From positions 1,178,001-1,242,000 of the forward strand of contig NZ_CP108393.1 in the NCBI RefSeq assembly GCF_035961655.1: DNA of 64,000 nucleotides, given 5' to 3'. Origin of the DNA: Streptomyces sp. NBC_01317. Its GTDB lineage: Bacteria; Actinomycetota; Actinomycetes; Streptomycetales; Streptomycetaceae. Position 1 is the first letter of the stretch. Each line of letters starts with the position of its first letter. Positions 1 through 64,000 of the stretch are shown here, one piece after another. Position numbers and translations under genes: made by a program. Below the pieces are notes generated by a model, which made no database searches, had not been told where the DNA came from, and saw nothing but the letters and a program-made list of their open reading frames with translations.

Positions 1-110
1 AGCGCCGCCGTGGCACTGCCCCGGCCGCCGCCACCGGCGTTGACCCGGTAGACGATGTGCACGTCGTCGGCGATGACGGTGGGGGTGCGCCCCTTTTCGA
101 TGTCAGCCAC
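1..110 (-). CDS. ABC transporter ATP-binding subunit, N-terminal fragment (TagH-like exporter)
   Basis: Only the first 36 or so codons lie in the window; the gene runs off the left edge. The GTG start at 110 overlaps the stop of the permease gene by 8 bases, so the two are translationally coupled. The visible residues (VADIEKGRTPTVIADDVHIV, then a Gly-rich stretch) match the opening beta strand of polysaccharide or teichoic-acid exporter ATPases, but the Walker A motif is not included. The ATPase assignment therefore rests mainly on the adjoining ABC-2 permease, which needs such a partner. It would power export of the polymer made by the operon upstream. Confidence 0.75.
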   Translation of the reverse strand, partial: MADIEKGRTPTVIADDVHIVYRVNAGGGGRGSATAA

Positions 111-1032
111 GGCCGTACCGCTCCTCAGCTTTCCAGAAGTACACGAAGCCCCCGGCGCCCAGGACCACGGCCCAGAGCAGACCGACCATCCAGACGTGCG
201 CGGGCAGATTCTCCGAGCCGTAGCCGTCGATCAGCGCGAACCTGACCAGATCCATGTAGATCGCGGCCGGGTTGTACTGGAGGACGTCCCCGATCCAGGC
301 GGGCTTGTCCCTGAGCATCACGGGAATGGAGAACATCACACCCGACGCGTACATCCACGTACGCATCACGAACGGCATCAGCTGGGCGAGGTCCGGGGTC
401 TTGCTGCCCAGCCTCGCCATGATCAGCGCGAGGCCGGTGTTGAACACGAACTGGAGCGCCAGCGCGGGCAGGATCAGCAGCCAGCTCAGCGACGGATAGC
501 TGCCGAACGCCACCGCCACGACCACCAGCACGATCATGGAGTACATCAGCTGCTGGAGCTGCTGGAGCGCGAAGGAGACCGGCAGCGCGGCCCGGGGGAA
601 GTGCAGGGCCCTGACCAGCCCCAGATTGCCCGAGATGGCACGGACCCCGGCCATCACCGAACTCTGGGTGAAGGTGAAGACGAACACCCCGGTCACCAGG
701 AACGGGATGAAGACCTCCGACGGGATGCCCCGGCTGCTCTGGAGGATCAGGCCGAAGATCAGGTAGTAGACGGCCGCGTTGAGCAGCGGCGTCGCCACCT
801 GCCAGAGCTGGCCGAGCTTGGCCTGGCTGTACTGGGCCGTGAGCTTCGCGCTGGAGAAGGCCAGGACGAAGTGCCGGCGACCCCACAACTGCCGTACGTA
901 GTCGGCCAGTCCGGGGCGCGCCCCGCTCACCGCCAGACCGTACTTGGCGGCGACCTCCGCCGGGGAGAGACGGTCGTCGGGAGACGGCGGGGCGCTCATC
1001 GCGATCGCACCGTCATGGGTTGTCTCACTCAC
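103..1032 (-). CDS. ABC-2 type polysaccharide/teichoic acid export permease (TagG-like)
   Basis: The protein has 309 residues. A hydrophilic cytoplasmic N-terminus of about 70 residues is followed by roughly six membrane segments (near 84-98, 108-125, 163-178, 182-208, 218-240, 279-300). This is the layout of TagG/RfbA-type permeases that flip undecaprenyl-linked glycopolymers outward. The sequence around RRHFVLAFSSAKLTAQYSQ and KLGQLWQVATPLLNA is typical of the family. The GTG at 1032 is taken as start; an in-frame ATG at 999 is possible, and neither has a good Shine-Dalgarno. It overlaps the ATPase gene downstream. A 119-base gap separates it from the glycosyltransferase upstream, which may hold its own promoter. 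Confidence 0.9.
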   Translation of the reverse strand: MSETTHDGAIAMSAPPSPDDRLSPAEVAAKYGLAVSGARPGLADYVRQLWGRRHFVLAFSSAKLTAQYSQAKLGQLWQVATPLLNAAVYYLIFGLILQSSRGIPSEVFIPFLVTGVFVFTFTQSSVMAGVRAISGNLGLVRALHFPRAALPVSFALQQLQQLMYSMIVLVVVAVAFGSYPSLSWLLILPALALQFVFNTGLALIMARLGSKTPDLAQLMPFVMRTWMYASGVMFSIPVMLRDKPAWIGDVLQYNPAAIYMDLVRFALIDGYGSENLPAHVWMVGLLWAVVLGAGGFVYFWKAEERYGRG

Positions 1033-1127
1033 AAGTTGAAACTTTCGTGTTCAAGATGCGCAGACGATCGGGCACCGGCACGGACGGCCAGGCCGCGGGG
1101 ACAGGACATGAGATGTTCTCAGACCCC

Positions 1128-1152
1128 AGATGCTCTCAGAGTCCGAGCATCT
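1128..1152 (-). terminator. small hairpin at the 3' end of the GT2 gene
   Basis: AGATGCTC and GAGCATCT form a perfect 8-bp stem with a 9-base loop directly at the stop codon of the minus-strand glycosyltransferase gene. It could be a weak terminator or a processing site that makes the exporter genes downstream less dependent on readthrough. No T-tract follows. Confidence 0.35.
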
Positions 1153-2033
1153 CAGACGACCGGTGGACGGCCCAGCCTGGTGAGTCGCCAGACCGTACGC
1201 CATTTCATCGGCCTCCGTGGTCCGCACGGGGTGGACCAGCCTTCCCTGAAGCCGCCCCACCACGCCTTGAGAGCCGGTTTCGACGGCCGCCTGAGCAGGG
1301 TCAGCAGCAGCCAGACCCCCAGATAGACCGGTACGACCGGGGCGGGGAGGTTGCGGCGGGCCAGCCAGACCCGGTTGCGGGCCACCATGCGGTGGTAGAC
1401 CGCGTGCCGGGACGGCGGCATCGTCGGATGGTGCAGCACCAGGTCCGCGCGGTAGTCGATCATCCAGCCGGCGTCCAGGGCACGCCAGGCGAGATCGGTC
1501 TCCTCGTGCGCGTAGAAGAAGTCGTCCGGCAGCGGGCCGACCTCCGCGAGGACCTTCGTCCGTACGGCGTTGGCGCCGCCGAGGAAGGTCGTCACCCGGG
1601 ACGACCGCAGCGGGTCGGACGCGCGCAGGCGCGGGACGTGCCGACGCTGCGTCAGTCCGGTCTCCGGGTCGGCGATCCGGAAGCTGACGATGCCGAGGAC
1701 GGGATCGGCCGCGAAGGCCTCCCGTACCAGCTGGGCCGTGTCCGTGAGGGGCAGCGAACCGTCGTCGTCCAGGAAGAGCAGCGCGTCGACCTCCGAGCCG
1801 GCCGCGCCGAAGGCCTCGATGCCGACGTTGCGGCCGCCCGGGATGCCCAGGTTCTCGGGCAGCTCGACCGTCCGTACCCCGTCGGGAACGGGCCCCACCG
1901 GGGCGCCGTTCCCGACCACGACGACATCGACCGGATCGCCCTCCTGACGGGCGACCGAGTCGAGGAGCGCACGCAGTTCGCCGGGGCGCTCACCCATCGT
2001 GATGATCACCGCGCCGAGCCGCATGTCGCTCAC
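1152..2033 (-). CDS. GT2-family glycosyltransferase
   Basis: The product has 293 residues. The start is GTG at 2033, chosen because it makes the usual 4-base GTGA overlap with the upstream gene's stop. The GT-A fold is visible as a nucleotide-binding N-terminus (AVIITMGERP, residues 8-17), NLGIPGGRNVG near 61-71, the metal-binding triplet in FLDDDG (Asp 89-91) and the acceptor-side EETDLAWRALDAGW motif. A short hydrophobic segment near the C-terminus (VPVYLGVWLLLTLL) suggests membrane association. The rhamnosyl/galactofuranosyl-transferase-like NLGIPGGRN motif fits addition of a sugar to a lipid-linked polymer. The donor and acceptor sugars cannot be read from the sequence. Confidence 0.9.
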   Translation of the reverse strand: MSDMRLGAVIITMGERPGELRALLDSVARQEGDPVDVVVVGNGAPVGPVPDGVRTVELPENLGIPGGRNVGIEAFGAAGSEVDALLFLDDDGSLPLTDTAQLVREAFAADPVLGIVSFRIADPETGLTQRRHVPRLRASDPLRSSRVTTFLGGANAVRTKVLAEVGPLPDDFFYAHEETDLAWRALDAGWMIDYRADLVLHHPTMPPSRHAVYHRMVARNRVWLARRNLPAPVVPVYLGVWLLLTLLRRPSKPALKAWWGGFREGWSTPCGPRRPMKWRTVWRLTRLGRPPVV

Positions 2034-2815
2034 TTCAGCCTGCTGGACGCCAGGATGGAGACCAGGTGGAGCAGGGTCTGGACGAGGGCGATGCCGGCGA
2101 GGACCGCGATGCCGAGGCGGGTGAAGAAGAGATCGCCCCGCGCCTGGTCGATGATCGCGACGACCAGGATGAAGAGGCTCGCCTCGATCCCGCCGACGAG
2201 CCGGTGGAACTTGAGCATGGCCGCCGCGCGGCGCGCCACCGCCAGACCGGACGAACGGGGCACGGACGCCTCGTCCTTGACCGCCGGCAGGCCGCTGCGC
2301 TGGCGGGCCACGTCCACCAGGTCCGTCTCGGCCTTGACGAGGATCGCGCCGAGCGCGGCGAGGGTGCCGAGGAAGGCCCACAGCCAGTTGGTGGACGCGC
2401 CGTTGTCGTGGAAGACGTCCGCGCCGCGCACCCCGAAGCCGACCAGCAGGGCCGCCTCGCACAGGTAGTGGCCCACCCGGTCGAGGTAGACGCCGGTGAT
2501 CGAGGTCTGCTTGCGCCAGCGGGCCACCTCTCCGTCGACGCAGTCGAGGAGCAGGTAGACCTGGAAGAGGACCACCGCGAGGATCGCGCCGGTGAGCCCG
2601 GGCACGAGCAGTGTGGCGCCGCCTATGACACCCACGACCACCATGAGGTACGTGAGCTGGTTGGGCGACACACGGGTGTTCACCAGGTACGGGTCGATGT
2701 GCAGCGAGATCTCCCGCATGTACATGCGCCCGGCCCAGTGTTCCCCGCTGCGCCGGTCCTTCACTCCGTCGGGGTGGACGACGGGACGGAGTTCAGCTAC
2801 TGATGGTCTTGGCAT
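2030..2815 (-). CDS. CDP-alcohol phosphatidyltransferase family protein with altered active-site motif
   Basis: This is a membrane enzyme of 261 residues; the ATG at 2815 overlaps the upstream gene by 23 bases. Family members transfer a phospho-group from a CDP-alcohol to an acceptor alcohol, with the motif D-x2-DG-x2-AR-x8-G-x3-D-x3-D. Here the motif reads DCVDGEVAR, then G-V-Y-L-D-R-V-G-H, so the fourth aspartate, normally the catalytic base, is histidine (codon CAC). Several hydrophobic segments follow, and a basic soluble region lies after the catalytic segment. The neighbouring nucleotidyltransferase and dehydrogenase could supply the CDP-activated alditol. The His substitution may mean a different substrate, a modified mechanism or an inactive partner subunit of the second CDP-alcohol enzyme in this operon. 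Confidence 0.88.
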   Translation of the reverse strand: MPRPSVAELRPVVHPDGVKDRRSGEHWAGRMYMREISLHIDPYLVNTRVSPNQLTYLMVVVGVIGGATLLVPGLTGAILAVVLFQVYLLLDCVDGEVARWRKQTSITGVYLDRVGHYLCEAALLVGFGVRGADVFHDNGASTNWLWAFLGTLAALGAILVKAETDLVDVARQRSGLPAVKDEASVPRSSGLAVARRAAAMLKFHRLVGGIEASLFILVVAIIDQARGDLFFTRLGIAVLAGIALVQTLLHLVSILASSRLK

Positions 2816-3854
2816 AGTCGGCGTACGCGTCCCTGATCTGATCGGTGGACAGGTCGAGGTGTTCGAGGATCGTGAAGCGGCCGGGGCGGGTCTGCGGCGC
2901 GTAGGCCACGGCCCGTACGAACTCGTCGACGGTGAAGCCGATCTGCTCGGGCAGGACGGGCAGTCCGTGCCGGTGCAGGACCTCGACGAGCAGCCGCGAC
3001 TCCTCGTGGGCACCGCGCAGGTGCATGGCGAACGCGGCGCCGAGGCCGACCTGTTCGCCGTGGAGCGCGGAGCGCTTGGGGTGGAGCAGGTCGAAGGCGT
3101 GGCTGATCTCGTGGCAGGCGCCGGACGAGGGGCGGGTGTCCCCGCTGATCGACATGGCGATGCCGGTGAGGACCAGCGCCTCGGCGAGGACCGTCAGGAA
3201 CTCGTCGTCGCCGACGCCGCCGGGATGGCGCAGCACCGCCTCGCCCGCCGTGCGCGCCATGGCGGCGGCCAGGCCGTCGACGGGTTCGCCGTTGGTCCGG
3301 TGCGACAGCTCCCAGTCGGCGATGGCCGAGATGTTGGAGACGGCGTCGCCGATGCCGGAGCGGACGAAGCGTACGGGCGCGTCCCGGATGACGTCGAGGT
3401 CGATGACCACGGCGATCGGGGTCGGCACGCCGTAGGAGCCGCGGCCGTTGTCGTTGTCGAGGGTGGCGACGGGTGAACAGATGCCGTCGTGCGCCAGGTT
3501 GGTGGCGACCGCCACCATCGGCAGGCCGAGGCGGGCCGCCGCGTACTTCGTCACGTCGATGATCTTGCCGCCGCCGAGGCCGACGACGGCGTCGTACCGC
3601 TTGCCCTTGATCCCGTCGGCGAGCCGGACGGCGGAGTCGATGGTGCCGTCGGCGACGGCGAACCAGTCGGCGTCGGGCAGGACCGGCGCCAGCTTGTCGC
3701 GCAGCGCCGCCCCCGACCCGCCGCTGATGGCGAACGCGAGCCGTCCCGAGCTGGAGATGCGCTGGTCGGCGAGGAGCCCGGCCAGGTCGTCCATCGCGCC
3801 GCGGCGGATGTCGACGGAGACCGGGGAGGGGATCAGCCGGGTCAGTACTGGCAC
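2793..3854 (-). CDS. iron-containing alcohol dehydrogenase family, glycerol-1-phosphate dehydrogenase-like (EgsA/AraM type)
   Basis: The product has 353 residues and starts with GTG at 3854, overlapping the upstream nucleotidyltransferase gene by 13 bases. The NAD(P)-binding GGGKIID motif is at about 94-100. Likely metal ligands are Asp170 (SGIGD), His248 (ACHEISH) and His265 (ALHGEQ), the arrangement of sn-glycerol-1-phosphate and 2-deoxy-scyllo-inosose-type enzymes. Family knowledge suggests reduction of a keto-phosphate such as dihydroxyacetone phosphate to an alditol phosphate. Placed between a nucleotidyltransferase and two CDP-alcohol transferases, it probably makes the alditol phosphate that is then CDP-activated. 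The exact substrate is inferred. Confidence 0.85.
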   Translation of the reverse strand: MPVLTRLIPSPVSVDIRRGAMDDLAGLLADQRISSSGRLAFAISGGSGAALRDKLAPVLPDADWFAVADGTIDSAVRLADGIKGKRYDAVVGLGGGKIIDVTKYAAARLGLPMVAVATNLAHDGICSPVATLDNDNGRGSYGVPTPIAVVIDLDVIRDAPVRFVRSGIGDAVSNISAIADWELSHRTNGEPVDGLAAAMARTAGEAVLRHPGGVGDDEFLTVLAEALVLTGIAMSISGDTRPSSGACHEISHAFDLLHPKRSALHGEQVGLGAAFAMHLRGAHEESRLLVEVLHRHGLPVLPEQIGFTVDEFVRAVAYAPQTRPGRFTILEHLDLSTDQIRDAYADYAKTISS

Positions 3855-4591
3855 GCGATCTCACGGCCCTTCGCGAGGTCGGCGTGATTGTCGATCTCGA
3901 CCCAGGGGACGTCGCCGATGGGGGCCACGTCGAGCGTGAAGCCGCGGTCGACCAGTTCCTGGTAGCCGTCCTCGTAGTAGAGGTCGGGGTCGCGCTCGAA
4001 GGTGGTCCGCAGGGCGTCCGCGAGGTCGGCCGCGGCGTCGGCCTCGATCAGCGTGACGCCGATGTACTCACCGGTGGCGGTGGCCGGGTCCATCAGCTTG
4101 GTGATGCGGCGCACCCCCTTGGTGCCCTCCGTGATGACCTTCATCTCCTCGTCGGCGAGGTGCTTGACCGTGTCGAGGGCGAGGATGATCCGCCGGCCCT
4201 CGCCGCGCGCGGCGAGCAGGGTCTTCTCGACGGAGACGGGGTGGACGGTGTCGCCGTTGGCGAGGATCACGCCCTTCCCCAGGACGTCACGGGCGCACCA
4301 GAGCGAGTAGGCGTTGTTCCACTCCTCGGCCTTGTCGTTGTCGATGAGGGTGAGCCGGATGCCGTACGTCTCCTCCAGGGCGGCCTTGCGGGCGTACACG
4401 GCCTCCTTGCGGTAGCCGACGACGACGGCCGCCTCGGTCAGGCCGACCTCGGCGAAGTTGGCGAGGGTCAGGTCGAGGACCGTGAGGGTCCCCTCCCCTT
4501 CCGGGTCCACGGGCACGAGGGCCTTCGGGAGCGTGTCGGTGTAGGGGCGCAGACGCCGTCCGGCACCGGCGGCCAGTACGAGGCCGATCAT
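3842..4591 (-). CDS. sugar/alditol-phosphate nucleotidyltransferase (phosphocholine cytidylyltransferase-like)
   Basis: The enzyme has 249 residues. The Rossmann-like opening LVLAAGAGRRLRPYTDTLPK has the GxGxR nucleotide-binding loop and the lysine of the sugar-phosphate nucleotidyltransferase signature, and ILANGDTVH supplies the metal-binding Asp. Family members condense NTP with a phospho-sugar, phosphocholine or phospho-alditol. The ATG overlaps the preceding gene's stop in an ATGA junction. Operon neighbours (an alditol-phosphate dehydrogenase and two CDP-alcohol transferases) point to CTP use and a CDP-alditol product. The enzyme is cytoplasmic. Confidence 0.88.
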   Translation of the reverse strand: MIGLVLAAGAGRRLRPYTDTLPKALVPVDPEGEGTLTVLDLTLANFAEVGLTEAAVVVGYRKEAVYARKAALEETYGIRLTLIDNDKAEEWNNAYSLWCARDVLGKGVILANGDTVHPVSVEKTLLAARGEGRRIILALDTVKHLADEEMKVITEGTKGVRRITKLMDPATATGEYIGVTLIEADAAADLADALRTTFERDPDLYYEDGYQELVDRGFTLDVAPIGDVPWVEIDNHADLAKGREIACQY

Positions 4592-6486
4592 GCGGGTTCT
4601 CCTTCGTCATGTACGGCGGGGGCTCCCGCGGACACCCAGAAGCGGATGGACTCCAGGAGCACGACCAGCGCCACAACGGTCGCGAGCACCGTCAGGGCCA
4701 CGGGGAAGTCCGTGCCGCGCGTCCCGAGGACGGCGGCGAGGGCGGTGACCACCAGCGTGCGGCCCTCGTGTCCGCCTATGGTCCTGACCAGCCAGCGGGG
4801 CGGGGCGCCGGTGCCGCCGCGGATGCGGTACACCGTGTCGTAGTGATGGTAGGCGACGGCCGCCACCAGCCCGAAAGCCGCGGGCAACGCTCCGTTCACC
4901 TCGGAACGCGCGGCGAGGACGAGGACGGTGGAGTACTCGGCGGCCCGGAGCACCGGCGGGACGAGCCAGTCGAGCGCGCCGGTGAGGGGCTGGGTGACGG
5001 CGGCGCCGGCGAGTACGGCGTACAGCGCGGCGGCCAGGACCACCCAGGAGCTGCCGAACGGTTCGAAGCAGGCGGCGGCCACCAGCAGGGCGCCGCCGGC
5101 GAAGGCCACGAACGGGCGCAGGCCGAACGGCGGGTAGGCCTTGAGGCGGGCCAGCAGCCGGGAGACGGTCTCGGCCACCGGGCCGGAGTCGGCGAGGTCG
5201 GCGAGGGCCCGCGCGGCGCGTTCGGTGCGGACGGCCTTGCGGGTCACCGAGCGCAGTACGCGGCCGGCGCTGGTGTAGCAGGCGGCGAATCCGCAGCCGA
5301 TGAGGAGCGCGTAGAAGACGACACGCGGGGTGGTCAGGGCGGTCAGGACGGCGATCATCGCCCAGCGCTCGCCGATCGGGAGCACGATCATCCGGCGGAC
5401 CCAGACGGTCCAGCCGACGCTGTCGAGCTTGCTGGAGAGCGCGGCGGTGGGGGTCCCGACGACGGCCTTGCCGGTGGAGGTGGCGGCCGTCGCGTCGACA
5501 TTCGCCTCGTTGAAGGAGAAGTCCACCACGTGGCGGCAGGTCTGGAGGATCATCGCGCCGAGCGCGAGGGCCCATACGTCGTCGCCGTTCCTGGCGGCGC
5601 CGAGGGCGAGGCCCGCGTAGTAGGCGTACTCCTTGGCGCGGTCGAAGGTGGCGTCCAGCCAGGCGCCCATCGTGGAGTACTGGAGCGAGTAGCGGGCGAG
5701 CTGCCCGTCGGTGCAGTCCAGCACGAAGGAGAAGAGCAGCAGCACTCCGGCGGCGACGTAGCCGCCCCGGGTGCCGGTGGCCGCGCAGGCCGCCGCGATC
5801 AGCGCGGTGACCAGCGACGCGGTGGTGACCTGGTTGGGCGTCAGGCCCCGGCGGGCGCACCAGCGGGCGAGGTAGCGGGAGTAGGGGCTGACGCAGTACG
5901 TCGTGAAGAAGCCGTCGCGGGCCTTCACGGCGGAGCGCAGGCGTACGGCTTCGTCGTCGACGGCCGCGGTGGCTGCGGCGGCCTCCCGGTGGGAGGCGGT
6001 GTCGAGCGGGACGGCGGCGACCAGCGAGCCCAGTTCGGGGCGCTGCACGGGGGTGCCCTCGGCGTCGAGCGCCTCCGCGACCCGGTCGGCGAGGGAGGCG
6101 CCGTCCGCCAGGACGGCGGAGGAGAGCTGGGCGGTCCCGGCGGTCCCGGCCGTGTGGTCGGCGGCTGCCGGGGACAGCGCGGCGCTCCGCTCGACGGCGC
6201 CCGCGGCGCGTACCAGCGCGGTACGGGCCTCGGGCTGGGCGGTGAGCGCGCCGGTCACGGCGGCGAGCGGGAAGCGGGGGTCGGTCAGCGCGAGGCGCAA
6301 GGCGTGGAGATGGCCGACGAAGCGGGGGTCGACGAGGGCGACACGCTCGGCCGGCGGGACCTCGGCGATCAGGCTGACCGTCTCCGCCGTGCTGGTGGCG
6401 GTGCGTACGTCGAATCCCAGTGACCGCAGATCGTGCGCGAGCGACGATCCGGGTACCGGGAGACCGGTGAGGATGGCGGTCGACAG
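4588..6486 (-). CDS. large CDP-alcohol phosphatidyltransferase (DUF5941-type C-terminus), probable CTG start
   Basis: The product has 632 residues if translated from a CTG at 6486. Residues 1-210 are soluble. The catalytic motif near 250-280 is canonical (DCTDGQLAR, then G-A-W-L-D-A-T-F-D, with all four Asp). A long polytopic C-terminal half follows. The CTG is chosen because the frame upstream of the first conventional codon (TTG at 6300) stays open and protein-like for 62 codons (LSTAILTGLPVPGSS). The first stop lies three codons before the CTG, and an AAGGAG Shine-Dalgarno sits 9 bases upstream. No ATG, GTG or TTG is available in that extension. It is the first gene of the envelope operon and probably builds the phosphodiester backbone or lipid anchor. 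Confidence 0.85.
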   Translation of the reverse strand: MSTAILTGLPVPGSSLAHDLRSLGFDVRTATSTAETVSLIAEVPPAERVALVDPRFVGHLHALRLALTDPRFPLAAVTGALTAQPEARTALVRAAGAVERSAALSPAAADHTAGTAGTAQLSSAVLADGASLADRVAEALDAEGTPVQRPELGSLVAAVPLDTASHREAAAATAAVDDEAVRLRSAVKARDGFFTTYCVSPYSRYLARWCARRGLTPNQVTTASLVTALIAAACAATGTRGGYVAAGVLLLFSFVLDCTDGQLARYSLQYSTMGAWLDATFDRAKEYAYYAGLALGAARNGDDVWALALGAMILQTCRHVVDFSFNEANVDATAATSTGKAVVGTPTAALSSKLDSVGWTVWVRRMIVLPIGERWAMIAVLTALTTPRVVFYALLIGCGFAACYTSAGRVLRSVTRKAVRTERAARALADLADSGPVAETVSRLLARLKAYPPFGLRPFVAFAGGALLVAAACFEPFGSSWVVLAAALYAVLAGAAVTQPLTGALDWLVPPVLRAAEYSTVLVLAARSEVNGALPAAFGLVAAVAYHHYDTVYRIRGGTGAPPRWLVRTIGGHEGRTLVVTALAAVLGTRGTDFPVALTVLATVVALVVLLESIRFWVSAGAPAVHDEGEPA

Positions 6487-6533
6487 ACGAACTCACTCCT
6501 TGGCACTGATCAGGGTTGGGTGCGCGGCGACCA

Positions 6534-6555
6534 GGGCCTGTCCTGCGACAGGCCC
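6534..6555. promoter_or_regulatory. hairpin in the leader of the envelope operon
   Basis: GGGCCTGTC and GACAGGCCC form a perfect 9-bp stem with a 4-base loop, 48 bases upstream of the first gene of the minus-strand operon. It may be an operator or a leader hairpin. The rest of 6487-6797 (311 bases) separates divergent operons and has no protein-like reading frame. It also holds an imperfect direct repeat around 6730-6772. Confidence 0.4.
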
Positions 6556-6785
6556 GTGCCCCGGGATTCCGGGCGGCGACACGTCGGCAGAGGCTATCGG
6601 ATGAACGGAAGCCTGAGTTCACCGGGCGTTTACGCACAGGACGCCATGGTCTGAACGGGGTCCCGGGCGGAGATCATCATTGTCGATCACCGCGCCGCCC
6701 ACAAACCGCCGCCGGGCCGGGACCGCCGCCGTGCGGACCCCGGCCGCCTCCGCCGTACGGACCCCGGCGGCCGGGCGGCAGCCCT

Positions 6786-6791
6786 TAGGGT
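6786..6791 (+). promoter_or_regulatory. -10 element of a possibly leaderless galE promoter
   Basis: TAGGGT lies 6 bases before the ATG at 6798, the spacing of leaderless actinobacterial transcripts. The same bases (AGGGTGG) could instead act as a weak Shine-Dalgarno, so the call is tentative. Confidence 0.4.
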
Positions 6792-6797
6792 GGCGGC

Positions 6798-7781
6798 ATG
6801 ACGTGGCTGATCACAGGTGGGGCGGGCTATATCGGGGCGCACGTGGCACGGGCCATGAGCGGGGCGGGCGAGCGGGTGGTGGTGCTCGACGATCTGTCGA
6901 CGGGCGTCGCCGGGCGGCTGCCCGCGGAGATCCCGCTGGTACGGGGCTCGCTGCTGGACCGGGACGCGGTGGACCGGGTCCTGGCGGAGCACGAGGTCAC
7001 CGGTGTGGTGCATCTGGCGGCGAAGAAGCAGGTCGGTGAGTCCGTCGAGCAGCCGCTGCGCTACTACCGGGAGAACCTGCACGGGCTGACCGTCCTGCTG
7101 GACGCGGTGGTCGCGGCCGGGGTGGGGCGCTTCCTCTTCTCCTCGTCCGCCGCCGTGTACGGCGTACCGGATGTGGAGTTGATCACGGAGGGGACGCCGG
7201 CCGTCCCGATCAATCCGTACGGCGAGACGAAGCTCGCGGGCGAGTGGCTGGTGCGGGCGACCGGGAAGGCGCACGCGATCGCCACCGGCTGTCTGCGCTA
7301 CTTCAACGTGGCGGGCGCCGCGCGGCCCGAGCTGGCGGACACCGGGGTGTTCAACATCATCCCGATGTTCTTCGACCGGGTCAGCCGGGGGGAGGCGCCC
7401 CGTATCTTCGGCGACGACTACCCGACGCCGGACGGCACCGGCGTCCGGGACTACATCCATGTGGCGGATCTCGCCGACGCGCATCTCGCGGCGGCCCGGC
7501 GCCTGGCGGAGCGGCCGGGCGCGGGTGATCTGACCCTGAACATCGGACGCGGGGTGGGCGTCTCGGTCCGGGAACTCGCCGACCTGGTCGCGGAGGTCAC
7601 CGGTCACCGGACGCCGCCGGTGGTCGAGGCCCGGCGCCCGGGGGACGCGGCGAAGGCCGTGGCCTCGGTGGAGCTGATCGCGCGCGAGCTGGGCTGGACG
7701 GCCACCCGTGACGTACGGGACATGGTCGCGTCGGCGTGGGAGGGCTGGCAGGCGCAGCGCCGCCCCGCGCCGGTCGGATGA
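6798..7781 (+). CDS. galE: UDP-glucose 4-epimerase
   Basis: The product has 327 residues, an extended short-chain dehydrogenase. The NAD-binding GGAGYIGAH motif is at the N-terminus, DDLSTG follows the second strand, the SSSAAVYG serine region sits mid-protein, and the YGETK motif gives the catalytic Tyr and Lys. LRYFNVAGA is typical of GalE. It interconverts UDP-glucose and UDP-galactose for cell-surface glycans. It is divergent from the envelope operon, which fits a shared role in supplying activated sugars. Related epimerases (for GlcNAc or arabinose) cannot be excluded. Confidence 0.9.
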   Translation: MTWLITGGAGYIGAHVARAMSGAGERVVVLDDLSTGVAGRLPAEIPLVRGSLLDRDAVDRVLAEHEVTGVVHLAAKKQVGESVEQPLRYYRENLHGLTVLLDAVVAAGVGRFLFSSSAAVYGVPDVELITEGTPAVPINPYGETKLAGEWLVRATGKAHAIATGCLRYFNVAGAARPELADTGVFNIIPMFFDRVSRGEAPRIFGDDYPTPDGTGVRDYIHVADLADAHLAAARRLAERPGAGDLTLNIGRGVGVSVRELADLVAEVTGHRTPPVVEARRPGDAAKAVASVELIARELGWTATRDVRDMVASAWEGWQAQRRPAPVG

Positions 7782-7791
7782 TGTTGCCAGC

Positions 7792-7871
7792 GCTCTGACC
7801 TGCGGGCTTCCCGTCCTTCCAGGGGATCACCCCGGCGGACCGCCCCTTAGGCCGTTTTCGCAGGTCAGAGC
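7792..7871. repeat. 80-base element bounded by a perfect 13-bp inverted repeat
   Basis: GCTCTGACCTGCG at 7792-7804 and its exact complement at 7859-7871 enclose 54 bases that contain two smaller palindromes (GGGG-atca-CCCC and GGCGG-a-CCGCC). It sits just after the galE stop. It could be a structured terminator or a copy of a dispersed palindromic repeat. There is no obvious T-tract. Confidence 0.55.
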
Positions 7872-7969
7872 ATATGACAACGGTGTTCAGTCCCGTGTTG
7901 TCGGATACCCCCCGTCCGTAGTTCACTGACGTGGTCGGCACTTCACCGAGACGACCGGGAGGCGTCCCC

Positions 7970-8911
7970 ATGGGGGCAGGGCACGACCACGGCCACACAC
8001 ACGGAGGGCCACCGCCGACCGGGACGGCCGCGGCCGCGTACCAGGGAAGGCTGCGGATCGCCCTCGGCATCACGCTGTCCGTGATGGTCGTGGAGATCAT
8101 CGGTGGCATCGCGGCCGACTCGCTCGCCCTGGTCGCCGACGCCGCGCACATGGCGACGGACGCGGTCGGCCTCGGCCTGGCGCTGCTGGCGATCCACTTC
8201 GCGGCCCGGCCCGCCGACACCAGCCGTACCTTCGGCTACGCGCGGGCCGAGATCCTCGCCGCGCTGGCCAACTGCCTCCTGCTGCTGGGGGTCGGCGGCT
8301 ATCTGCTGTACGAGGCGATCGAGCGGTTCATCGTGCCGCCGGACACGCGGGGCGGGCTGGCCATCGTCTTCGCGCTGATCGGCATGGCCGCCAACATGGT
8401 GTCCCTCTTCCTGCTGATGCGCGGGCAGAAGGAGAGCCTCAACGTGCGCGGGGCCTATCTGGAGGTGCTCGCCGACACGCTCGGCTCGTTCACCGTGCTC
8501 GTGTCGTCCGTGATCATCCTGACCACGGGGTGGCAGACGGCCGACCCGATCGCGGGCCTGCTGATCGGTCTGATGATCGTCCCGCGTACGGTGAAGCTCC
8601 TCAGAGAGACGCTCAACGTGCTGCTGGAGGCGGCGCCCAAGGATGTCGACATGGCGGAGGTACGGGCCCACATGCTCGCGCTGCCCGGGGTGGCCGACGT
8701 CCACGACCTGCACGTCTGGACGATCACCTCGGGCATGCCGGTGCTCTCCGCCCACGTGGTGGTGAACCAGGACGCGCTGGACTCGGTGGGGCACGAGAAG
8801 ATGCTGCACGACCTCCAGGGATGCCTCGGGACCCACTTCGACGTGGAGCACTGCACGTTCCAGCTGGAGCCCCGGGGACACGCCGAGCACGAGGCCAAAC
8901 TCTGCCACTGA
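7970..8911 (+). CDS. cation diffusion facilitator, Zn/Co/Cd-type exporter (CzcD/ZitB-like)
   Basis: The protein has 313 residues. The ATG at 7970 is preferred to upstream codons because GGGAGG precedes it by 7 bases. A His-rich cytoplasmic N-terminus (GHDHGHTHG) is followed by six membrane segments and a soluble C-terminal domain ending in a His-rich tail. The metal-transport site appears as HMATD in the second segment and DTLGS in the fifth, the HxxxD plus D/N pattern of CDF proteins. It would exchange cytoplasmic divalent metal for protons. It stands alone between galE and idi, with no adjacent metal-sensor gene. Confidence 0.92.
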   Translation: MGAGHDHGHTHGGPPPTGTAAAAYQGRLRIALGITLSVMVVEIIGGIAADSLALVADAAHMATDAVGLGLALLAIHFAARPADTSRTFGYARAEILAALANCLLLLGVGGYLLYEAIERFIVPPDTRGGLAIVFALIGMAANMVSLFLLMRGQKESLNVRGAYLEVLADTLGSFTVLVSSVIILTTGWQTADPIAGLLIGLMIVPRTVKLLRETLNVLLEAAPKDVDMAEVRAHMLALPGVADVHDLHVWTITSGMPVLSAHVVVNQDALDSVGHEKMLHDLQGCLGTHFDVEHCTFQLEPRGHAEHEAKLCH

Positions 8912-9021
8912 GGCGCTCGGCCGACCGGCCGGCCGAACAGACATGCCCACACGTTCGAAGTGCGGACACGGGGCTTTTGTACGGCAGACTTGGGGCTCGA
9001 GGCCCGAAGCGAAGGATGGTT

Positions 9022-9636
9022 ATGCCGACCACACCAGTCACTGAGGCGAGCAGCTCGCCGAACGGGGTACCGGACTCGTCGAACGGGGTACCAGAACCAA
9101 TCCTGCTGGAACTGGTCGACGAACTCGGCCACACCATCGGCACCGCCGAGAAGCTCTCCGCCCACCAGCCGCCCGGGAAGCTGCACCGGGCGTTCTCCGT
9201 CTTCCTCTTCGACGAGCAGGGCCGGCTGCTCATCCAGCGCCGCGCGCTCGGCAAGTACCACTCCCCCGGCGTCTGGTCGAACACCTGCTGCGGGCATCCG
9301 TACCCGGGCGAGGCGCCGTTCGCCGCCGCCGCCCGGCGGACGTACGAGGAGCTGGGCATCTCGCCGTCGCTGCTCGCCGAGGCCGGCACGGTCCGCTACA
9401 ACCACCCCGACCCGGACTCCGGGCTGGTGGAGCAGGAGTTCAACCACCTCTTCGTCGGCATGGCGCAGGCGCCGCCGCTGCCCGACCCGGAAGAGGTCGG
9501 CGAGACGGTGTTCGTCACCCCCGCGGAGCTGACGAAACGTCACGACGAGGCGCGCTTCTCCGCGTGGTTCATGAGCGTGCTGGACGCGGCCCGCCCGGCG
9601 ATCAGAGAGCTCACAGGGCCGGCCGGGGGCTGGTGA
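9022..9636 (+). CDS. idi: isopentenyl-diphosphate delta-isomerase, type I
   Basis: The protein has 204 residues. The ATG at 9022 follows GAAGGA at good spacing; another ATG two codons earlier is possible. The catalytic Cys is in NTCCGHP, the Nudix-like RRTYEELG segment supplies acidic ligands, and EQEFNHLF carries the second catalytic glutamate region. It interconverts IPP and DMAPP, the isoprenoid building blocks. The N-terminus has a 21-base tandem duplication (9055-9075 and 9076-9096, 18 of 21 identical) encoding SPNGVPD then SSNGVPE. It lies ahead of the conserved core, so it should not affect catalysis. Confidence 0.95.
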   Translation: MPTTPVTEASSSPNGVPDSSNGVPEPILLELVDELGHTIGTAEKLSAHQPPGKLHRAFSVFLFDEQGRLLIQRRALGKYHSPGVWSNTCCGHPYPGEAPFAAAARRTYEELGISPSLLAEAGTVRYNHPDPDSGLVEQEFNHLFVGMAQAPPLPDPEEVGETVFVTPAELTKRHDEARFSAWFMSVLDAARPAIRELTGPAGGW

Positions 9637-10156
9637 CACCTTCCCGGAGCGGGGGATCGTCGAGCGGTGACCTGAGGGGAAGCGCCGCCCAGATGATCTT
9701 CCCGCCACCGGCGGTCTGTTCCATGTCGAAGCCGCCGCCCGCCTCCCGGACGATCTCCCGTACGAGGAGCAGCCCGCGCCCGCCGGTCTGCGCGTAGTCG
9801 GTCTCCAGCGCCTTGGGGCGGTACGGGTGGTTGTCCTCCACCGACACCCGGATCCACTCGGCCTCGATCGCCACCTCGACGGCCAGCTCGGGCGAGAGCA
9901 GGGCCGCGTGCCGTACGGCGTTGGTGACCAGCTCGGAGACGATCAGCAGCACCCCCTGGACGACGTCGTCCCTGACCGGCACCCCCTGGCGCTTCAGCAG
10001 ATCGCGTACGGCATGCCGGGCCTGCGGTACGGAGACGTCGACGGTGGGAGCGGTGAACCGCCACACTCCTTCGTACGACAGCGGCCGGGCCGGAACGCTC
10101 CCGCGGCTCTCCACCATCCTGTGGCACCCACCCTCGGCTTGACCGGCTGTTTCCAC
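9611..10156 (-). CDS. anti-sigma-factor-type ATP-binding protein (HATPase_c, RsbW/SpoIIAB class)
   Basis: The product has 181 residues from GTG at 10156; an ATG at 10117 (168 residues, MVESRGSV) is equally possible, and neither has a clear Shine-Dalgarno. It has the GHKL fold: an N-box in SELVTNAVRHA and a G-box in TGGRGLLLVREI. It lacks a sensor or dimerisation domain, as in the many stand-alone Streptomyces regulators that bind or phosphorylate anti-anti-sigma factors. Its 3' end overlaps the 3' end of idi by 26 bases in convergent orientation. The partner sigma factor is not in this window. Confidence 0.85.
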   Translation of the reverse strand: METAGQAEGGCHRMVESRGSVPARPLSYEGVWRFTAPTVDVSVPQARHAVRDLLKRQGVPVRDDVVQGVLLIVSELVTNAVRHAALLSPELAVEVAIEAEWIRVSVEDNHPYRPKALETDYAQTGGRGLLLVREIVREAGGGFDMEQTAGGGKIIWAALPLRSPLDDPPLREGVTSPRPAL

Positions 10157-10387
10157 CGGCGACGTCCATCGGACACCGAGTCTTGGGAACGGGCAGGTCC
10201 CGCCCGGGCTACTGAACAGAAGTCAGCCGGTATTGATGGTGTCCGATCACCTTGTTACGCACACGTCGGACATGCGACCGGCTCCGATCGTCCGGTGCCG
10301 TCTTTCGTCCGTTCGGTGAGGGCTGTCGGTGGAGCCTGTCTCCGGAGCCGGTGAGACCTGTCCGTGAGGCCGGTCCCGCGCCCCGGA

Positions 10388-10393
10388 TACGAT
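10388..10393 (+). promoter_or_regulatory. -10 element of a probable leaderless promoter (crotonase gene)
   Basis: TACGAT ends 7 bases before the ATG at 10401 and no Shine-Dalgarno is present. The remaining intergenic stretch 10157-10387 shows nothing that reads as a gene. Confidence 0.45.
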
Positions 10394-10400
10394 CCGGCGC

Positions 10401-11168
10401 ATGGAGCCCCAGCTGCTGCACGGCGTCGCGGACGGCATCGCGACCGTCGTCATCCACCATCCGGCCAAGCGCAACGCGATGACGGCCCGGATGTGGCGGG
10501 ACCTGCCGCCGCTGCTCGGGAGGCTCGCCCCGGACCCCGCCGTACGGGCGCTGGTGCTGACCGGCGAGGGCGCGCACTTCTGCGCGGGCGCGGACATCTC
10601 CACGCTCGGGGAGCCCGGTGAGGACACGCGGTCGCTCGCGGTGGCGGCGGAGGACGCGCTGGCGGCCTTCCCCAAGCCGACCCTGGCCGCCGTACGCGGG
10701 TCGTGCGTGGGCGGGGGCTGCCAGCTGGCCGCCGCGTGCGATCTGCGGTTCGCGGAGGAGGGGGCACGGTTCGGGGTGACGCCGGCGCGGCTCGGGATCG
10801 TGTACGCGGCCTCCTCCACGCGGCGGTTGGCGTCCCTGGTGGGTCCGGCGACGGCCAAGTACCTGCTGTTCTCGGCCGAGTTGATCGACACGGAACGGGC
10901 GCTGCGCACCGGCCTCGTGGACGAGGTGCTGCCGGCGGGCGAACTGGACGCGCGGGTGGCGCGGTTCGCCCGGGTGCTGGTCTCGCGCTCGCAGCTGACC
11001 CAGGCGGCGGCGAAGGAGTTCGCCGCCGGCCCGGACGAGCGTGAGACGTACGGGGAGGAACGTGACACGTACTGGACGGAGCAGGCGCGCGGCAGCGGCG
11101 ACACCGCGGAGGGGGTCGCCGCCTTCCTGGAGCGCCGTGAGCCGCGGTTCAGCTGGACGGCGTCGTGA
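10401..11168 (+). CDS. enoyl-CoA hydratase/isomerase (crotonase) family protein lacking both catalytic glutamates
   Basis: The product has 255 residues with the crotonase fold. The oxyanion-hole and CoA-binding segments HFCAGADIS (about 59-67) and GSCVGGGCQLA (about 100-110) are visible. In classical hydratases the two catalytic acids lie in GGGCEL and in a PE-x3-G motif. Here they are Gln108 (GGGCQL) and Ala129 (TPARLG). Normal hydration of enoyl-CoA is therefore unlikely. Other crotonase chemistries (isomerase, decarboxylase, hydrolase) or loss of activity are possible. The multifunctional FadB in this window keeps both glutamates, a useful internal contrast. Its end overlaps the convergent DJ-1 gene by 20 bases. 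Confidence 0.85.
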   Translation: MEPQLLHGVADGIATVVIHHPAKRNAMTARMWRDLPPLLGRLAPDPAVRALVLTGEGAHFCAGADISTLGEPGEDTRSLAVAAEDALAAFPKPTLAAVRGSCVGGGCQLAAACDLRFAEEGARFGVTPARLGIVYAASSTRRLASLVGPATAKYLLFSAELIDTERALRTGLVDEVLPAGELDARVARFARVLVSRSQLTQAAAKEFAAGPDERETYGEERDTYWTEQARGSGDTAEGVAAFLERREPRFSWTAS

Positions 11169-11796
11169 CGGGAGGCCGCCACTTCGCCCGGAACTCCGCG
11201 ACGAGGTCGGCGGGCGCCTTCTCGGGCGATCCCGCGTCATACGGCGGCTGTGGGTCGTACTCCGTCATCAGTTGTACGGACTGGGCGACGCGGTCGCCCG
11301 CGATCCGCCCGAGCAGGCCGAGGCCCATGTCGATGCCGGACGAGACGCCGGCGGCGGTGACGTACTTGCCGTCGAAGACAACGCGCTCACCGGTCGGTAC
11401 GGCCCCCAGGCCCGCGAGCCGGTCGAGCGAGAGCCAGTGCGTGGTGGCGCGCCGTCCCGCGAGCAGCCCTGCGGCGGCGAGCAGGAGGGAGCCGGTGCAG
11501 ACGGAGGTGGTCCAGGTGGTCGTGGCGTCCACGGCCCGCAGCCAGCCGAGGACGGCCTCGTTCTCCATCTGCGCGCCCTGGCCGGGTCCGCCGGGCACCA
11601 CGACGACGTCGGGGCGGGGCACCTCGGCGAGTGTCCGCCCGGCGACGAGCGAAAGGCTGCCCTGGTCGTTGGCCACCGGTCCGGTGCGCTCGGCGACGAA
11701 CACGGTCCTGGCGCCGGGGGTCCGGCCGAGGATCTCGTAGGGTCCGACGGCGTCGAGGGCGGTGAACCGGTCGAAGAGCAGGATCGCGATCTGCAT
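11149..11796 (-). CDS. DJ-1/PfpI family protein
   Basis: The protein has 215 residues with a class I glutamine-amidotransferase-like fold. The nucleophile elbow is SVCTGSLLLAAAGLL, with the conserved Cys, and PGGPGQGAQ forms the acidic/oxyanion segment. It ends 19 bases inside the crotonase gene. It lies 45 bases downstream of a GlxA-type regulator in the same direction, so the two form an operon. Members of this subgroup resemble isonitrile hydratases and other small-molecule hydrolases; the substrate is unknown. Confidence 0.88.
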   Translation of the reverse strand: MQIAILLFDRFTALDAVGPYEILGRTPGARTVFVAERTGPVANDQGSLSLVAGRTLAEVPRPDVVVVPGGPGQGAQMENEAVLGWLRAVDATTTWTTSVCTGSLLLAAAGLLAGRRATTHWLSLDRLAGLGAVPTGERVVFDGKYVTAAGVSSGIDMGLGLLGRIAGDRVAQSVQLMTEYDPQPPYDAGSPEKAPADLVAEFRAKWRPPVTTPSS

Positions 11797-11841
11797 GGGG
11801 GCCTTTCGGTGGTGGGCCGTGGTGGGCGTCGGTGAGGGATG

Positions 11842-12849
11842 TCAGGTGCGGGGCGGGGTCAGGTCGGCGCCGGGTTCAGCGGGCGCCGGGGCCGGGTGCG
11901 GCCGGAAGCGGCGGCGGTACTCCGCCGGGGACGTACCCAGGGACTTCACGAAGGCCCGGCGCATCGCCTCCGGGGTGCCGTAGCCGCTCGCCCGGGAGAT
12001 CTCCTCGATTCCGTCGGTGCTGTCCTCCAGCAGCATCCGCGCGTGTTCGAGCCGGACGCGGTCCACGTACCGGCCCGGCGTGGTGCCCGTCTCCGCGCGG
12101 AAGGCGCGGGCGAAGTGGCGGGGCGAGAGCCGCGCGCGCCCGGCCAGCGACTCGACGGACAGATCGCCGCCGGGGTGCTCCCCGATCCACGCCTGCACGT
12201 CACGCAGCGGGCCGCGCTGGGCCGTCTGGGCCGCGAGCCGGGCGCTGAACTGGGCCTGATTGCCCGGCCGTCGCAGGAACACCACCAGATGACGGGCGAC
12301 GGTCAGCGCGGCGTCGCGGCCGAGATCCTCCTCGACCAGGGCCAGGGCCAGATCGATGCCGGACGTCACTCCTGCGGAGGTGGAGACCCGCCCGTCCCGT
12401 ACGAAGATCGGGTCCGGGTCCACGTCCACGGCCGGATACTTCCGGGAGAGCAGGTCGGTCGCCACCCAGTGGGTGGTCGCCCGGCGCCCGTCGAGCAGCC
12501 CCGCCTCCGCGAGGAGCAGGGCGCCGGTGCAGACGGACACCAGCCGCCGGGCGTGCGGCGCGTTCTCCCGTAACCACGCGATCAGTCGCGGATCGGGCGC
12601 GCGGGTGCCGGAGCCGCCCGGCACGAGCAGGGTGTGCGGCGCGGCGGCCGCGTCGAGCGCGGTGTCGGGGACCATCGTCAGCCCGCTGGACGTGCGGACC
12701 GGACCGCCGTCGAGCGAGGCCGTACGGATGCGGTACGCGTCCGGGTCACCGGTGAAGCGCGCGGCGCCGGCGAACACCTCCACCGGACCCGTCACATCGA
12801 GGCTCTGCACCTCGTCGAAGAGGACGACCAGCACGGATCGCTCTGTCAT
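11842..12849 (-). CDS. GlxA-family transcriptional regulator (DJ-1-like sensor domain plus AraC HTH)
   Basis: The product has 335 residues. The ATG at 12849 is chosen because AAGGA stands 8 bases upstream; an ATG at 12858 directly follows that sequence and is less likely. Residues 5-190 form a DJ-1-like domain with VCTGALLL at the nucleophile position. Residues 215-320 are an AraC/XylS double helix-turn-helix (LSVESLAGRARLSPRHFARAF, then IEEISRASGYGTPEAMRRAF). It probably controls the adjoining DJ-1 enzyme and perhaps the divergent SCO6745-type gene. The sensor ligand is not evident. Confidence 0.9.
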   Translation of the reverse strand: MTERSVLVVLFDEVQSLDVTGPVEVFAGAARFTGDPDAYRIRTASLDGGPVRTSSGLTMVPDTALDAAAAPHTLLVPGGSGTRAPDPRLIAWLRENAPHARRLVSVCTGALLLAEAGLLDGRRATTHWVATDLLSRKYPAVDVDPDPIFVRDGRVSTSAGVTSGIDLALALVEEDLGRDAALTVARHLVVFLRRPGNQAQFSARLAAQTAQRGPLRDVQAWIGEHPGGDLSVESLAGRARLSPRHFARAFRAETGTTPGRYVDRVRLEHARMLLEDSTDGIEEISRASGYGTPEAMRRAFVKSLGTSPAEYRRRFRPHPAPAPAEPGADLTPPRT

Positions 12850-12935
12850 GGCTGTCATCCTTCCGCCGGGCGGAGGATGGCCGCAATGACGAGCGCCCCT
12901 CCTTTCCTGCCATCCTGGCCGTACGCGCCACTCCG

Positions 12936-12951
12936 TACCGACCGGTCAGTA
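12936..12951. promoter_or_regulatory. TetR-type operator in front of the SCO6745-like gene
   Basis: TACCGACCGGTCAGTA is a 16-bp palindrome with one mismatch (a perfect arm would read GGTCGGTA). This ACCGACCGGT core is typical of TetR-family operators. It overlaps the -10 hexamer TAATAT at 12950-12955, so a bound repressor would block transcription of the gene starting at 12962. No TetR gene adjoins it. Confidence 0.6.
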
Positions 12952-12955
12952 ATAT
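12950..12955 (+). promoter_or_regulatory. -10 element, leaderless promoter
   Basis: TAATAT lies 6 bases before the ATG at 12962 and abuts the alternative ATG at 12956. There is no Shine-Dalgarno. The spacing favours transcription and translation both starting at 12962. Confidence 0.55.
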
Positions 12956-12961
12956 ATGGAC

Positions 12962-13825
12962 ATGACCACTCTGCCCGAGCGGGCCGCCCGACGCTGTTAC
13001 GCCGCCATGAACCCGATCCACTCGACCCTGTACTTCTCTCCCGACCTCGGGCGCGAGTTCACCCAGGAGGGCGTCCGGGACGCCGACGCCGTCTACTTCG
13101 CCGCCCGCGCGGCGCCCCTCGGCCGGGTCGGCGCGGGTGTGGTCGCCGCGACCTTTTACAACTTCAACCACGAGCTGATCGCCCGGCATGTGCCCGCCGT
13201 CTGGGACACCCTCTCCCCGCGGGCCGCCCTCGACGCCCGGCTGCGGGCCGTCGACTCGCTGCTGCGCCGGCTCCTCGGCGAGGAGACCGTCGCGTCCAAG
13301 GAGATGGCCGAGGCGGCGGAACTGGCACTGCGGGCCGCCGAGGGGTGCACCCGCCACGCCCGCCCGCTGTACGCGGCCAACGCCGACCTGCCCGTACCGG
13401 AAGCACCGCACCTGGCGTACTGGCACGCCACCACCCTGCTGCGGGAGTACCGCGGCGACGGCCACCTGGCGGCGCTGCTGTCCTCGGGCCTGGACCCCGT
13501 GGAGGCGCTGGCCAGCCACACCGCGAGCGGCCGGGGCATGTCGCCGAAGTGGGCCATCTCCAGCCGGGGCTGGACCGCCGGGGAGTGGGAGGCGGCCCGG
13601 GGGCGGCTGCGCGAGCGCGGTCTGCTGGCGGCCGACGGGGAACTGACGGAGGCCGGCGCGGACCTGCGCAAGGCCCTGGAGGACGAGACGAACCGCTTGG
13701 ACGTGGCGCCCTACGAACGGCTGGGCGCGGCGGGGGTGGCCCGCCTGACCGAGCTGGCCGGCGGCTTCAGCGGCACCGCCCTCGCGGCCGGCGCGTTCCC
13801 GGCGGACCTCATCGGCAAGCACTGA
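12962..13825 (+). CDS. SCO6745-family protein (SalK-like), function unknown
   Basis: The product has 287 residues when started at ATG 12962, the codon correctly spaced from the TAATAT element; ATG 12956 would add two residues. It opens with a helical region containing NPIHSTLYFSPDLGREF and YFAARAAPLGRVGAGVVAATFYNF, features of the actinobacterial SCO6745/SalK family. Its C-terminal third (WTAGEWEAARGRLRERGLL) resembles a winged-helix segment. No catalytic residues can be assigned. It is divergent from the GlxA regulator and has its own operator-like palindrome, so it is probably induced by a small molecule. Confidence 0.85.
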   Translation: MTTLPERAARRCYAAMNPIHSTLYFSPDLGREFTQEGVRDADAVYFAARAAPLGRVGAGVVAATFYNFNHELIARHVPAVWDTLSPRAALDARLRAVDSLLRRLLGEETVASKEMAEAAELALRAAEGCTRHARPLYAANADLPVPEAPHLAYWHATTLLREYRGDGHLAALLSSGLDPVEALASHTASGRGMSPKWAISSRGWTAGEWEAARGRLRERGLLAADGELTEAGADLRKALEDETNRLDVAPYERLGAAGVARLTELAGGFSGTALAAGAFPADLIGKH

Positions 13826-13941
13826 CCGGCTGAGCGGCCGTTTACGAGGCGCGAAGGAGGACACTGGAGTAGACAGTGACCGACCGCGTCCAGCTCAGAC
13901 CCCGTGGTCGGCGGCCCGACGACCGACAGCAGGAGGCCCCC

Positions 13942-14061
13942 GTGTTCCGTGCCATCGCCGACGTGCTCCGCGCGATCGGATCGACGATCGCCTCCGTGGT
14001 GACCCTGCCCTTCCGCGCGCTCGCGCGGCTCTTCGGCGGCGCCTCCCGCGGGCACGCCTGA
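13942..14061 (+). CDS. LPFR-motif small protein
   Basis: A 39-residue peptide starting at GTG 13942, five bases after a perfect AGGAGG. It begins MFRAIADVLRAIGSTIASVV and continues TLPFRALARLFGG, an amphipathic or membrane-associating helix followed by the LPFR motif that defines a small-protein family common in Streptomyces. A longer frame reaches back to 13876, but the strong ribosome binding site fixes the short form. It is followed at once by a strong terminator, so it is probably transcribed alone or as the last gene. Function is unknown. Confidence 0.8.
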   Translation: MFRAIADVLRAIGSTIASVVTLPFRALARLFGGASRGHA

Positions 14062-14076
14062 CCCGCCCCCGGACTC

Positions 14077-14115
14077 GCCGGCCCGGTCCCGATCCGCTCT
14101 CGGGACCGGGCCGGC
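14077..14115 (+). terminator. strong hairpin terminator after the LPFR gene
   Basis: GCCGGCCCGGTCCCGA at 14077-14092 pairs exactly with 14100-14115 (16-bp stem, 7-base loop). It is very GC-rich with no T-tract, as is usual for Streptomyces terminators. It separates the small gene from tex. Confidence 0.8.
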
Positions 14116-14203
14116 GGCTGTCAGGACCGCCGGTCGCGCCCCTCGCTGTCACAGCCACCTGCCACAATGCAGACGGCGGACCACAGAACAGCGGAGCGTG
14201 ATC

Positions 14204-16546
14204 GTGACGACGTCCATCGAAGGCAGGATCGCCGAGGAAATCGGCGTACGGGAGCGACAGGTGAGGGCGGCCGTCGAGCTGCTCGACGGCGGGTCGACCG
14301 TGCCGTTCATCGCTCGCTACCGCAAGGAAGCGACCGAGATGCTCGACGACACGCAGCTGCGCACCCTGGAGGAGCGGCTGCGCTATCTGCGCGAGCTGGA
14401 GGAGCGGCGGACGGCGATCCTGGAGTCCGTACGGGACCAGGGGAAGCTCGACGCGGCCCTGGAGGCGCAGATCCGGGGCGCCGACACCAAGGCGCGCCTG
14501 GAGGACATCTACCTGCCGTTCAAGCCCAAGCGGCGCACGAAGGCGCAGATCGCCCGGGAGGCCGGTCTCGGACCGCTCGCCGAGGGGCTGCTGACGGACC
14601 CTTCGGTCGACCCCCTGGCGGCGGCAGCGGCGTTCGTGGACGCGGACAAGGGCGTCGCCGACCCGGCCGCCGCGCTGGAGGGCGCGCGCTCGATCCTCAC
14701 CGAGCGGTTCTCCGAGGACGCCGACCTGATCGGCGAGGCGCGCGAGCGGATGTGGGCCAAGGGGCGGCTGACCGCGAAGGTGCGGGCGGGCAAGGAGGAG
14801 GCCGGCGCGAAGTTCGCCGACTACTTCGACTTCGCCGAGCCGTTCACCGCGCTGCCCTCGCACCGCGTGCTGGCGATGCTCCGGGGCGAGAAGGAGGACG
14901 TCCTCGACCTGTCCCTGGAGCCCGAGGAGCCCTCGGACCTGCCGGGCCCGACGACGTACGAGAACATGATCGCGCGCCGCTTCGGTGTCGCCGACCGGGG
15001 CCGCCCCGGTGACAAGTGGCTGGCGGACACCGTGCGGTGGGCCTGGCGCACCCGGATCCTCGTGCACCTCGGGATCGACCTGCGGCTCCGGCTGCGGACG
15101 GCCGCCGAGGACGAGGCGGTCCGGGTCTTTGCGTCGAACCTGCGCGACCTGCTCCTCGCGGCGCCGGCGGGGACACGCGCGACGCTCGGCCTGGACCCCG
15201 GGTTCCGTACGGGTGTGAAGGTCGCCGTCGTGGACGCGACGGGCAAGGTCGTCGCCATCGACACGATCTACCCGCACGTGCCGGCGAACAAGTGGGACGA
15301 GTCCCTGGCGAAGCTCGCGCGGCTCGCGAAGGACCACGCGGTCGACCTGATCGCCATCGGCAACGGCACGGCGTCCCGCGAGACCGACAAGCTCGCGGCC
15401 GAGCTGTGCGCGGCGCATCCGGAGCTGAAGCTCACGAAGGTGATGGTCTCGGAGGCGGGCGCCTCCGTGTACTCCGCGTCGGCGTTCGCCTCGCAGGAGC
15501 TGCCCGACCTGGACGTGTCGATCCGGGGCGCCGTCTCGATCGCGCGGCGGCTCCAGGACCCGCTCGCCGAGCTGGTGAAGATCGACCCCAAGTCCATCGG
15601 CGTCGGCCAGTACCAGCACGACCTGTCCGAGGTGAAGCTGTCCCGCTCGCTGGACACCGTGGTCGAGGACTGCGTGAACGGGGTGGGCGTCGACGTCAAC
15701 ACCGCGTCCACGCCGCTGCTCGCCCGGGTCTCCGGCATCAGCGCGGGCCTCGCGGAGAACATCGTGGCCCACCGCGACGCGCACGGGCCCTTCCGGTCCC
15801 GGCGGGCCCTCAAGGACGTGGCCAGGCTCGGCCCCAAGGCGTACGAGCAGTGCGCGGGCTTCCTGCGGATCCGCGACGGCGACGATCCGCTCGACGCGTC
15901 GTCGGTCCACCCGGAGGCGTACCCGGTCGTCCGCGCGATGGTGAAGTCGGCGGGCAGCGAGGTCGCGTCCCTCATCGGCAACACGCCGGTGCTGCGGTCG
16001 CTGAAACCGGCGGACTTCGTGAACGACTCCTTCGGGCTGCCGACCGTGACGGACATCCTGCGCGAGCTGGAGAAGCCGGGGCGGGACCCGCGTCCGGCCT
16101 TCAAGACGGCGACGTTCAAGGACGGCGTCGAGAAGCTCGCCGACCTGGAGCCGGGCATGATCCTGGAGGGTGTCGTGACGAACGTCGCGGCGTTCGGGGC
16201 GTTTGTGGATGTGGGGGTGCATCAGGACGGCCTGGTGCATGTGTCCGCGATGTCCCGGACCTTCGTGAAGGACCCGCGGGACGTGGTGAAGCCGGGGGAC
16301 GTGGTGCGGGTGAAGGTCCAGGAGGTGGACCTGCCGCGTAAGCGGATCTCTCTGACGTTGCGGCTTGACGATGCGTCTACGGCGACGAAGCCGGAGCGGA
16401 CGTCTGCGCCTCGGCAGCGGGGTGGCCGGTCCAGCACGCCTCCGCCTCCGCCTGCGGCGCGGGTGGCGGGGCCGGCGCGGTCGGCGGGGCCGGCGAACAG
16501 CGCGATGGCCGATGCGCTTCGGAGGGCGGGGCTTGGCGAGGGGTAG
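14204..16546 (+). CDS. tex: Tex-family RNA-binding transcription accessory protein
   Basis: The protein has 780 residues. GTG at 14204 is chosen for the GGAG seven bases upstream; GTG 14198 would add two residues. Domains in order are a helical N-terminal region (about 1-190), an HTH/linker, a YqgF-like RNase-H fold (TLGLDPGFRTGVKVAVVD, near 325), tandem helix-hairpin-helix motifs (SVGQYQHD-type region through GISAGLAENIVAHRD), and an S1 RNA-binding domain (GMILEGVVTNVAAFGAFVDV, near 650). It ends in a low-complexity Pro/Ala tail. The family binds nucleic acid and affects transcription and toxin expression in other bacteria. No operon partner is visible. Confidence 0.95.
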   Translation: MTTSIEGRIAEEIGVRERQVRAAVELLDGGSTVPFIARYRKEATEMLDDTQLRTLEERLRYLRELEERRTAILESVRDQGKLDAALEAQIRGADTKARLEDIYLPFKPKRRTKAQIAREAGLGPLAEGLLTDPSVDPLAAAAAFVDADKGVADPAAALEGARSILTERFSEDADLIGEARERMWAKGRLTAKVRAGKEEAGAKFADYFDFAEPFTALPSHRVLAMLRGEKEDVLDLSLEPEEPSDLPGPTTYENMIARRFGVADRGRPGDKWLADTVRWAWRTRILVHLGIDLRLRLRTAAEDEAVRVFASNLRDLLLAAPAGTRATLGLDPGFRTGVKVAVVDATGKVVAIDTIYPHVPANKWDESLAKLARLAKDHAVDLIAIGNGTASRETDKLAAELCAAHPELKLTKVMVSEAGASVYSASAFASQELPDLDVSIRGAVSIARRLQDPLAELVKIDPKSIGVGQYQHDLSEVKLSRSLDTVVEDCVNGVGVDVNTASTPLLARVSGISAGLAENIVAHRDAHGPFRSRRALKDVARLGPKAYEQCAGFLRIRDGDDPLDASSVHPEAYPVVRAMVKSAGSEVASLIGNTPVLRSLKPADFVNDSFGLPTVTDILRELEKPGRDPRPAFKTATFKDGVEKLADLEPGMILEGVVTNVAAFGAFVDVGVHQDGLVHVSAMSRTFVKDPRDVVKPGDVVRVKVQEVDLPRKRISLTLRLDDASTATKPERTSAPRQRGGRSSTPPPPPAARVAGPARSAGPANSAMADALRRAGLGEG

Positions 16547-16579
16547 CGTCTGCCCGGTGTCCGTTGCGCTTACTGCTTG

Positions 16580-16602
16580 TCCTCAATCGCCGGACGGGCT
16601 GG
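16580..16602 (+). repeat. 23-base palindromic-type intergenic repeat, copy 1
   Basis: First of five copies of CCTCAAnCGCCGGACGGGCT in the tex to glycosyltransferase gap. The n is T here. Confidence 0.7.
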
Positions 16603-16633
16603 GTTTGTCGTGGTGGCGGGGGGTGGGGCCTGC

Positions 16634-16743
16634 GGAGGTACGTATGTCCGGACTGCATGTTTTACGGCGCCTCAGGGGCTCGCATAGTTCACCGGTAGTC
16701 ATGCGCCACAAAACACGCTTTACGTCCGGACACACGCACCTCC
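16634..16743 (-). repeat. 110-base structured hairpin element, copy A
   Basis: The outer arms (19 bases at 16634-16652 and 16725-16743) pair with two mismatches. An inner 16-bp stem (around GCATGTTTTACGGCGC) pairs with three. All five mismatches become G-U wobbles if the minus strand is the RNA, which argues for a transcribed structure read from the minus strand, that is, towards the 3' end of tex. The apical loop contains CCGGTGAAC in the minus-strand sense. A second copy in opposite orientation is at 17015-17130. There is no protein-like frame. Confidence 0.6.
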
Positions 16744-16837
16744 TCCGACCCCACCCCCCTCACGCCGAGGGTGAGCCGAACGACCCCCCGCCGCGGGGAG
16801 CGCCTGGCGCCCGGTGGGCGAGCGCGGCTTACTGATG

Positions 16838-16860
16838 TCCTCAATCGCCGGACGGGCTGG
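16838..16860 (+). repeat. 23-base intergenic repeat, copy 2
   Basis: Same unit as 16580-16602 (T variant), preceded by GATG and followed by GAG. Confidence 0.7.
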
Positions 16861-16900
16861 AGTGTGCCCCTCCGCGGTGCGCGGGTGCGGCTTACCGATG

Positions 16901-16922
16901 TCCTCAAACGCCGGACAGGCTT
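16901..16922 (+). repeat. 23-base intergenic repeat, copy 3
   Basis: CCTCAAACGCCGGACAGGCT, one base different from the consensus; it begins 63 bases after the start of copy 2. Confidence 0.7.
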
Positions 16923-16961
16923 GATTTTGGCCTCTGCCCGGTGACGGGTGCGGTTACCGCG

Positions 16962-16983
16962 TCCTCAAACGCCGGACGGGCTT
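16962..16983 (+). repeat. 23-base intergenic repeat, copy 4
   Basis: CCTCAAACGCCGGACGGGCT, beginning 61 bases after copy 3, in the same orientation. Confidence 0.7.
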
Positions 16984-17014
16984 GATTTGCCTTGGCGCGG
17001 GCGTGGAAGGGGGA

Positions 17015-17130
17015 CGGGCAGGGGTCGTGTCCGGAACGTAAAGCGTGTTTTGTGTCGCAAGGCCCCGGTGAACCAAACGACCCGCCGAACGCGACGTAAA
17101 ACATGCAGTGCAGGACACGACCCCTGCCCG
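17015..17130 (+). repeat. 116-base structured hairpin element, copy B
   Basis: The outer arms are a perfect 18-bp inverted repeat (CGGGCAGGGGTCGTGTCC at 17015-17032, complement at 17113-17130). The inner stem is around GCGTGTTTTGTGTCGC. The core matches copy A on the opposite strand, but the outer arms have a different sequence that still pairs, and one inner pair has also changed on both sides. In the plus-strand RNA the inner mismatches are G-U wobbles. The element points towards the 3' end of the downstream minus-strand glycosyltransferase gene. Confidence 0.6.
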
Positions 17131-17180
17131 GCCCCCGGCAACAACCCGCGGACAAAGCCCCGGCCCGCAGCGGGCACAAC

Positions 17181-17203
17181 CAAGCCCGTCCGGCGATTGA
17201 GGA
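17181..17203 (-). repeat. 23-base intergenic repeat, copy 5 (inverted)
   Basis: Reverse complement of the T variant of the same unit, close to the stop codon of the minus-strand glycosyltransferase gene. The whole stretch 16547-17222 (676 bases) holds these repeats and the two hairpin elements and no credible gene. Confidence 0.7.
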
Positions 17204-17222
17204 CAAAGCAGTGACCGCAAGG

Positions 17223-18875
17223 TCACGACAGGCCCCAGCGATGCGTACGCGCGGCCACAGAACGGGCCCTCCGGCGCACCCCCCGCGGCAAGCGCCGCGC
17301 CCACCGACGCCCCCCCGGATGCGACGTCGCCGCCACCAGCACGCGCCGCAGCCGCGCCACCGGACGGCCCCCGTGGCCTCCGGCCACCAGGCGGAGTTGC
17401 GCGTGCGGGCCCGCCCACCTGGGCGCGATCACCTGCCGGCCCACCGCCCCCGGAGAAACGTGGGGGCGCGAGGGAGACGCCACCCGGGCCCGGCGGCCCA
17501 CGCCGAGCATCTGGGAGTTCAGCCACACCTCATGCACGCCACGCGTAAGCGCCTCGCCGCCCGACACCACCGCCGGGTCGATCAGCGTCTCCCCCGCCAT
17601 CACCACCTGGTACCGCCCGTCGCCCAACCCCCGCAGCTCCGGGGTGAGTTCGGCGTCCGGGAACCACCAGTGGCCGGTCCCGGTGTCCTGGAGGAGCAGT
17701 TCACCGGCCGCGTACGCGAAGGGGTCCTCGACCTTCCAGTCCTCCGCGCCCGCGATCCCGCGCAGCAGCTCCGGGTCCAGGTACCAGTCGCCGTCGCGGC
17801 GCACGAGGCACAGGGGTTCGCCGTCGCCGCGCACATGGTGGACGACGACCCGTACCGCCAGCTTGCCGTCCCGCCAGACCGGCGGGTCGACCGCGACCCG
17901 GGGCTTGATCCGGCGCGTCCTGGTGGCCAGCTCGACCAGTGAGTCGAGGCGGCCCTCCTCCAGCAGCGCCGCGCGCAGGCCGGTGACGGCCGGCAGGCCG
18001 TTCCTGACGCCCGGGGGGTAGCACTCCAGGGCCATGCGGCGGACGACGTCGAAGTACTCCGCCAGCTGCTTGCCCTTGCGCTGGAGGACGCGCGGCTCGG
18101 TCACCGGCCGCAGCAGCTCCACCCGGTACGAGCGCCGCAGCAGGTGATCGCGCAGCTCACCCGGCTCCGTGCCCTCGTGGATCGCCTCCACGACACCGCG
18201 CAGGTGGCCGTAGTAGTCCGTGGCGGTCGTGGCGCCGCCGCTGTTGTTCCCGCCGTCCTCCCGGCGCACCCATTGGTAGGCCGGGTAATCCCCGAGAATG
18301 GACACCGTCCTGGCCCGTACATAAGCACGCGCCATGAACAACTGGTCCTCCAGCCGCACACGGCCTTCGGGGAATTTGATGCCGTGTTCCAGCAGAAAGG
18401 ATCGCCGGAACATTTTGTGCGGGGTGAGGCTTTCCATCAGCGGGGCGTCCTTGACGGTGCAGCGTTCCACTGTCCGCTTGAACACATTGCTCGGTCCCGC
18501 CATGGTGCCGAACACCTTGCCCAGCACGATGTCCGACTCATTGCGCTCGGCGAGCGCGAGAAGGCGTTCGAGGGATTCCGGGGCGAGTTCGTCGTCCTGG
18601 TCGACAAACTGCACGTACGTACCCCTGGCCAGCTCCACGCCCACGTTGCGGGGCTTGCCGGGCCAGCCGGAATTCTCCTGGTGGTGCACCCGTACATGCG
18701 CGTGCATCGAGGCGATCCTGTGCAGCCGGTCCGCCGAATCGTCGGTCGACCCGTCATTCACGAAAAGGATTTCGTAGGTGTCGGGGGACAGGCTCTGGGT
18801 GGTCAGGGACGCGGCACACCGGTCAAGGTGTTCTCCCGCGTTGTACACCGGAACGACCACACTCGCTCTGAGCAT
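17223..18875 (-). CDS. GT2-family glycosyltransferase with C-terminal extension
   Basis: The protein has 550 residues. The GT-A domain occupies about 1-300, with the nucleotide-binding start SVVVPVYNAGEHLDRC, FVNDGSTDDSA, PRNVGVELARG and the DXD-type FVDQDDELAP near 92-101; VRLEDQLFMARAY carries the catalytic base region. Residues 320-550 form a beta-rich then Arg-rich extension of the kind found in large actinobacterial wall-polymer transferases that use CDP-glycerol or sugar donors. The last 90 residues are strongly basic, suggesting membrane or polyanion contact. It appears monocistronic, with the repeat-rich region downstream. Confidence 0.88.
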   Translation of the reverse strand: MLRASVVVPVYNAGEHLDRCAASLTTQSLSPDTYEILFVNDGSTDDSADRLHRIASMHAHVRVHHQENSGWPGKPRNVGVELARGTYVQFVDQDDELAPESLERLLALAERNESDIVLGKVFGTMAGPSNVFKRTVERCTVKDAPLMESLTPHKMFRRSFLLEHGIKFPEGRVRLEDQLFMARAYVRARTVSILGDYPAYQWVRREDGGNNSGGATTATDYYGHLRGVVEAIHEGTEPGELRDHLLRRSYRVELLRPVTEPRVLQRKGKQLAEYFDVVRRMALECYPPGVRNGLPAVTGLRAALLEEGRLDSLVELATRTRRIKPRVAVDPPVWRDGKLAVRVVVHHVRGDGEPLCLVRRDGDWYLDPELLRGIAGAEDWKVEDPFAYAAGELLLQDTGTGHWWFPDAELTPELRGLGDGRYQVVMAGETLIDPAVVSGGEALTRGVHEVWLNSQMLGVGRRARVASPSRPHVSPGAVGRQVIAPRWAGPHAQLRLVAGGHGGRPVARLRRVLVAATSHPGGRRWARRLPRGVRRRARSVAARTHRWGLS

Positions 18876-19018
18876 CGGACCTCCCTCAGCGATCCGGCCG
18901 CCGGGGGAAACCGGCGACCGGGCAGGGCTGTGGCGGGTGTCATGCCATTCCGATGATCTTATCCGCTGGGTGTCAGGACCGCATTTCGGCCCGTATTCGG
19001 GCTGTTTCCGTTAGGGGG

Positions 19019-20656
19019 TCAGGATTCTGTTACCCGGCCCGCCGCCACGTTCAGGCGGCGCGTCGTGCGGACCGCGTTCAGCATGCGGCGGTCGTGGGTG
19101 ACGAGGAGGAGCGTGCCGTCGTAGGAGTCCATCGCGGACTCCAGCTGTTCGATCGCCGGCAGATCGAGGTGGTTCGTCGGTTCGTCCAGGACGAGGAGGT
19201 TCACTCCCCTGCCCTGGAGCAGGGCGAGCGCCGAGCGGGTCCGCTCACCCGGCGAGAGCGTCGTCGCCGGCCGCGTCAGGTGGTGCGACTTGAGACCGAA
19301 CTTCGCGAGGAGGGTGCGGATCTCGGCCGGTTCCGTGTCGGGGACGGCCGCCCGGAACGCGTCCAGCAGGGTGTCCGGGCCGTGGAACAGCGCGCGGGCC
19401 TGGTCGACCTCGCCGACCACCACCCCGGAGCCGAGCGTCGCATGACCGGCGTCCAGGGGCAGCCGGCCCAGCAGCGCGGCCAGGAGCGTGGACTTGCCGG
19501 AGCCGTTGACGCCGGTGATGGCGACCCGGTCGCCCCGGTCGACCTGGAGCGTGACGGGGCCGAAGCGGAAGTCGCCGCGCGCGACCTCCGCCGCGTTGAG
19601 GGTCGCCACGACCGCGCCCGAGCGGTCCGCCGAGGCGATCTCCATCCGGAGTTCCCACTCCTTGCGGGGCTCCTCGACCACGTCGAGACGCTCGATCATG
19701 CGCTGGGTCTGGCGGGCTTTCGCGGCCTGCTTCTCGGTGGACTCGGTCCGGAGGTTACGGCCGATCTTGTCGTTGTCCGTGGCCTTGCGCCGGGCGTTCT
19801 TGACGCCCTTCTCCATCCAGGACCGCTGGGTGTGGGCGCGCGACTCCAGGGACGACTTCTTGTCCGCGTACTCCTCGAACTCCTCGCGGGCGTGGCGCCG
19901 CGCGGTCTCCCGCTCCTCCAGATACGCCTCGTACCCGCCGCCGAAGAGGGTGATCTTCTGCTGGACGAGGTCGAGTTCGAGCACCTTGGTGACCGTACGG
20001 ACGAGGAACTCTCGGTCGTGGCTGACCACCACGACACCGGCGCGCAGCCCGGAGACGAAGGATTCGAGGCGTTCGAGCCCGTCGAGGTCTAGGTCGTTGG
20101 TGGGCTCGTCCAGGAGGAAGACGTCGTAGCGGGAGAGCAGCAGGGACGCGAGGCCGGCCCGGGCCGCCTGGCCGCCGGACAGGGTGGCCATGGGCTGGTC
20201 GAGATCGACGGTGAGACCGAGGGAGGCGGCGATTTCCTCCGCGCGTTCGTCCAGGTCGGCGCCGCCCAGGCCGAGCCAGCGGTCCAGTCCGTCGGCGTAC
20301 GCGTCGTCCGCGCCGGGGGCGCCGTCCACCAGTGCCTGAGTGGCTTCGTCCAGCGCGGTCTGCGCGGCGGCGACACCGGTGCGGCGGCCCAGGAAGGCCC
20401 GTACCGTCTCCCCCGCGCGCCGTTCCGGCTCCTGCGGGAGGTGGCCGACGGCGGCGGTCGGCGGGGAGAGCCGCAGCTCTCCCTCCTCGGGGGTGTCGAG
20501 TCCGGCGAGCAGCCGGAGCAGGGTCGACTTCCCGGCGCCGTTGGCACCGACGAGCCCGATCACGTCTCCGGGGGCGACCACGAGGTCGAGTCCGGAGAAG
20601 AGCGAGCGGTCGCCGTGTCCGGCGGCGAGTTCCTTGGCTACGAGCGTGGCAGTCAT
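19019..20656 (-). CDS. ABC-F family ATPase (ribosome-associated type)
   Basis: The protein has 545 residues with two ABC domains in one chain and no membrane segment. Walker A motifs are GANGAGKST (N-terminal domain) and GVNGSGKST (C-terminal domain). Signature motifs are LSGGQAAR and LSPGERTR; Walker B segments are FLLDEPTNDLD and LVLDEPTNHLD. The charged linker between them (ARREEFEEYADKKSS-like) matches the P-site tRNA interaction motif region. ABC-F proteins act on ribosomes as translation factors or protect them from antibiotics. No biosynthetic cluster adjoins it, so a housekeeping or intrinsic protection role is likelier. The ATG at 20656 gives MTATLVAKEL. Confidence 0.92.
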   Translation of the reverse strand: MTATLVAKELAAGHGDRSLFSGLDLVVAPGDVIGLVGANGAGKSTLLRLLAGLDTPEEGELRLSPPTAAVGHLPQEPERRAGETVRAFLGRRTGVAAAQTALDEATQALVDGAPGADDAYADGLDRWLGLGGADLDERAEEIAASLGLTVDLDQPMATLSGGQAARAGLASLLLSRYDVFLLDEPTNDLDLDGLERLESFVSGLRAGVVVVSHDREFLVRTVTKVLELDLVQQKITLFGGGYEAYLEERETARRHAREEFEEYADKKSSLESRAHTQRSWMEKGVKNARRKATDNDKIGRNLRTESTEKQAAKARQTQRMIERLDVVEEPRKEWELRMEIASADRSGAVVATLNAAEVARGDFRFGPVTLQVDRGDRVAITGVNGSGKSTLLAALLGRLPLDAGHATLGSGVVVGEVDQARALFHGPDTLLDAFRAAVPDTEPAEIRTLLAKFGLKSHHLTRPATTLSPGERTRSALALLQGRGVNLLVLDEPTNHLDLPAIEQLESAMDSYDGTLLLVTHDRRMLNAVRTTRRLNVAAGRVTES

Positions 20657-20735
20657 CAGACCGTCGATCCTAACGGGGCGGTACGGGAGGGCGTCCACAA
20701 CGGCCGCCGAGTGCGACCCCCGGCCGGAATTCGGC

Positions 20736-20741
20736 TACGGT
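20736..20741 (+). promoter_or_regulatory. -10 element of a probable leaderless promoter (DAAO-like gene)
   Basis: TACGGT lies 6 bases before the ATG at 20748; no Shine-Dalgarno is present. The gap between this gene and the divergent ABC-F gene is only 91 bases. Confidence 0.45.
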
Positions 20742-20747
20742 CCGGGC

Positions 20748-21743
20748 ATGAGCGGCGATGTGATCGTGGTCGGGGGCGGGGTCATCGGACTGACCACCGC
20801 GCTGGTGCTCGCGGAGAGCGGCCACCGGGTCAGGCTGTGGACCCGTGATCCGGTCGCGCGGACCACGTCGGCGGTGGCGGGCGCGCTGTTCTGGCCGTAC
20901 CGGATAGAGCCCGCCGAGCTGGTGGACGGGTGGCTGGAGCGCTCGCTGACCCGGTACGAGGAGATGGCGCGGCGGCCGGACGAGACGGGGGTCCGGGTGG
21001 TCGCGGGGCTGATGACGGACACCTCGCCGGACGGCCTCGGCGCCTGGACGGCACGGCTGGGGGAGCTGCGCGAGGCCCGTCCTGACGAGCTGCCCCAGGG
21101 CTTCCGGCAGGGGTTGCGGGCCGCTGTCCCGCTGATCGACATGCCGGCCCATCTGCGGTATCTGAAGGGGCGGTTGAGGGCGGCGGGCGGCGTGGTCGAA
21201 CTGCGGACGACGGCGGGGCTCGGCGAACCGGCCGCCGAGGCACCGGTGGTGGTCAACTGCTCCGGTCTCGGCGCGCGGGAGCTGGCGGCGGACGCGTCCG
21301 TGCGGCCGGTGCGCGGCCAGTTGGTGGTGGTGGAGAACCCGGGCGTCGACGAGTGGTTCGTGTCGGCCGTGGCCGGCTCCCCGGACATGACGTACATCAT
21401 GCCGCAGCCGTACGGGGTGCTCCTCGGCGGTACGTCGACGGAGAACGACTGGGACCTGGCCCCCGATCCGGCCGACGCGGCGGCCGTCGTCGCGCGCTGC
21501 GCGCGGATCAGGCCCGCCCTGGCGGGGGCGCGGGTGCTGGAGCACCGGGTGGGACTGCGCCCGGCCCGGCCGCGGGTCCGCCTGGAGGCGGTCCCGCTGC
21601 CGGGCGGCGGACGGCTGGTGCACAACTACGGGCACGGGGGCGCGGGCGTCACGGTGGCGTGGGGGTGCGCGGAGGACGCGGCGCGGCTCGCGGTCGGTCA
21701 GGGCCTGTCCGTCAGCAGTCCTCCACCGGTCGCGCCGCCGTGA
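20748..21743 (+). CDS. FAD-dependent D-amino-acid oxidase-type oxidoreductase
   Basis: The protein has 331 residues. The FAD-binding [17 protein letters not shown] opens the protein, [11 protein letters not shown] follows the second nucleotide-binding strand, and [13 protein letters not shown] matches the DAAO pattern. Near the C-terminus [13 protein letters not shown] carries the carboxylate-binding Arg, and [14 protein letters not shown] is the family's flavin-contacting motif. It probably oxidises D-amino acids to imino acids with oxygen. Glycine oxidase-like activity is an alternative. Its last 32 bases overlap the convergent M14 gene. Confidence 0.9.
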
Positions 21744-22995
21744 GGTGGTACGTCGCCCTGCCGTCCAGCAGCAGCGGGACCAAGTCGCGCTGGGACTGGC
21801 GCAGCGGGACGAACGCCCCCGTGCGGTCCGGCACCACCCGGACGCCGTGCAGGGCCAGTTCGTCCTTGACGTCGCCGTACTGCGCCGCGTCCAGCCGGTA
21901 GCCGCAGGGCGGGTCCTGGAGGATCGCCTCGGGGGCGGCGGGCTCGTTGTCCGCGCCGCCGAGGTACACGGGCCCCCGGTCGGCGAGGCCGGCGGCCCTG
22001 GCCGTCGCCGTGGCGGCCACGACGCGGGCCCGCCGCCGGTCGGTGAACTCGAACAGGCCGGTCAGGGCGTCGAGTTGGCTCCGCACCCGGCGCCGGTTGT
22101 TCAGCGCGGGGTCCGCCTTCTCGGCGTCGGTGACCGGGTCGGTGCGGCTCTCGATGAGCAGTCCGACGGCGTGCTTGATGCCGGCCGCGTTGCGCAGGAT
22201 GCGCTCCTGGCCGTCGCCCGCCGTCTGCCGGATCGGCTCGTCGGTGACGGGGTCGGTCCAGATGCCGTACGTACCGATGGAGAAGCCCCCGGCGCGCGCG
22301 GCGGGGCGGACGTACGTCTCCGAGAGGGTCTTCGACTCGTCGTGGACGCGGGGGTCGGTGTTGAGGTTGCGCGGCCAGAGGTCGAAGAGGTCCTTGTCGT
22401 AGTACGGCGGGGTGGCGCCGTACTCGTGCAGGTCGTAGATCACGTCGGGGCGGCGGTCGCGGACGACGGCGGCCAGCGCGCGGGCCTCGGCGGTCCTGAG
22501 CGCGATGTGGTCGCGGTTGATGTCGGTCCCGGCGGAGTTGCCCCGGGTGTCGGCGGCCCGGCCGTCGGGGTTGGCGGTGGGGACGACGAGCACGGTCGTA
22601 CGGTCGAGGAAGCGCCGGGTGTCCCGGTCCTCGGCGTAGGCGAGGTCGCGGATCTCGGTGAGGCACGCCTCGCGGCCCGACGGTTCGTCGCCGTGCTGGC
22701 TGCACACCAACAGCACGGTGGTGGGCGCGCGTTCTGCGCCCACCCGGACGAGCTGGAGCGGGCGGCCCTGTGCGGTGGTGCCGATCGTGGTGAGCGTGGT
22801 GCGGGCGCTCCCCCGGTCGACGGCGGTGAGGAACTCCTGCTCCTGGGCCTGGCCGGTCCAGTGGGCCCCGCCGCCGGTCTCGAACGCGGTGCGCGGCGGG
22901 GTGTGGGCGGCCTGGGCCGGGATGGTCACGGTCAGGGGCATGACCAGGGCCGCGGCGGTGGCCGCGAGGACGAGGGTGCGGAAGCCGGGGACCAT
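21712..22995 (-). CDS. secreted M14-family zinc carboxypeptidase
   Basis: The protein has 427 residues. An N-terminal signal peptide (about 30 residues, ending in QAA) precedes the catalytic domain. Zinc ligands are His and Glu in [11 protein letters not shown] and His in IYDLHEYG; the catalytic Glu is probably in [16 protein letters not shown] is the family's substrate-binding Asn-Arg motif. It removes C-terminal residues or cleaves peptidoglycan peptides outside the cell. Its ATG shares one base with the stop of the upstream S15 gene (TGATG), so the two secreted hydrolases are translationally coupled. Confidence 0.9.
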
Positions 22996-24989
22996 CAGCC
23001 GCTCTTTCCGGGGATCGGGGGTGTACGGCGCAGCTCGGCCACGCCGTCGGGTCGGGACCGGCCGGGGGCGGGGTCCGTGGGGGCGGCGCCGGTCGTGGCC
23101 CGGGTGAAGGCCCGCGCGCCGCCGACGAGCGGGAGGTGCGCGGAGGTGCGGGCCAGGTCGAGGGTGAGGGTGGGCGTGGTGGACGGGGGTTCGATGAGGC
23201 CCCGGTCCGTACCGGCGACGATCAGGGCGAGCCGGTGGCCGGCCGGGACGACGTGGTCGGTCGCGGCGAGATCGATGGTGAGCGTGTAGCGCTTGCCGGG
23301 GGTGAGGGGCCGGCCGTGGGACGCGGACGCGTAGGTGCCGAGGTCGGCCCAGCCACGGCTGAGGACGGTGTGGGTGACGTCGGCGGTGCGGGGCGCGGTC
23401 TCGCGGTAGCAGGAGCTGTCGGTGGCGGTGCTCGGGCCCCAGCAGGTGCGTTCGGTGAGCGTGGTGATGCCTTCGCCCGGCGCGTTGTAGTCGCGGATCG
23501 TGTCGGGGCCGAGGTCCACGAGGACCGCCGAGAGGTGGGCGGTCGCGGTGGACGGTGTGGCGGTGACCGTGACGGTGGACGAGCCGGAGAGCCGCAGGTC
23601 GTGGCTGAGGGCGCGGGTCACGAAGCCGGACTTGTCGGGGGTGTCCAGGTCGGCGGCCTCGGCCCAGTCGTCCTCGTCCAAGCGGGGGTTGTCGGTGAAC
23701 GTCGCGGTCGTGCCGGGCCTCGCGGCGGTGCGGCCGAGGGTGCCGACCCCGGCGACCGGTCCCTGGGCGGGGCGCAGGGTGGTGGTGTCCGTGCCGCGCG
23801 GCGGCCACACCCGGTCGGTGCTCCACTGGCCGGGGGCGCGCTCGATGTCCGCCATGGGCGCGCGCTCGATGCCGTTGTCGTAGCCGAGCAGGTAGTGGTC
23901 GAACCACCGGTGGAGCGTGTCGACCCACTCGGCGCGGCGGAAGTCGAACGGGTCGACGTGGCCGGTCTGCGAGAGCCAGATCTTGCGCTCGACGCCCGCG
24001 TCGGCGAGCGCGTCCCACCACTGGCCGAGGTGTTTCGTACGGACGTTGAGGTCCTGGGTACCGTGGACGGCGAAGACGCTGGCGGTGACGCGGCCGGCGT
24101 TCTTGACGTAGTCGCGCGCGTCCCACAGCGCGGTGACGTCGCCCGTACGGGGAGCCTCGTCGACCAGGCGCTGCTGGACGGCCTGGCAGCGGGCGCGGGC
24201 GGCCGGGCTCTCCACGTAGTTGGAGAGCCAGTCGGGTCCTGAGCCCTGGAGGGGCGCGCCCTGCTGGAAGTAGTAGTCGTACCACGAGCTGATGGCGCTG
24301 ATCGGGACGATGGTCTCCAGGCCGCGGACGCCGGTGGCGGCGACCCCGTTGGCGATCGTGCCGTCGTAACTCTTCCCGATCATGCCGGTCCTGCCGTTGG
24401 TCCAGCCGGCCCGGACGCGGGTGGTGCCGGTGGGGGTGGCGTACGCGCGGGCGCGGCCGTTCAGCCAGTCCACCACCGCCTTGGCCGACCGCACGTCGGA
24501 GCGCCCGCCGACGTCGGCGCAGCCGTCGGAGCGGTTGGTGCCGGCGAGGTCGACGGCGACGAAGGCGTACCCGCGCGGGACGAAGTAGTTGTCGTAGTGG
24601 AGCGGGAAGGAGAGGGGGTTGCCGTCGGCGTCGTACGTCTTCCGCTGGCTCTCGTTGCCGCGCCCGCAGCAGGAGTAGTACGGGCTGGCGTCCATGATCA
24701 CGGGGATCTTCCGGCCCTGCCGCGCCGGTTCGGCCGGCCGTACGATGTCGACCGCCACACGGTCGGACACGCCGTCGGCGTCACCGTCGAGCCCGGTGTC
24801 GACCCAGACGGACTCGCGGACGGCGTCGGTGTACGAGTGGACGGGCTGACTGACCTTCACCGCGCCGTGAGGCGCCTGTGATGCGCCCTGTGCTCCCGCC
24901 GGGGTGAGCAGGACCCCCAGCAGCGCGGCGCAGGCAGCCGCGATCAGTGTTCTGTACGGCCGGCGGGCTCCCCGCGTACGGATCTCCAT
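22995..24989 (-). CDS. secreted S15-family X-Pro dipeptidyl-peptidase/CocE-like hydrolase
   Basis: The protein has 664 residues. It has a signal peptide ([20 protein letters not shown]), an alpha/beta-hydrolase catalytic domain and a C-terminal jelly-roll domain from about residue 430. The nucleophile is Ser in MIGKSYDG, the acid is Asp in [10 protein letters not shown] and the base is His in [24 protein letters not shown] is a family-specific loop. It would release X-Pro dipeptides or hydrolyse acyl esters outside the cell and feed peptides to the coupled M14 carboxypeptidase. Confidence 0.9.
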
Positions 24990-25220
24990 GGGGCGGAAAG
25001 GTACCCCGGTCAACTCCCGTGCAACAGGGGGCAGTCGGGGGCGCACGGAGTGATCTTCCCGTCCGGGGCCGCCGTGAAGCGGGGGGTCGCGTCCTGGTGA
25101 ATTGAGGGGCCGTGTCGACCGGATGGCAATCATGTGACGGAGGGAGCCATGAGCATGACCACACACGGGGCGCTGCATACAGTCGAAGGGATCTTCGACC
25201 CCCACACCTTGGAGTTCTTC

Positions 25221-26737
25221 GTGCACCGCAGACTCATCGTCCCTGGCGTCCTGGCTCGGCCTCCCTCCTGCTGGCGGTTCCGGCGTCGGCCGCGGGCTTC
25301 ACGCCGGGCGCACCGGGCATCGGCGACCCCTACTACCCGGCCAGCGGCAACGGCGGGTACGACGTGTCCCACTACGACCTCCGGCTCACCTACCAGCCCA
25401 CCACGGACCTGCTCCAGGGCACGGCGACCCTGCTCACCACCGCGACGCAGAACCTCTCGCGGTTCAACCTCGACTTCGGCCTCACGGTCGACGAGGTGCT
25501 GGTGAACGGGAAGAAGGCGGCCTTCGCGAAGAGCGGGAAGCAGGAGCTGGAGATCACCCCGGCGGCCCCGCTGAAGCAGGGTCAGTCGGCCACGGTGGTC
25601 GTACGGTACGCGGGCAAGCCCTCCACGTTCTCGGTCGACGGCTACACGGCGTGGCAGCGCACCCCGGACGGCGGGGTCGCGGCCCAGGAGCCGGACTCCG
25701 CCGCGTGGTGGTTCCCGTCCAACGACCACCCGCTGGACAAGGCGACGTACGACGTGTCGGTCTCGGTGCCCGACGGCACCCAGGCGATCAGCAACGGGGT
25801 GCTCCAGTCGCAGACGTCGAAGCTGGGCTGGACCCGCTACAGCTGGCGCTCCAACAAGCCGCAGGCGACGTATCTGACCACCCTCGCGGTCGGCAGGTTC
25901 GACATCACGACGGACACGACGGCGAACGGGCTGCCGATCGTCAACGCGTACAGCAAGGACCTGGGCGACAACGCGGGCGCGGCGCGGGCGAGTGTGGAGC
26001 GCACCGGCGAGGTCGTGGACTGGCTGAGCGGTGTCTTCGGCCCGTACCCCTTCAACGCGGTGGGCGGGTACGTGCCCAACGTGCCGAGCGGGTTCGCGCT
26101 GGAGACGCAGACCCGGGTCTTCTACAGCCCCCGGCAGTTCGCGCGCGGCTCGAACGTCTCGGTCGTCGTGCACGAGCTGGCGCACCAGTGGTACGGCGAC
26201 AGCGTGTCGGTGAAGGGCTGGAAGGACATCTGGCTCAACGAGGGCTTCGCCAGCTACAGCCAGTGGCTCTGGTCGGAGAAGGAGGGCGAGGGCACGGCTC
26301 AGGAACTGGCCGACTACGTCTACGCGTTGTACCCGGCCGGCGACCCGTTCTGGACGGTCAAGCCGGCCGACCCGGGGCCGGAGAACCAGTTCGCGGGCGC
26401 GGTGTACGACCGGGGCGCGCTGGCGCTCCAGGCGCTGCGCAACAGGATCGGTGACGAGGACTTCTTCGCGATCCTCAAGGGGTGGCCGGCGGAGCGCGCG
26501 TACGGGAACGCGTCGGTGGGCGACTTCGTGGCGTACGCGGAGCGGGTCTCCGGCGAGCAGCTCGACGCCCTGTTCGACACGTGGCTGTTCCAGCCGTCGA
26601 AGCCGGCGTCGGGGTCGGCGTCGTCGATTTCCGCTGCGGCCTCCGCCTCCGCGCGGGGTGCCGGGACCGCCGCGGTCCCGGTCCCGCCCAAGTCCTGGAA
26701 GCAGATCGCCGCGACCCACTCGGTCCACGGCAGCTGA
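25221..26737 (+). pseudogene. secreted M1-family metallopeptidase with a frameshift in the signal peptide
   Basis: The catalytic part is intact: HELAHQWYG is the HExxH zinc motif, WLNEGFASY gives the third ligand at the normal 18-residue spacing, and the mature start is GFTPGAPGIGDPYYP. The signal peptide is split. GTG 25221, preceded by GGAG at good spacing, encodes VHRRLIVPGVLA in one frame, while ASLLLAVPASAA, the expected continuation, is one frame away. A single missing base near 25256-25258 explains this. In the mature frame no sensible start with a secretion signal exists. It is either a sequencing deletion or a real inactivating mutation. A short Ser/Ala linker and about 20 residues follow the catalytic domain. 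Confidence 0.8.
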
Positions 26738-26786
26738 CGCCTGCGTTCCTCCCCGCCCCCGCCCTGCCCCTTCCCCCTGCCCCCTG

Positions 26787-26817
26787 CCCCCGCTCCCGCG
26801 ACCTGCGGGAGTGGGGG
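26787..26817 (+). terminator. hairpin terminator after the M1 peptidase gene
   Basis: CCCCCGCTCCCGC pairs with GCGGGAGTGGGGG (13 bp, one mismatch, 5-base loop). The left arm is the end of an unusually pure pyrimidine tract (26748-26797) and the right arm begins a purine tract. Confidence 0.6.
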
Positions 26818-26827
26818 GAGGGGCGGG

Positions 26828-26843
26828 GAGAAAGCGCTCTCCC
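26828..26843. promoter_or_regulatory. LacI-type operator in front of the LacI-family gene
   Basis: GAGAAAGCGCTCTCCC carries the AGCGCT core, and the flanking arms GGGAGA and TCTCCC are also complementary. It closely resembles the perfect palindrome GAGAGCGCTCTC found before the GH81 gene at 30477, implying autoregulation by the product of the gene at 26896. Confidence 0.6.
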
Positions 26844-26895
26844 GAACGGGCATGCCGGATACCCTGTCGTCGTACTGTGGTGGGTCGTATCCGCC

Positions 26896-27960
26896 ATGTC
26901 CGCCGACGAGGAGCACGCCTTGCCCGAGCCGCTCGCAGGGGCCCGGCCCACCCTGGAAGCCGTCGCCGCCCGGGCCGGTGTCTCGCGAGCCACGGCCTCG
27001 CGGGTGGTCAACGGGGGCGCGGGGGTGCGGCAACCGCTGGTCGAGAAGGTGACCAGGGCCGTCGAGGAGCTGGGGTACGTACCGAACCACGCGGCGCGCA
27101 CGCTGGTCACCCGGCGGACCGGCGCGGTCGCGGTGATCATCGCCGAGCCGGAGATCCGGATCTTCTCCGACCCGTTCTTCTCCCAGCAGATCCGCGGCAT
27201 CAGCAAGGAACTGACCGCGCACGACACGCAGTTGGTGCTGCTGCTGCTCGAAGGGCCCGGCGACTACGACCGGATCGCGCGCTATCTGGCGGGCGGCCAC
27301 GTGGACGGCGCGCTCGCCTTCTCGCTGCACACCGACGACCCGATCCCCGCGATCACCCGGCGCGCCGGGATCCCGACGGTGTACGGGGGCCGGCCCGCGT
27401 GGAGCGTGCCCTCCGAGCACCAGACCGTGCCGTACGTCGACGCGGACAACCGCGGGGGCGCGCGGGCCGCCGTACGGTATCTGTGGGACCTGGGGCGGCG
27501 GCGGATCGCGCACATCGGGGGGCCGCTGGACCAGACGTCGGCCACCGACCGCCTCGACGGCTACCGGGACGTGCTGCCGGCCGGGGACCCGGCGCTGATC
27601 GCCGAGGGGGAGTTCACGGCGGCGAGCGGGGAGCGGGCGATGGCGGAGCTGCTGGAGCGGTGCCCCGACCTGGACGCGGTGTTCGCGGCCAACGACCTGA
27701 TGGCGTCGGGCGCCCTGCGGGTGCTCAAGGAGCGCGGGCGGGCGGTGCCCGGGGAGGTGGCGCTGGTGGGCTTCGACGACATGGACTCGATCGCGGAGGG
27801 CACGGACCCGCCCCTGACGACCGTCCAGCAGGACATCGAGGGCCAGGGCCGGCTGATGGCCCGGCTGCTGCTGCGGGGCCTGGACCAGGAGCGGGCGGGC
27901 GCCCCGGCCCCGGATCCGGTGATCACTCCGACGACGCTGGTACGGCGGGCCTCGGCCTAG
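26896..27960 (+). CDS. LacI-family transcriptional regulator
   Basis: The protein has 354 residues. The helix-turn-helix is TLEAVAARAGVSRATASRVVNG (about 20-42) with the hinge following PNHAARTLV, then a periplasmic-binding-protein-like sensor domain to the C-terminus (ending GFDDMDSIAEGTDPPLTTVQQD). ATG 26896 is used; an in-frame TTG at 26920 has a GAGGAG six bases upstream and may be the true start. A matching AGCGCT operator lies both before this gene and before the GH81 glucanase gene, so it probably represses glucan degradation until an oligosaccharide is present. Its stop codon abuts an inverted-repeat element. Confidence 0.92.
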   Translation: MSADEEHALPEPLAGARPTLEAVAARAGVSRATASRVVNGGAGVRQPLVEKVTRAVEELGYVPNHAARTLVTRRTGAVAVIIAEPEIRIFSDPFFSQQIRGISKELTAHDTQLVLLLLEGPGDYDRIARYLAGGHVDGALAFSLHTDDPIPAITRRAGIPTVYGGRPAWSVPSEHQTVPYVDADNRGGARAAVRYLWDLGRRRIAHIGGPLDQTSATDRLDGYRDVLPAGDPALIAEGEFTAASGERAMAELLERCPDLDAVFAANDLMASGALRVLKERGRAVPGEVALVGFDDMDSIAEGTDPPLTTVQQDIEGQGRLMARLLLRGLDQERAGAPAPDPVITPTTLVRRASA

Positions 27961-28133
27961 GGCGTGTCCGCGAAGTGGGGTCGTTCGCCCGGAGGGCGTG
28001 ACTCGCGGCGTCCGGTGCGTGCGATCGCAAGGCGGAGGACCCACCCCGTACTGGATGTACGGGGTGGGTCCGACAACGCGGCGAGCGCGCGTGCAAGGCG
28101 TCGCGGGCCAGACGCCACTTCGCGGACACGCCC
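27960..28133. repeat. 174-base inverted-repeat element with internal cruciform (MITE-like)
   Basis: The ends are a perfect 19-bp inverted repeat (GGGCGTGTCCGCGAAGTGG at 27960-27978, complement at 28115-28133). In the centre GGACCCACCCCGTAC and its exact complement (28037-28051, 28057-28071) form a 15-bp stem with loop TGGAT. There is no protein frame and no clear target-site duplication. It looks like a non-autonomous or dispersed palindromic repeat, and it could terminate the LacI gene transcript. Confidence 0.7.
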
Positions 28134-28183
28134 TTGGGCGTTGTGCCCGGCCGGGACCCGCCGCTGGGTGCGCTACCCGCTCG

Positions 28184-30439
28184 CTACCTGCTCGCCGTCG
28201 AGCGGGCCGGGACCGTCAGCGTCGCCCCGTCCGAGAAAGTGACGGTCCTCGCCACCGACTCGAAGTTGTGCGCCGCGTAGGTCCGTACCCCGCCCTTCGA
28301 GAAGACGGCGGACGTCGGGATCGATCCGGTGACCGTGGCGTCCGGGGCGCCCACCGCGGCCAGGGTGCTGATCCAGTGGTACGTGTGCGCCTTGGACTCG
28401 CCGGCCTCGGGGCCGTAACCGGCGTTGCCCGCGTCCCACTTGGTCTTCGCGGTGGCGGGGGTGGAGAGCGCCTCGAACTCCCAGAGGATGTCCCGCCATT
28501 CGACGGCCGGTCCGCCGTTCTCCCGTTGCAGTTCGGCCAGGTTGCGGTTGATCGCGTCCTTCCTGCGGGCGAGGTGGAGCGAACCGCCCGTCACCGGGAG
28601 GACGTTGATGCCGTGGATCTCCTCCGGGTTGGCGGTCCACCAGGTGGAGTACGCGCCACCGCTGCCCCACACCATGCCGACCGTGTCATGCCCGAAGGAG
28701 GCCGGGAAGACCTGCTGGTCGGCGTCGAACCAGTACTGGGCGATCGCCTCGGACTCCGTCGTCAGCAGATAACTGCCCAGGTCCCGCAGCTCGTTGTTGC
28801 CGGTGGCCGAGCCCCACAGCACCAGCGCGGCGCTGAGGTTGGTGGACTCCGACGACGACTCCTGGTTGTTGCCCGCGGCGAAGCCCTGGTGCCCGGAGGC
28901 CCAGCTGTGGCCCGCGTAGACGTCGAAGCCGCGCAGGAACGGGAAGTCGGCGTCGGTACGGCTCGGGTTGGCCGCGTCCCGTATCAGCGTCTTGACCATG
29001 CCGCCCCAGGCCGGGTCGGCGGCCCACGCCTGGTCGTACTGCGCGACGATCGCCGCCGCGTACACGTAGTAGCTGTAGTGGAAGTGATGGTCGTTCAGCT
29101 CGGTGTCGCTGCCGTACGAGGCCGGGTAGCCGATCAGCGTCTTCCACGTCCGGTCGTACGAGAACTCACTCGCGCCGCCCGCCGTGAACCACTCCTGGAG
29201 CCTGCCCTTGAGCAGCCCGAGGAGCTTGTCGCGGGTGGCGGTCTCGCCGATCTGGTCGGCCATGGGCACGAGTTGGGCGAGCTTGCCGAGGGCCTTGCCC
29301 GTCCAGTACGTGTCCCGCGCGCCGGAGAACGGGTCGGCCGCGTTCGCCACCTCGTTCAGGTAGCCCCTGAGGCGGGCCCGGTCGACGCCGGTCGAGGCGG
29401 GCAGCGTGGGCAGCACCCCGGAGCCCTGCTGGCTCGTGGTGAACGAGGCGGCTTCCCTGACCTTCATCGTGCCGCGCGGCGAGACGTAGGTGTACGGCGT
29501 CAACGCGTCGGTGGTGTACAGCCATTGGTGGCGGTAGAGGGCCTGGAGCGTGCCCGTCTCGGTGCCCTCCTGGGGCGCGGTGGTGAGGCTGTAGGTGGCC
29601 CTGACCGTGCCGCCCGTGTTGCTCCAGGTCACCTTGGAACCGGTCACGAAGCTGTACGCGTACTTCCGGTACGTGGCCAGGGCGTCCGTGGAGGGCAGGA
29701 CGGCGACCGAGAAGTAGTCCTTGGCCCCGAGCCCGGCCGTGACGGTGGAGCCGGAGACCGTCCAGTCGGCACCGGTCGGCGCGAACAGCGCGTAGTGGTG
29801 GCCCGCGACGGTGATGCCGAGGACGTTGCCCTGGTCGGCGAAGACGGCGGGAGCGGCGGCGGTGGTGATCCGGGCGTCGCCGCCGGTGCCCTTGGCGTAT
29901 ACAAAAGGCAGGCCGTGGCCGATGGTGGCGCGCAGGGTGCGGGCGCCGTCGGACCAGTAGGGCGTGACGGTCCAGTCGGACCACGCGTCGGCCTTGGTGT
30001 CGGCGGAGTTGAGCCCGGTCAGCCCGAGGGTGAGGTCGCGCTTGTGCGCGTACTCGTACTGCCGGCCGTCCCCGCTGACGGTCGGCGCCGTCGGATACCC
30101 GACCTCCAGACCGCCGGCCACCGCCTGGTACGTGAGCGGATGACCGTACATCGGGGTGGACCAGGGGTTGTCGGCGTACCGCTGGAAGGCCAGCGAGGAC
30201 CACCAGTCGTTGGTGGGCAGCGGCTTGGCCCGCGCGGCCGGGGTCACCTTGGGGGTGACCGGGGTCCCGGTCCCGGTGGTGGGCCCGGAGGTCCCCGCCG
30301 GACGCGTGTCGGTGTAACTGCCGGAGCCCACCGGCACGGTGGCCGCCGCGGCGGGCGTGGCGGTGGGGACCAGGCCGACGGCGGCGAGCGCGGTGACAAG
30401 AACCGCCGCGGACAGGGGCCGGGCACGGGAGAAGGACAT
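28184..30439 (-). CDS. secreted GH81 endo-beta-1,3-glucanase
   Basis: The protein has 751 residues. ATG 30439 is chosen because GAGG lies 8 bases upstream. A signal peptide (to about residue 34, ending ATPAAAA) is followed by a Thr/Pro linker, a beta-sandwich region (about 70-320) and the helical catalytic domain. GH81 hallmarks are visible: LNDHHFHYSYYVYAAA with the catalytic Asp, AGHSWASG, and NNQESSSES with the acid/base glutamates. It hydrolyses beta-1,3-glucans such as laminarin, curdlan or fungal wall glucan outside the cell. An operator for the neighbouring LacI-type regulator sits in its leader. Confidence 0.93.
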   Translation of the reverse strand: MSFSRARPLSAAVLVTALAAVGLVPTATPAAAATVPVGSGSYTDTRPAGTSGPTTGTGTPVTPKVTPAARAKPLPTNDWWSSLAFQRYADNPWSTPMYGHPLTYQAVAGGLEVGYPTAPTVSGDGRQYEYAHKRDLTLGLTGLNSADTKADAWSDWTVTPYWSDGARTLRATIGHGLPFVYAKGTGGDARITTAAAPAVFADQGNVLGITVAGHHYALFAPTGADWTVSGSTVTAGLGAKDYFSVAVLPSTDALATYRKYAYSFVTGSKVTWSNTGGTVRATYSLTTAPQEGTETGTLQALYRHQWLYTTDALTPYTYVSPRGTMKVREAASFTTSQQGSGVLPTLPASTGVDRARLRGYLNEVANAADPFSGARDTYWTGKALGKLAQLVPMADQIGETATRDKLLGLLKGRLQEWFTAGGASEFSYDRTWKTLIGYPASYGSDTELNDHHFHYSYYVYAAAIVAQYDQAWAADPAWGGMVKTLIRDAANPSRTDADFPFLRGFDVYAGHSWASGHQGFAAGNNQESSSESTNLSAALVLWGSATGNNELRDLGSYLLTTESEAIAQYWFDADQQVFPASFGHDTVGMVWGSGGAYSTWWTANPEEIHGINVLPVTGGSLHLARRKDAINRNLAELQRENGGPAVEWRDILWEFEALSTPATAKTKWDAGNAGYGPEAGESKAHTYHWISTLAAVGAPDATVTGSIPTSAVFSKGGVRTYAAHNFESVARTVTFSDGATLTVPARSTASR

Positions 30440-30476
30440 GGACGGCACCTCGGAGACATGGGGGGAAGGGTCGTCG

Positions 30477-30488
30477 GAGAGCGCTCTC
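30477..30488. promoter_or_regulatory. LacI-type operator of the GH81 glucanase gene
   Basis: GAGAGCGCTCTC is a perfect 12-bp palindrome between the -10 element and the start codon of the minus-strand gene. It matches the site at 26828. Confidence 0.7.
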
Positions 30489-30500
30489 TCAGGTACAAGG

Positions 30501-30530
30501 AACGTAAAACTCTTGAAATGGAAGTGTCAA
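30501..30530 (-). promoter_or_regulatory. promoter of the GH81 glucanase gene
   Basis: On the minus strand a perfect -35 TTGACA (30530-30525) is followed after 18 bases by TACGTT (30506-30501). The LacI-type operator lies just downstream, a position that fits repression. Confidence 0.6.
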
Positions 30531-30610
30531 TACAGCTGACACACAAGGAAGTTGTGGGTCATGACCGATCCACTCCCGATCCCGTCCCCGACGGCCTCCC
30601 TCCGGCACCC

Positions 30611-32794
30611 CTACGCGTCCGTGAACCTCTCGCCCTTTGTCGCCTTGTCGACCAGCAGGGCGGGCGGGGCGAAGCGTTCGCCGTAGCGCTCCGCCAACTG
30701 CCGGGCCCGGGTAGCGAATCCGGCCGGGCCGCCCTCGTAACCGTTGATGTACTGGAGCACCCCGCCCGTCCACGCCGGGAAGCCGATGCCCATGATCGAG
30801 CCGATGTTGGCGTCGGCCACGGACGTCAGGACGTTCTCCTCCAGGCAGCGGACGGCGTCCAGGGCCTCGGAGAACAGCATCCGCTCCTGGAGGTCCCGGA
30901 AGGGCACGTCGGCGGGCGCCGCCGGGGCGAAGTGCTCGCGCAGGCCCGGCCAGAGGCGGGTACGGGTGCCGTCCTCCGCGTACTCGTAGAAGCCCGCCCC
31001 GCCACCGCGCCCCGGGCGGCCGAACTCGTCGGCCATCCGGTCGATCACGGCGTCCGCGGGGTGCCCGGTCCACGTACCGCCGGCCTCCTCGACCGCTCGC
31101 CGCGACTCCCCGCGGATCTTGCGCGCCAGGGTCAGGGTCAGTTCGTCCATCAGGGCGAGCACCTTGGCCGGGTAGCCCGCCTGCGCGGCGGCCTGTTCGA
31201 CCGACGCGGGCGCGATGCCCTCACCGACCATCGCGACACCCTCGTTGATGAACTGCCCGATCACCCGCGAAGTGAAGAAGCCCCGCGCGTCGTTGACGAC
31301 GATCGGGGTCTTCTTGATCCGGCGGACCAGGTCGAACGCGCGCGCCAGGGCCTCGTCGCCGGTCCGTTCGCCCCTGATGATCTCGACCAGGGGCATCTTG
31401 TCGACGGGCGAGAAGAAGTGCAGACCGATGAAGTCGGCCGGGCGCGCCACCCCTTCGGCGAGCGCCGTGATCGGCAGCGTGGAGGTGTTGGAACAGAGCA
31501 GCGCGTCGGGCGCGACGATCTCCTGGACCTCCTGGAACACCTTGTGCTTGAGCGCCGGGTCCTCAAAGACCGCCTCGATCACCGTGTCGCAGTCCGCCAG
31601 GTCGGCGGGGTCGGCGGTCGGGGTGATGCGGGCGAGCACCCGGTCCCGCTCGGCCTCGGTCGTACGGCCCCGCGAGACCGCCTTCGCGAGGACCTTCGCC
31701 GCGTGCGCCTTGCCCCGCTCCGCCGCGTCCCGGGTGACGTCCTTCAGCAGGACGTCGAGCCCTGCGCGGGCGCACGCGTACGCGATGCCCGCGCCCATCG
31801 TCCCGGCGCCCAGGACCGCGACCTTGCGGACCTCGCGCGGCGGGACCCCGAGCGGGCGGCTGCCGCCGGAGTTGACGGCCCGCAGGTCGAAGAAGAACGC
31901 CTGGATCATGTTTTTCGCGGTCTGTCCCGTGACCAGCTCGGTGAAGTAGCGGGACTCCACGGTCTGCGCCGTCTCGAAGTCGACCTGCGAGCCCTCGACG
32001 GCCGCCGCGAGGATGTTGCGCGGGGCCGGGAAGGGGGCCCCGGCGAGCTGCTTGCTCAGACTGGCGGGGAACGCGGGGAGGTTGGCGGCGAAGCGCGGGC
32101 TGGACGGGGTGCCGCCCGGGATGCGGTAGCTCTTCTCGTCCCACGGCTGCCGGGACTCGGGGTGGGCGTCGATGAACGCGCGGGCCCGGTCGAGCATCTC
32201 CTCGCGGGTGGCGGCGACCTCGTGGACGAGACCGTTGTCGAGGGCGCGGCGCGGGGAGTACTGCGTGCCCTGGAGGAGCACCTTGAGCAGGGCGTCCGCG
32301 ATGCCCAGGAGCCGTACCGTACGGGTGACCCCACCGCCTCCCGGCAGCAGCCCGAGCGTGACCTCGGGCAGGCCGATCCGGGAGCCCGGCGCGTCGAGGG
32401 CGATGCGGTGGTGGCAGGCGAGGGCGATCTCGTAACCGCCACCCAGGGCCGCGCCGTTGAGGGCGGCGACGACGGGCTTGCCGAGGGTCTCCAGGCGCCG
32501 CAGGGCGCCCTTCATGGCCAGGCCGCCCTCGAAGATCCGCCGGGCGTCCCCGGGGCCCGCCTTGATCATGTCCTTGAGGTCGCCGCCGGCGAAGAAGGTC
32601 TTCTTGGCGGAGGTGACGACGAAGCCGCGGATGCTGTCCTTCTCGGCCTCGGCGCGGTCGGCGGTCGCGAGAAGGGAGCGGCGGAACGCCTCGTTCATCG
32701 TGTTGGTGGACTGGCTCGGGTCGTCCAGGACGAGGGTCACCACACCGGTGTTGTCCTGCTCCCAGCGGATGGTGGGGGACGCGGACTCGTTCAT
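30611..32794 (-). CDS. fadB: multifunctional fatty-acid oxidation protein: enoyl-CoA hydratase / 3-hydroxyacyl-CoA dehydrogenase
   Basis: The protein has 727 residues. Residues 1-200 are a crotonase domain with both catalytic glutamates (GGGYEIALAC and IGLPEVTLGLLPGGGG). Residues about 310-490 are the NAD-binding domain (VAVLGAGTMGAGIAY), with catalytic His in LHFFSPVDKMPLVEI. The C-terminal helical dehydrogenase domain follows (DARGFFTSRVIGQFINEG). It performs the hydration and oxidation steps of beta-oxidation in the cytoplasm. The thiolase and CaiB/BaiF genes lie upstream on the same strand with gaps of 103 and 82 bases, making a likely beta-oxidation operon. Confidence 0.94.
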   Translation of the reverse strand: MNESASPTIRWEQDNTGVVTLVLDDPSQSTNTMNEAFRRSLLATADRAEAEKDSIRGFVVTSAKKTFFAGGDLKDMIKAGPGDARRIFEGGLAMKGALRRLETLGKPVVAALNGAALGGGYEIALACHHRIALDAPGSRIGLPEVTLGLLPGGGGVTRTVRLLGIADALLKVLLQGTQYSPRRALDNGLVHEVAATREEMLDRARAFIDAHPESRQPWDEKSYRIPGGTPSSPRFAANLPAFPASLSKQLAGAPFPAPRNILAAAVEGSQVDFETAQTVESRYFTELVTGQTAKNMIQAFFFDLRAVNSGGSRPLGVPPREVRKVAVLGAGTMGAGIAYACARAGLDVLLKDVTRDAAERGKAHAAKVLAKAVSRGRTTEAERDRVLARITPTADPADLADCDTVIEAVFEDPALKHKVFQEVQEIVAPDALLCSNTSTLPITALAEGVARPADFIGLHFFSPVDKMPLVEIIRGERTGDEALARAFDLVRRIKKTPIVVNDARGFFTSRVIGQFINEGVAMVGEGIAPASVEQAAAQAGYPAKVLALMDELTLTLARKIRGESRRAVEEAGGTWTGHPADAVIDRMADEFGRPGRGGGAGFYEYAEDGTRTRLWPGLREHFAPAAPADVPFRDLQERMLFSEALDAVRCLEENVLTSVADANIGSIMGIGFPAWTGGVLQYINGYEGGPAGFATRARQLAERYGERFAPPALLVDKATKGERFTDA

Positions 32795-32897
32795 GCTGCT
32801 GCTCCGTTGCTCCGTAGGGGTCTGGACGGGCCGGACGGAAAGTAGGGGGTGGGGGCGGGGTACATACGTACGGGGATGTGGCACGCGGACCCGCCGG

Positions 32898-34112
32898 TCA
32901 GAGGCGTTCCACCACGGTGGCCACTCCCATGCCGCCGCCGACGCAGAGGGTGGCGAGGCCGTACCGCTTGTCCTGGCGTTCCAGTTCGTCCACGAGCGTG
33001 CCGACGAGCATCGCGCCGGTCGCGCCGAGGGGGTGGCCGAGGGCGATGGCGCCGCCGTTGACGTTGACCTTGTCGAGGGAGATCCCCATCTCGCCGACGA
33101 AGCGCAGGACCACTGCCGCGAAGGCCTCGTTGATCTCCACCAGGTCGATGTCGTCGATGGTCAGCCCGGCCTTGGCGAGGGCCTTGCGGCTGGCGGGTGC
33201 GGGGCCGGTGAGCATGATGGTGGGCTCGGACCCGGAGACGGCGGCGGAGACGATCCGGGCGCGGGGCGTGAGCCCGTACCGCTCACCGATCTCCCGGGAG
33301 CCGACGGCGACCAGGGCGGCGCCGTCCACGATGCCGGAGGAGTTGCCCGCGTGGTGGACGTGGTCGATCGCCTCGACCCAGTGGTACTTCTGGAGGACGA
33401 CGGCATCGAACCCGCCCGCCTCGCCGATCCCGGCGAACGACGGCTTGAGCGCGGCCAGGGTGTCGGCGGTGGTGCCGGGGCGGAGGTGCTCGTCGTGGTC
33501 GAGGACGGTGAGTCCGTTGCGGTCGAGGACCGGTACGACGGAGCGCTGGAAGCGCCCCTCCTTCCAGGCGGTGGCGGCCCGTTCCTGGGACAGCGCGGCG
33601 AACTCGTCCACGTCGCGGCGCGTGAAGCCGCCGAGAGTGGCGATCAGGTCGGCGCCGATGCCCTGGGGGGCGAAGCCGGTGGCGAGGTTGGTCATCGGGT
33701 CCATCGCCCACGCGCCGCCGTCGGAGCCCATCGGGACGCGGGACATCGACTCGACGCCACCGGCGAGGATCAGGTCCTCCCAGCCCGAACGGACCTTCGC
33801 GGCGGCGAGGTTGACGGCTTCGAGCCCGGAGGCACAGAAGCGGTTCTCCTGCACCCCCGCCACGGTGTCGGGGAGCCCGGCGGCGACGGCGGCGATCCGG
33901 GCGATGTCGGAGCCCTGGTCGCCGAGCGGGCTCACGACGCCGAGCACGATGTCGTCGATGGCGGCCGGGTCGAGGCCGGGGAAGCGGGCGCGCATCTCGT
34001 GGATGAGGCCCACGACGAGGTCGATCGGTTTGGTCCCGTGCAGGGCGCCGTTGGCCTTGCCGCGGCCGCGCGGGGTGCGGATCGCGTCGTACACATACGC
34101 TTCGGTACTCAC
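32898..34112 (-). CDS. fadA: acetyl-CoA acyltransferase (thiolase)
   Basis: The protein has 404 residues. GTG 34112 follows an AAGG-type ribosome site. The nucleophilic Cys is in [10 protein letters not shown], the HGTKP and NEAFA segments are conserved, the catalytic His is in [15 protein letters not shown] and the second Cys in [11 protein letters not shown]. It carries out the last step of beta-oxidation, cleaving 3-ketoacyl-CoA with CoA. It is transcribed with fadB downstream, the usual alpha/beta pairing. Enzymes of this group can also run as acetyl-CoA acetyltransferases. Confidence 0.95.
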
Positions 34113-34194
34113 GGCAACTGCCTTTCCGGAGACGGTCACAGGGGCGGGGGCAGACGGTCCGGCAGACGGTCCGGCGGGTGGTTCAGCGGGCGTT

Positions 34195-35319
34195 TCAGCG
34201 GGCGGGCAGGTCCCAGTCCCGTGCCACCTCGGCGGTGTCGGCGCCGGGCAGCGCGGGCGCTCTGCGTACGGATCCCGGCGTGGCGGAGAAGCGCGGCGCG
34301 GGCGCGGGCTGGGTGACGCCCCCGTGCTCGGTGAAGGTGGCGCGGGTGGCGAGATGCGGGTGCGCGGGGGCCTCACGCAGGGTCAGTACGGGGGTGACAC
34401 AGGCGTCCGTCCCCTCGAAGACCGCCGTCCACTCGGCGCGGGTCCTTTCCTTGAAGCGGGCGGCGACGGCGGCGCGCAGCTCGTCCCAGCGCCCGAAGTC
34501 CTTGCGGGCCGGGACGTCGTCCTTGATGCCGAGCAGCTCGATGAACTGGTCGTAGAACCGGGTCTCCAGCGCGCCGACCGCCATGTACGCGCCGTCGGCG
34601 GTCTCGTACGAGCCGTAGAAGGGGGCGCCGCCGTCCAGCAGGTTGCCGCCGCGCCGGTCCTGCCAGCCGCCGGCGGACATCATGGCGTGGATCATGGTGG
34701 TGAGGTGGGCGGTGCCGTCCACGACGGCCGCGTCGACCACCTGTCCCGTGCCGTCCGGGGTCCTGGCGTGCTGGAGGGCGGCGAGCAGTCCGATGACGAG
34801 GTAGAGCGCGCCGCCCGCGTAGTCGCCGAGGACGTTGGCGGGCAGGGCCGGCGGCTCGTCGGCCTTGCCGATCATGGAGAGAGCGCCGGAGAGGGCGATG
34901 TAGCCGATGTCGTGCCCGGCACTCTGGGCGAGCGGGCCGTCCTGGCCCCAGCCGGTCATGCGGCCGTACACCAGGCGGGGGTTGCGGGCGAGACACTCCT
35001 CGGGTCCGATGCCGAGCCGTTCGGCGACACCGGGCCTGTTCCCCTCGATCAGCAGGTCCGCCCGCTCGACCAGGTCGAGGACGCGGGCGGCGCCGTCGGG
35101 CGACTTGAGGTCGATCAGTACGGACCGCTTGTTGCGGTTGGTGAGGTCGGCCGCGGGGTCGATCCCGAGGCCGGTGCCGCCGGGGCGGTCCACCCGTACG
35201 ACATCGGCGCCGAGGTCGGCGAGCGTCATGGCGGCGAAGGGTCCGGGCCCGATGCCGGCCAGCTCGACCACCCGTACACCCGCCAGCGGACCGGTTCCCG
35301 TCGCTGCCGCGTGGGCCAT
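34195..35319 (-). CDS. CaiB/BaiF-type CoA-transferase, alpha-methylacyl-CoA racemase-like
   Basis: The protein has 374 residues. The ATG at 35319 is preceded by GAGGAG at 7 bases. [20 protein letters not shown] is the conserved N-terminus; [20 protein letters not shown] contains the catalytic His/Asp region of alpha-methylacyl-CoA racemases, and the N-terminal Rossmann domain continues with [13 protein letters not shown]. It probably epimerises 2-methylacyl-CoA so that branched fatty acids, abundant in Streptomyces membranes, can enter beta-oxidation by the two downstream genes. A CoA-transfer role is the alternative. Confidence 0.9.
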
Positions 35320-35702
35320 GGGGCTCTCCTCAACACTGGGGCACAGCCGGTGGAACAGCCGTGAGGGCAGGAACGGACACCACGCCGCACCAGCCTTCCG
35401 GCCAGAGCAAGCGCTCAGCCCTGATTCCCGATAGTACGAGGGATACGCCGCCGATCCGGTCCCCGGCTCCCGGGTCGGCCTGGATTCGGCGGTGGTCCGC
35501 GGCTCGGAAGCCGCCTCGGATCGCCGGGGCGCGGCTGGTTTCGGATGATGTCCCCCGCGTGCCGCCACAGATCCGGCCGCTCGGTGGATTCGGGCAGCCG
35601 CACCCGGTCCGGCCGGCCGGGGGTGTGCGGAACCGTCGTCCTGCGGCTCGACAGCCGGCCCGCCGGCTGCTCCGGCAGGACGGCGTGGGCCAGAATCAGG
35701 GG

Positions 35703-35975
35703 ATGGGCGTCCCCGAACTGCGGGAAGCCGCTTCCCTGTTGGTCCCTGGGAAGACCGCCACCGCGAATGACATGACGGTGGACGACGTCCGGGACCACCT
35801 CACCCAGGACCAAGGGGACGTGGCCCTCGGCCTGCTGGAGGACGGTCCGGCTCGCGCCTCTCCATCCCCCACAGCGGCGGCACCTTCGACCTGGCCAGGT
35901 GATCACGATGCACAAGAACCCGACCGTGGCCGGAACAGCGGTCGTCCTGGAGGTCCGGCCTCCCGCGGCCGCTGA
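35703..35975 (+). pseudogene. probable gene remnant (N-terminal piece fused out of frame to a C-terminal piece)
   Basis: From ATG 35703 about 48 codons read as a natural protein (MGVPELREAASLLVPGKT, then TVDDVRDHLTQDQGDVALGLLED). The frame then turns into low-quality Ser/Pro/Arg sequence until the stop at 35975. A different frame from about 35893 reads PGQVITMHKNPTVAGTAVVL, which looks like the C-terminus of a conserved hypothetical protein. I read this as one gene that has lost its middle and its frame. The two ends resembling one known family is from memory and unproven. The stretch 35320-35702 upstream shows no gene. Confidence 0.45.
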
Positions 35976-36034
35976 TCGTTGTTCGCCTCGGCCGTCCGAT
36001 GATGGCTGGTCGGGGGGAAGAGAGAGGAGCCCTC

Positions 36035-36664
36035 ATGGACGCACCGGGCGAGCCGTTCCTGATGCATGTCGAGGATGTCTTCCGCCGGAACCAGGGCGGG
36101 GTGGTCGTCCTGACCGGCCGGATCGAGCGTGGGCGGGTTCGCAGGGGCGACGAGGTGGAGATCGTCGGCCTCGGCGGCAACGCGGTCGCCACCGTCGGGG
36201 GCAACGCGGTCGCCACCGTCGGGGACATCGAGGCGTGCCGTCGGTACGTCGGCGAGGCGAGGGCAGGCATGAACGTGGGCGTGTCGATACGTGGGATGGC
36301 GGGCGGCGCGGTCGAGCGGGGGCAGGTGCTCGCGGCACCGGGGTCCATGAGCGCACACACCAGCTTCGCGGCGGCCGTCAGCCTGCTCTCCGAGGAGCAC
36401 GGCGGTGCCGGAGTACGTACTGGCGAGCGACTCCACTTCCACATCCGGACCGCCGCGGTGACGGGTGAGGTGACGCTCGCCCGGGACCTGGACGTCCTGC
36501 GTCCGCTCCACGCGGCCGACGTGACGATCAGACTCGAACGGCCCGTTGCCCTGGAGGACGGCCAGTCCTTCGCTTTCCGGCACCTCGGACGAGCCGCCGG
36601 TTCGGGGGTCGTGACACGTCTGCTCGATCGAGCCTGGTCGGCGGAGCCGCCGGACCCGTGCTAG
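36035..36664 (+). CDS. stand-alone EF-Tu domain II-III-like protein (no GTPase domain)
   Basis: The protein has 209 residues. GAGGAG stands 5 bases before ATG 36035. The whole length aligns by eye to EF-Tu domains II and III: EPFLMHVEDVFRRNQGGVVVLTGRIERGRVRRGDEVEIVG matches the domain II barrel, GMNVGVSIRGMAGGAVERGQVLAAPGS its end, and HFHIRTAAVTGEVTL plus GSGVVTRLLD match domain III. There is no P-loop or NKxD, so it cannot bind GTP as EF-Tu does. A 24-base tandem duplication encodes the repeated GGNAVATV (near residues 46-61). It may bind tRNA or a kirromycin-type ligand, or be a decayed tuf paralogue. Confidence 0.75.
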   Translation: MDAPGEPFLMHVEDVFRRNQGGVVVLTGRIERGRVRRGDEVEIVGLGGNAVATVGGNAVATVGDIEACRRYVGEARAGMNVGVSIRGMAGGAVERGQVLAAPGSMSAHTSFAAAVSLLSEEHGGAGVRTGERLHFHIRTAAVTGEVTLARDLDVLRPLHAADVTIRLERPVALEDGQSFAFRHLGRAAGSGVVTRLLDRAWSAEPPDPC

Positions 36665-36813
36665 TCCAGGCCGTACGACAGGAGGGCCACGACGGATATC
36701 GCCGCAATGGTGCCCACCAGCATCAGGACGCCCGCGACGACCGTCACGACGGTGAGAGCGCGCTCTGCCTTGCTGGGTTCCACCGATCCGGCGCAGATCT
36801 GCTCGTCAGTCAT
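36661..36813 (-). CDS. small single-pass membrane protein
   Basis: A 50-residue frame, MTDEQICAGSVEPSKAERAL followed by a hydrophobic helix (VVTVVAGVLMLVGTIAAISV and a few more residues) and SYGLD. Codon usage is strongly GC-ending, as in real genes here. The stop codon overlaps the stop of the convergent EF-Tu-like gene by two bases. The Shine-Dalgarno is weak (GGGGA next to the ATG). Function unknown. Confidence 0.6.
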   Translation of the reverse strand: MTDEQICAGSVEPSKAERALTVVTVVAGVLMLVGTIAAISVVALLSYGLD

Positions 36814-36897
36814 GTCCCCAGGCTGCCGAGCGGCGGCGCGGTGCGATATCCGTACAGATACTCAGGTACGCGGAACCGGCGTGCGTCGCGCGGGTGT

Positions 36898-37578
36898 TCA
36901 GGCTGTTGCCTCGCGGAGCGCTCGGCGGCAGAGGGTGTCGGCTCGGCGGGTGGTTTCCGGGAGGCGGTAGTCAGGGGACAGCCGGAGGGTGTGGGCGCAA
37001 GCCGTGGAGAGAGTGACTCGGTGGCCCACGGAGACGAAGACCGGTTTGACGTTCCGCTGGGTGCGTAGCGCTCGGCCTACCTCCTCGGCGTCGTCCGCCA
37101 GGAGTGGGGTGGAGTCGCCTCGCTCCGGGCCCGGGTCCTCGTACGTGAACAGGAATGGGTTCTTCGCTACGCCGATCACCGGCAGGCCGGTGACCACGCC
37201 GAGGTGACTGGCGAGGCCGAAGCGGCGGGGGTGGGCGCGGCCGTAGCCGTCGCAGACGATCAGGCCGGGGGGCGAGGAGAGCGCCGCGAGGGCGGCCAGG
37301 ACGGTCGGGATCTCGCGGAACGCCAACAGCCCTGGCACGTAGGGGAAGGTGACGCGGCCCACCGCGGTGGCCTCGTCCACCACCGCCAGGGTCGCGGCGT
37401 CCAGCACCACGGCCGCCGCCGCGACGACGTCCCGTTCGTCGTCGTACGCCACGTCGACGCCGGTCACCAGGCCGGTGCCGGGCTCCGGTCCCGGCTCGTC
37501 CAGGACGACCAGCCCGCGCAGTTCGTCCTGGACGGCGCGGGCCGCCGTCTCGTCGGCGGGCGTCTCGAACGGTGTCAT
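36898..37578 (-). CDS. nfi: endonuclease V (deoxyinosine 3' endonuclease)
   Basis: The protein has 226 residues. Catalytic and metal-binding residues are visible in TGVDVAY (Asp), PGLLAFREIP (Glu) and CDGYGRAHPRRFGLASHLG (Asp); the VPGLLAFRE stretch is the strand-separating wedge region. It nicks DNA one base 3' of deoxyinosine and starts repair of deaminated adenine. Thr-rich DSTPLLADD and the C-terminal arm are slightly longer than in E. coli Nfi. It is divergent from the YciI gene. Confidence 0.93.
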   Translation of the reverse strand: MTPFETPADETAARAVQDELRGLVVLDEPGPEPGTGLVTGVDVAYDDERDVVAAAAVVLDAATLAVVDEATAVGRVTFPYVPGLLAFREIPTVLAALAALSSPPGLIVCDGYGRAHPRRFGLASHLGVVTGLPVIGVAKNPFLFTYEDPGPERGDSTPLLADDAEEVGRALRTQRNVKPVFVSVGHRVTLSTACAHTLRLSPDYRLPETTRRADTLCRRALREATA

Positions 37579-37632
37579 GATCCGTCAGTTTAGGGAATTG
37601 TCCTTTCAGGGCGTGGACTGGAGGCGGTTGGT

Positions 37633-37638
37633 TAGTCT
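37633..37638 (+). promoter_or_regulatory. -10 element, leaderless promoter of the YciI gene
   Basis: TAGTCT ends 7 bases before ATG 37646, and no Shine-Dalgarno is visible. Confidence 0.5.
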
Positions 37639-37645
37639 GGTGATC

Positions 37646-37945
37646 ATGTTCGTACTGGAATTGACCTACACGGCGCCCGTCGAGCGGGTGGACGCGCTGC
37701 TGACCGCCCATGTGTCGTGGCTCGACGCGTTGTACGACTCCGGGGTCTTCCTCGCCTCCGGCCGCAAGAACCCCCGCGACGGCGGCGTGATCCTCGCGGT
37801 GGGCGGCGACCGCGAGGAGATCGAACGGCTCGCCGCGACGGACCCGTTCGTGACCGGCGGGGTGTGCGCCTACCGGATCACGGAGTTCGCCGCGACGAAG
37901 ACCGCCCCCGCGCTCGCCCCGTACCGCGAGGAGCTGCCCGGGTAG
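37646..37945 (+). CDS. YciI-family protein
   Basis: The protein has 99 residues with a single ferredoxin-like alpha+beta fold. FVLELTYTAP opens the first strand; the conserved His of the YciI active-site pair is in AHVSWLDALYDSGVFLASGRK, and FVTGGVCAYRITEF forms the last strand. Members are small dimeric enzymes or accessory domains of uncertain substrate, some related to muconolactone isomerase-like chemistry. It is a single-gene unit ended by a strong terminator. Confidence 0.88.
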   Translation: MFVLELTYTAPVERVDALLTAHVSWLDALYDSGVFLASGRKNPRDGGVILAVGGDREEIERLAATDPFVTGGVCAYRITEFAATKTAPALAPYREELPG

Positions 37946-37947
37946 TG

Positions 37948-37973
37948 CGGCGGGGGCCGTATCGCCCCCGCCG
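37948..37973. terminator. bidirectional hairpin terminator
   Basis: CGGCGGGGGC and GCCCCCGCCG form a perfect 10-bp stem with a 6-base loop between the convergent YciI and BNR-repeat genes. Confidence 0.7.
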
Positions 37974-38006
37974 GACCGGCCCCGGTTCTTTTCCGGGCGT
38001 GGCCCC

Positions 38007-39188
38007 TCAGCGCTTCGCGGACGTGAGCCGGGCCACCCGGCCCTTCTCCCCCGCCGCCCAGCAGCCCAGGTCCGCCGTGCAGTCGACGGTGTCGTACGAA
38101 CCGGTGTCGACCGTGCGCCAGGTGCGGCCGCCGTCCGTCGTCAGGTCCGTCCCCGTCGGGCCGACGGCCAGGGCCGCGGAACGGCTGTACGGGAGCCACG
38201 CCACGCCCGAACGGTAGGCGGGCGGCGGGGTCGTGGCCTGCCGCCAGGTGCGGCCGCCGTCCCCGGTGACCGACGCGGCGCGCGGTGACGCCTGGTCGGC
38301 GCGGTAGTCGCCGCCGACCGCCAGACCGTGCTTCCGGTCACGGAAGGCGAGGCCGAACACACCCCGCGCCGGATCGCCGGCCGGGATCGTGGAGTCGGTG
38401 ACGGTCCAGTGCAGACCCCGGTCGGCGGAGTGCAGCACACGCGCCGTCGCGGCGCCGCCGGTGGCCAGCCAGACGTCCTTCGGCCCCGACGCGACCAGGC
38501 ACTGCCCGCTCGCCGCGAACCCGGCCTCGCCCGGCAGGGCGGCCGGCATGCCCGCGTCCGGCAGGACCTTCCAGGACGCGCCGCCGTCCCGGGTGGACAG
38601 GATGCGGAACTTGCCGTCGACCGGGTCGCTCATGGCGAGCCCGTGCCGGCTGTCGAAGAACGTGACGCAGTCGTAGAAGGCGCGGGCGTCGGTGTTCCGG
38701 AAGGACTCGGTCCAGCTCGTGCCGCCGTCCTCCGTACGGAAGATGCGGGACGCCTCGCCCTCCCCGATCGCCAGCGCCACCGCGCGCCGCCCGTCGAACG
38801 CCTCGATGTCCCGGAACTCCAGCTCCGCCTCCGCCGCGCCCGCGGGCGACACGTCACGCCAGGTACGGCCTCCGTCGGAGGTGCGCAGCACGGTGCCCTT
38901 CGAGCCGGCGACCCAGGCGCTCGTACGGCTGACGGCCGCCAGGCCGCGGAACCGCGCGTCGGTGCCGGTGTCGGTCAGCCGCCAGTCGAGCGCCCCGCCG
39001 CCGGTCCGGTCCGTGCCCTCCGGCACCCCGCCCGCGCGGTCGGCGCGGTCCGCGCGTGACGCACCGTCCGGCCGTGCCGCCCCGTCCGCCTGGGCCGGTA
39101 CGGCGAGCGCCGCCGCGAGTGCCGTACCGCTCACCCCGACTGCCAGTCCCGCCAGCACCGTTCGCCGCAACTTCCCCATGGGTCTCAT
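38007..39188 (-). CDS. secreted BNR/Asp-box beta-propeller protein (HCF136/sialidase-like)
   Basis: The protein has 393 residues. ATG 39188 gives MRPMGKLRRTVLAGLAVGVS, a signal peptide ending near PAQA. The mature part contains at least six Asp-box turns (TSDGGRTW, TEDGGTSW, TRDGGASW, SADRGLHW, TGDGGRTW, TTDGGRTW) spaced about 45-60 residues apart, giving a beta-propeller. It lacks the sialidase FRIP motif, so hydrolase activity is unproven; photosystem assembly factor-like proteins have the same layout. It may bind a glycan or protein at the cell surface. Confidence 0.88.
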   Translation of the reverse strand: MRPMGKLRRTVLAGLAVGVSGTALAAALAVPAQADGAARPDGASRADRADRAGGVPEGTDRTGGGALDWRLTDTGTDARFRGLAAVSRTSAWVAGSKGTVLRTSDGGRTWRDVSPAGAAEAELEFRDIEAFDGRRAVALAIGEGEASRIFRTEDGGTSWTESFRNTDARAFYDCVTFFDSRHGLAMSDPVDGKFRILSTRDGGASWKVLPDAGMPAALPGEAGFAASGQCLVASGPKDVWLATGGAATARVLHSADRGLHWTVTDSTIPAGDPARGVFGLAFRDRKHGLAVGGDYRADQASPRAASVTGDGGRTWRQATTPPPAYRSGVAWLPYSRSAALAVGPTGTDLTTDGGRTWRTVDTGSYDTVDCTADLGCWAAGEKGRVARLTSAKR

Positions 39189-39267
39189 GGCGCTGGAAGC
39201 TAGCCCACCCGCCGGGCGCCGTCCAGAGCGGGCCGGCCCCGCCCCGGGGAGCCGCGCCGCCGAAGAG

Positions 39268-39281
39268 GTGACGCAGGTCAC
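39268..39281. promoter_or_regulatory. small inverted repeat in the divergent promoter region
   Basis: GTGAC-gcag-GTCAC lies between the BNR gene and the ssgA-like gene. It could be an operator for either; evidence is limited to the symmetry. Confidence 0.3.
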
Positions 39282-39377
39282 TCTCGATTTCGAGCACGGA
39301 TCGGGTCTCCCGGCCGTCTTCCAAGTAGCAGGCGACCGTTCGCGGTCGATGTCAGATCCGTCGAAGGGGAGCACGCC

Positions 39378-39794
39378 GTGTCACCCGTCATCGAACAGGC
39401 CGTGCAGGCCCGGCTGGTCGCGTCCGTGCCCCGCATGGAGACCGTCCCCGCGACGCTGCACTACGACCAGGGGGACCCCTTCGCGGTGCGGATGGCGTTC
39501 CCACCCCCGGCGACGCTGGAGGGCACCGACGTCACCTGGGAGTTCTCCCGTGAGCTGCTGGCGCTCGGGATGACAGAACCGTGCGGGGTGGGGGACGTCC
39601 GCGTACGCCCCTTCGGGTACGGGAGGACGGTGGTGGAGTTCCACGCCCCGGAGGGGACCGCGATGGTCCACCTGCGGACGTCGGAGCTGCGCCGCTTCCT
39701 CGAACGCACGCAGGGGCTGGTGCCCGTCGGCCGCGAACACCTCTATCTGGACCTGGACCACGACCTCAAGGTGCTGCTGCGCGACGCCTGCTGA
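39378..39794 (+). CDS. SsgA-family sporulation/cell division regulator
   Basis: The protein has 138 residues, the normal length for SsgA-like proteins. LHYDQGDPFAVRMAF, TWEFSRELLALGM, GDVRVRPFGYGRTVVEFHAP and LRRFLERTQGLVPVGREH are the family's conserved blocks. These proteins occur only in sporulating actinomycetes, where they help localise septation and wall remodelling. The sequence is more like the later-acting paralogues than SsgA or SsgB themselves, but the exact paralogue cannot be fixed by eye. A GGGGAG ribosome site precedes the GTG start. Confidence 0.9.
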   Translation: MSPVIEQAVQARLVASVPRMETVPATLHYDQGDPFAVRMAFPPPATLEGTDVTWEFSRELLALGMTEPCGVGDVRVRPFGYGRTVVEFHAPEGTAMVHLRTSELRRFLERTQGLVPVGREHLYLDLDHDLKVLLRDAC

Positions 39795-39879
39795 GGCGCC
39801 GTAGCGCGCGGCGGCATCGTGAGACCGCCTACCGGTCATAGTCCGGTGAATCCCGACAGAAGGTGTCCGGATGCCTGGC

Positions 39880-39885
39880 TAGCGT
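39880..39885 (+). promoter_or_regulatory. -10 element, leaderless promoter of the UvrA-like gene
   Basis: TAGCGT ends 7 bases before ATG 39893; no Shine-Dalgarno is present. Confidence 0.5.
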
Positions 39886-39892
39886 CGGCCGC

Positions 39893-42154
<2,262 letters not shown>

Positions 42155-42267
42155 CACCGTGGGGCATTCCATCGCGGTGGTACGGCGGGTCATGATGGGC
42201 GCGACCGGCCCCGTCACGCATCGGGCCCTTCACGAACCGGACCCTTCACGGACCTGGAGAATCGCCC

Positions 42268-43044
42268 GTGCCCAGCAGGAAAGCCTTGATCCGCCGTCCA
42301 GGACCGCGCCTCACCGAGGGCCTGGTCACGCATCTCGAACGCGTCCCCGTCGACACCGAACTGGCCCTGCGGCAGTGGGAACGGTACGTCGGGACACTGC
42401 GCGAGCACGACTGGGAGACGGTCGAGGTGGCACCGGCCGACGACTGCCCGGACGCGGTGTTCGTCGAGGACACCGTGGTGATGTTCCGGAACGTGGCGCT
42501 GATAACCCGGCCGGGCGCCGCCTCCCGCAGGCCCGAGACCAGCGCGGTGGAGGAGGAGCTGGGGCGGCTCGGCTGCTCGGTGAACTGGGTGTGGGAGCCG
42601 GGCACGCTGGAGGGCGGCGACGTCCTCAAGATCGGCGACACGATCTACGTGGGGCAGGGCGGCCGGACGAACGCGGCCGGTGTGCAGCAGCTGCGGGCGG
42701 TGTTCGAGCCGCTGGGCGCGCGCGTGGTGGCCGTACCGGTGAGCAAGGTGCTGCACCTCAAGTCCGCGGTGACGGCGCTGCCCGACTCCACGGTCATCGG
42801 GTACGAGCCGCTGGTGGACGTGCACTCCGTCTATCCGCGCTTCCTGCCCGTCCCCGAGGAGGCCGGCGCGCACGTGGTGCTGCTCGGCGGCGGGAGGCTG
42901 CTGCTGGCGGCGAGCGCGCCCAAGACGGCGGAGCTGTTCACCGATCTCGGGTACGAGCCGGTGCCGGTGGACATCAGCGAGTTCGAGAAGCTGGAAGGGT
43001 GCGTGACCTGTCTCTCGGTGCGGCTGCGGGACCTCTACACCTGA
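42268..43044 (+). CDS. ddaH: dimethylarginine dimethylaminohydrolase
   Basis: The protein has 258 residues with the amidinotransferase fold. PDAVFVEDTVV carries the substrate-binding Asp/Glu, GTLEGGDVLK the conserved acidic turn, VLHLKSAVTAL the catalytic His, and EGCVTCLSVRL the catalytic Cys (about residue 248). It hydrolyses N-omega-methylated arginines to citrulline and methylamines. GTG 42268 is the start. The first 45 bases after its stop carry decayed direct repeats of its own 3' end. Confidence 0.9.
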   Translation: MPSRKALIRRPGPRLTEGLVTHLERVPVDTELALRQWERYVGTLREHDWETVEVAPADDCPDAVFVEDTVVMFRNVALITRPGAASRRPETSAVEEELGRLGCSVNWVWEPGTLEGGDVLKIGDTIYVGQGGRTNAAGVQQLRAVFEPLGARVVAVPVSKVLHLKSAVTALPDSTVIGYEPLVDVHSVYPRFLPVPEEAGAHVVLLGGGRLLLAASAPKTAELFTDLGYEPVPVDISEFEKLEGCVTCLSVRLRDLYT

Positions 43045-43291
43045 AGACAGCTGGGGGACCTCTGCGCCTGATAACACCTGAAGACACCTGAATCGGCGTC
43101 CGCACCCCAAGCGGCGTCGGTCACTCCCTGAGAGCGGCGGACAGGCCCGGAACGGCGGAACAGGGGCACCTTCACCCGGTAGATCCGTATTTGTTCGCCA
43201 GTTCATCCCCGCAGGTCAGCACCTCCGGGACGGTCCGTGGTTCCCGAGGCTTGGCCTGCGGCTTACCGTGGCTTTAACCTACGGTCTCGTA

Positions 43292-43309
43292 ACCTACGAA
43301 TCCGTAGGT
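43292..43309. promoter_or_regulatory. inverted-repeat operator of the acyl-ACP desaturase gene
   Basis: ACCTACG and CGTAGGT are perfect 7-bp arms around AATC; a third half-site TAACCTACG precedes at 43275-43283. The site touches a TAATAT -10 element (43309-43314). It has the form of a TetR-family operator and may respond to acyl-CoA or membrane state. The rest of the gap 43045-43291 shows no gene. Confidence 0.6.
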
Positions 43310-43314
43310 AATAT
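43309..43314 (+). promoter_or_regulatory. -10 element of the desaturase promoter
   Basis: TAATAT is 21 bases before the GTG start, with an AGGAG-type ribosome site between them (CCCCAGGAGCACCC), so this mRNA has a short leader. A matching -35 is not clear. Confidence 0.5.
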
Positions 43315-43335
43315 CTCCCGTCCCCAGGAGCACCC

Positions 43336-44310
43336 GTGACGATCACCTCTCCCCACCTCGGCAGTTCGGACGCGTGGACCGACGCGCGACTGCTGTACGC
43401 GCTGGAAGAGGTCGTGGAGAAGGAACTCAACCGTCATCTCAAGGTGGCAAAAGACTGGATGCCGCACGAGTACGTCCCCTTCTCGGACGGCCGCAACTTC
43501 ACCGGGATCTTCGAGGACGGTGAGGCCTGGGACCCCGCTCAGTCCAAGGTCACCGACATCGGCAAGATCGCTCTCGTGGTGAACCTCCTCACCGAGGACA
43601 ACCTCCCCAGTTACCACCACGAGATCGCCTCCCTCTTCGGCCGCGACGGAGCGTGGGGCACCTGGGTGCACCGCTGGACCGCGGAGGAGGGCCGGCACGG
43701 CATCGTGATGCGCGACTACCTGCTCACGTCCCGGGCCGTCGACCCGGACAAGCTGGAGCAGTTCCGGATGACACACATGTCGGAGGGCTTCACGTCCGAC
43801 AACCGCCACTCGATGCTGCACTCGGTGGCGTACGTGGCGTTCCAGGAGCTGGCGACCCGCGTCTCGCACCGCAACACCGGCCACCAGTCGGGCGATCCGG
43901 TCTGCGACCGGATGCTGGCCCGCATCGCCACGGACGAGAACCTGCACATGGTGTTCTACCGGAACCTGCTGGGCGCGGCCTTCGAGATCGCCCCCGACAT
44001 GACCATGCAGGCCGTGCGTGACGTGGTCGTGGACTTCCGCATGCCGGGACACGGCATGCCCGGTTTCGAGCGCGCGGCCGCGCAGATGGCCATAGGTGAG
44101 ATCTACAACATGCGGATCCACCACGACGACGTGCTCCAGCCGGTGCTCCGCTACCTCAAGGTCCTGGACATCGACGGGCTCGGCGCCGAGGGTCTCAAGG
44201 CGCAGGAGGAGCTGGGGCTGTACATGGGCGGGCTGGACAGCGAGGCGCGCAAGTTCGACGAGAAGCTGGCCGCCCGCAAGGCGCGGATGGCGGCGCGCGC
44301 CGCCGGCTGA
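43336..44310 (+). CDS. acyl-ACP desaturase (diiron, soluble type)
   Basis: The protein has 324 residues with an all-helical diiron fold. Iron ligands are visible as Glu in the first helix (EEVVEKELNRHL), the EEGRHG motif in RWTAEEGRHGIVMRDYL, and DENLHMVFYR, the second E/DxxH pair. TEDNLPSYHHEIASLFGRDG is the conserved linker. It introduces a cis double bond into acyl chains on ACP and adjusts membrane fluidity. A palindromic operator lies just upstream. It is followed by a strong terminator. Confidence 0.94.
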   Translation: MTITSPHLGSSDAWTDARLLYALEEVVEKELNRHLKVAKDWMPHEYVPFSDGRNFTGIFEDGEAWDPAQSKVTDIGKIALVVNLLTEDNLPSYHHEIASLFGRDGAWGTWVHRWTAEEGRHGIVMRDYLLTSRAVDPDKLEQFRMTHMSEGFTSDNRHSMLHSVAYVAFQELATRVSHRNTGHQSGDPVCDRMLARIATDENLHMVFYRNLLGAAFEIAPDMTMQAVRDVVVDFRMPGHGMPGFERAAAQMAIGEIYNMRIHHDDVLQPVLRYLKVLDIDGLGAEGLKAQEELGLYMGGLDSEARKFDEKLAARKARMAARAAG

Positions 44311-44337
44311 TCCGGGCCGTTCACCTGTCACCACTGC

Positions 44338-44365
44338 CGGCCGGGCGTGCTGTCACGCCCGGCCG
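44338..44365. terminator. bidirectional hairpin terminator
   Basis: CGGCCGGGCGTG and CACGCCCGGCCG form a perfect 12-bp stem with a CTGT loop, between the convergent desaturase and whiB genes. Confidence 0.75.
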
Positions 44366-44420
44366 ACGGGGTGGTCGCGGGGTAAGGCGCCGTGTGAGGC
44401 GGCGGGGGCCGGGTCCGGTG

Positions 44421-44699
44421 TCATGCGCGGTTCCTGCGCAGGCGCTGGCGCTCCTTCTCGGAGAGTCCGCCCCACACCCCGAACCGCTCGTCGTTGTCGA
44501 GCGCGTACGACAGGCACGCCTCGCGGCCCTCGCACGCGCCGCAGAGCTGTTTGGCCTCCCGGGTGGAGGAGCCGGGGGCGGGAAAGAAGAAGTCCGCTCC
44601 GGTCTGGGCGCACAACGCGCTCTCCTGCCAGGAGAGTTCACGTTCCAGGCTGATGACGCCGCTCGTGGTGGTACTGGTCCCCGTGGTGTTGATCGACAT
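44421..44699 (-). CDS. WhiB-family iron-sulfur transcriptional regulator
   Basis: The protein has 92 residues. Four cysteines (about positions 30, 53, 56 and 62, in SALCAQ, QLCGACEGREACLSYAL) would bind a 4Fe-4S cluster; the GVWGG turn and the basic tail (SEKERQRLRRNRA) complete the family pattern. The WQESALCAQT opening resembles WhiB itself more than WblA or WhiD. These proteins bind the principal sigma factor and control development and redox responses. The gene stands alone. Confidence 0.93.
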   Translation of the reverse strand: MSINTTGTSTTTSGVISLERELSWQESALCAQTGADFFFPAPGSSTREAKQLCGACEGREACLSYALDNDERFGVWGGLSEKERQRLRRNRA

Positions 44700-44792
44700 G
44701 GGCCACAGGCTGCCGTACGGCGATAAACATCTGATGGACGAAAGATCGCCGAGCAGGCAGGACGACCGGGACGGCCGCCTTCGCCGCTTCGG

Positions 44793-45590
44793 TCAGATCG
44801 CCGGCGTGACGCCCTGCATGATCGCGAAGGACGCCCCGTACGGGTCCGTGAGCTTCGCGAACCGGCCCACTCCCTCCAGATCGACCGGTGGCGTCCGGAC
44901 CGTACCGCCGAGGGTCCGAGCCCTCGTGACTGTAGCGTCGCAGTCCGTGACCGCGAAGTAAAGCAGCCAGTGCGGATCACTGTCCGCCTCGGTCGGGTCG
45001 GAGCCGAGCGGTACGAAGCCCCCGAACATGGCGTCCGAGCCCTGGCCCGCGGGATTGACCATCCGGTACGTCCCGTTGCCGCCCGGGATCGGCGTGCTGA
45101 TCGCCTCCCAGCCGAAGACCGCGCTGTAGAAGCTGAACGCGGCGTCCTCGTCCGGGGTGTACAGCTCGCCCCACGTGAGGGCGCCCGGCACGTTGACGAG
45201 GTCGAGGCCCTTGTTACCGCCGGGCTGCCAGACCGCGAAGCCCGCGCCCGCCCGGTCGGCGAAGACCGCCATCCTGCCGAGGTCCATGACATCCATCGGC
45301 CCGTACACGACGGACCCGCCGCCCGCCTCGACGGCCCTCGCCGTGGCCTCGGCGTCGGGTGTCTGGAAGTACAGCGACCAGGCCGGCGGCGCCTGCCCCT
45401 CCGGAATCGGCATCACCCCGGCGACGGTCCCGCCGCCCAGCTGGAACATGCCGTAGCCGCCGGTGTCGGGGCCCGCCGACACGTACTCCCAGCCGAAAAC
45501 GCCCCGGTAGAAGTCGACCGCCCCCTCCCGATCGGGTGTGGCGAGATCGGTCCAGTTGGGAGAGCCTGTGACAAACGGGGTGGTGAGCAT
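44793..45590 (-). CDS. VOC-family protein with two glyoxalase-like domains
   Basis: The protein has 265 residues: two tandem beta-alpha-beta-beta-beta modules. The first runs from PNWTDLATPDREGAVDFYRGVFGWEY, the second from LTWGELYTPDEDAAFSFYSAVFGWEA, each ending in a DRAGAGFAVW or DPYGASFAIM strand. The ATG at 45590 has AAGGAG nine bases upstream. Such proteins bind small molecules or carry out metal-dependent lyase chemistry, and several confer drug resistance by binding. Divergence from a TetR regulator with a shared 143-base intergenic region suggests this gene is its target. Confidence 0.9.
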   Translation of the reverse strand: MLTTPFVTGSPNWTDLATPDREGAVDFYRGVFGWEYVSAGPDTGGYGMFQLGGGTVAGVMPIPEGQAPPAWSLYFQTPDAEATARAVEAGGGSVVYGPMDVMDLGRMAVFADRAGAGFAVWQPGGNKGLDLVNVPGALTWGELYTPDEDAAFSFYSAVFGWEAISTPIPGGNGTYRMVNPAGQGSDAMFGGFVPLGSDPTEADSDPHWLLYFAVTDCDATVTRARTLGGTVRTPPVDLEGVGRFAKLTDPYGASFAIMQGVTPAI

Positions 45591-45698
45591 GGTGTGCGCT
45601 CCTTCGTGGGGTCCCTCGGGCTCCTGGGGTCTGTTCTCCGGCCCCTGGGCCTGTCTTCCGAGTCTCCTCCCGATGCCGGGCAATCGCACCGCGCCCGA

Positions 45699-45720
45699 TG
45701 AATGCACGACCGTGCGTTCA
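45699..45720. promoter_or_regulatory. TetR operator between the VOC and TetR genes
   Basis: TGAATGCACG and CGTGCGTTCA are 10-base arms with one mismatch and a 2-base centre, a 22-bp palindrome. It lies immediately before the -10 element of the tetR gene and would autoregulate it and probably repress the divergent VOC gene. Confidence 0.75.
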
Positions 45721-45721
45721 G

Positions 45722-45727
45722 TAGACT
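45722..45727 (+). promoter_or_regulatory. -10 element, leaderless promoter of the tetR gene
   Basis: TAGACT ends 6 bases before ATG 45734; no Shine-Dalgarno is present and the operator overlaps the expected -35 region. Confidence 0.6.
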
Positions 45728-45733
45728 GGGCGG

Positions 45734-46450
45734 ATGAGCGGCACACGTACGGGCAGCGCGGCGGCCGGGAGCCGCCCCGGTCGGGCCGGGCCCACGGACC
45801 GGCGCGTCAAGCGCGGGAACCAGACACGGCGGCTGGTGCTCGACCGCACGATGGACGTGGCGTCGGTGGAAGGTCTCGAAGGCCTCTCCCTGGGCCGTAT
45901 CGCGAGCGAGCTGACGCTGAGCAAGAGCGGGGTCTTCGCCCTCTTCGGCTCCAAGGAGGAGCTCCAGCTGGCGACGGTACGGGCGGCCGTGGACGTCTAC
46001 ATCGCGCACGTCGTACGGCCCACGCGTGAGGTGGCGCCGGGGGCGGAGCGGGTCTGGGCACTGTGCCGGAACTGGCTGATGTACTCCGCGAACCGCGTCT
46101 TCCGCGGCGGCTGCTTCTTCTACGGCGTCTCGGCGGAGTTCGACGCGCGCGACGGCGCGGTGCACGACGCGATCGCCAAGGCCAGTGCGGACTGGGTGAG
46201 TTACGTCGAACGCACCCTGGACGGCGCGCGGCGGGCGGGCGGTCTCGCGGCGGGCACCGACGTGCCCCAACTCGGCTTCGAGATCAGGGCGTTGATGGAG
46301 GCGTCCAACGCGCGGTCAGTGCTGCTCCGCGAGGCGATCGCATACGAGCGCGCGGGCAAGGGCATCCTGGACCGGCTGCGCGCGGTGGCGACCGACCCCG
46401 GGGCACTGCCGGAGGGGCCCGGCGAGATCAGGGTGCCGGAGACGGCGTGA
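45734..46450 (+). CDS. TetR/AcrR-family transcriptional regulator
   Basis: The protein has 238 residues. A disordered Gly/Arg-rich N-terminus of about 28 residues precedes the helix-turn-helix (GLSLGRIASELTLSKSGVFALFGSKEEL, about 51-78). The ligand domain contains RVFRGGCFFYGVSAEFDARDG, similar to YxaF/QacR-type sensors. The 22-bp palindrome just upstream is its likely site. It probably controls the divergent VOC-domain protein in response to a small molecule. Confidence 0.93.
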   Translation: MSGTRTGSAAAGSRPGRAGPTDRRVKRGNQTRRLVLDRTMDVASVEGLEGLSLGRIASELTLSKSGVFALFGSKEELQLATVRAAVDVYIAHVVRPTREVAPGAERVWALCRNWLMYSANRVFRGGCFFYGVSAEFDARDGAVHDAIAKASADWVSYVERTLDGARRAGGLAAGTDVPQLGFEIRALMEASNARSVLLREAIAYERAGKGILDRLRAVATDPGALPEGPGEIRVPETA

Positions 46451-46606
46451 CCCGGCCGGTGCCGAGACCGGTACGTGGGCGGCGCCCCCGCACGAAAGAG
46501 TGAATCGTTCCCCGGACACCCCATGTTCGGCTGCCGGAGGCAGCACTGTGCAGGGGCGGGCGACCAGCTCCGCACCCGCCGCACCGGCACAGGGGAAGGG
46601 GTGGGA

Positions 46607-48655
46607 GTGGCACACACCAAGGGGCGGCTCCCGGTCTCGCTGCGGGACCGGGCGCGCTACCGGTTCGACCGCACGCTGGCCCGCAGCACCGGCACACTGA
46701 TGGGCTGGCTGATACTCACCTGCCTGGCCGTCGTCGTGCCGGTGAGCGTCCTGCTGGTGTGGACGGACCCCGATTCGCCGCACTCGTTGTCGGGCCGCCT
46801 GACGGCGGCGTGGCGGACCAGCGCGGAGACGCTGCGGCTGGGCGCGATCTCCGGAACGCCGCTGCGCATGGTCCTGTCGGCGCTGCTCGGACTGGTCGCC
46901 CTGCTGTGCGTGTCGACCCTGATCGGAGTGATCACCAACAGCCTGGCCGAACGGATGGCGGAGTTGAGCCGCGGGCGGTCGACGGTTCTGGAGCACGGCC
47001 ATGTGCTGGTGCTCGGCTGGTCCGACCAGGTGACCACGGTGGTAGGGGAGTTGGTCTCGGCGCAGGCCCCGCGCCGGTCCCGGGCCATCGTCCTGCTCGC
47101 CGACCGGGACAAGACCGGGATGGAGCAGGCACTGGCCGCCCGGGCCGGCGGCGCCCGGCTCATCTGCCGCAGCGGTCCGCCGAGCGACCCCGCCGTACTG
47201 GCGCTGGTCAGCCCGCGGACGGCGAGCACCGTGCTGGTGCTGCCCCCGGGCGGGCCGGCGTCCGACCCCGAGGTGCTGCGGGTCCTGCTCGCGCTGCGTG
47301 CGGTCGCCGGCGAGGGGCCGGGCGGCCCACCGGTGCTGGCGGCGGTACGGGACGACCGCTACCGCGCGTCGGCCCGGCTGGCCGCCGGGCCACGTGCCAC
47401 GATCCTGGAGACGGACGCGGTCACGGCCCGGCTCGTCGCGCAGTGTGTCGGCCGCCCCGGCCTCTCCCTCGTCCTGCGCGACCTCCTCGACTTCGCCGGT
47501 GACGAGTTCCACCTCACCGACGCCACCGCGTTCTCCGGCGCTCCTTTCGGTACGGCCCTGCTGGGCCATGCCGACTCCTGCGTGATCGGGCTGTTGACCC
47601 CGCAGGGCCGGACCCTGCTGAACCCGCCCGCCGACACCACGGTCACACCGGGGACCCGGCTGATCGTCCTGGCCCGCGACGAGGCCGGCACACGCCCGGA
47701 GGACTGCCGGCACCTCGTCGACACGTCGGTGATCGCCGGGGACCGGCCACCACCGGAGCATCCCGCGCACCTGCTGATGCTCGGCTGGAACCGCCGGGCT
47801 CCCCTGGTCGTGGAACAGCTCCGGCGCACGGCCCGGCCCGGTTCCGTCCTGGACATCGTGACGGACCGGTCCCTGCCTGGGCCACGGGAGCCGGAGGCGG
47901 TCGCGGCGACGGCTGCGGAGGCGGAGGCAGCGCAGGACGTGGACCGGCTGGCCGTTCGGTCCCGGACCGCCACCCTGTCGCGGCCCGAGACCCTGCTCGG
48001 GCTCGACCTCGCCCCGTACGACGGTCTGGTGGTCCTCGGCCCCGATCCCGGCGACGGGCCGGACCGGCCCGACGACTGGACGCTGGTCGCCCTGCTGGCG
48101 CTGCGGCTGCTGGAGGAACGCGCCGGAGGCCGGGAGTTACGGGTCGTCAGCGAGCTCACCGACGACCGCAACCGCCCCCTCGCACCCGTCAACCCCGGCT
48201 CCGACGTCATCGTCAGCGGCGAACTGACCGGACTGCTCATGGCGCAGATCGCGCAGAACCATCATCTGGCCCCGGTGTTCGACGAGTTGTTCTCCGCGGA
48301 GGGCAGCCGGCTCTGTCTGCGTGCGGCCGGGACGTACGTCCGCGCGGGGTGCGAGGCGACCTTCGCCACGGTCGTGGCCGCCGCCCGCGACCGCGGCGAA
48401 TGCGCCATCGGCTACCGCCGTCACGACCGGCGGATGTCGGCGCCCGACTACGGGGTCCGGCTGAACCCGCCCAAGGGGGAACGGCGTGAGTGGAGTACCG
48501 GGGACCACGTGGTGGTCGTCACGACCGACCCGACCGTGCCCGGCCGGGCGGCTGGGACCGTCCGGGCCCCCGCGGCCGGGACCGCCGGGGAGGACGGGGA
48601 GGCCGGGGAAGGACGTCCGCCGGAGAGGGCCCGCCCCGAACCCGGGATCCGCTGA
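46607..48655 (+). CDS. CASTOR/POLLUX-related putative ion channel
   Basis: The protein has 682 residues. GTG 46607 is preferred (GGAAGGGG upstream); GTG 46601 is possible. Two membrane segments lie near the N-terminus (WLILTCLAVVVPVSVLLVW and LRMVLSALLGLVALLCVSTL), separated by a pore-like loop. Two RCK-like nucleotide-binding domains follow (HVLVLGWSDQVTTVVGELV near 130, LLMLGWNRRAPLVVEQL near 390). This is the layout of plant CASTOR/POLLUX and bacterial relatives. It probably carries monovalent or divalent cations under ligand control. The C-terminal 35 residues are disordered Gly/Glu/Pro. Confidence 0.88.
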   Translation: MAHTKGRLPVSLRDRARYRFDRTLARSTGTLMGWLILTCLAVVVPVSVLLVWTDPDSPHSLSGRLTAAWRTSAETLRLGAISGTPLRMVLSALLGLVALLCVSTLIGVITNSLAERMAELSRGRSTVLEHGHVLVLGWSDQVTTVVGELVSAQAPRRSRAIVLLADRDKTGMEQALAARAGGARLICRSGPPSDPAVLALVSPRTASTVLVLPPGGPASDPEVLRVLLALRAVAGEGPGGPPVLAAVRDDRYRASARLAAGPRATILETDAVTARLVAQCVGRPGLSLVLRDLLDFAGDEFHLTDATAFSGAPFGTALLGHADSCVIGLLTPQGRTLLNPPADTTVTPGTRLIVLARDEAGTRPEDCRHLVDTSVIAGDRPPPEHPAHLLMLGWNRRAPLVVEQLRRTARPGSVLDIVTDRSLPGPREPEAVAATAAEAEAAQDVDRLAVRSRTATLSRPETLLGLDLAPYDGLVVLGPDPGDGPDRPDDWTLVALLALRLLEERAGGRELRVVSELTDDRNRPLAPVNPGSDVIVSGELTGLLMAQIAQNHHLAPVFDELFSAEGSRLCLRAAGTYVRAGCEATFATVVAAARDRGECAIGYRRHDRRMSAPDYGVRLNPPKGERREWSTGDHVVVVTTDPTVPGRAAGTVRAPAAGTAGEDGEAGEGRPPERARPEPGIR

Positions 48656-48657
48656 CA

Positions 48658-48682
48658 CGCGCCGGCCTGCCGGGCCGGCGCG
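48658..48682. terminator. bidirectional hairpin terminator
   Basis: CGCGCCGGCC and GGCCGGCGCG form a perfect 10-bp stem with a 5-base loop between the convergent channel and laccase genes. Confidence 0.75.
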
Positions 48683-48713
48683 GTCCGCGCCGGCCCCCCG
48701 TGGTTCCCGCCCC

Positions 48714-49712
48714 TCAGTGGCCCGTGTGATCCCCGTCCGCCGGGGTTCCGGGGTGGTGGGGCTCGTAGCCCGGGACGGTGCCGTCCGGTTTCGCCACCAG
48801 GAACAGTCCGGCCATGCCCATGTCCGAGTGGCTCTGGACGTGGCAGTGGTACATCCACGCGCCCGCGCCGACGTGTTCGCCCGCGATGATCTGGAAGCCG
48901 AACGAGTCCGCCGGCCCTGTGATCTTGTTGTCGATCACACGGCTGGGGTCGTCGGGGCCGGTGAGCAGGCCCGTCCTGTTGTCCGCCCAGCGGTGACCGT
49001 GGATGTGGAACGTGTGGTAGTACTCGCCGTGCGTGATCATGATGACCTCGACCCGGTCCCCCACCGTGGCCTCGAAGTCGGGCGTGGCGGCGCCGGTCTT
49101 GTTGTTGATCGTCATGTCGTTGAAGACGATGGTGAACTGCTTGTCGGGCAGGATGTCACCCTTCCGGCGCACGACGACGGGGCCGTAGAGCCCCTTGCGG
49201 ATCCCGCCGGTGCCGTGGTCCGTGCCCACCACGTGGTCGTGGTAGTGCCAGTAGCCCGCGCTGCCCGGCCGCCAGGTGCCGTCGGCGCGCTTGCCCGGTG
49301 CGTGGGTGCGCCAGGTGTACGTGCGGGTCGCGCCGGGCTCCACGTGGCTCCGGTTCATCCGGGTGCCGTCGCTGGCGATGTCGTAGTCCACGCCGTGCAC
49401 ATGGAGGCTGGCCGCCACGTCCGTCGTGTTCTCGAACTCGATGTGAAGGGTGTCGCCCTCGGTCAGCTCGATCAGCGGACCCGGGACGGTCGCCGCGCCC
49501 TTCTCGAAACCGTAGCCCAGCTGACCGTCCGCCAGCTTCTCGGCGTACAGCTTGAGATGGCGCACCTGGCCCCCGGCGGGCGCGGTGGGGGGTGGAGCCT
49601 CCGCCGAACTCGCGGCGGGCGCGGACGCCACCGACAACGAGGCCGCTCCGGTGGCGGCGACCGCACCGCCCGCCAACAGGCGCCGGCTGAAGCTCCTTCT
49701 GTCCATGGCCAT
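48714..49712 (-). CDS. Tat-exported two-domain small laccase (multicopper oxidase)
   Basis: The protein has 332 residues. ATG 49712 has GGGGAG six bases upstream; [18 protein letters not shown] is a twin-arginine signal. Copper sites are all present: [17 protein letters not shown] and [12 protein letters not shown], giving a type 1 Cys-His-Met site and the trinuclear cluster formed between trimer subunits. It oxidises phenols or protein donors and reduces oxygen to water outside the cell. It diverges from the ThuA-PQQ/cupredoxin pair, which could supply its electrons. Confidence 0.95.
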
Positions 49713-49840
49713 ATCGAACTCCCCTGTGCCGTAAGGAGATGGACGGGGCGCAGGAGTCCCCGGGGACGGCCACACGGTAGAGCAGTGATCTTCGTTTATC
49801 CACACTCAGGACAAAGTTGGTGGGATTCCGTCCATAGCTA

Positions 49841-49869
49841 TTGGCTGACCGCCGAAAGACGTCTAGCTT
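49841..49869 (+). promoter_or_regulatory. promoter of the ThuA-PQQ/cupredoxin operon
   Basis: TTGGCT and TAGCTT are 17 bases apart, 39 bases before ATG 49909. Two near-identical segments (CAAAGTTGG around 49812 and 49890) flank it and might be regulatory direct repeats. Confidence 0.5.
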
Positions 49870-49908
49870 CAAGCGCTGTTGCTGTGACCAAAGTTGGGTG
49901 GGTGAACA

Positions 49909-52389
49909 ATGCAGCGCGCACCACATCACCGGTCAAGATCCAGGCGCGGGGCGGCCGCGTTCCTGGTCGCCGGCACCATGGCGGCATCCCTGCTGGGCGG
50001 CACCGCCGCCACGGCGAGACCGTTCCCTGAGCCGCCACCGACCGCCTTGGCCCTTCCGTCGCCGCCGGGCGGCCAGAACGTCAAGGTCCTCGTGTTCCAC
50101 GCCTCGGCCACCGAGGAGTCACCGCTCGTCAACGCCGGGATCGAGGCCATCGAGGCGATCGGCCTCGCGGGACCGGCGGCCGGGCGCTTCAAGACCGAGG
50201 CCACGGACGACGGTTCGGTCTTCACCAACGAGAAGAAGCTCGGCAAGTACAACGCCGTCGTCTTCCTCACCGGCGGCGGCGACGTGCTCGATCCGGAGCA
50301 GGAGGCCGGGCTGGAGTCGTACGTGGAGGCCGGCGGCGGCTTCCTCGGCATCCATGACGCGGCCCGTACGGAACCGTACTCCGACTGGTTCACCGGTCTG
50401 ATCGGCGCGCGGCCCGCGGCCACCAGCCCGGCCACCGTCCAGCGCGCGACCGTCGAGGTCGCCGACCGGGTGAATCCGGCCACGAAGAACCTCCCCGTGG
50501 AGTGGAAGCGGCCCGACAAGTGGATCAACTGGGCGGCCAACCCGACCGGCAAGGTGCACACCGTCGCCAAGGTCAGGGAGAGCAGCTACCGGCCGGGGGC
50601 GGGCGCCAACGGCGTCGACCACCCGGTCTCCTGGTGCCGTGACTACGACGGCGGCCGGTCCTTCTACACCGGGATGGGCGGTACGGCGGAGTCGTACGCC
50701 GAGACCGACTTCCGCGAGCACCTGCGGGGCGCCCTCCAGTGGACCACGCGCCTCTCGCGCGCCGACTGCAAGGCGACCATCGACGCCAACTACACGGCGG
50801 CGAAGGTGACCCAGCCCAACCAGGCGGGCCAGCAGGACCAGATCGGCGAGCCGCACGGCCTGGTCGTGGCACCCGACGGACGGGTGCTGTACATCGGCCG
50901 CGGCGGCGGGGCGAACGGTGCTCCCGTCGTCACCGACTGGAACAACCCGGAGATGGGCAAGGGCCTCGGCCAGGTCCACATCTACGACCCCGTGACCAAG
51001 AAGGTCACGCTCGCGGGCGCCCTGACCGTCTTCGGCAACAAGGGCGGCGGCGACGAACTCACCAAGGTCGAGGAGGGGTTGCTCGGCATCGAGCTGGACC
51101 CCGCCTTCGCGGCCAACGGCTGGGTGTACCTGCACTACACCCCGCACTCCGGGCTCGACCGTGACAAGCGGATCGCCGAACGGCGCGTCTCGCGCTTCAC
51201 GCTGGACCCGGTGACGAACAAGCTGGACCTGGCATCCGAGAAGGTCCTGCTCAAGTGGCCCGTACAGGTCAACAGCTGCTGCCACGCCGGTGGCGGGATG
51301 GCCTGGGACTCGAAGGGCAACCTCTACATCGCGACCGGCGACAACAACTCGTCCGGTTTCAGCGACGGTTACTCGGGCAACAACCCGCAGCCCAACTACA
51401 AGGGCCTGTCCTTCGCGGACGCCCGCAGGACCGCGGGCAACACGAACAACCTCAACGGCAAGATCCTGCGCATCCACCCGCGGCCCGACGGCACGTACAC
51501 CCTGCCGGCCGGGAACCTCTTCACGGGTGAGGAGCAGGACGAGGGCGGCGACAAGACCCGCGGCGAGATCTATGTGATGGGCGTGCGCAACCCGGCGCGC
51601 ATCTCGGTCGACCAGAAGACCGACATCCTGTACGCGGGCTGGGTCGGCCCCGACGCGGGCGCCCCGAGCACGACCTGGGGTCCGGCGAAGTACGACACGT
51701 TCGCGGCGATCACCAAGGCGGGCAACCACGGCTGGCCGTTCTGCATGGGCAACAAGCAGCCGTACCGGGACCGCAACCTCCCCGACCCGACGAAGCCGCT
51801 GGGCTGGTACAACTGCGACGCCCCGAAGAACGAGTCCCCCAACAACGACGGCCTGGTGAACCTGCCTCCCGTCACGGGCAACACCATCTGGTACTCCCCG
51901 CAGGGCGGCGGCCCCGACTTCCCCCGGGACGCCAACGGCGTACCCAGCTACAAGGCCGAGGAAGGCACCTTCCTGCTGCCGTGGCTCAAGGGCGGCGGCC
52001 AGGCCACCATGGACGGCCCGGTGTACCGCTACAACGCGGCGACCGCGACGGCCGACGCGTGGCCGGAGTACTGGGACGGCAAGTGGTTCGTCGGTGACTT
52101 CTACGACGCCGACAACCCGCGCCACGCGGTGCTGACCGATCCCAAGACGGTCGGCAAGGGCGGACTGCCCGTCACCGCCGAGTCGTTGAAGAAGATCATC
52201 CCGGTCGGCAACGGCGGCATCCGCAACCTCATGGACTGGAAGTTCGCGCCGGACGGCTCGCTCTACGTCCTGGACTACGGGCGCGGCTTCTTCACCTCCG
52301 ACTCCCAGTCCGCGCTGTGGCGTGTGACGTACAAGGGCGGCGAGGCGACGCCCGCCGCCGCGGATCTGGCCAGGAAGGCGACTCAGTGA
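49909..52389 (+). CDS. secreted ThuA-domain / PQQ-dependent sugar dehydrogenase fusion
   Basis: The protein has 826 residues. A signal peptide (about 1-37) is followed by a ThuA domain (about 55-280: KVLVFHASATEESPLVNAGIEAIEAI, VVFLTGGGDVL, GGGFLGIHDA). A six-bladed PQQ-dependent glucose dehydrogenase-like propeller (about 310-810) follows: GLVVAPDGRVLYIGRGG, EEGLLGIELDPAF, HAGGGMAWDSKGNLYIATGDN, LNGKILRIHPRPDG, MGVRNPARISVD. ThuA-type domains act in 3-keto-trehalose metabolism; the propeller would oxidise sugar hydroxyls with PQQ and calcium. Its stop overlaps the next gene's GTG (GTGA), so the cupredoxin fusion is made with it. Confidence 0.9.
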   Translation: MQRAPHHRSRSRRGAAAFLVAGTMAASLLGGTAATARPFPEPPPTALALPSPPGGQNVKVLVFHASATEESPLVNAGIEAIEAIGLAGPAAGRFKTEATDDGSVFTNEKKLGKYNAVVFLTGGGDVLDPEQEAGLESYVEAGGGFLGIHDAARTEPYSDWFTGLIGARPAATSPATVQRATVEVADRVNPATKNLPVEWKRPDKWINWAANPTGKVHTVAKVRESSYRPGAGANGVDHPVSWCRDYDGGRSFYTGMGGTAESYAETDFREHLRGALQWTTRLSRADCKATIDANYTAAKVTQPNQAGQQDQIGEPHGLVVAPDGRVLYIGRGGGANGAPVVTDWNNPEMGKGLGQVHIYDPVTKKVTLAGALTVFGNKGGGDELTKVEEGLLGIELDPAFAANGWVYLHYTPHSGLDRDKRIAERRVSRFTLDPVTNKLDLASEKVLLKWPVQVNSCCHAGGGMAWDSKGNLYIATGDNNSSGFSDGYSGNNPQPNYKGLSFADARRTAGNTNNLNGKILRIHPRPDGTYTLPAGNLFTGEEQDEGGDKTRGEIYVMGVRNPARISVDQKTDILYAGWVGPDAGAPSTTWGPAKYDTFAAITKAGNHGWPFCMGNKQPYRDRNLPDPTKPLGWYNCDAPKNESPNNDGLVNLPPVTGNTIWYSPQGGGPDFPRDANGVPSYKAEEGTFLLPWLKGGGQATMDGPVYRYNAATATADAWPEYWDGKWFVGDFYDADNPRHAVLTDPKTVGKGGLPVTAESLKKIIPVGNGGIRNLMDWKFAPDGSLYVLDYGRGFFTSDSQSALWRVTYKGGEATPAAADLARKATQ

Positions 52390-54617
52390 GACCCCGATCA
52401 GTGAGACACCGACCTCTACGCCTGTGGACGGCCCTCCTGGGCGCGTTGCTGATGGTGCTGGGGCTGACGTCGACGGCCGCCTACGGGCGGACCGGCGACC
52501 GTACGGCCGACAGCACGGCGGCCGCCCAGGTTCTCAACTGGACGACGAGCGGCCGCACCGACCGGTACGTCACCTTCCCGACCACCGCGGTGGCGGGGGC
52601 GACGACCATCGTCTTCGAGAACAGTGTGGCCACCGGCAACGACATCGGGATGCCGCACACGCTGACCTTCGACGTGTCGGACCCCGAGTACAACAACGAC
52701 GTACCGCTCAACATCCTGGCCAATCCGAGTGACGACAACGGCGGCAAGTACTCCGTCGAGGTCAATCTCACCCCGGGCCGCTACCGCTTCTTCTGCACCA
52801 TCCCGGGCCACGGCCAGATGCAGGGCATCCTGACCGTGACCGAGGCGGGCGGCGGCGACGACACCACTCCGCCCGTCGTCAAGGCCACCGTGGACGGGGA
52901 GGGCAACGACCAGGGCGAGTACGTGGGTTCGGCCGTGGTGGGTCTGTCGGCCACCGACGAGGGATCCGGCGTGGCGTCGATCGAGTACCGGACCGGAGTC
53001 GGCGGCACCTGGCAGCCGTACACCGTTCCGCTGGTGTTCGACCAGGTCGGCCAGCACGATGTCGCCTACCGCGCCACCGACCAGGCGGGAAACGTGTCGC
53101 CGGAGGCGGGCGTGTCCTTCTGGGTGGTGGCGCGGCCCGGCGGTGACTCCACCGCGCCGGAGACCTCGGCGACGGTGAGCGGCGACAAGGACCCGGCGGG
53201 CAACTACCTGACGATGGCCACGGTCACCGTCACCGCCTCGGACACCGGTTCGGGCGTCAACACCATCGAGTACGCCCTCGGGGCGGGCGCGGCGTGGCAG
53301 CCGTACACCGGGCCGGTGATGGTCCATCAGGTCGGCGCGCACACCGTCCGCTACAGGGCGACCGACAAGGCGGGGAACGTGACGGCCGAGAAGTCCGTCG
53401 CCTTCACCGTCGTGGCGCCGCCCGCGCAGGACACGACGGCGCCGGTGACCACGGCGGCCGTCAGCGGCACCCTGAACTCCGGCGGTGCCTACGTCACCAG
53501 CGCCAAGGTCACCCTGTCGGCGACCGACGCCGGCGGGTCCGGGGTGGACAGGACCGAGTACTCGCTGGACGGCGGTCCGTACCTCGCGTACACCACCCCC
53601 GTCATCGTCGACGCGCTCGGTTACCACACGCTCGCGCACCGGGCGACGGACAAGGCCGGCAACACGTCGGCGGCCAAGCAGGTGTCCTTCACCATCGCGC
53701 AGGGCGGTGGCGTCCCGGCGCCCAACTGCCCTGAGTTCGATGAGCGGTTGACGGTCATCGTGGGCGCGGTCGACACCGGTGTGCCGAACCGGCTCACCCG
53801 GAGCCGGTGCACGATCAACGAGCTGATCGAGGACGAGAAGGACTGGTCCTCGGCGGCGCTGTTCCTCAAGCACGTGGACGGCGTGCTCGACAAGCTGCTG
53901 GCCGACAACGTCATCGACCAGCGCGAGTTCAACAAGATCACCAAGGCGGCCAAGCAGTCGAAGATCGGCAAGCCCGGCCAGACCGAGGGCTACCGCGACC
54001 TCTTCGACGGTACGGCGGAGTCCCTGGCGCAGTGGGAGCAGGTCGGCGGCGGTAAGTTCGCGCTGTCCGGCGAAGGTGCCATCACCAGCAGCACGACGGT
54101 GAACGGCATGGGCATGCTGTGGTTCCCGGAGCGCAAGTACGGCGACTTCTCGCTCAAGCTCCAGTTCCGCGACGACGCCCCGGGCACGGGCAACGCCAAC
54201 GGCGGTGTGTTCGTGCGGTTCCCGAACGTCCACAACCACCCCGAGGAGTCCCGGCCCGAGTGGGTCGCCATCAACTACGGGCACGAGATGCAGATCCTCG
54301 ACAACCCCGTCGGCGACATGTACAAGACCGGCTCGGTGTACGGCTTCGACCGGGTGGGCCTGGGCGGCGCGGGGGTCACCCCGAAGGGCAGCTGGAACGA
54401 CTACGAGATCCGCGCGGAGGGCCAGCACTTCACGATCCTGCGCAACGGTGTGGTGATCAACGAGTTCGACAACGTCGGCGGACAGGCCTTCACACCGCCG
54501 CGCGCCGGGGACCCGGGGACGGACGGCCGGCGGTACGCCACCGGTTACGTCGGCCTCCAGGTGCACAGCACGACGGACGTGATCTCGTACCGCAACATCC
54601 GTATCAAGGAGCTGTAG
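52386..54617 (+). CDS. secreted cupredoxin / Ig-like repeats / DUF1080 (3-keto-disaccharide hydrolase) fusion
   Basis: The protein has 743 residues, starting at the coupled GTG. Signal peptide about 1-35; then a plastocyanin-type cupredoxin (about 45-150) with a complete type 1 copper set: His in MPHTLTFDV, Cys and His in FFCTIPGH, Met in GHGQM. Three OmpL47/Ig-like repeats of about 90 residues follow (each begins D-T/S-T-x-P and ends with GxHxVxYRATDxAGN). After a helical linker comes a DUF1080 jelly-roll (about 545-743; YRDLFDGTAESLAQWEQVGGGKF to DVISYRNIRIKEL), a domain now linked to 3-keto-glycoside hydrolysis. It could accept electrons from the PQQ enzyme and process its keto-sugar product. 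Confidence 0.88.
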   Translation: MRPRSVRHRPLRLWTALLGALLMVLGLTSTAAYGRTGDRTADSTAAAQVLNWTTSGRTDRYVTFPTTAVAGATTIVFENSVATGNDIGMPHTLTFDVSDPEYNNDVPLNILANPSDDNGGKYSVEVNLTPGRYRFFCTIPGHGQMQGILTVTEAGGGDDTTPPVVKATVDGEGNDQGEYVGSAVVGLSATDEGSGVASIEYRTGVGGTWQPYTVPLVFDQVGQHDVAYRATDQAGNVSPEAGVSFWVVARPGGDSTAPETSATVSGDKDPAGNYLTMATVTVTASDTGSGVNTIEYALGAGAAWQPYTGPVMVHQVGAHTVRYRATDKAGNVTAEKSVAFTVVAPPAQDTTAPVTTAAVSGTLNSGGAYVTSAKVTLSATDAGGSGVDRTEYSLDGGPYLAYTTPVIVDALGYHTLAHRATDKAGNTSAAKQVSFTIAQGGGVPAPNCPEFDERLTVIVGAVDTGVPNRLTRSRCTINELIEDEKDWSSAALFLKHVDGVLDKLLADNVIDQREFNKITKAAKQSKIGKPGQTEGYRDLFDGTAESLAQWEQVGGGKFALSGEGAITSSTTVNGMGMLWFPERKYGDFSLKLQFRDDAPGTGNANGGVFVRFPNVHNHPEESRPEWVAINYGHEMQILDNPVGDMYKTGSVYGFDRVGLGGAGVTPKGSWNDYEIRAEGQHFTILRNGVVINEFDNVGGQAFTPPRAGDPGTDGRRYATGYVGLQVHSTTDVISYRNIRIKEL

Positions 54618-54676
54618 ACACACGACGGCTCCGAACACACTGTACGACGGGACACACCGCACGGCGTGTCACACCG

Positions 54677-54707
54677 AGGCCCTCACCGCACCCGGCGGTG
54701 AGGGCCT
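54677..54707. terminator. bidirectional hairpin terminator
   Basis: AGGCCCTCACCGC and GCGGTGAGGGCCT form a perfect 13-bp stem with a 5-base loop between the convergent cupredoxin and LigD-polymerase genes. Confidence 0.85.
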
Positions 54708-54751
54708 TCGCCGCGCCGCCGCGCCGCCGTCCCGGCATCCCGGCATCCCGG

Positions 54752-55780
54752 TCAGCCGGCCTCGTCCTCCGGCCGCGCCCGGCTCGGCTGGACCCGCTTC
54801 GGCTCCCCCGGCATCTTCGGGTAGTCCGGCGGGTACGGGAGGTCGCCGAGGCCCTGGTCCCGCTCGTGCCGGTCCGCCAGCTCCAGCAGCCCCTCCAGGC
54901 TGTACGCGTGCTCCTCCATGTCCGCGTGCACATCGCCCAGTTCGGCGTAGCGCACCGGCATGGTCGCGATGTCGAAGTCCCGCGGGGCCACGTCGTCCAG
55001 CTCCTCCCAGCGCAGCGGCGCCGAGACCGGGGCGTGCGGACGGGGCCGTACGGAGTAGGCGCAGGCGATCGTGCGGTCCCGGGCGGTCTGGTTGTAGTCG
55101 ACGAAGATCTTCTCACCGCGCTCCTCCTTCCACCACGCGGTGGTCACCCGGCCCGGGTTCCGGCGCTCCAGATGGCGGCCGATGGTGATGGCGGCCCGCC
55201 GTACCTCGGTGAACGTCCAGCGCGGCTCGATCGGGACGAACACGTGGAGGCCGCGTCCCCCCGACGTCTTGGGCCAGCCGCGCATCCCCAGCTCGTCGAG
55301 GAAGCTGCGCAGCTCGTGCGCGGTCCTGACGGCGTCCTTGAAGTCCGTGCCGGGCTGGGGATCGAGGTCGATCCGCAGCTCGTCGGGGTGATCGGTGCGC
55401 CCGCGCCGTACCGGCCACGGGTGGAAGGTGAGGGCGCCGAGGTTCGCCGCCCAGAGGACCGCCGCCACCTCGGTCGGGCAGATCTCGTCGGCCGAACGCC
55501 CGCTGGGGAACTCGATCCGGGCGGTGGGGATCCAGTCGGGCAGGTTCTTCGGGGCCCGCTTCTGGTAGAAGAATTCCCCCTCGACGCCCTCCGGGTACCG
55601 CTCCAGCGTCGTCGGCCGGTCCCGCAGGGCCCGGAGGATTCCCGGGCCCACGGCCAGGTAGTAGCGCGCGACGTCGAGCTTCGTGAAGCCGCGCTCCGGA
55701 AAATAGATCTTGGCCGGGCTGGACAGCCGTACCGCCCGGCCGCCCGCCTCCAGCTCCACCGCCGCACCCGCTGCACCCAT
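54752..55780 (-). CDS. LigD-type NHEJ polymerase domain protein (archaeo-eukaryotic primase fold)
   Basis: The protein has 342 residues. SSPAKIYFPERGFTKLDVARYY opens the domain; the metal-binding pair is in LRIDLDPQPG, and SGGRGLHVFVPIEP contains the nucleotide-binding His. VDYNQTARDRTIACAYSVR is the conserved C-terminal strand. It adds ribonucleotides or short gaps during end joining or repair. The ligase is a separate divergent gene 75 bases away rather than fused, and no Ku gene is in the window. Confidence 0.93.
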   Translation of the reverse strand: MGAAGAAVELEAGGRAVRLSSPAKIYFPERGFTKLDVARYYLAVGPGILRALRDRPTTLERYPEGVEGEFFYQKRAPKNLPDWIPTARIEFPSGRSADEICPTEVAAVLWAANLGALTFHPWPVRRGRTDHPDELRIDLDPQPGTDFKDAVRTAHELRSFLDELGMRGWPKTSGGRGLHVFVPIEPRWTFTEVRRAAITIGRHLERRNPGRVTTAWWKEERGEKIFVDYNQTARDRTIACAYSVRPRPHAPVSAPLRWEELDDVAPRDFDIATMPVRYAELGDVHADMEEHAYSLEGLLELADRHERDQGLGDLPYPPDYPKMPGEPKRVQPSRARPEDEAG

Positions 55781-55855
55781 GAGCGCCACCGTAGGCCGGG
55801 CGGGCCGGGAGCGCATATCGGGCGGAGCGGACCGTTCCCGCGCACAATCGGGGAC

Positions 55856-56923
55856 ATGGATCTGCCGGTGATGCCTCCCGTGAAACCCATGCTCGCCAAG
55901 TCCGTGGCCGCGATCCCGCCCGGGATGCAGTACGAGGCCAAGTGGGACGGCTTCCGGGCGATCATCCATCGCGACGGCGACGAGGTGGTGATCGGCAGCA
56001 GGACCGGCAAGCCGCTGACCCGCTACTTTCCCGAGCTGGTGACGGCGGTACGGGACCGGCTCCCGGAGCGGTGCGTGTTCGACGGGGAGATCGTGATCGT
56101 CCACGAGGGCCGGCTGGACTTCGACAAGCTCACGGAGCGCATCCACCCCGCGAAGTCGCGCGTGGACATGCTGGCCGGGCGCACCCCGGCGAGTTTTGTC
56201 GCCTTCGACCTGCTGGCCCTCGGGGACGGCACGCTGATCGACATCGAGCAGGCGCAGCGCAGGGAGGCGCTGGAGGCGGCCCTGATCGGCGTAGAGCCGC
56301 CGGTGTACCTCGCGCCCGCCACCACGGACATCGAGCGGGCGCACGAGTGGTTCGAGCAGTACGAGGGCGCCGGGCTCGACGGGGTGATCGCCAAGCCGCT
56401 GGACCTGCCGTACAGGCCGGACTTCCGGGCGATGTACAAGATCAAGCACGAGCGGACGGCGGACGCGGTGGTCGCCGGGTACCGCCTGCACAAGAGCGGT
56501 CCCGTGGTGGGCTCGCTGCTGCTCGGCCTGCACGACGCGCGGGGCGTGCTCCAGCACGTGGGGGTGTGCGCGGCGTTCTCGATGCGGCGCAGGGCGGAGC
56601 TGGTCGAGGAGCTGGCGCCGCTGCGGATGGAGACGGCGGAGGGCCATCCGTGGGGCGCGTGGGCCGAGGAGGCGGCGCACGAGGGGGCGCGGCTGCCGGG
56701 CGGTCCGAGCCGCTGGTCGGGGACGAAAGACCTGTCGTGGATCGCGCTGCGGCCCGAGCTGGTGTGTGAGGTGGCGTACGACCACATGGAGGGCGACCGC
56801 TTCCGCCACACGGCGCAGTTCCGGAGGTGGCGTCCGGACAGGACGCCGGAGAGCTGTACGTACGCGCAGCTGGAGGAGCCGGTGGGGTACGACCTGGCGG
56901 CGGTGCTGAGCGGGCTCGCGTAG
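55856..56923 (+). CDS. ATP-dependent DNA ligase (LigC/LigD-ligase type)
   Basis: The protein has 355 residues. The adenylated lysine is in YEAKWDGFRA (KxDG); CVFDGEIVI, FVAFDLLAL, GLDGVIAKPLD and MYKIKHERTADAVV are motifs III to V. The oligonucleotide-binding domain ends with the C-terminal VCEVAYDHMEGDRFRHTAQFRRWRPD segment (motif VI). It seals nicks using ATP, with a role in end joining or gap repair with the divergent polymerase gene. Confidence 0.94.
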   Translation: MDLPVMPPVKPMLAKSVAAIPPGMQYEAKWDGFRAIIHRDGDEVVIGSRTGKPLTRYFPELVTAVRDRLPERCVFDGEIVIVHEGRLDFDKLTERIHPAKSRVDMLAGRTPASFVAFDLLALGDGTLIDIEQAQRREALEAALIGVEPPVYLAPATTDIERAHEWFEQYEGAGLDGVIAKPLDLPYRPDFRAMYKIKHERTADAVVAGYRLHKSGPVVGSLLLGLHDARGVLQHVGVCAAFSMRRRAELVEELAPLRMETAEGHPWGAWAEEAAHEGARLPGGPSRWSGTKDLSWIALRPELVCEVAYDHMEGDRFRHTAQFRRWRPDRTPESCTYAQLEEPVGYDLAAVLSGLA

Positions 56924-57027
56924 CCGGTGCCGAGCGCCGGCCCGGTACGCCCCCGATGCCGCGGGCCGCGATCTTACGGACCGGTGACGCACCGGCGTGC
57001 GTCGGCCCGGTGGGGCCGTCCGGCGCA

Positions 57028-57033
57028 TAGCGT
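57028..57033 (+). promoter_or_regulatory. -10 element, leaderless promoter of the epimerase gene
   Basis: TAGCGT ends 7 bases before ATG 57041; no Shine-Dalgarno is present. Confidence 0.55.
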
Positions 57034-57040
57034 CACCAAC

Positions 57041-58102
57041 ATGCGTGTACTTGTCACCGGAGGAGCCGGCTTCATCGGCTCACACATCGTCACGGCCCTC
57101 ACGGCGCTGGGCCACGAGGCCGTCGTCCTGGACGCCCTGCTGCCGTCGGCCCACCCCGTGCCGCCCGCGCGCCCGCCGGAGGTGGAGTGGATCCACGCCG
57201 ACGTACGGGACCGGGCGGCGGTCGACCGTGCGCTGCGCGGGGTGGAGGCGGTCTGCCACCAGGCGGCGATGGTCGGCCTCGGCAAGGACTTCGCGGACGC
57301 GCCGGACTACGTGAGCTGCAACGACCTGGGGACCGCCACGCTGCTGGCCGCCATGGCGGGTGCGGGGGTACGGGACCTGACGCTGGCCGGGTCGATGGTC
57401 GTGTACGGGGAGGGCCGGTACGACTGCCCCGCGCACGGCCGCGTCGCGCCGGGACCCCGCGCGGAGGCGGATCTGGTGGCGGGCCGCTTCGAACCCGGAT
57501 GCCCGGTGTGCGGGGCGGAGTTGACGCCGGGTCTGATCGGCGAGGACGCGCGCACCGACCCGCGCAACGTGTACGCGGTGACCAAGCTGGCCCAGGAACA
57601 TCTCGCGGCGTCCTGGGCGCGGGCCACGGGCGGCCGGGCGCTCTCGTTGCGCTACCACAACGTGTACGGCCCTGGGATGCCCCGCGACACCCCGTACGCG
57701 GGGGTCGCGTCGTTCTTCCGCTCCTCGCTGACCAGGGGCGAGGCGCCACAGGTCTTCGAGGACGGCGGGCAGCGGCGGGACTTCGTGCACGTACGGGACG
57801 TGGCGACGGCGAACGCCCTGGCGCTGGCGTTCGTACGGACGAGGGAGCCCGGCACGCTGGGCGCGTACAACACCGGCAGCGGCGAACCGCACACCGTGGG
57901 CGAGATGGCGGGGGCGCTGGCGGCGGCGCACGGGGGTCCTGATCCGGTGGTCACCGGGGAGTACCGGCTGGGCGACGTACGGCACATCACCGCGTCGTCG
58001 GAGCGGCTGCGGGCGGAGCTGGGGTGGCGGCCGGAGGTCGGGTTCGCGGCGGGCATGGCGGAGTTCGCGCGGTCGGGGCAGCGGGGGGTGGCGGTGCTTT
58101 GA
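57041..58102 (+). CDS. NAD-dependent nucleotide-sugar epimerase/dehydratase with Cys-rich insertion
   Basis: The protein has 353 residues, an extended SDR. VLVTGGAGFIGSHIV binds NAD; SMVVYGEG is the Ser/Tyr region and NVYAVTKLAQEH carries YxxxK. Between them (about residues 127-165) there is an insertion with Cys-Pro-Ala-His and Cys-Pro-Val-Cys, a likely small zinc site uncommon in SDR enzymes. It acts on a nucleotide sugar and probably supplies the glycosyltransferase genes downstream. Its 3' end is tandemly duplicated just after the stop (58084-58130). Confidence 0.9.
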   Translation: MRVLVTGGAGFIGSHIVTALTALGHEAVVLDALLPSAHPVPPARPPEVEWIHADVRDRAAVDRALRGVEAVCHQAAMVGLGKDFADAPDYVSCNDLGTATLLAAMAGAGVRDLTLAGSMVVYGEGRYDCPAHGRVAPGPRAEADLVAGRFEPGCPVCGAELTPGLIGEDARTDPRNVYAVTKLAQEHLAASWARATGGRALSLRYHNVYGPGMPRDTPYAGVASFFRSSLTRGEAPQVFEDGGQRRDFVHVRDVATANALALAFVRTREPGTLGAYNTGSGEPHTVGEMAGALAAAHGGPDPVVTGEYRLGDVRHITASSERLRAELGWRPEVGFAAGMAEFARSGQRGVAVL

Positions 58103-58299
58103 GCGGAGGGGGTGGCGGTGCCTTGAGCGGGGGCTCGCACCGCTTCGACGGGGTCCGCTCCGGAGTTCGCTCAGGAGTCCGCTCCGTGGCACTTCTTCCC
58201 GTTTTTGGGCCGAACGGGCGGAGCGGCTCGCACCCTCGGCGCTGTCCGTGTTTCGTAAGACCGCGTGTCCCAGTTGTCGGTTTCTGAATTCATACGGTG

Positions 58300-59055
58300 A
58301 TGGACGTGACGTACTCGATCCCCACGACGGTTGACGTCGTACTCCCCTGTCTCGACGAGGCCCGGGCCCTGCCCTGGGTGCTGGACCGGCTGCCCGCGGG
58401 CTGGCGGGCGATCGTCGTGGACAACGGCTCGGCCGACGGCTCGGCGGAGATCGCCGCCGGGCTCGGCGCGACCGTCGTGCACGAACCCCGGCGCGGCTTC
58501 GGTGCCGCGTGCCACGCCGGACTGCTCGCCGCCGAGGCGGAGTTCGTGTGCTTCTGCGACTGCGACGCGTCGCTCGATCCCGGCCTGCTGCCCGCGTTTG
58601 TGGCGGAGGTGGCGGCCGGCCGGGCGGATCTGGTGCTGGGGCGCCGCAGGCCGCAGACCCGCGGGGCGTGGCCGGCGCACGCCAGGGCGGGGAACATGGC
58701 GCTGTCCGGGATGCTGCGCCGCAGAACAGGCCTGCGGCTGCGTGACCTGGGCCCGATGCGGGCGGCGCGCCGGGAGGCGCTGCTGGACCTGTCGCTGACG
58801 GACCGGCGCAGTGGCTATCCGCTCCAGATGGTCGTCCGCGCGGCGGACGCGGGCTGGCGGGTGACGGAGCGGGACGTGCCGTATCTGCCGCGTACGGGCA
58901 GGTCGAAGGTGACGGGCACGTGGCGCGGGACGTGGCAGGCGGTGCACGACATGCGCGCGGTGCTGGCGCAGGAGCCGGGGGCGGTGGCCGCTGCGGGAGC
59001 GGCGGTGGCCGTTGTCTCGGAGGACGTGCGTGACGAGCGGGCGGGTGCGCGGTGA
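58300..59055 (+). CDS. GT2-family glycosyltransferase (DPM1/DPG synthase-like)
   Basis: The product has 251 residues from ATG 58300; GTG 58297 would add one residue. VDVVLPCLDEARALPWVLDRL and VVDNGSADGS bind the nucleotide; CFCDCDASLD is the DXD-type metal site; RRSGYPLQMVVRAADAGWRV matches the acceptor loop of polyprenyl-phosphate sugar transferases. It has no C-terminal membrane segments. Its stop overlaps the next gene's GTG in a GTGA junction, and the methyltransferase gene follows, giving a three-gene operon. It probably loads a sugar on a lipid carrier. Confidence 0.88.
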   Translation: MDVTYSIPTTVDVVLPCLDEARALPWVLDRLPAGWRAIVVDNGSADGSAEIAAGLGATVVHEPRRGFGAACHAGLLAAEAEFVCFCDCDASLDPGLLPAFVAEVAAGRADLVLGRRRPQTRGAWPAHARAGNMALSGMLRRRTGLRLRDLGPMRAARREALLDLSLTDRRSGYPLQMVVRAADAGWRVTERDVPYLPRTGRSKVTGTWRGTWQAVHDMRAVLAQEPGAVAAAGAAVAVVSEDVRDERAGAR

Positions 59056-59741
59056 CCACGATCCTGGTGATGGCCAAGGCCCCCGTACCCGGGCGTGTCA
59101 AGACGCGGCTCACTCCGCCCTTCCTGGCCGAGGAGGCCGCCGCGCTGGCCGAGGCCGCGCTGTGCGACACGCTGGCCGCCGTCCTGGCCGCGCCCGTGCG
59201 GCGCCGGGTGCTGGTCCTCGACGGGGCGCCGGGCGCGTGGCTGCCGGACGGGGTCGACGTGGTCGCGCAGGTGGCCGGCGGGCTGGACGAGCGGCTCGCC
59301 GCCGCGTTCGCCGGGTGTAGCGGGCCCGCCGTGCTCATCGGGATGGACACCCCCCAGGTCACCCCCGAGCTGTTGGAACCGGCACTCACTCCGGACGCCT
59401 GGCTGGGGTGCGACGCGTGGTTCGGACCGGCGGTCGACGGGGGGTTCTGGGCGCTCGGGCTCGCCGTACCGGATCCGTCGCTGCTGCTGGGCGTACCGAT
59501 GTCCGTACCGGAGACGGGGGCGGTGCAGCGGGCCCGCCTGACCGGGGCGGGGCTCGCGGTACGGAACCTGCCGGTCCTGCGGGACGTCGACACCGCGCAG
59601 GACGCGGAGCTGGTCGCGGCCGAGGCGCCGACCAGCCGGTTCGCGGCGGCGCTGGGGCGGGTCACGGGGGCGCGCGGCGATGCCCGAACCGCCACCGACG
59701 CCGGGGCGGGCACCCCGGCATCCCGGGCCGGGGTGCGCTGA
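59052..59741 (+). CDS. DUF2064 / TIGR04282-type glycosyltransferase-like protein
   Basis: The protein has 229 residues. ILVMAKAPVPGRVKTRLTPP is the family's nucleotide-binding start; VLIGMDTPQVTPELLE gives the metal-binding Asp, and GPAVDGGFWALGLA is conserved. Members belong to the GT-A superfamily and occur in arsenosugar and other glycolipid gene sets. It overlaps the GT2 gene and is followed after two bases by the methyltransferase gene. The last 25 residues are disordered. Its donor is unknown. Confidence 0.85.
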   Translation: MTTILVMAKAPVPGRVKTRLTPPFLAEEAAALAEAALCDTLAAVLAAPVRRRVLVLDGAPGAWLPDGVDVVAQVAGGLDERLAAAFAGCSGPAVLIGMDTPQVTPELLEPALTPDAWLGCDAWFGPAVDGGFWALGLAVPDPSLLLGVPMSVPETGAVQRARLTGAGLAVRNLPVLRDVDTAQDAELVAAEAPTSRFAAALGRVTGARGDARTATDAGAGTPASRAGVR

Positions 59742-59743
59742 CC

Positions 59744-60526
59744 ATGGGCCTTGCCGAGATCCGTACGCCGTCCGCCGCCGCGGTCCCCCGTTCGGCCGTT
59801 CCGCTCCGCCCGCGCCGTACCCCCGACACGCCCTGGCACGCCGACCCGTACACGGACGCGCTGCGCGCCGGGCGCGGTCCGCTCTTCCTGCGCCGCTCCG
59901 ACGGCTGGCTGCTGCCGCTGGAGGTGGAACGGTGGTGCGGCGGACCCGACAGCGCCGATCTGACCGTGCTGGAGCGCTGCCGGGGCACCGTCCTCGACAT
60001 CGGCTGCGGCCCCGGCCGGCTGGTCGCGGCGCTCGCCGCGCGGGGCCGTACCGCGCTCGGCATCGACATCAGCCCGGCGGCCGTGGCGCACACCGTGCGC
60101 GGGGGCGGCAGCGCGCTGCTCAGGTCGGTCTTCGATCCGCTGCCCCGCGAGGGCGGTTGGGACACGGCGCTGCTGATCGACGGCAACATCGGCATCGACG
60201 GCGATCCGTCGGCGCTGCTGCGGCGGCTCGCGGGGATCGTGAAACCGGGCGGCTCGCTGATCGTGGAGACCGCGCCCACCGGGGTCGACCCGGATCTCGA
60301 CGAGCGGGTGCGGGTGCGGGTGGACAACGGCAGCGGCGCGCCAGGAGAGGCGTTCTACTGGTCCCGGCTCGGGGCGCGGGCCTTGGTGCGCCGGGCCCGT
60401 ACCACCGGCTGGGTCCCGGCCGAGCAGTGGACTGCGGAGGGGCGGCGGTTTGTGGCGCTGCGTCAAGAAGTCTCAGGGACAAGGCCGTACGGAGAACCTA
60501 CCGCCCGGTCCGAGGCATGCGGATGA
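59744..60526 (+). CDS. class I SAM-dependent methyltransferase
   Basis: The protein has 260 residues. The SAM site is VLDIGCGPGRLVAAL with GIDISPAAVA as motif II; the motif IV/V region reads LIDGNIGIDGDPSALLRRL and KPGGSLIVETAP. A basic N-terminus of about 60 residues precedes it. Last gene of the GT2-DUF2064-methyltransferase operon, so it probably methylates the glycan or lipid product. Its last 29 bases overlap the convergent DUF6191 gene. Confidence 0.88.
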   Translation: MGLAEIRTPSAAAVPRSAVPLRPRRTPDTPWHADPYTDALRAGRGPLFLRRSDGWLLPLEVERWCGGPDSADLTVLERCRGTVLDIGCGPGRLVAALAARGRTALGIDISPAAVAHTVRGGGSALLRSVFDPLPREGGWDTALLIDGNIGIDGDPSALLRRLAGIVKPGGSLIVETAPTGVDPDLDERVRVRVDNGSGAPGEAFYWSRLGARALVRRARTTGWVPAEQWTAEGRRFVALRQEVSGTRPYGEPTARSEACG

Positions 60527-60818
60527 CCGCTGTCCGTCCGTCCAGATCCACCGTGGTCCGGTTCGGCGGCGCCCCGTCCTCCTCGTCGTCCCGCAGGATG
60601 AGCGCCGACCGACGCTCCTTCAACTCGCTCTGCTTACCCGGCGAGAAGCTCGCGTGAAGCTGCTCGAAACCGGTCGCTGATATCTGCCCCTGCCTGACGC
60701 TGTTCCGCCACGGCAGCAGACCGGCTCGCCCTACGCGAAGCAGCAGTTGGTCGGCGAAGGCCGTCACCGTCAGCAGGATGACCAGGCCGGGCAAGGTCAT
60801 GAAGACAAGGAATTCCAT
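60498..60818 (-). CDS. DUF6191-type small membrane-anchored protein
   Basis: The protein has 106 residues. An N-terminal membrane segment (FLVFMTLPGLVILLTVTAFA) is followed by a basic cytoplasmic part with GFEQLHASFSPGKQSELKERR, the characteristic conserved block of this actinobacterial family. Function unknown. The convergent overlap with the methyltransferase gene is unusual in length but both frames look real. Confidence 0.75.
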   Translation of the reverse strand: MEFLVFMTLPGLVILLTVTAFADQLLLRVGRAGLLPWRNSVRQGQISATGFEQLHASFSPGKQSELKERRSALILRDDEEDGAPPNRTTVDLDGRTAVIRMPRTGR

Positions 60819-60845
60819 ACGCCAGTATCCGGGGGGAAACGACCT

Positions 60846-61301
60846 CTAGTCCAGGTACGCGCCGTCCGCGTACACCCAGGCGCCGTCGTGGCGGGTGAAG
60901 CGGCTGCGTTCGTGCAGGGCGCCCGGATGGCCCTGCTGGGTGTACGAGGCGCGGAAGGTGACCGTGCCCGTGGTGTGGAACGGGGTGCCGTCCGTGGTCT
61001 CCAGGATGTCCAGTCCGGTCCAGCGGGTGGTGGGGTCCAGTTCGAGGCCGTCGGGGCGGGTGGCCGGATCCCAGGTCCTGAGCAGGTACGACGCGTCCAG
61101 CACGACAAACGCGCTGTAGCGGGACCGCATCAGCGCCTCGGCCGTTGGTGCGGTGGCGGGACCGACGTGGTAGCGGCCACAGCACTCTCCGTACGACGCG
61201 GGCCGGCCGCAGGGACAGGGCGAGGCGGTCGAGGGCGAGACCGGGGAGGGGGCGGGCGTGGTGCGCGCGGGGCGCGCCTGGCGGTGGGGGCGTCGGGCCA
61301 T
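60846..61301 (-). CDS. YchJ-family SEC-C metal-binding protein
   Basis: The protein has 151 residues. CPCGRPASYGECCGRYH carries four cysteines and a histidine of a SEC-C zinc motif, followed by TAEALMRSRYSAFVV and the NTF2-like fold (TGTVTFRASYTQQG, FTRHDGAWVYADG). ATG 61301 follows directly from MARRPHRQ. The first 30 residues are disordered and basic. The function of YchJ proteins is not established. Confidence 0.9.
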   Translation of the reverse strand: MARRPHRQARPARTTPAPSPVSPSTASPCPCGRPASYGECCGRYHVGPATAPTAEALMRSRYSAFVVLDASYLLRTWDPATRPDGLELDPTTRWTGLDILETTDGTPFHTTGTVTFRASYTQQGHPGALHERSRFTRHDGAWVYADGAYLD

Positions 61302-61320
61302 GTCCCCATTCTGCCTCGCG

Positions 61321-61365
61321 GACGTGCACGCCCAGGACGTGCACGCCCAGGACGCGCGCGCCGGG
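61321..61365. repeat. short tandem repeat between two genes
   Basis: Two exact copies of GACGTGCACGCCCAG followed by a decayed third (15-base period). Confidence 0.6.
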
Positions 61366-61372
61366 TCCCGTC

Positions 61373-62335
61373 TCACGTGGGCGCGAAGCGGTGGCGGTAC
61401 GCCGTAGGGGGCAGGCCCGTACGGCGCTTCAGTTGGGATCTCAGGTTCGCCGCCGTGCCCAGGCCGCTCAGGCGGGCCACCCGGTCCAGGCGCACCTCTC
61501 CCTCCTCCATCAGGCGGCAGGCCAGCGCCACCCGCTGGGTGGTGAGCCAGGCGAGCGGGGTCGTGCCCAGCTGGGTGCGGAAGCGGCGGTGCAGGGTGGC
61601 CTGGCTGATCGTCGCGCGGGCTGCCAGGTCCGCCGTGGTGAGCGGGGCCGCCAGGCGGGTCGCCGCCCAGGTCAGCAGGGGGGAGAGGGAGGTGTCGGGG
61701 ACCTCGGGGAGTGGCTGTTCCACGAACTGCTGCTGGCCCCCGTCGCGGTGCAGCGCGAAGACCAGCCGGCGGCTCACCGCGACGGCCGTCCGCGCCCCGT
61801 GGTCGTTCCTGATCAACTGGAGGCACGCGTCGAGCGCGGCCGCGCTGCCCGCCGCCGTGACGACGTCCCCCTCGTCGACGAAGAGGACGTCCGGATCGAG
61901 CCGTACGGCGGGGAACCGCTCCGCGAACAGGTCCGCCCAGCGCCAGTGGGTCGTCGCCCGCCGCCCGTCCAGCACCCCCGCCGCCGCCAGGACGAAAGAG
62001 CCCGTGCAGAAGCTCGCCAGGCGGGCGCCGCGCGCCGCGGCCCGGCGTACCGCGTCCAGGACCGCAGGCGAGGGGTCGTTCCCGGGATCCGGGCGGTTCG
62101 GGACGATCACGGTGTCCGCCCGGTCGACCGCTTCGAGCCCGGACACCCCGGACAGCTGGAAGAACCCCGAGTGCATCGTGACCGACGGGCTCTCCGCGCA
62201 CAGCTCGAAGTCGTACCAGGACGTGTCCAGCTCCGGCCGGGCCAGGCCGAACAGCTCCGTCGCCACGCCCATCTCGAAGGGGTTCGAGCCCTCCGCGACG
62301 ATCATGACCACCCGATGCGAGAAATCTTGCGCCAT
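61373..62335 (-). CDS. GlxA-family transcriptional regulator (DJ-1-like domain plus AraC HTH)
   Basis: The protein has 320 residues. The DJ-1 domain has FCTGSFVLAAAGVL with the Cys nucleophile position; the C-terminal AraC double helix-turn-helix reads LTTADLAARATISQATLHRRF and LDRVARLSGLGTAANLRSQLKRR. It is a paralogue of the regulator at 11842 with low identity. Its start is 51 bases from the divergent cupin gene, its probable target. Confidence 0.92.
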   Translation of the reverse strand: MAQDFSHRVVMIVAEGSNPFEMGVATELFGLARPELDTSWYDFELCAESPSVTMHSGFFQLSGVSGLEAVDRADTVIVPNRPDPGNDPSPAVLDAVRRAAARGARLASFCTGSFVLAAAGVLDGRRATTHWRWADLFAERFPAVRLDPDVLFVDEGDVVTAAGSAAALDACLQLIRNDHGARTAVAVSRRLVFALHRDGGQQQFVEQPLPEVPDTSLSPLLTWAATRLAAPLTTADLAARATISQATLHRRFRTQLGTTPLAWLTTQRVALACRLMEEGEVRLDRVARLSGLGTAANLRSQLKRRTGLPPTAYRHRFAPT

Positions 62336-62386
62336 GTGCGATTCCTAGCACTTTCGCTCCTCCGGCACCAGAACGACGATGGACGC

Positions 62387-62776
62387 ATGACTACCGAACC
62401 GCTCGCACTGAGCACCGCCCTCGACTCCTTCGACGCCCTCTGGAGCCCCCGCATCGTCACGCGCGTCAACGACTACGACGTGCGTGTCGCGAAGGTCGCG
62501 GGCGAGCACGTGTGGCACGTCCACGAGAACACCGACGAGTTCTTCCAGGTCCTCGACGGTGAGCTGCTCATCGCCCTGCGCGAGGACGGCGCCGAGCGGA
62601 CCGTCGCCCTCGCCCGTGGATCGGTGTTCGTCGTCCCGCGCGGCACCTGGCACAAGCCGTCCTCGGAGCGGGGCGCGTCGATCCTGCTGTTCGAGCCGAC
62701 CGGCACGCTGTCGGTGGGCGATCAGCACGAGGAGGTCCCGGACCAGGTGGACGTGACGGTGGGGCACGCCCTCTGA
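62387..62776 (+). CDS. single-domain cupin protein
   Basis: The protein has 129 residues. The cupin motifs are HVHENTDEFFQVLDG (His-x-His-x4-Glu) and PRGTWHKPSSERG (Pro-Arg-Gly-x-x-His), forming a metal site. It is a small beta-barrel enzyme or binder of unknown substrate. It is divergent from the GlxA regulator. Confidence 0.88.
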   Translation: MTTEPLALSTALDSFDALWSPRIVTRVNDYDVRVAKVAGEHVWHVHENTDEFFQVLDGELLIALREDGAERTVALARGSVFVVPRGTWHKPSSERGASILLFEPTGTLSVGDQHEEVPDQVDVTVGHAL

Positions 62777-62780
62777 CGCC

Positions 62781-62822
62781 CCGTGCGCCCTGTGCGACCC
62801 GTGCGACCCGTGCGACCCGCGC
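62781..62822. repeat. short tandem repeat
   Basis: Four partial copies of GTGCGACCC or close variants with a period of 9-10 bases, between the cupin and GntR genes. Confidence 0.5.
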
Positions 62823-62871
62823 GCCATTGACGGCGTCGCGTCCTCGGCCTAGCCTCCCTCTCCGTCGTACT

Positions 62872-62888
62872 TCATACGTCATATATGA
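62872..62888. promoter_or_regulatory. possible GntR operator
   Basis: TCATA and TATGA arms around CGTCATA, 33 bases before the GntR start; an AT-rich island in GC-rich DNA. A TATATG inside could be a -10. Weak evidence. Confidence 0.35.
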
Positions 62889-62920
62889 GTCACGATCCGT
62901 GAGTTGAGCGAGGAGCGCCC

Positions 62921-63592
62921 ATGGTCTTCACGCCGGTCCCGATCCCCTCCCGTACGCAGTTTGTGCTGGAGGCCGTCAGACACCACATCCTGACCGGCGG
63001 GCTGCCACCGGGGCAGCCGCTCGTGGAGGCGGACCTGGCCGCGCGGTTCGGCGTCTCCAAGACCCCCGTCCGCGAGGCGCTGAAGACGCTCGCGGGCAGC
63101 GGCCTGGTGGTGATGAGCCAGTACAAGGGCGTCACTGTCCGTACGGTCGACGCGGCGATGGCGCGTGAGGTGTACGACGTACGGCTGCTGCTGGAGCCGG
63201 AGGCGCTGCGGCGCTCCGTCGTCGCGGCGGCTCCGTTCGACGCGGCGGCGGACGCGCTGGTACGGGCGGGGGCCGCCGCCGACGCGGCCGAACGGTCCCT
63301 CGCCAACCGGGACTTCCACCGCGCGCTGCACGTCTCGTGCGGCAATCCGCTGCTGGTACGGATGCTGGACGAGGTCAGCGACCAGGCCGCGCTGGTGGCC
63401 ACGGTCGCCTGGTCCGCCGACGCCACGTGGGAGCGCGAGGCGGCCGAGCACCGCGACATCCTGCGCCTGGCGCGCGCGGGCGACGCGGACGGCGCGGCGC
63501 GGGCGCTCCACGGCCACATCGACCGCTTCGTCCGGGGAGCCTTCCCGGCCGGGGCGGGGGATGTGGCCTCGTGGTCGGAGGGGGAAGCGTGA
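62921..63592 (+). CDS. GntR-family regulator, FadR/FCD subfamily
   Basis: The protein has 223 residues. The winged helix has PLVEADLAARFGVSKTPVREALKTLAGSGLV (about 34-64); the helical FCD ligand domain contains the metal/ligand residues in NRDFHRALHVSCGNPLL and EHRDILRLARAGD. GCGAGGAG-type ribosome site precedes the ATG. Its stop overlaps the DHDPS-family gene's GTG, so it probably controls catabolism of the sugar acid or related compound handled by that enzyme. Confidence 0.92.
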   Translation: MVFTPVPIPSRTQFVLEAVRHHILTGGLPPGQPLVEADLAARFGVSKTPVREALKTLAGSGLVVMSQYKGVTVRTVDAAMAREVYDVRLLLEPEALRRSVVAAAPFDAAADALVRAGAAADAAERSLANRDFHRALHVSCGNPLLVRMLDEVSDQAALVATVAWSADATWEREAAEHRDILRLARAGDADGAARALHGHIDRFVRGAFPAGAGDVASWSEGEA

Positions 63593-64000
63593 CCACCGTG
63601 GACTTCTCCCGCGTCCGGGCCGCGCTCGCCGACGTCGTGGCCATCCCCGTGACCCCCTTCGCCGCCGACGGACGCCTCGACACCGGCGCGTACCACGCGC
63701 TGCTGCGCCGGCTGCTGGACGCGGGGGTACGGACCGTCACGCCGAACGGGAACACCGGCGAGTTCTACGCCCTCTCCCCCGAAGAGCGCCTGCTGGTGGT
63801 GGAGTTGACCGTGGCGGAGGTCGGTGACCGTGCCGAGGTGGTCGTCGGGGTGGGCCTCGACCTGGCCTCGGCGGTGGCCGCCGCCCGGCACGCCGGGGAC
63901 GCCGGGGCGTCGATGGTCATGGTCCATCAGCCCGTTCATCCGTACGTCTCGCAGGACGGATGGGTCGCGTACCAGCGGACCGTCGCCGATGCCGTCCCCG
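63589..64000 (+). CDS. DHDPS-family aldolase/dehydratase, partial
   Basis: The first 137 codons are visible; the gene runs off the right edge. VVAIPVTPFAADGRLDTGAYHALLRRLLDAGV is the family N-terminus, and TPNGNTGEFYALSPEER is the GxxGE active-site loop. Such TIM-barrel enzymes form a Schiff base with a keto acid; the catalytic Lys lies beyond the window. The TPNGNTGE variant resembles 5-dehydro-4-deoxyglucarate dehydratase-like enzymes more than DapA. Coupling to a GntR regulator supports a catabolic role. Confidence 0.85.
   Translation, partial: MTTVDFSRVRAALADVVAIPVTPFAADGRLDTGAYHALLRRLLDAGVRTVTPNGNTGEFYALSPEERLLVVELTVAEVGDRAEVVVGVGLDLASAVAAARHAGDAGASMVMVHQPVHPYVSQDGWVAYQRTVADAVP

Follow-up and report, generated by a model that had tools for sequence, protein, structure and literature searches.

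The laccase gene of this locus and the two genes divergent from it are a genuine conserved module, which provides candidate partners for SLAC-type laccases. Several families of actinobacteria keep the same parts linked, although the gene order differs, and the set therefore probably forms one extracellular redox system. An electron chain from sugar to oxygen is a plausible function, which we infer from the gene set.

Within the window, the 64,000-nucleotide stretch of DNA that was analysed, an open reading frame check confirmed the three frames called in a preliminary description, with a third-position G+C of 0.91, 0.95 and 0.93 for genes 1, 2 and 3, respectively. Gene 1 (48714..49712, minus strand) encodes a SLAC-type two-domain (type B) laccase with a Tat-like signal. 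Gene 2 (49909..52389, plus strand) encodes an 826-residue protein, predicted from its N-terminus to be secreted, that joins a ThuA domain to a propeller of the six-bladed PQQ-dehydrogenase family (GSDH). Gene 3 (52386..54617, plus strand) encodes a 743-residue protein consisting of a cupredoxin, three Ig-like repeats, a helical-looking region and a DUF1080 domain. The laccase gene diverges from the other two, which are translationally coupled: the most likely start of gene 3, GTG 52386, overlaps the stop codon of gene 2 (TGA 52387–52389). A start at 52317 is disfavoured; the matching database protein has 743 amino acids. The preliminary description was right about this layout, and also about its laccase, ThuA, PQQ-dehydrogenase-family, cupredoxin, Ig and DUF1080 domains.

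The gene 1 product matches Pfam Cu-oxidase_2 and Cu-oxidase_3, and its best PDB match is entry 3cg8 (query residues 34–357, E = 2.7e-179), the SLAC of S. coelicolor (PMC9692349). Its N-terminus appears Tat-like by eye, and ATG 49712, with GGGGAG upstream, is the likely start and is favoured over GTG 49805. All copper ligands, that is the T1 ligands of domain 2 and the histidines of the trinuclear site, are present in the window sequence, in line with the earlier claim of a laccase with all copper motifs. The ligand columns are kept in 95–101 of 101 aligned laccase sequences. On these grounds the protein belongs to the SLAC-type two-domain laccases, and trimer formation, O2 reduction and phenol oxidation are predicted. 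It shares its family and all copper ligands with the Streptomyces laccases SLAC, EpoA, SilA and Ssl1, from which the enzyme itself is no different; the novelty lies in the partner genes linked to it. Since the early 2000s, work on the small laccases of Streptomyces has mainly treated them as biotechnology enzymes, and their cellular role is described as open (PMC13151041, PMC3527528, PMC7036934). The roles of two-domain oxidases are likewise called poorly understood (PMC13151041), and most bacterial laccases that have been characterised are said to have no known function (PMC3527528).

The ThuA domain of gene 2 (residues 59–279, 50083..50745; PF06283, E = 2e-59, 201.8 bits against a cut-off of 33.4) is followed by the GSDH-type propeller region (residues 291–826, 50779..52386; placed by Pfam and alignments), of which residues 384–621 match PF07995 (E = 4.8e-24, 85.7 bits against a cut-off of 25). 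The propeller also matches sGDH and Asd chains in a profile comparison. The catalytic histidine of the PQQ enzymes, His459, lies in an SCCHAGG motif directly behind Cys457 and Cys458, and it is kept together with Arg560, Asn561 and the Gly-Pro step in all 91 propeller sequences. The C-terminal RxR motif that binds PQQ in sGDH and Asd is missing from all 91. HMMER alignments with sGDH and E. coli Asd place it at Asn773-Leu-Met775, with Met775 in 91/91, while residue 772, one position earlier, is Arg in 46/91 and Lys in 5/91. Two Asd-like proteins of this genome carry GRLR near their C-termini as seen by eye, and MAFFT did not place GRLR in the RxR column. Compared with sGDH and Asd (PF07995), the ThuA-GSDH protein shares the profile match over most of the domain, the catalytic His and the Arg-Asn pair, and it differs in its ThuA fusion, in the Cys-Cys step before the His and in the missing RxR.

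A link to PQQ synthesis was sought through the distribution of PqqE and was not found: of the 72 genomes that have ThuA-GSDH, 13 carry a PqqE over the cut-off, against 12 of the 49 that lack it, and this genome carries none over the cut-off. Synthesis by the host is not strictly defining, because non-makers such as E. coli take up PQQ from outside, and in AA12 enzymes the PQQ-binding residues vary within the six-bladed fold (both PMC6881789). Regarding the PQQ dehydrogenase of the preliminary description, the family and the His, Arg-Asn and Gly-Pro elements stand, while the RxR (0/91) and the lack of a PqqE over the cut-off in the genome speak against it. We know of no enzyme of the GSDH fold that forms a 3-keto-sugar; those known to us oxidise C1, not C3. 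The open-licence literature likewise yielded no example of a GSDH-fold enzyme that oxidises C3, and a published 3-keto-sugar former, LacABC, belongs to another family (PMC9007349). The proposed formation of 3-keto-sugars by the dehydrogenase is left without support.

The cupredoxin domain of gene 3 (52524..52847, plus strand) matches PF00127 only marginally (E = 1.3e-4, 22.8 bits against a cut-off of 21.2). Its type 1 ligands H, C, H and M are residues 90, 136, 141 and 144 of the 742-residue fragment starting at 52389 (the His90 codon is 52656–52658), and they are kept in 95 of 95 sequences, a set that includes the window and four duplicate loci. By sequence, this conservation outweighs the weak Pfam score. 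Three OmpL47/Ig-like repeats follow (52863..53697, approximate ends; three stretches of NF047446), then a domain that looks helical by eye (53718..53981), which in relatives is found next to DUF1080 or at protein ends. The C-terminal domain (53982..54614; PF06439, E = 1.7e-32, 113.4 bits against a cut-off of 26.8) belongs by its profile to the DUF1080 or 3-keto-disaccharide hydrolase family, and hydrolysis of 3-keto-glycosides is predicted. No single-chain fusion of cupredoxin and GSDH occurs among the best 120 listed relatives of each. The test is weak, because it covers these top relatives and because the precomputed Pfam annotation leaves out the cupredoxin of almost every protein that has it.

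The divergent intergenic region (49713..49908) contains a block that is conserved in an alignment of 45 regions (44 loci and the window). The alignment suggests two candidate promoters: TGGATA (49797–49802) and TACCGT (49774–49779), separated by 17 nt, for the laccase (49774..49802, minus strand), and TTGGCT (49841–49846) and TAGCTT (49864–49869), with the same spacing of 17 nt, for the coupled pair (49841..49869, plus strand). The conserved sequence AACTTTGTCC (minus strand, 49809..49818) between them is a candidate shared operator. A generic promoter scan of the window's intergenic region gave no site over threshold, and the exact CebR operator string has no match in the 45 regions.

The preliminary description had raised the conservation of the neighbourhood across genomes, and the laccase and the pair do co-occur. 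Among 121 genomes of the same genus, 71 contain both SLAC and ThuA-GSDH, three SLAC only, one ThuA-GSDH only and 46 neither. The two genes are adjacent and divergent in 71/71, with a gap of 174–439 bases, and among the cupredoxin matches listed the cupredoxin is present in the same 72 genomes that have a ThuA-GSDH orthologue. At the class level (296 genomes, E below 1e-200) both are found in 41 genomes, SLAC only in one and ThuA-GSDH only in none. The single genome with ThuA-GSDH only (G073) probably reflects a contig end, as ThuA starts at 8392 on a contig of 8823 bases, and the missing partners in G120 are probably explained likewise. Remnants of laccase and DUF1080 abut end to end in G048, from which the whole set seems to have been lost in one deletion. 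Seven genomes had a SLAC match with a stop mark and were examined for laccase pseudogenes that would break this coupling: G099 has one premature stop (residue 272), G119 a broken copy (stop at alignment residue 51) in an assembly where gene 3 is broken as well, G266 a stop at the C-terminus, and the other four no stop within the aligned part.

Four full arrangements of the set account for 46, 15, 13 and 10 of 103 loci, or 46, 13, 13 and 10 of 98 after removal of duplicates, and arrangements changed at least five times on the GSDH tree (58 rows) and at least four times on the SLAC tree (65 rows). In ten named genera and others, with exceptions, the genes remain linked even though they are reordered, reoriented or fused to different domains. 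Given these rearranged loci, we reject the idea that the gene order is an accident of one genus. Elsewhere DUF1080 is carried by the dehydrogenase protein; it switches protein yet remains within the set, and the modules stay together under different gene orders. Seven genes that flank the set in the window have no counterpart in any of the 38 loci with one of the other three full arrangements. In 14 loci that encode related ThuA-GSDH proteins but do not belong to the set, neither a SLAC nor a cupredoxin of this kind lies within 14 kb. The exceptions are six loci (four distinct records) with cupredoxin and SLAC but no ThuA-GSDH, and five (four distinct) with SLAC and neither partner. Four loci have tandem laccases in which the counted copy is short of a T1 ligand: Cys is replaced by Thr and His by Phe in L165 and L166, and His by Tyr in L171 and L190. 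A second copy is present in all four and is intact in L165.

Read as one secreted redox module, the set would pass electrons from a sugar through ThuA-GSDH and the cupredoxin to SLAC and O2. We infer its secretion, substrate, cofactor and electron steps, and rate this reading at slightly below an even chance. Acting extracellularly, the ThuA-GSDH protein would oxidise a sugar or the end of a glycan and hand electrons to the tethered cupredoxin at its type 1 copper; the laccase would accept them directly or via a small phenol or quinone mediator and reduce O2 to water. The Ig repeats, accompanied in relatives by F5/8-type C and PKD domains and further Ig repeats, may keep the parts near a polymer, and the oxidised sugar would be the target of DUF1080 and ThuA. 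To drive copper enzymes, the AA12 domain of CcPDH depends on the cytochrome domain joined to it (PMC5960967), and by analogy the cupredoxin may act as a tethered relay. Co-occurrence, linkage through rearrangement, the lack of SLAC and cupredoxin at the related loci outside the set, the differing outer neighbours, the joint loss in G048 and the kept cupredoxin ligands support the module. Against it count the RxR motif, absent in 91/91, the unlinked PqqE, the loci without ThuA-GSDH, the T1-defective laccase copies, the C1 rather than C3 oxidation known for GSDH-fold enzymes, and the T1 copper of type B enzymes, which is oriented towards a central tunnel (PMC13151041) that may hinder a protein donor such as a cupredoxin. 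The earlier interpretation is supported in part: the genes belong together and the type 1 site is complete, while PQQ dependence, 3-keto-sugar production by the dehydrogenase and direct transfer from cupredoxin to laccase are at present only conjectural. A wider proposition would make SLAC-type laccases the dedicated terminal oxidases in a secreted chain that runs from sugar to oxygen through a tethered blue-copper relay. Their natural donor would then be a protein, or a mediator that this protein reduces, and not lignin as such; we regard this as tentative and on balance doubtful.

The small substrates that such a tunnel would favour (PMC13151041) also suit an unlikely alternative, in which SLAC oxidises lignin phenols to radicals and quinones and the dehydrogenase, alone or via the cupredoxin, re-reduces them using sugars. 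This would prevent re-polymerisation or drive redox cycling, and the acceptor of the cupredoxin would not be SLAC. It agrees with the lower lignin release and lower respiration on straw of an S. ipomoeae silA (SLAC) mutant (PMC5675413), and with the observation that free PQQ, acting as a diphenol/quinone mediator, levelled the differences in how an AA12 enzyme couples to copper enzymes (PMC5960967), but it leaves unexplained why a full type 1 cupredoxin stays with SLAC where the dehydrogenase is missing (six loci, four distinct). Those same loci are what would be expected if cupredoxin and SLAC were the core, as redox partners or for copper supply, and ThuA-GSDH-DUF1080 a carbohydrate module. 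Its propeller would then be something other than a PQQ dehydrogenase, for instance a lyase, a binding domain or an enzyme that uses a different cofactor. The RxR missing in 91/91, the Cys-Cys step adjoining the catalytic His, the lack of a PqqE over the cut-off in this genome and the presence of Hedgehog-interacting protein, of the same fold family, among the PDB matches of the propeller point in this direction; yet the conservation of His, Arg-Asn and Gly-Pro in 91/91 and the variability of PQQ-binding residues within the fold that AA12 shows (PMC6881789) count against it, and we consider this arrangement rather unlikely. That the genes share only their regulation, for growth on plant debris, and otherwise function independently is improbable: the conserved divergent block would fit, but the set is kept together in arrangements of other orientations and DUF1080 is exchanged between the partner proteins.

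Azurin and pseudoazurin are blue copper donors to copper nitrite reductases, which are trimeric two-domain copper enzymes. The combination of a blue copper protein with a two-domain copper enzyme is alike here, with a laccase as the acceptor and a transfer that is proposed from the genes. The pyranose dehydrogenase of Coprinopsis cinerea (AA12 with an AA8 cytochrome), which drives LPMOs, likewise combines an extracellular six-bladed dehydrogenase, a relay domain and a copper-enzyme acceptor (PMC5960967, PMC6881789). The proposed system differs in being bacterial; its relay would be a cupredoxin carried by another protein than the dehydrogenase, and its terminal enzyme a laccase. ThuA-GSDH appears to have the PQQ-binding residues only partly in common with it. 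In LacABC with DUF1080, the proposed Caulobacter 3'-ketolactose pathway, and in BT2157 a dehydrogenase is also paired with a secreted DUF1080 protein (PMC9007349). The LacABC dehydrogenase is of another family, and the available text of that source does not mention a laccase or cupredoxin (PMC9007349). No description of the present gene set was found in the open-licence literature, which is weak evidence of absence.

The linked cupredoxin and dehydrogenase-like protein name concrete partners for SLAC and make its cellular role directly testable in laboratory strains. If the proposed chain is real, it would be a natural counterpart of a glucose/O2 enzymatic fuel cell. The set is hidden by names in public annotation: the listed relatives appear as 'ThuA domain-containing', 'transcriptional regulator', 'OmpL47-type beta-barrel', 'family 16 glycoside hydrolase', 'glycosyl hydrolase' or 'DUF1080', and two among the best 120 cupredoxin relatives listed are named 'plastocyanin'.

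The three genes singled out in the preliminary description fill 48714–54617 of the window, and this observation is borne out with corrections limited to the start sites of the first and third genes. The minus-strand gene (48714–49712) encodes a SLAC-type two-domain laccase. It is separated by 196 bases from the divergent ThuA-GSDH gene (49909–52389, plus strand), the TGA stop codon of which overlaps the GTG start of the cupredoxin-Ig3-helical-DUF1080 gene (52386–54617, plus strand). The window lies in an 8.07 Mb genome of one contig (G000), and the closest named proteins and loci are those of Streptomyces and Actinacidiphila; the genus is accordingly taken to be Streptomyces. A CASTOR/POLLUX-type ion channel protein (46475–48655) adjoins the laccase; within the flanks examined, this neighbour is absent next to the set from all 45 other loci of the arrangement.

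The genes very probably form one functional set. The earlier proposal depended on the laccase travelling with the other two genes, and this is what is observed: among 121 genomes of the genus, SLAC (E-value of 1e-60 or better) is present in 74, ThuA-GSDH (1e-200 or better) in 72 and both in 71, where they are without exception adjacent and divergent, with gaps of 174–439 bases (median 230). Among the matches listed, the cupredoxin, whole or partial, is present in the same 72 genomes as ThuA-GSDH. Three genomes contain SLAC without ThuA-GSDH. In one (G048), remnants of laccase and of DUF1080 directly adjoin each other (L281:8291–9067), as though the rest of the divergon had been lost in a single deletion; in G058 and G116 other genes flank the laccase, and G116 retains the LigD genes found at the usual location of the set. 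In the sole genome with ThuA-GSDH only (G073) the contig stops just upstream of this gene. Across 296 genomes of the class (SLAC at 1e-40 or better, ThuA-GSDH at 1e-200 or better), SLAC is found in 42, 41 of which also have ThuA-GSDH, and ThuA-GSDH is never found without SLAC; the 42 include 23 from other genera, 22 of them with both genes. In the exception (G136) the laccase is present in three copies, two of which adjoin a cupredoxin gene. A looser ThuA-GSDH cut-off of 1e-100 adds eight class genomes with a relative of this protein and no SLAC; among the matches listed, nothing falls between the weakest set member (1.3e-231) and the next match (2.0e-139). Because genomes share ancestry, Fisher p-values for co-occurrence overstate the case, and rearrangements provide the stronger evidence for linkage.

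We annotated 103 loci (98 distinct, five being duplicates): the window, 20 from surveyed genomes, chosen with a preference for exceptions and non-genus cases, 80 from named records (the best 80 of 580) and a further two. Four full arrangements account for 84 of them (82 of the 98 distinct loci). In 46 loci from Streptomyces and Actinacidiphila, including the window, the laccase is divergent from ThuA-GSDH and DUF1080 is carried by the cupredoxin protein. The laccase is also divergent in 15 loci (13 distinct) from Microbispora, Sphaerisporangium, Planotetraspora, Actinoallomurus and further families, with ThuA-GSDH fused to DUF1080 and followed by the cupredoxin. All genes run in the same direction in 13 loci from Nonomuraea, Streptosporangium, Microtetraspora and further families, and in ten from other Streptomyces and Peterkaempfera the cupredoxin is divergent from a unit made up of laccase and ThuA-GSDH-DUF1080. 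The other 19 comprise six second loci (four distinct; L168, L170, L175 and L195–L197, the named ones from Microbispora) that lack ThuA-GSDH and have the cupredoxin gene diverging from a tandem pair of SLAC genes, five (four distinct) with the laccase alone, three without DUF1080 (L231 and L237, cut by contig ends, and L182 from G037, which is not cut), three truncated at contig ends (L178, L181 and L194) and two retrieved for other purposes. Among the 80 named-record loci, ThuA-GSDH is encoded in 75 and the cupredoxin in 77. The six second loci suggest that no two parts are more closely tied than cupredoxin and SLAC. On quick trees, at least five arrangement changes are required for GSDH (58 rows) and at least four for SLAC (65 rows), while the parts remain together. 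Of the genes around the set in the window, seven were looked for in the flanks examined of the 38 loci with one of the other three arrangements, and none was found. Among the 46 loci, the two nearest laccase-side neighbours occur in five and one (including the window itself); on the opposite side, the two LigD genes are present in 34 and 32. The chromosomal place of the set is therefore kept partly in the genus and not beyond it.

ThuA-GSDH belongs to a wider family, and G000 encodes nine GSDH proteins. SLAC and the set-type cupredoxin are absent within 14 kb at 14 examined loci, one in G000, that encode ThuA or GSDH relatives not belonging to the set. In the five of these relatives that were scanned, PKD and CBM6 domains are present, accompanied in some by GH43_C2, DUF1349 or DUF1080. 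In Nonomuraea pusilla (L198), a lone SLAC gene without the set adjoins a GH20 gene, and a ThuA-GSDH relative with 40% identity is located some 5 kb away; an additional relative also occurs no more than 10 kb from several full sets. These cases speak against a clean split between the set and the wider family. Of eight aligned ThuA-GSDH proteins, the five from the other arrangements have an insert in ThuA and a further domain before DUF1080, which in one scanned protein are F5/8 type C and PKD, and this domain content points to a polymer-bound carbohydrate as the likely target. Elsewhere in G000 (L273; G000:C1:230000–244000) another ThuA-DUF1080 protein lies beside a GSDH protein in a stretch without laccase or cupredoxin.

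The type 1 copper (T1) domain described previously is confirmed, the His, Cys, His and Met ligands being conserved throughout the 95 cupredoxin sequences (91 once duplicates are removed). For the laccase, conservation of the individual ligand columns ranges from 95 to 101 of 101 sequences, with departures confined to tandem copies. In the copy adjoining ThuA-GSDH at L165:5707–6700 and L166:7728–8633 (family f28), the T1 Cys is replaced by Thr and the T1 His by Phe; three loci of Microbispora or its family (L171, L190 and L195, the last duplicated as L175) share a T1 His-to-Tyr change.

The propeller fits a PQQ dehydrogenase in part. The His aligned with the catalytic His of sGDH, an Arg-Asn pair and a Gly-Pro step, which has a role in calcium binding, are kept in 91 of 91 propellers. 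A Cys-Cys directly before the catalytic His (propeller region 50779–52386 in the window) is present in every one of the 91, as well as in eight of nine relatives that are not part of the set, and is reminiscent of the vicinal disulfide known from PQQ alcohol dehydrogenases. However, the C-terminal RxR was not found in the propeller sequences, with caveats on the alignment at that column, and no PqqE passes the cut-off in G000. As PqqE does so in 25 of 121 genomes (13 of the 72 that have ThuA-GSDH and 12 of the other 49), most hosts would depend on an external source of PQQ. In Coprinopsis cinerea pyranose dehydrogenase, the catalytic His, an Arg and an Asn contact PQQ or its calcium (excerpt of PMC6881789), and this Arg and Asn are taken to be the counterpart of the Arg-Asn pair. 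PQQ is a possible cofactor of the propeller.

The simplest reading with a role for every part is an electron chain from sugar to O2, in which the propeller would oxidise a sugar, the tethered cupredoxin would relay single electrons, SLAC would reduce oxygen, and ThuA and DUF1080 would process the oxidised sugar. We give slightly less than an even chance to electrons passing from the dehydrogenase-like protein via the cupredoxin to SLAC and O2, directly or through a mediator, and consider it unlikely that the dehydrogenase makes a 3-keto sugar that DUF1080 then cleaves. Precedent for the relay step is found in the AA12 domain, which drives copper enzymes only with its attached cytochrome domain (excerpt of PMC5960967), and for the sugar processing in DUF1080 hydrolases, one cited as a 3-ketotrehalose hydrolase and another proposed for 3'-ketolactose (passages of PMC9007349).

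In type B enzymes T1 sits at a tunnel (Cellvibrio enzyme; excerpt of PMC13151041), which by analogy would weigh against a protein-to-protein electron step, though a surface cavity suggested just above T1 of SLAC and its electron exchange with electrodes (passages of PMC9692349) temper this objection. Alternatively, SLAC could make phenol radicals or quinones that the dehydrogenase reduces back. On straw, loss of silA, the SLAC gene of S. ipomoeae, lowers respiration by 40% and reduces lignin release, and the mutant grows less well; no significant difference in growth is seen in liquid medium (excerpt of PMC5675413). The straw phenotype fits both the electron chain and the quinone cycle. The parts of the proposed chain are ordinary, and the novelty lies in their combination.

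A conserved block is common to 45 intergenic regions, from the window and 44 other loci of its arrangement. It contains two sigma-70-like hexamer pairs, one per strand, that flank a conserved AACTTTGTCC; a generic promoter scan of the window's intergenic region reported no promoter. Within the block, GTTTATCCACA (49794–49804) resembles a DnaA box, which may be due to chance. A published silA primer of S. ipomoeae (excerpt of PMC5675413) differs from the block by two mismatches in L260, by at most five in nine of the 45 loci and by seven in the window. Because of this primer match, silA of S. ipomoeae may share the same upstream region.
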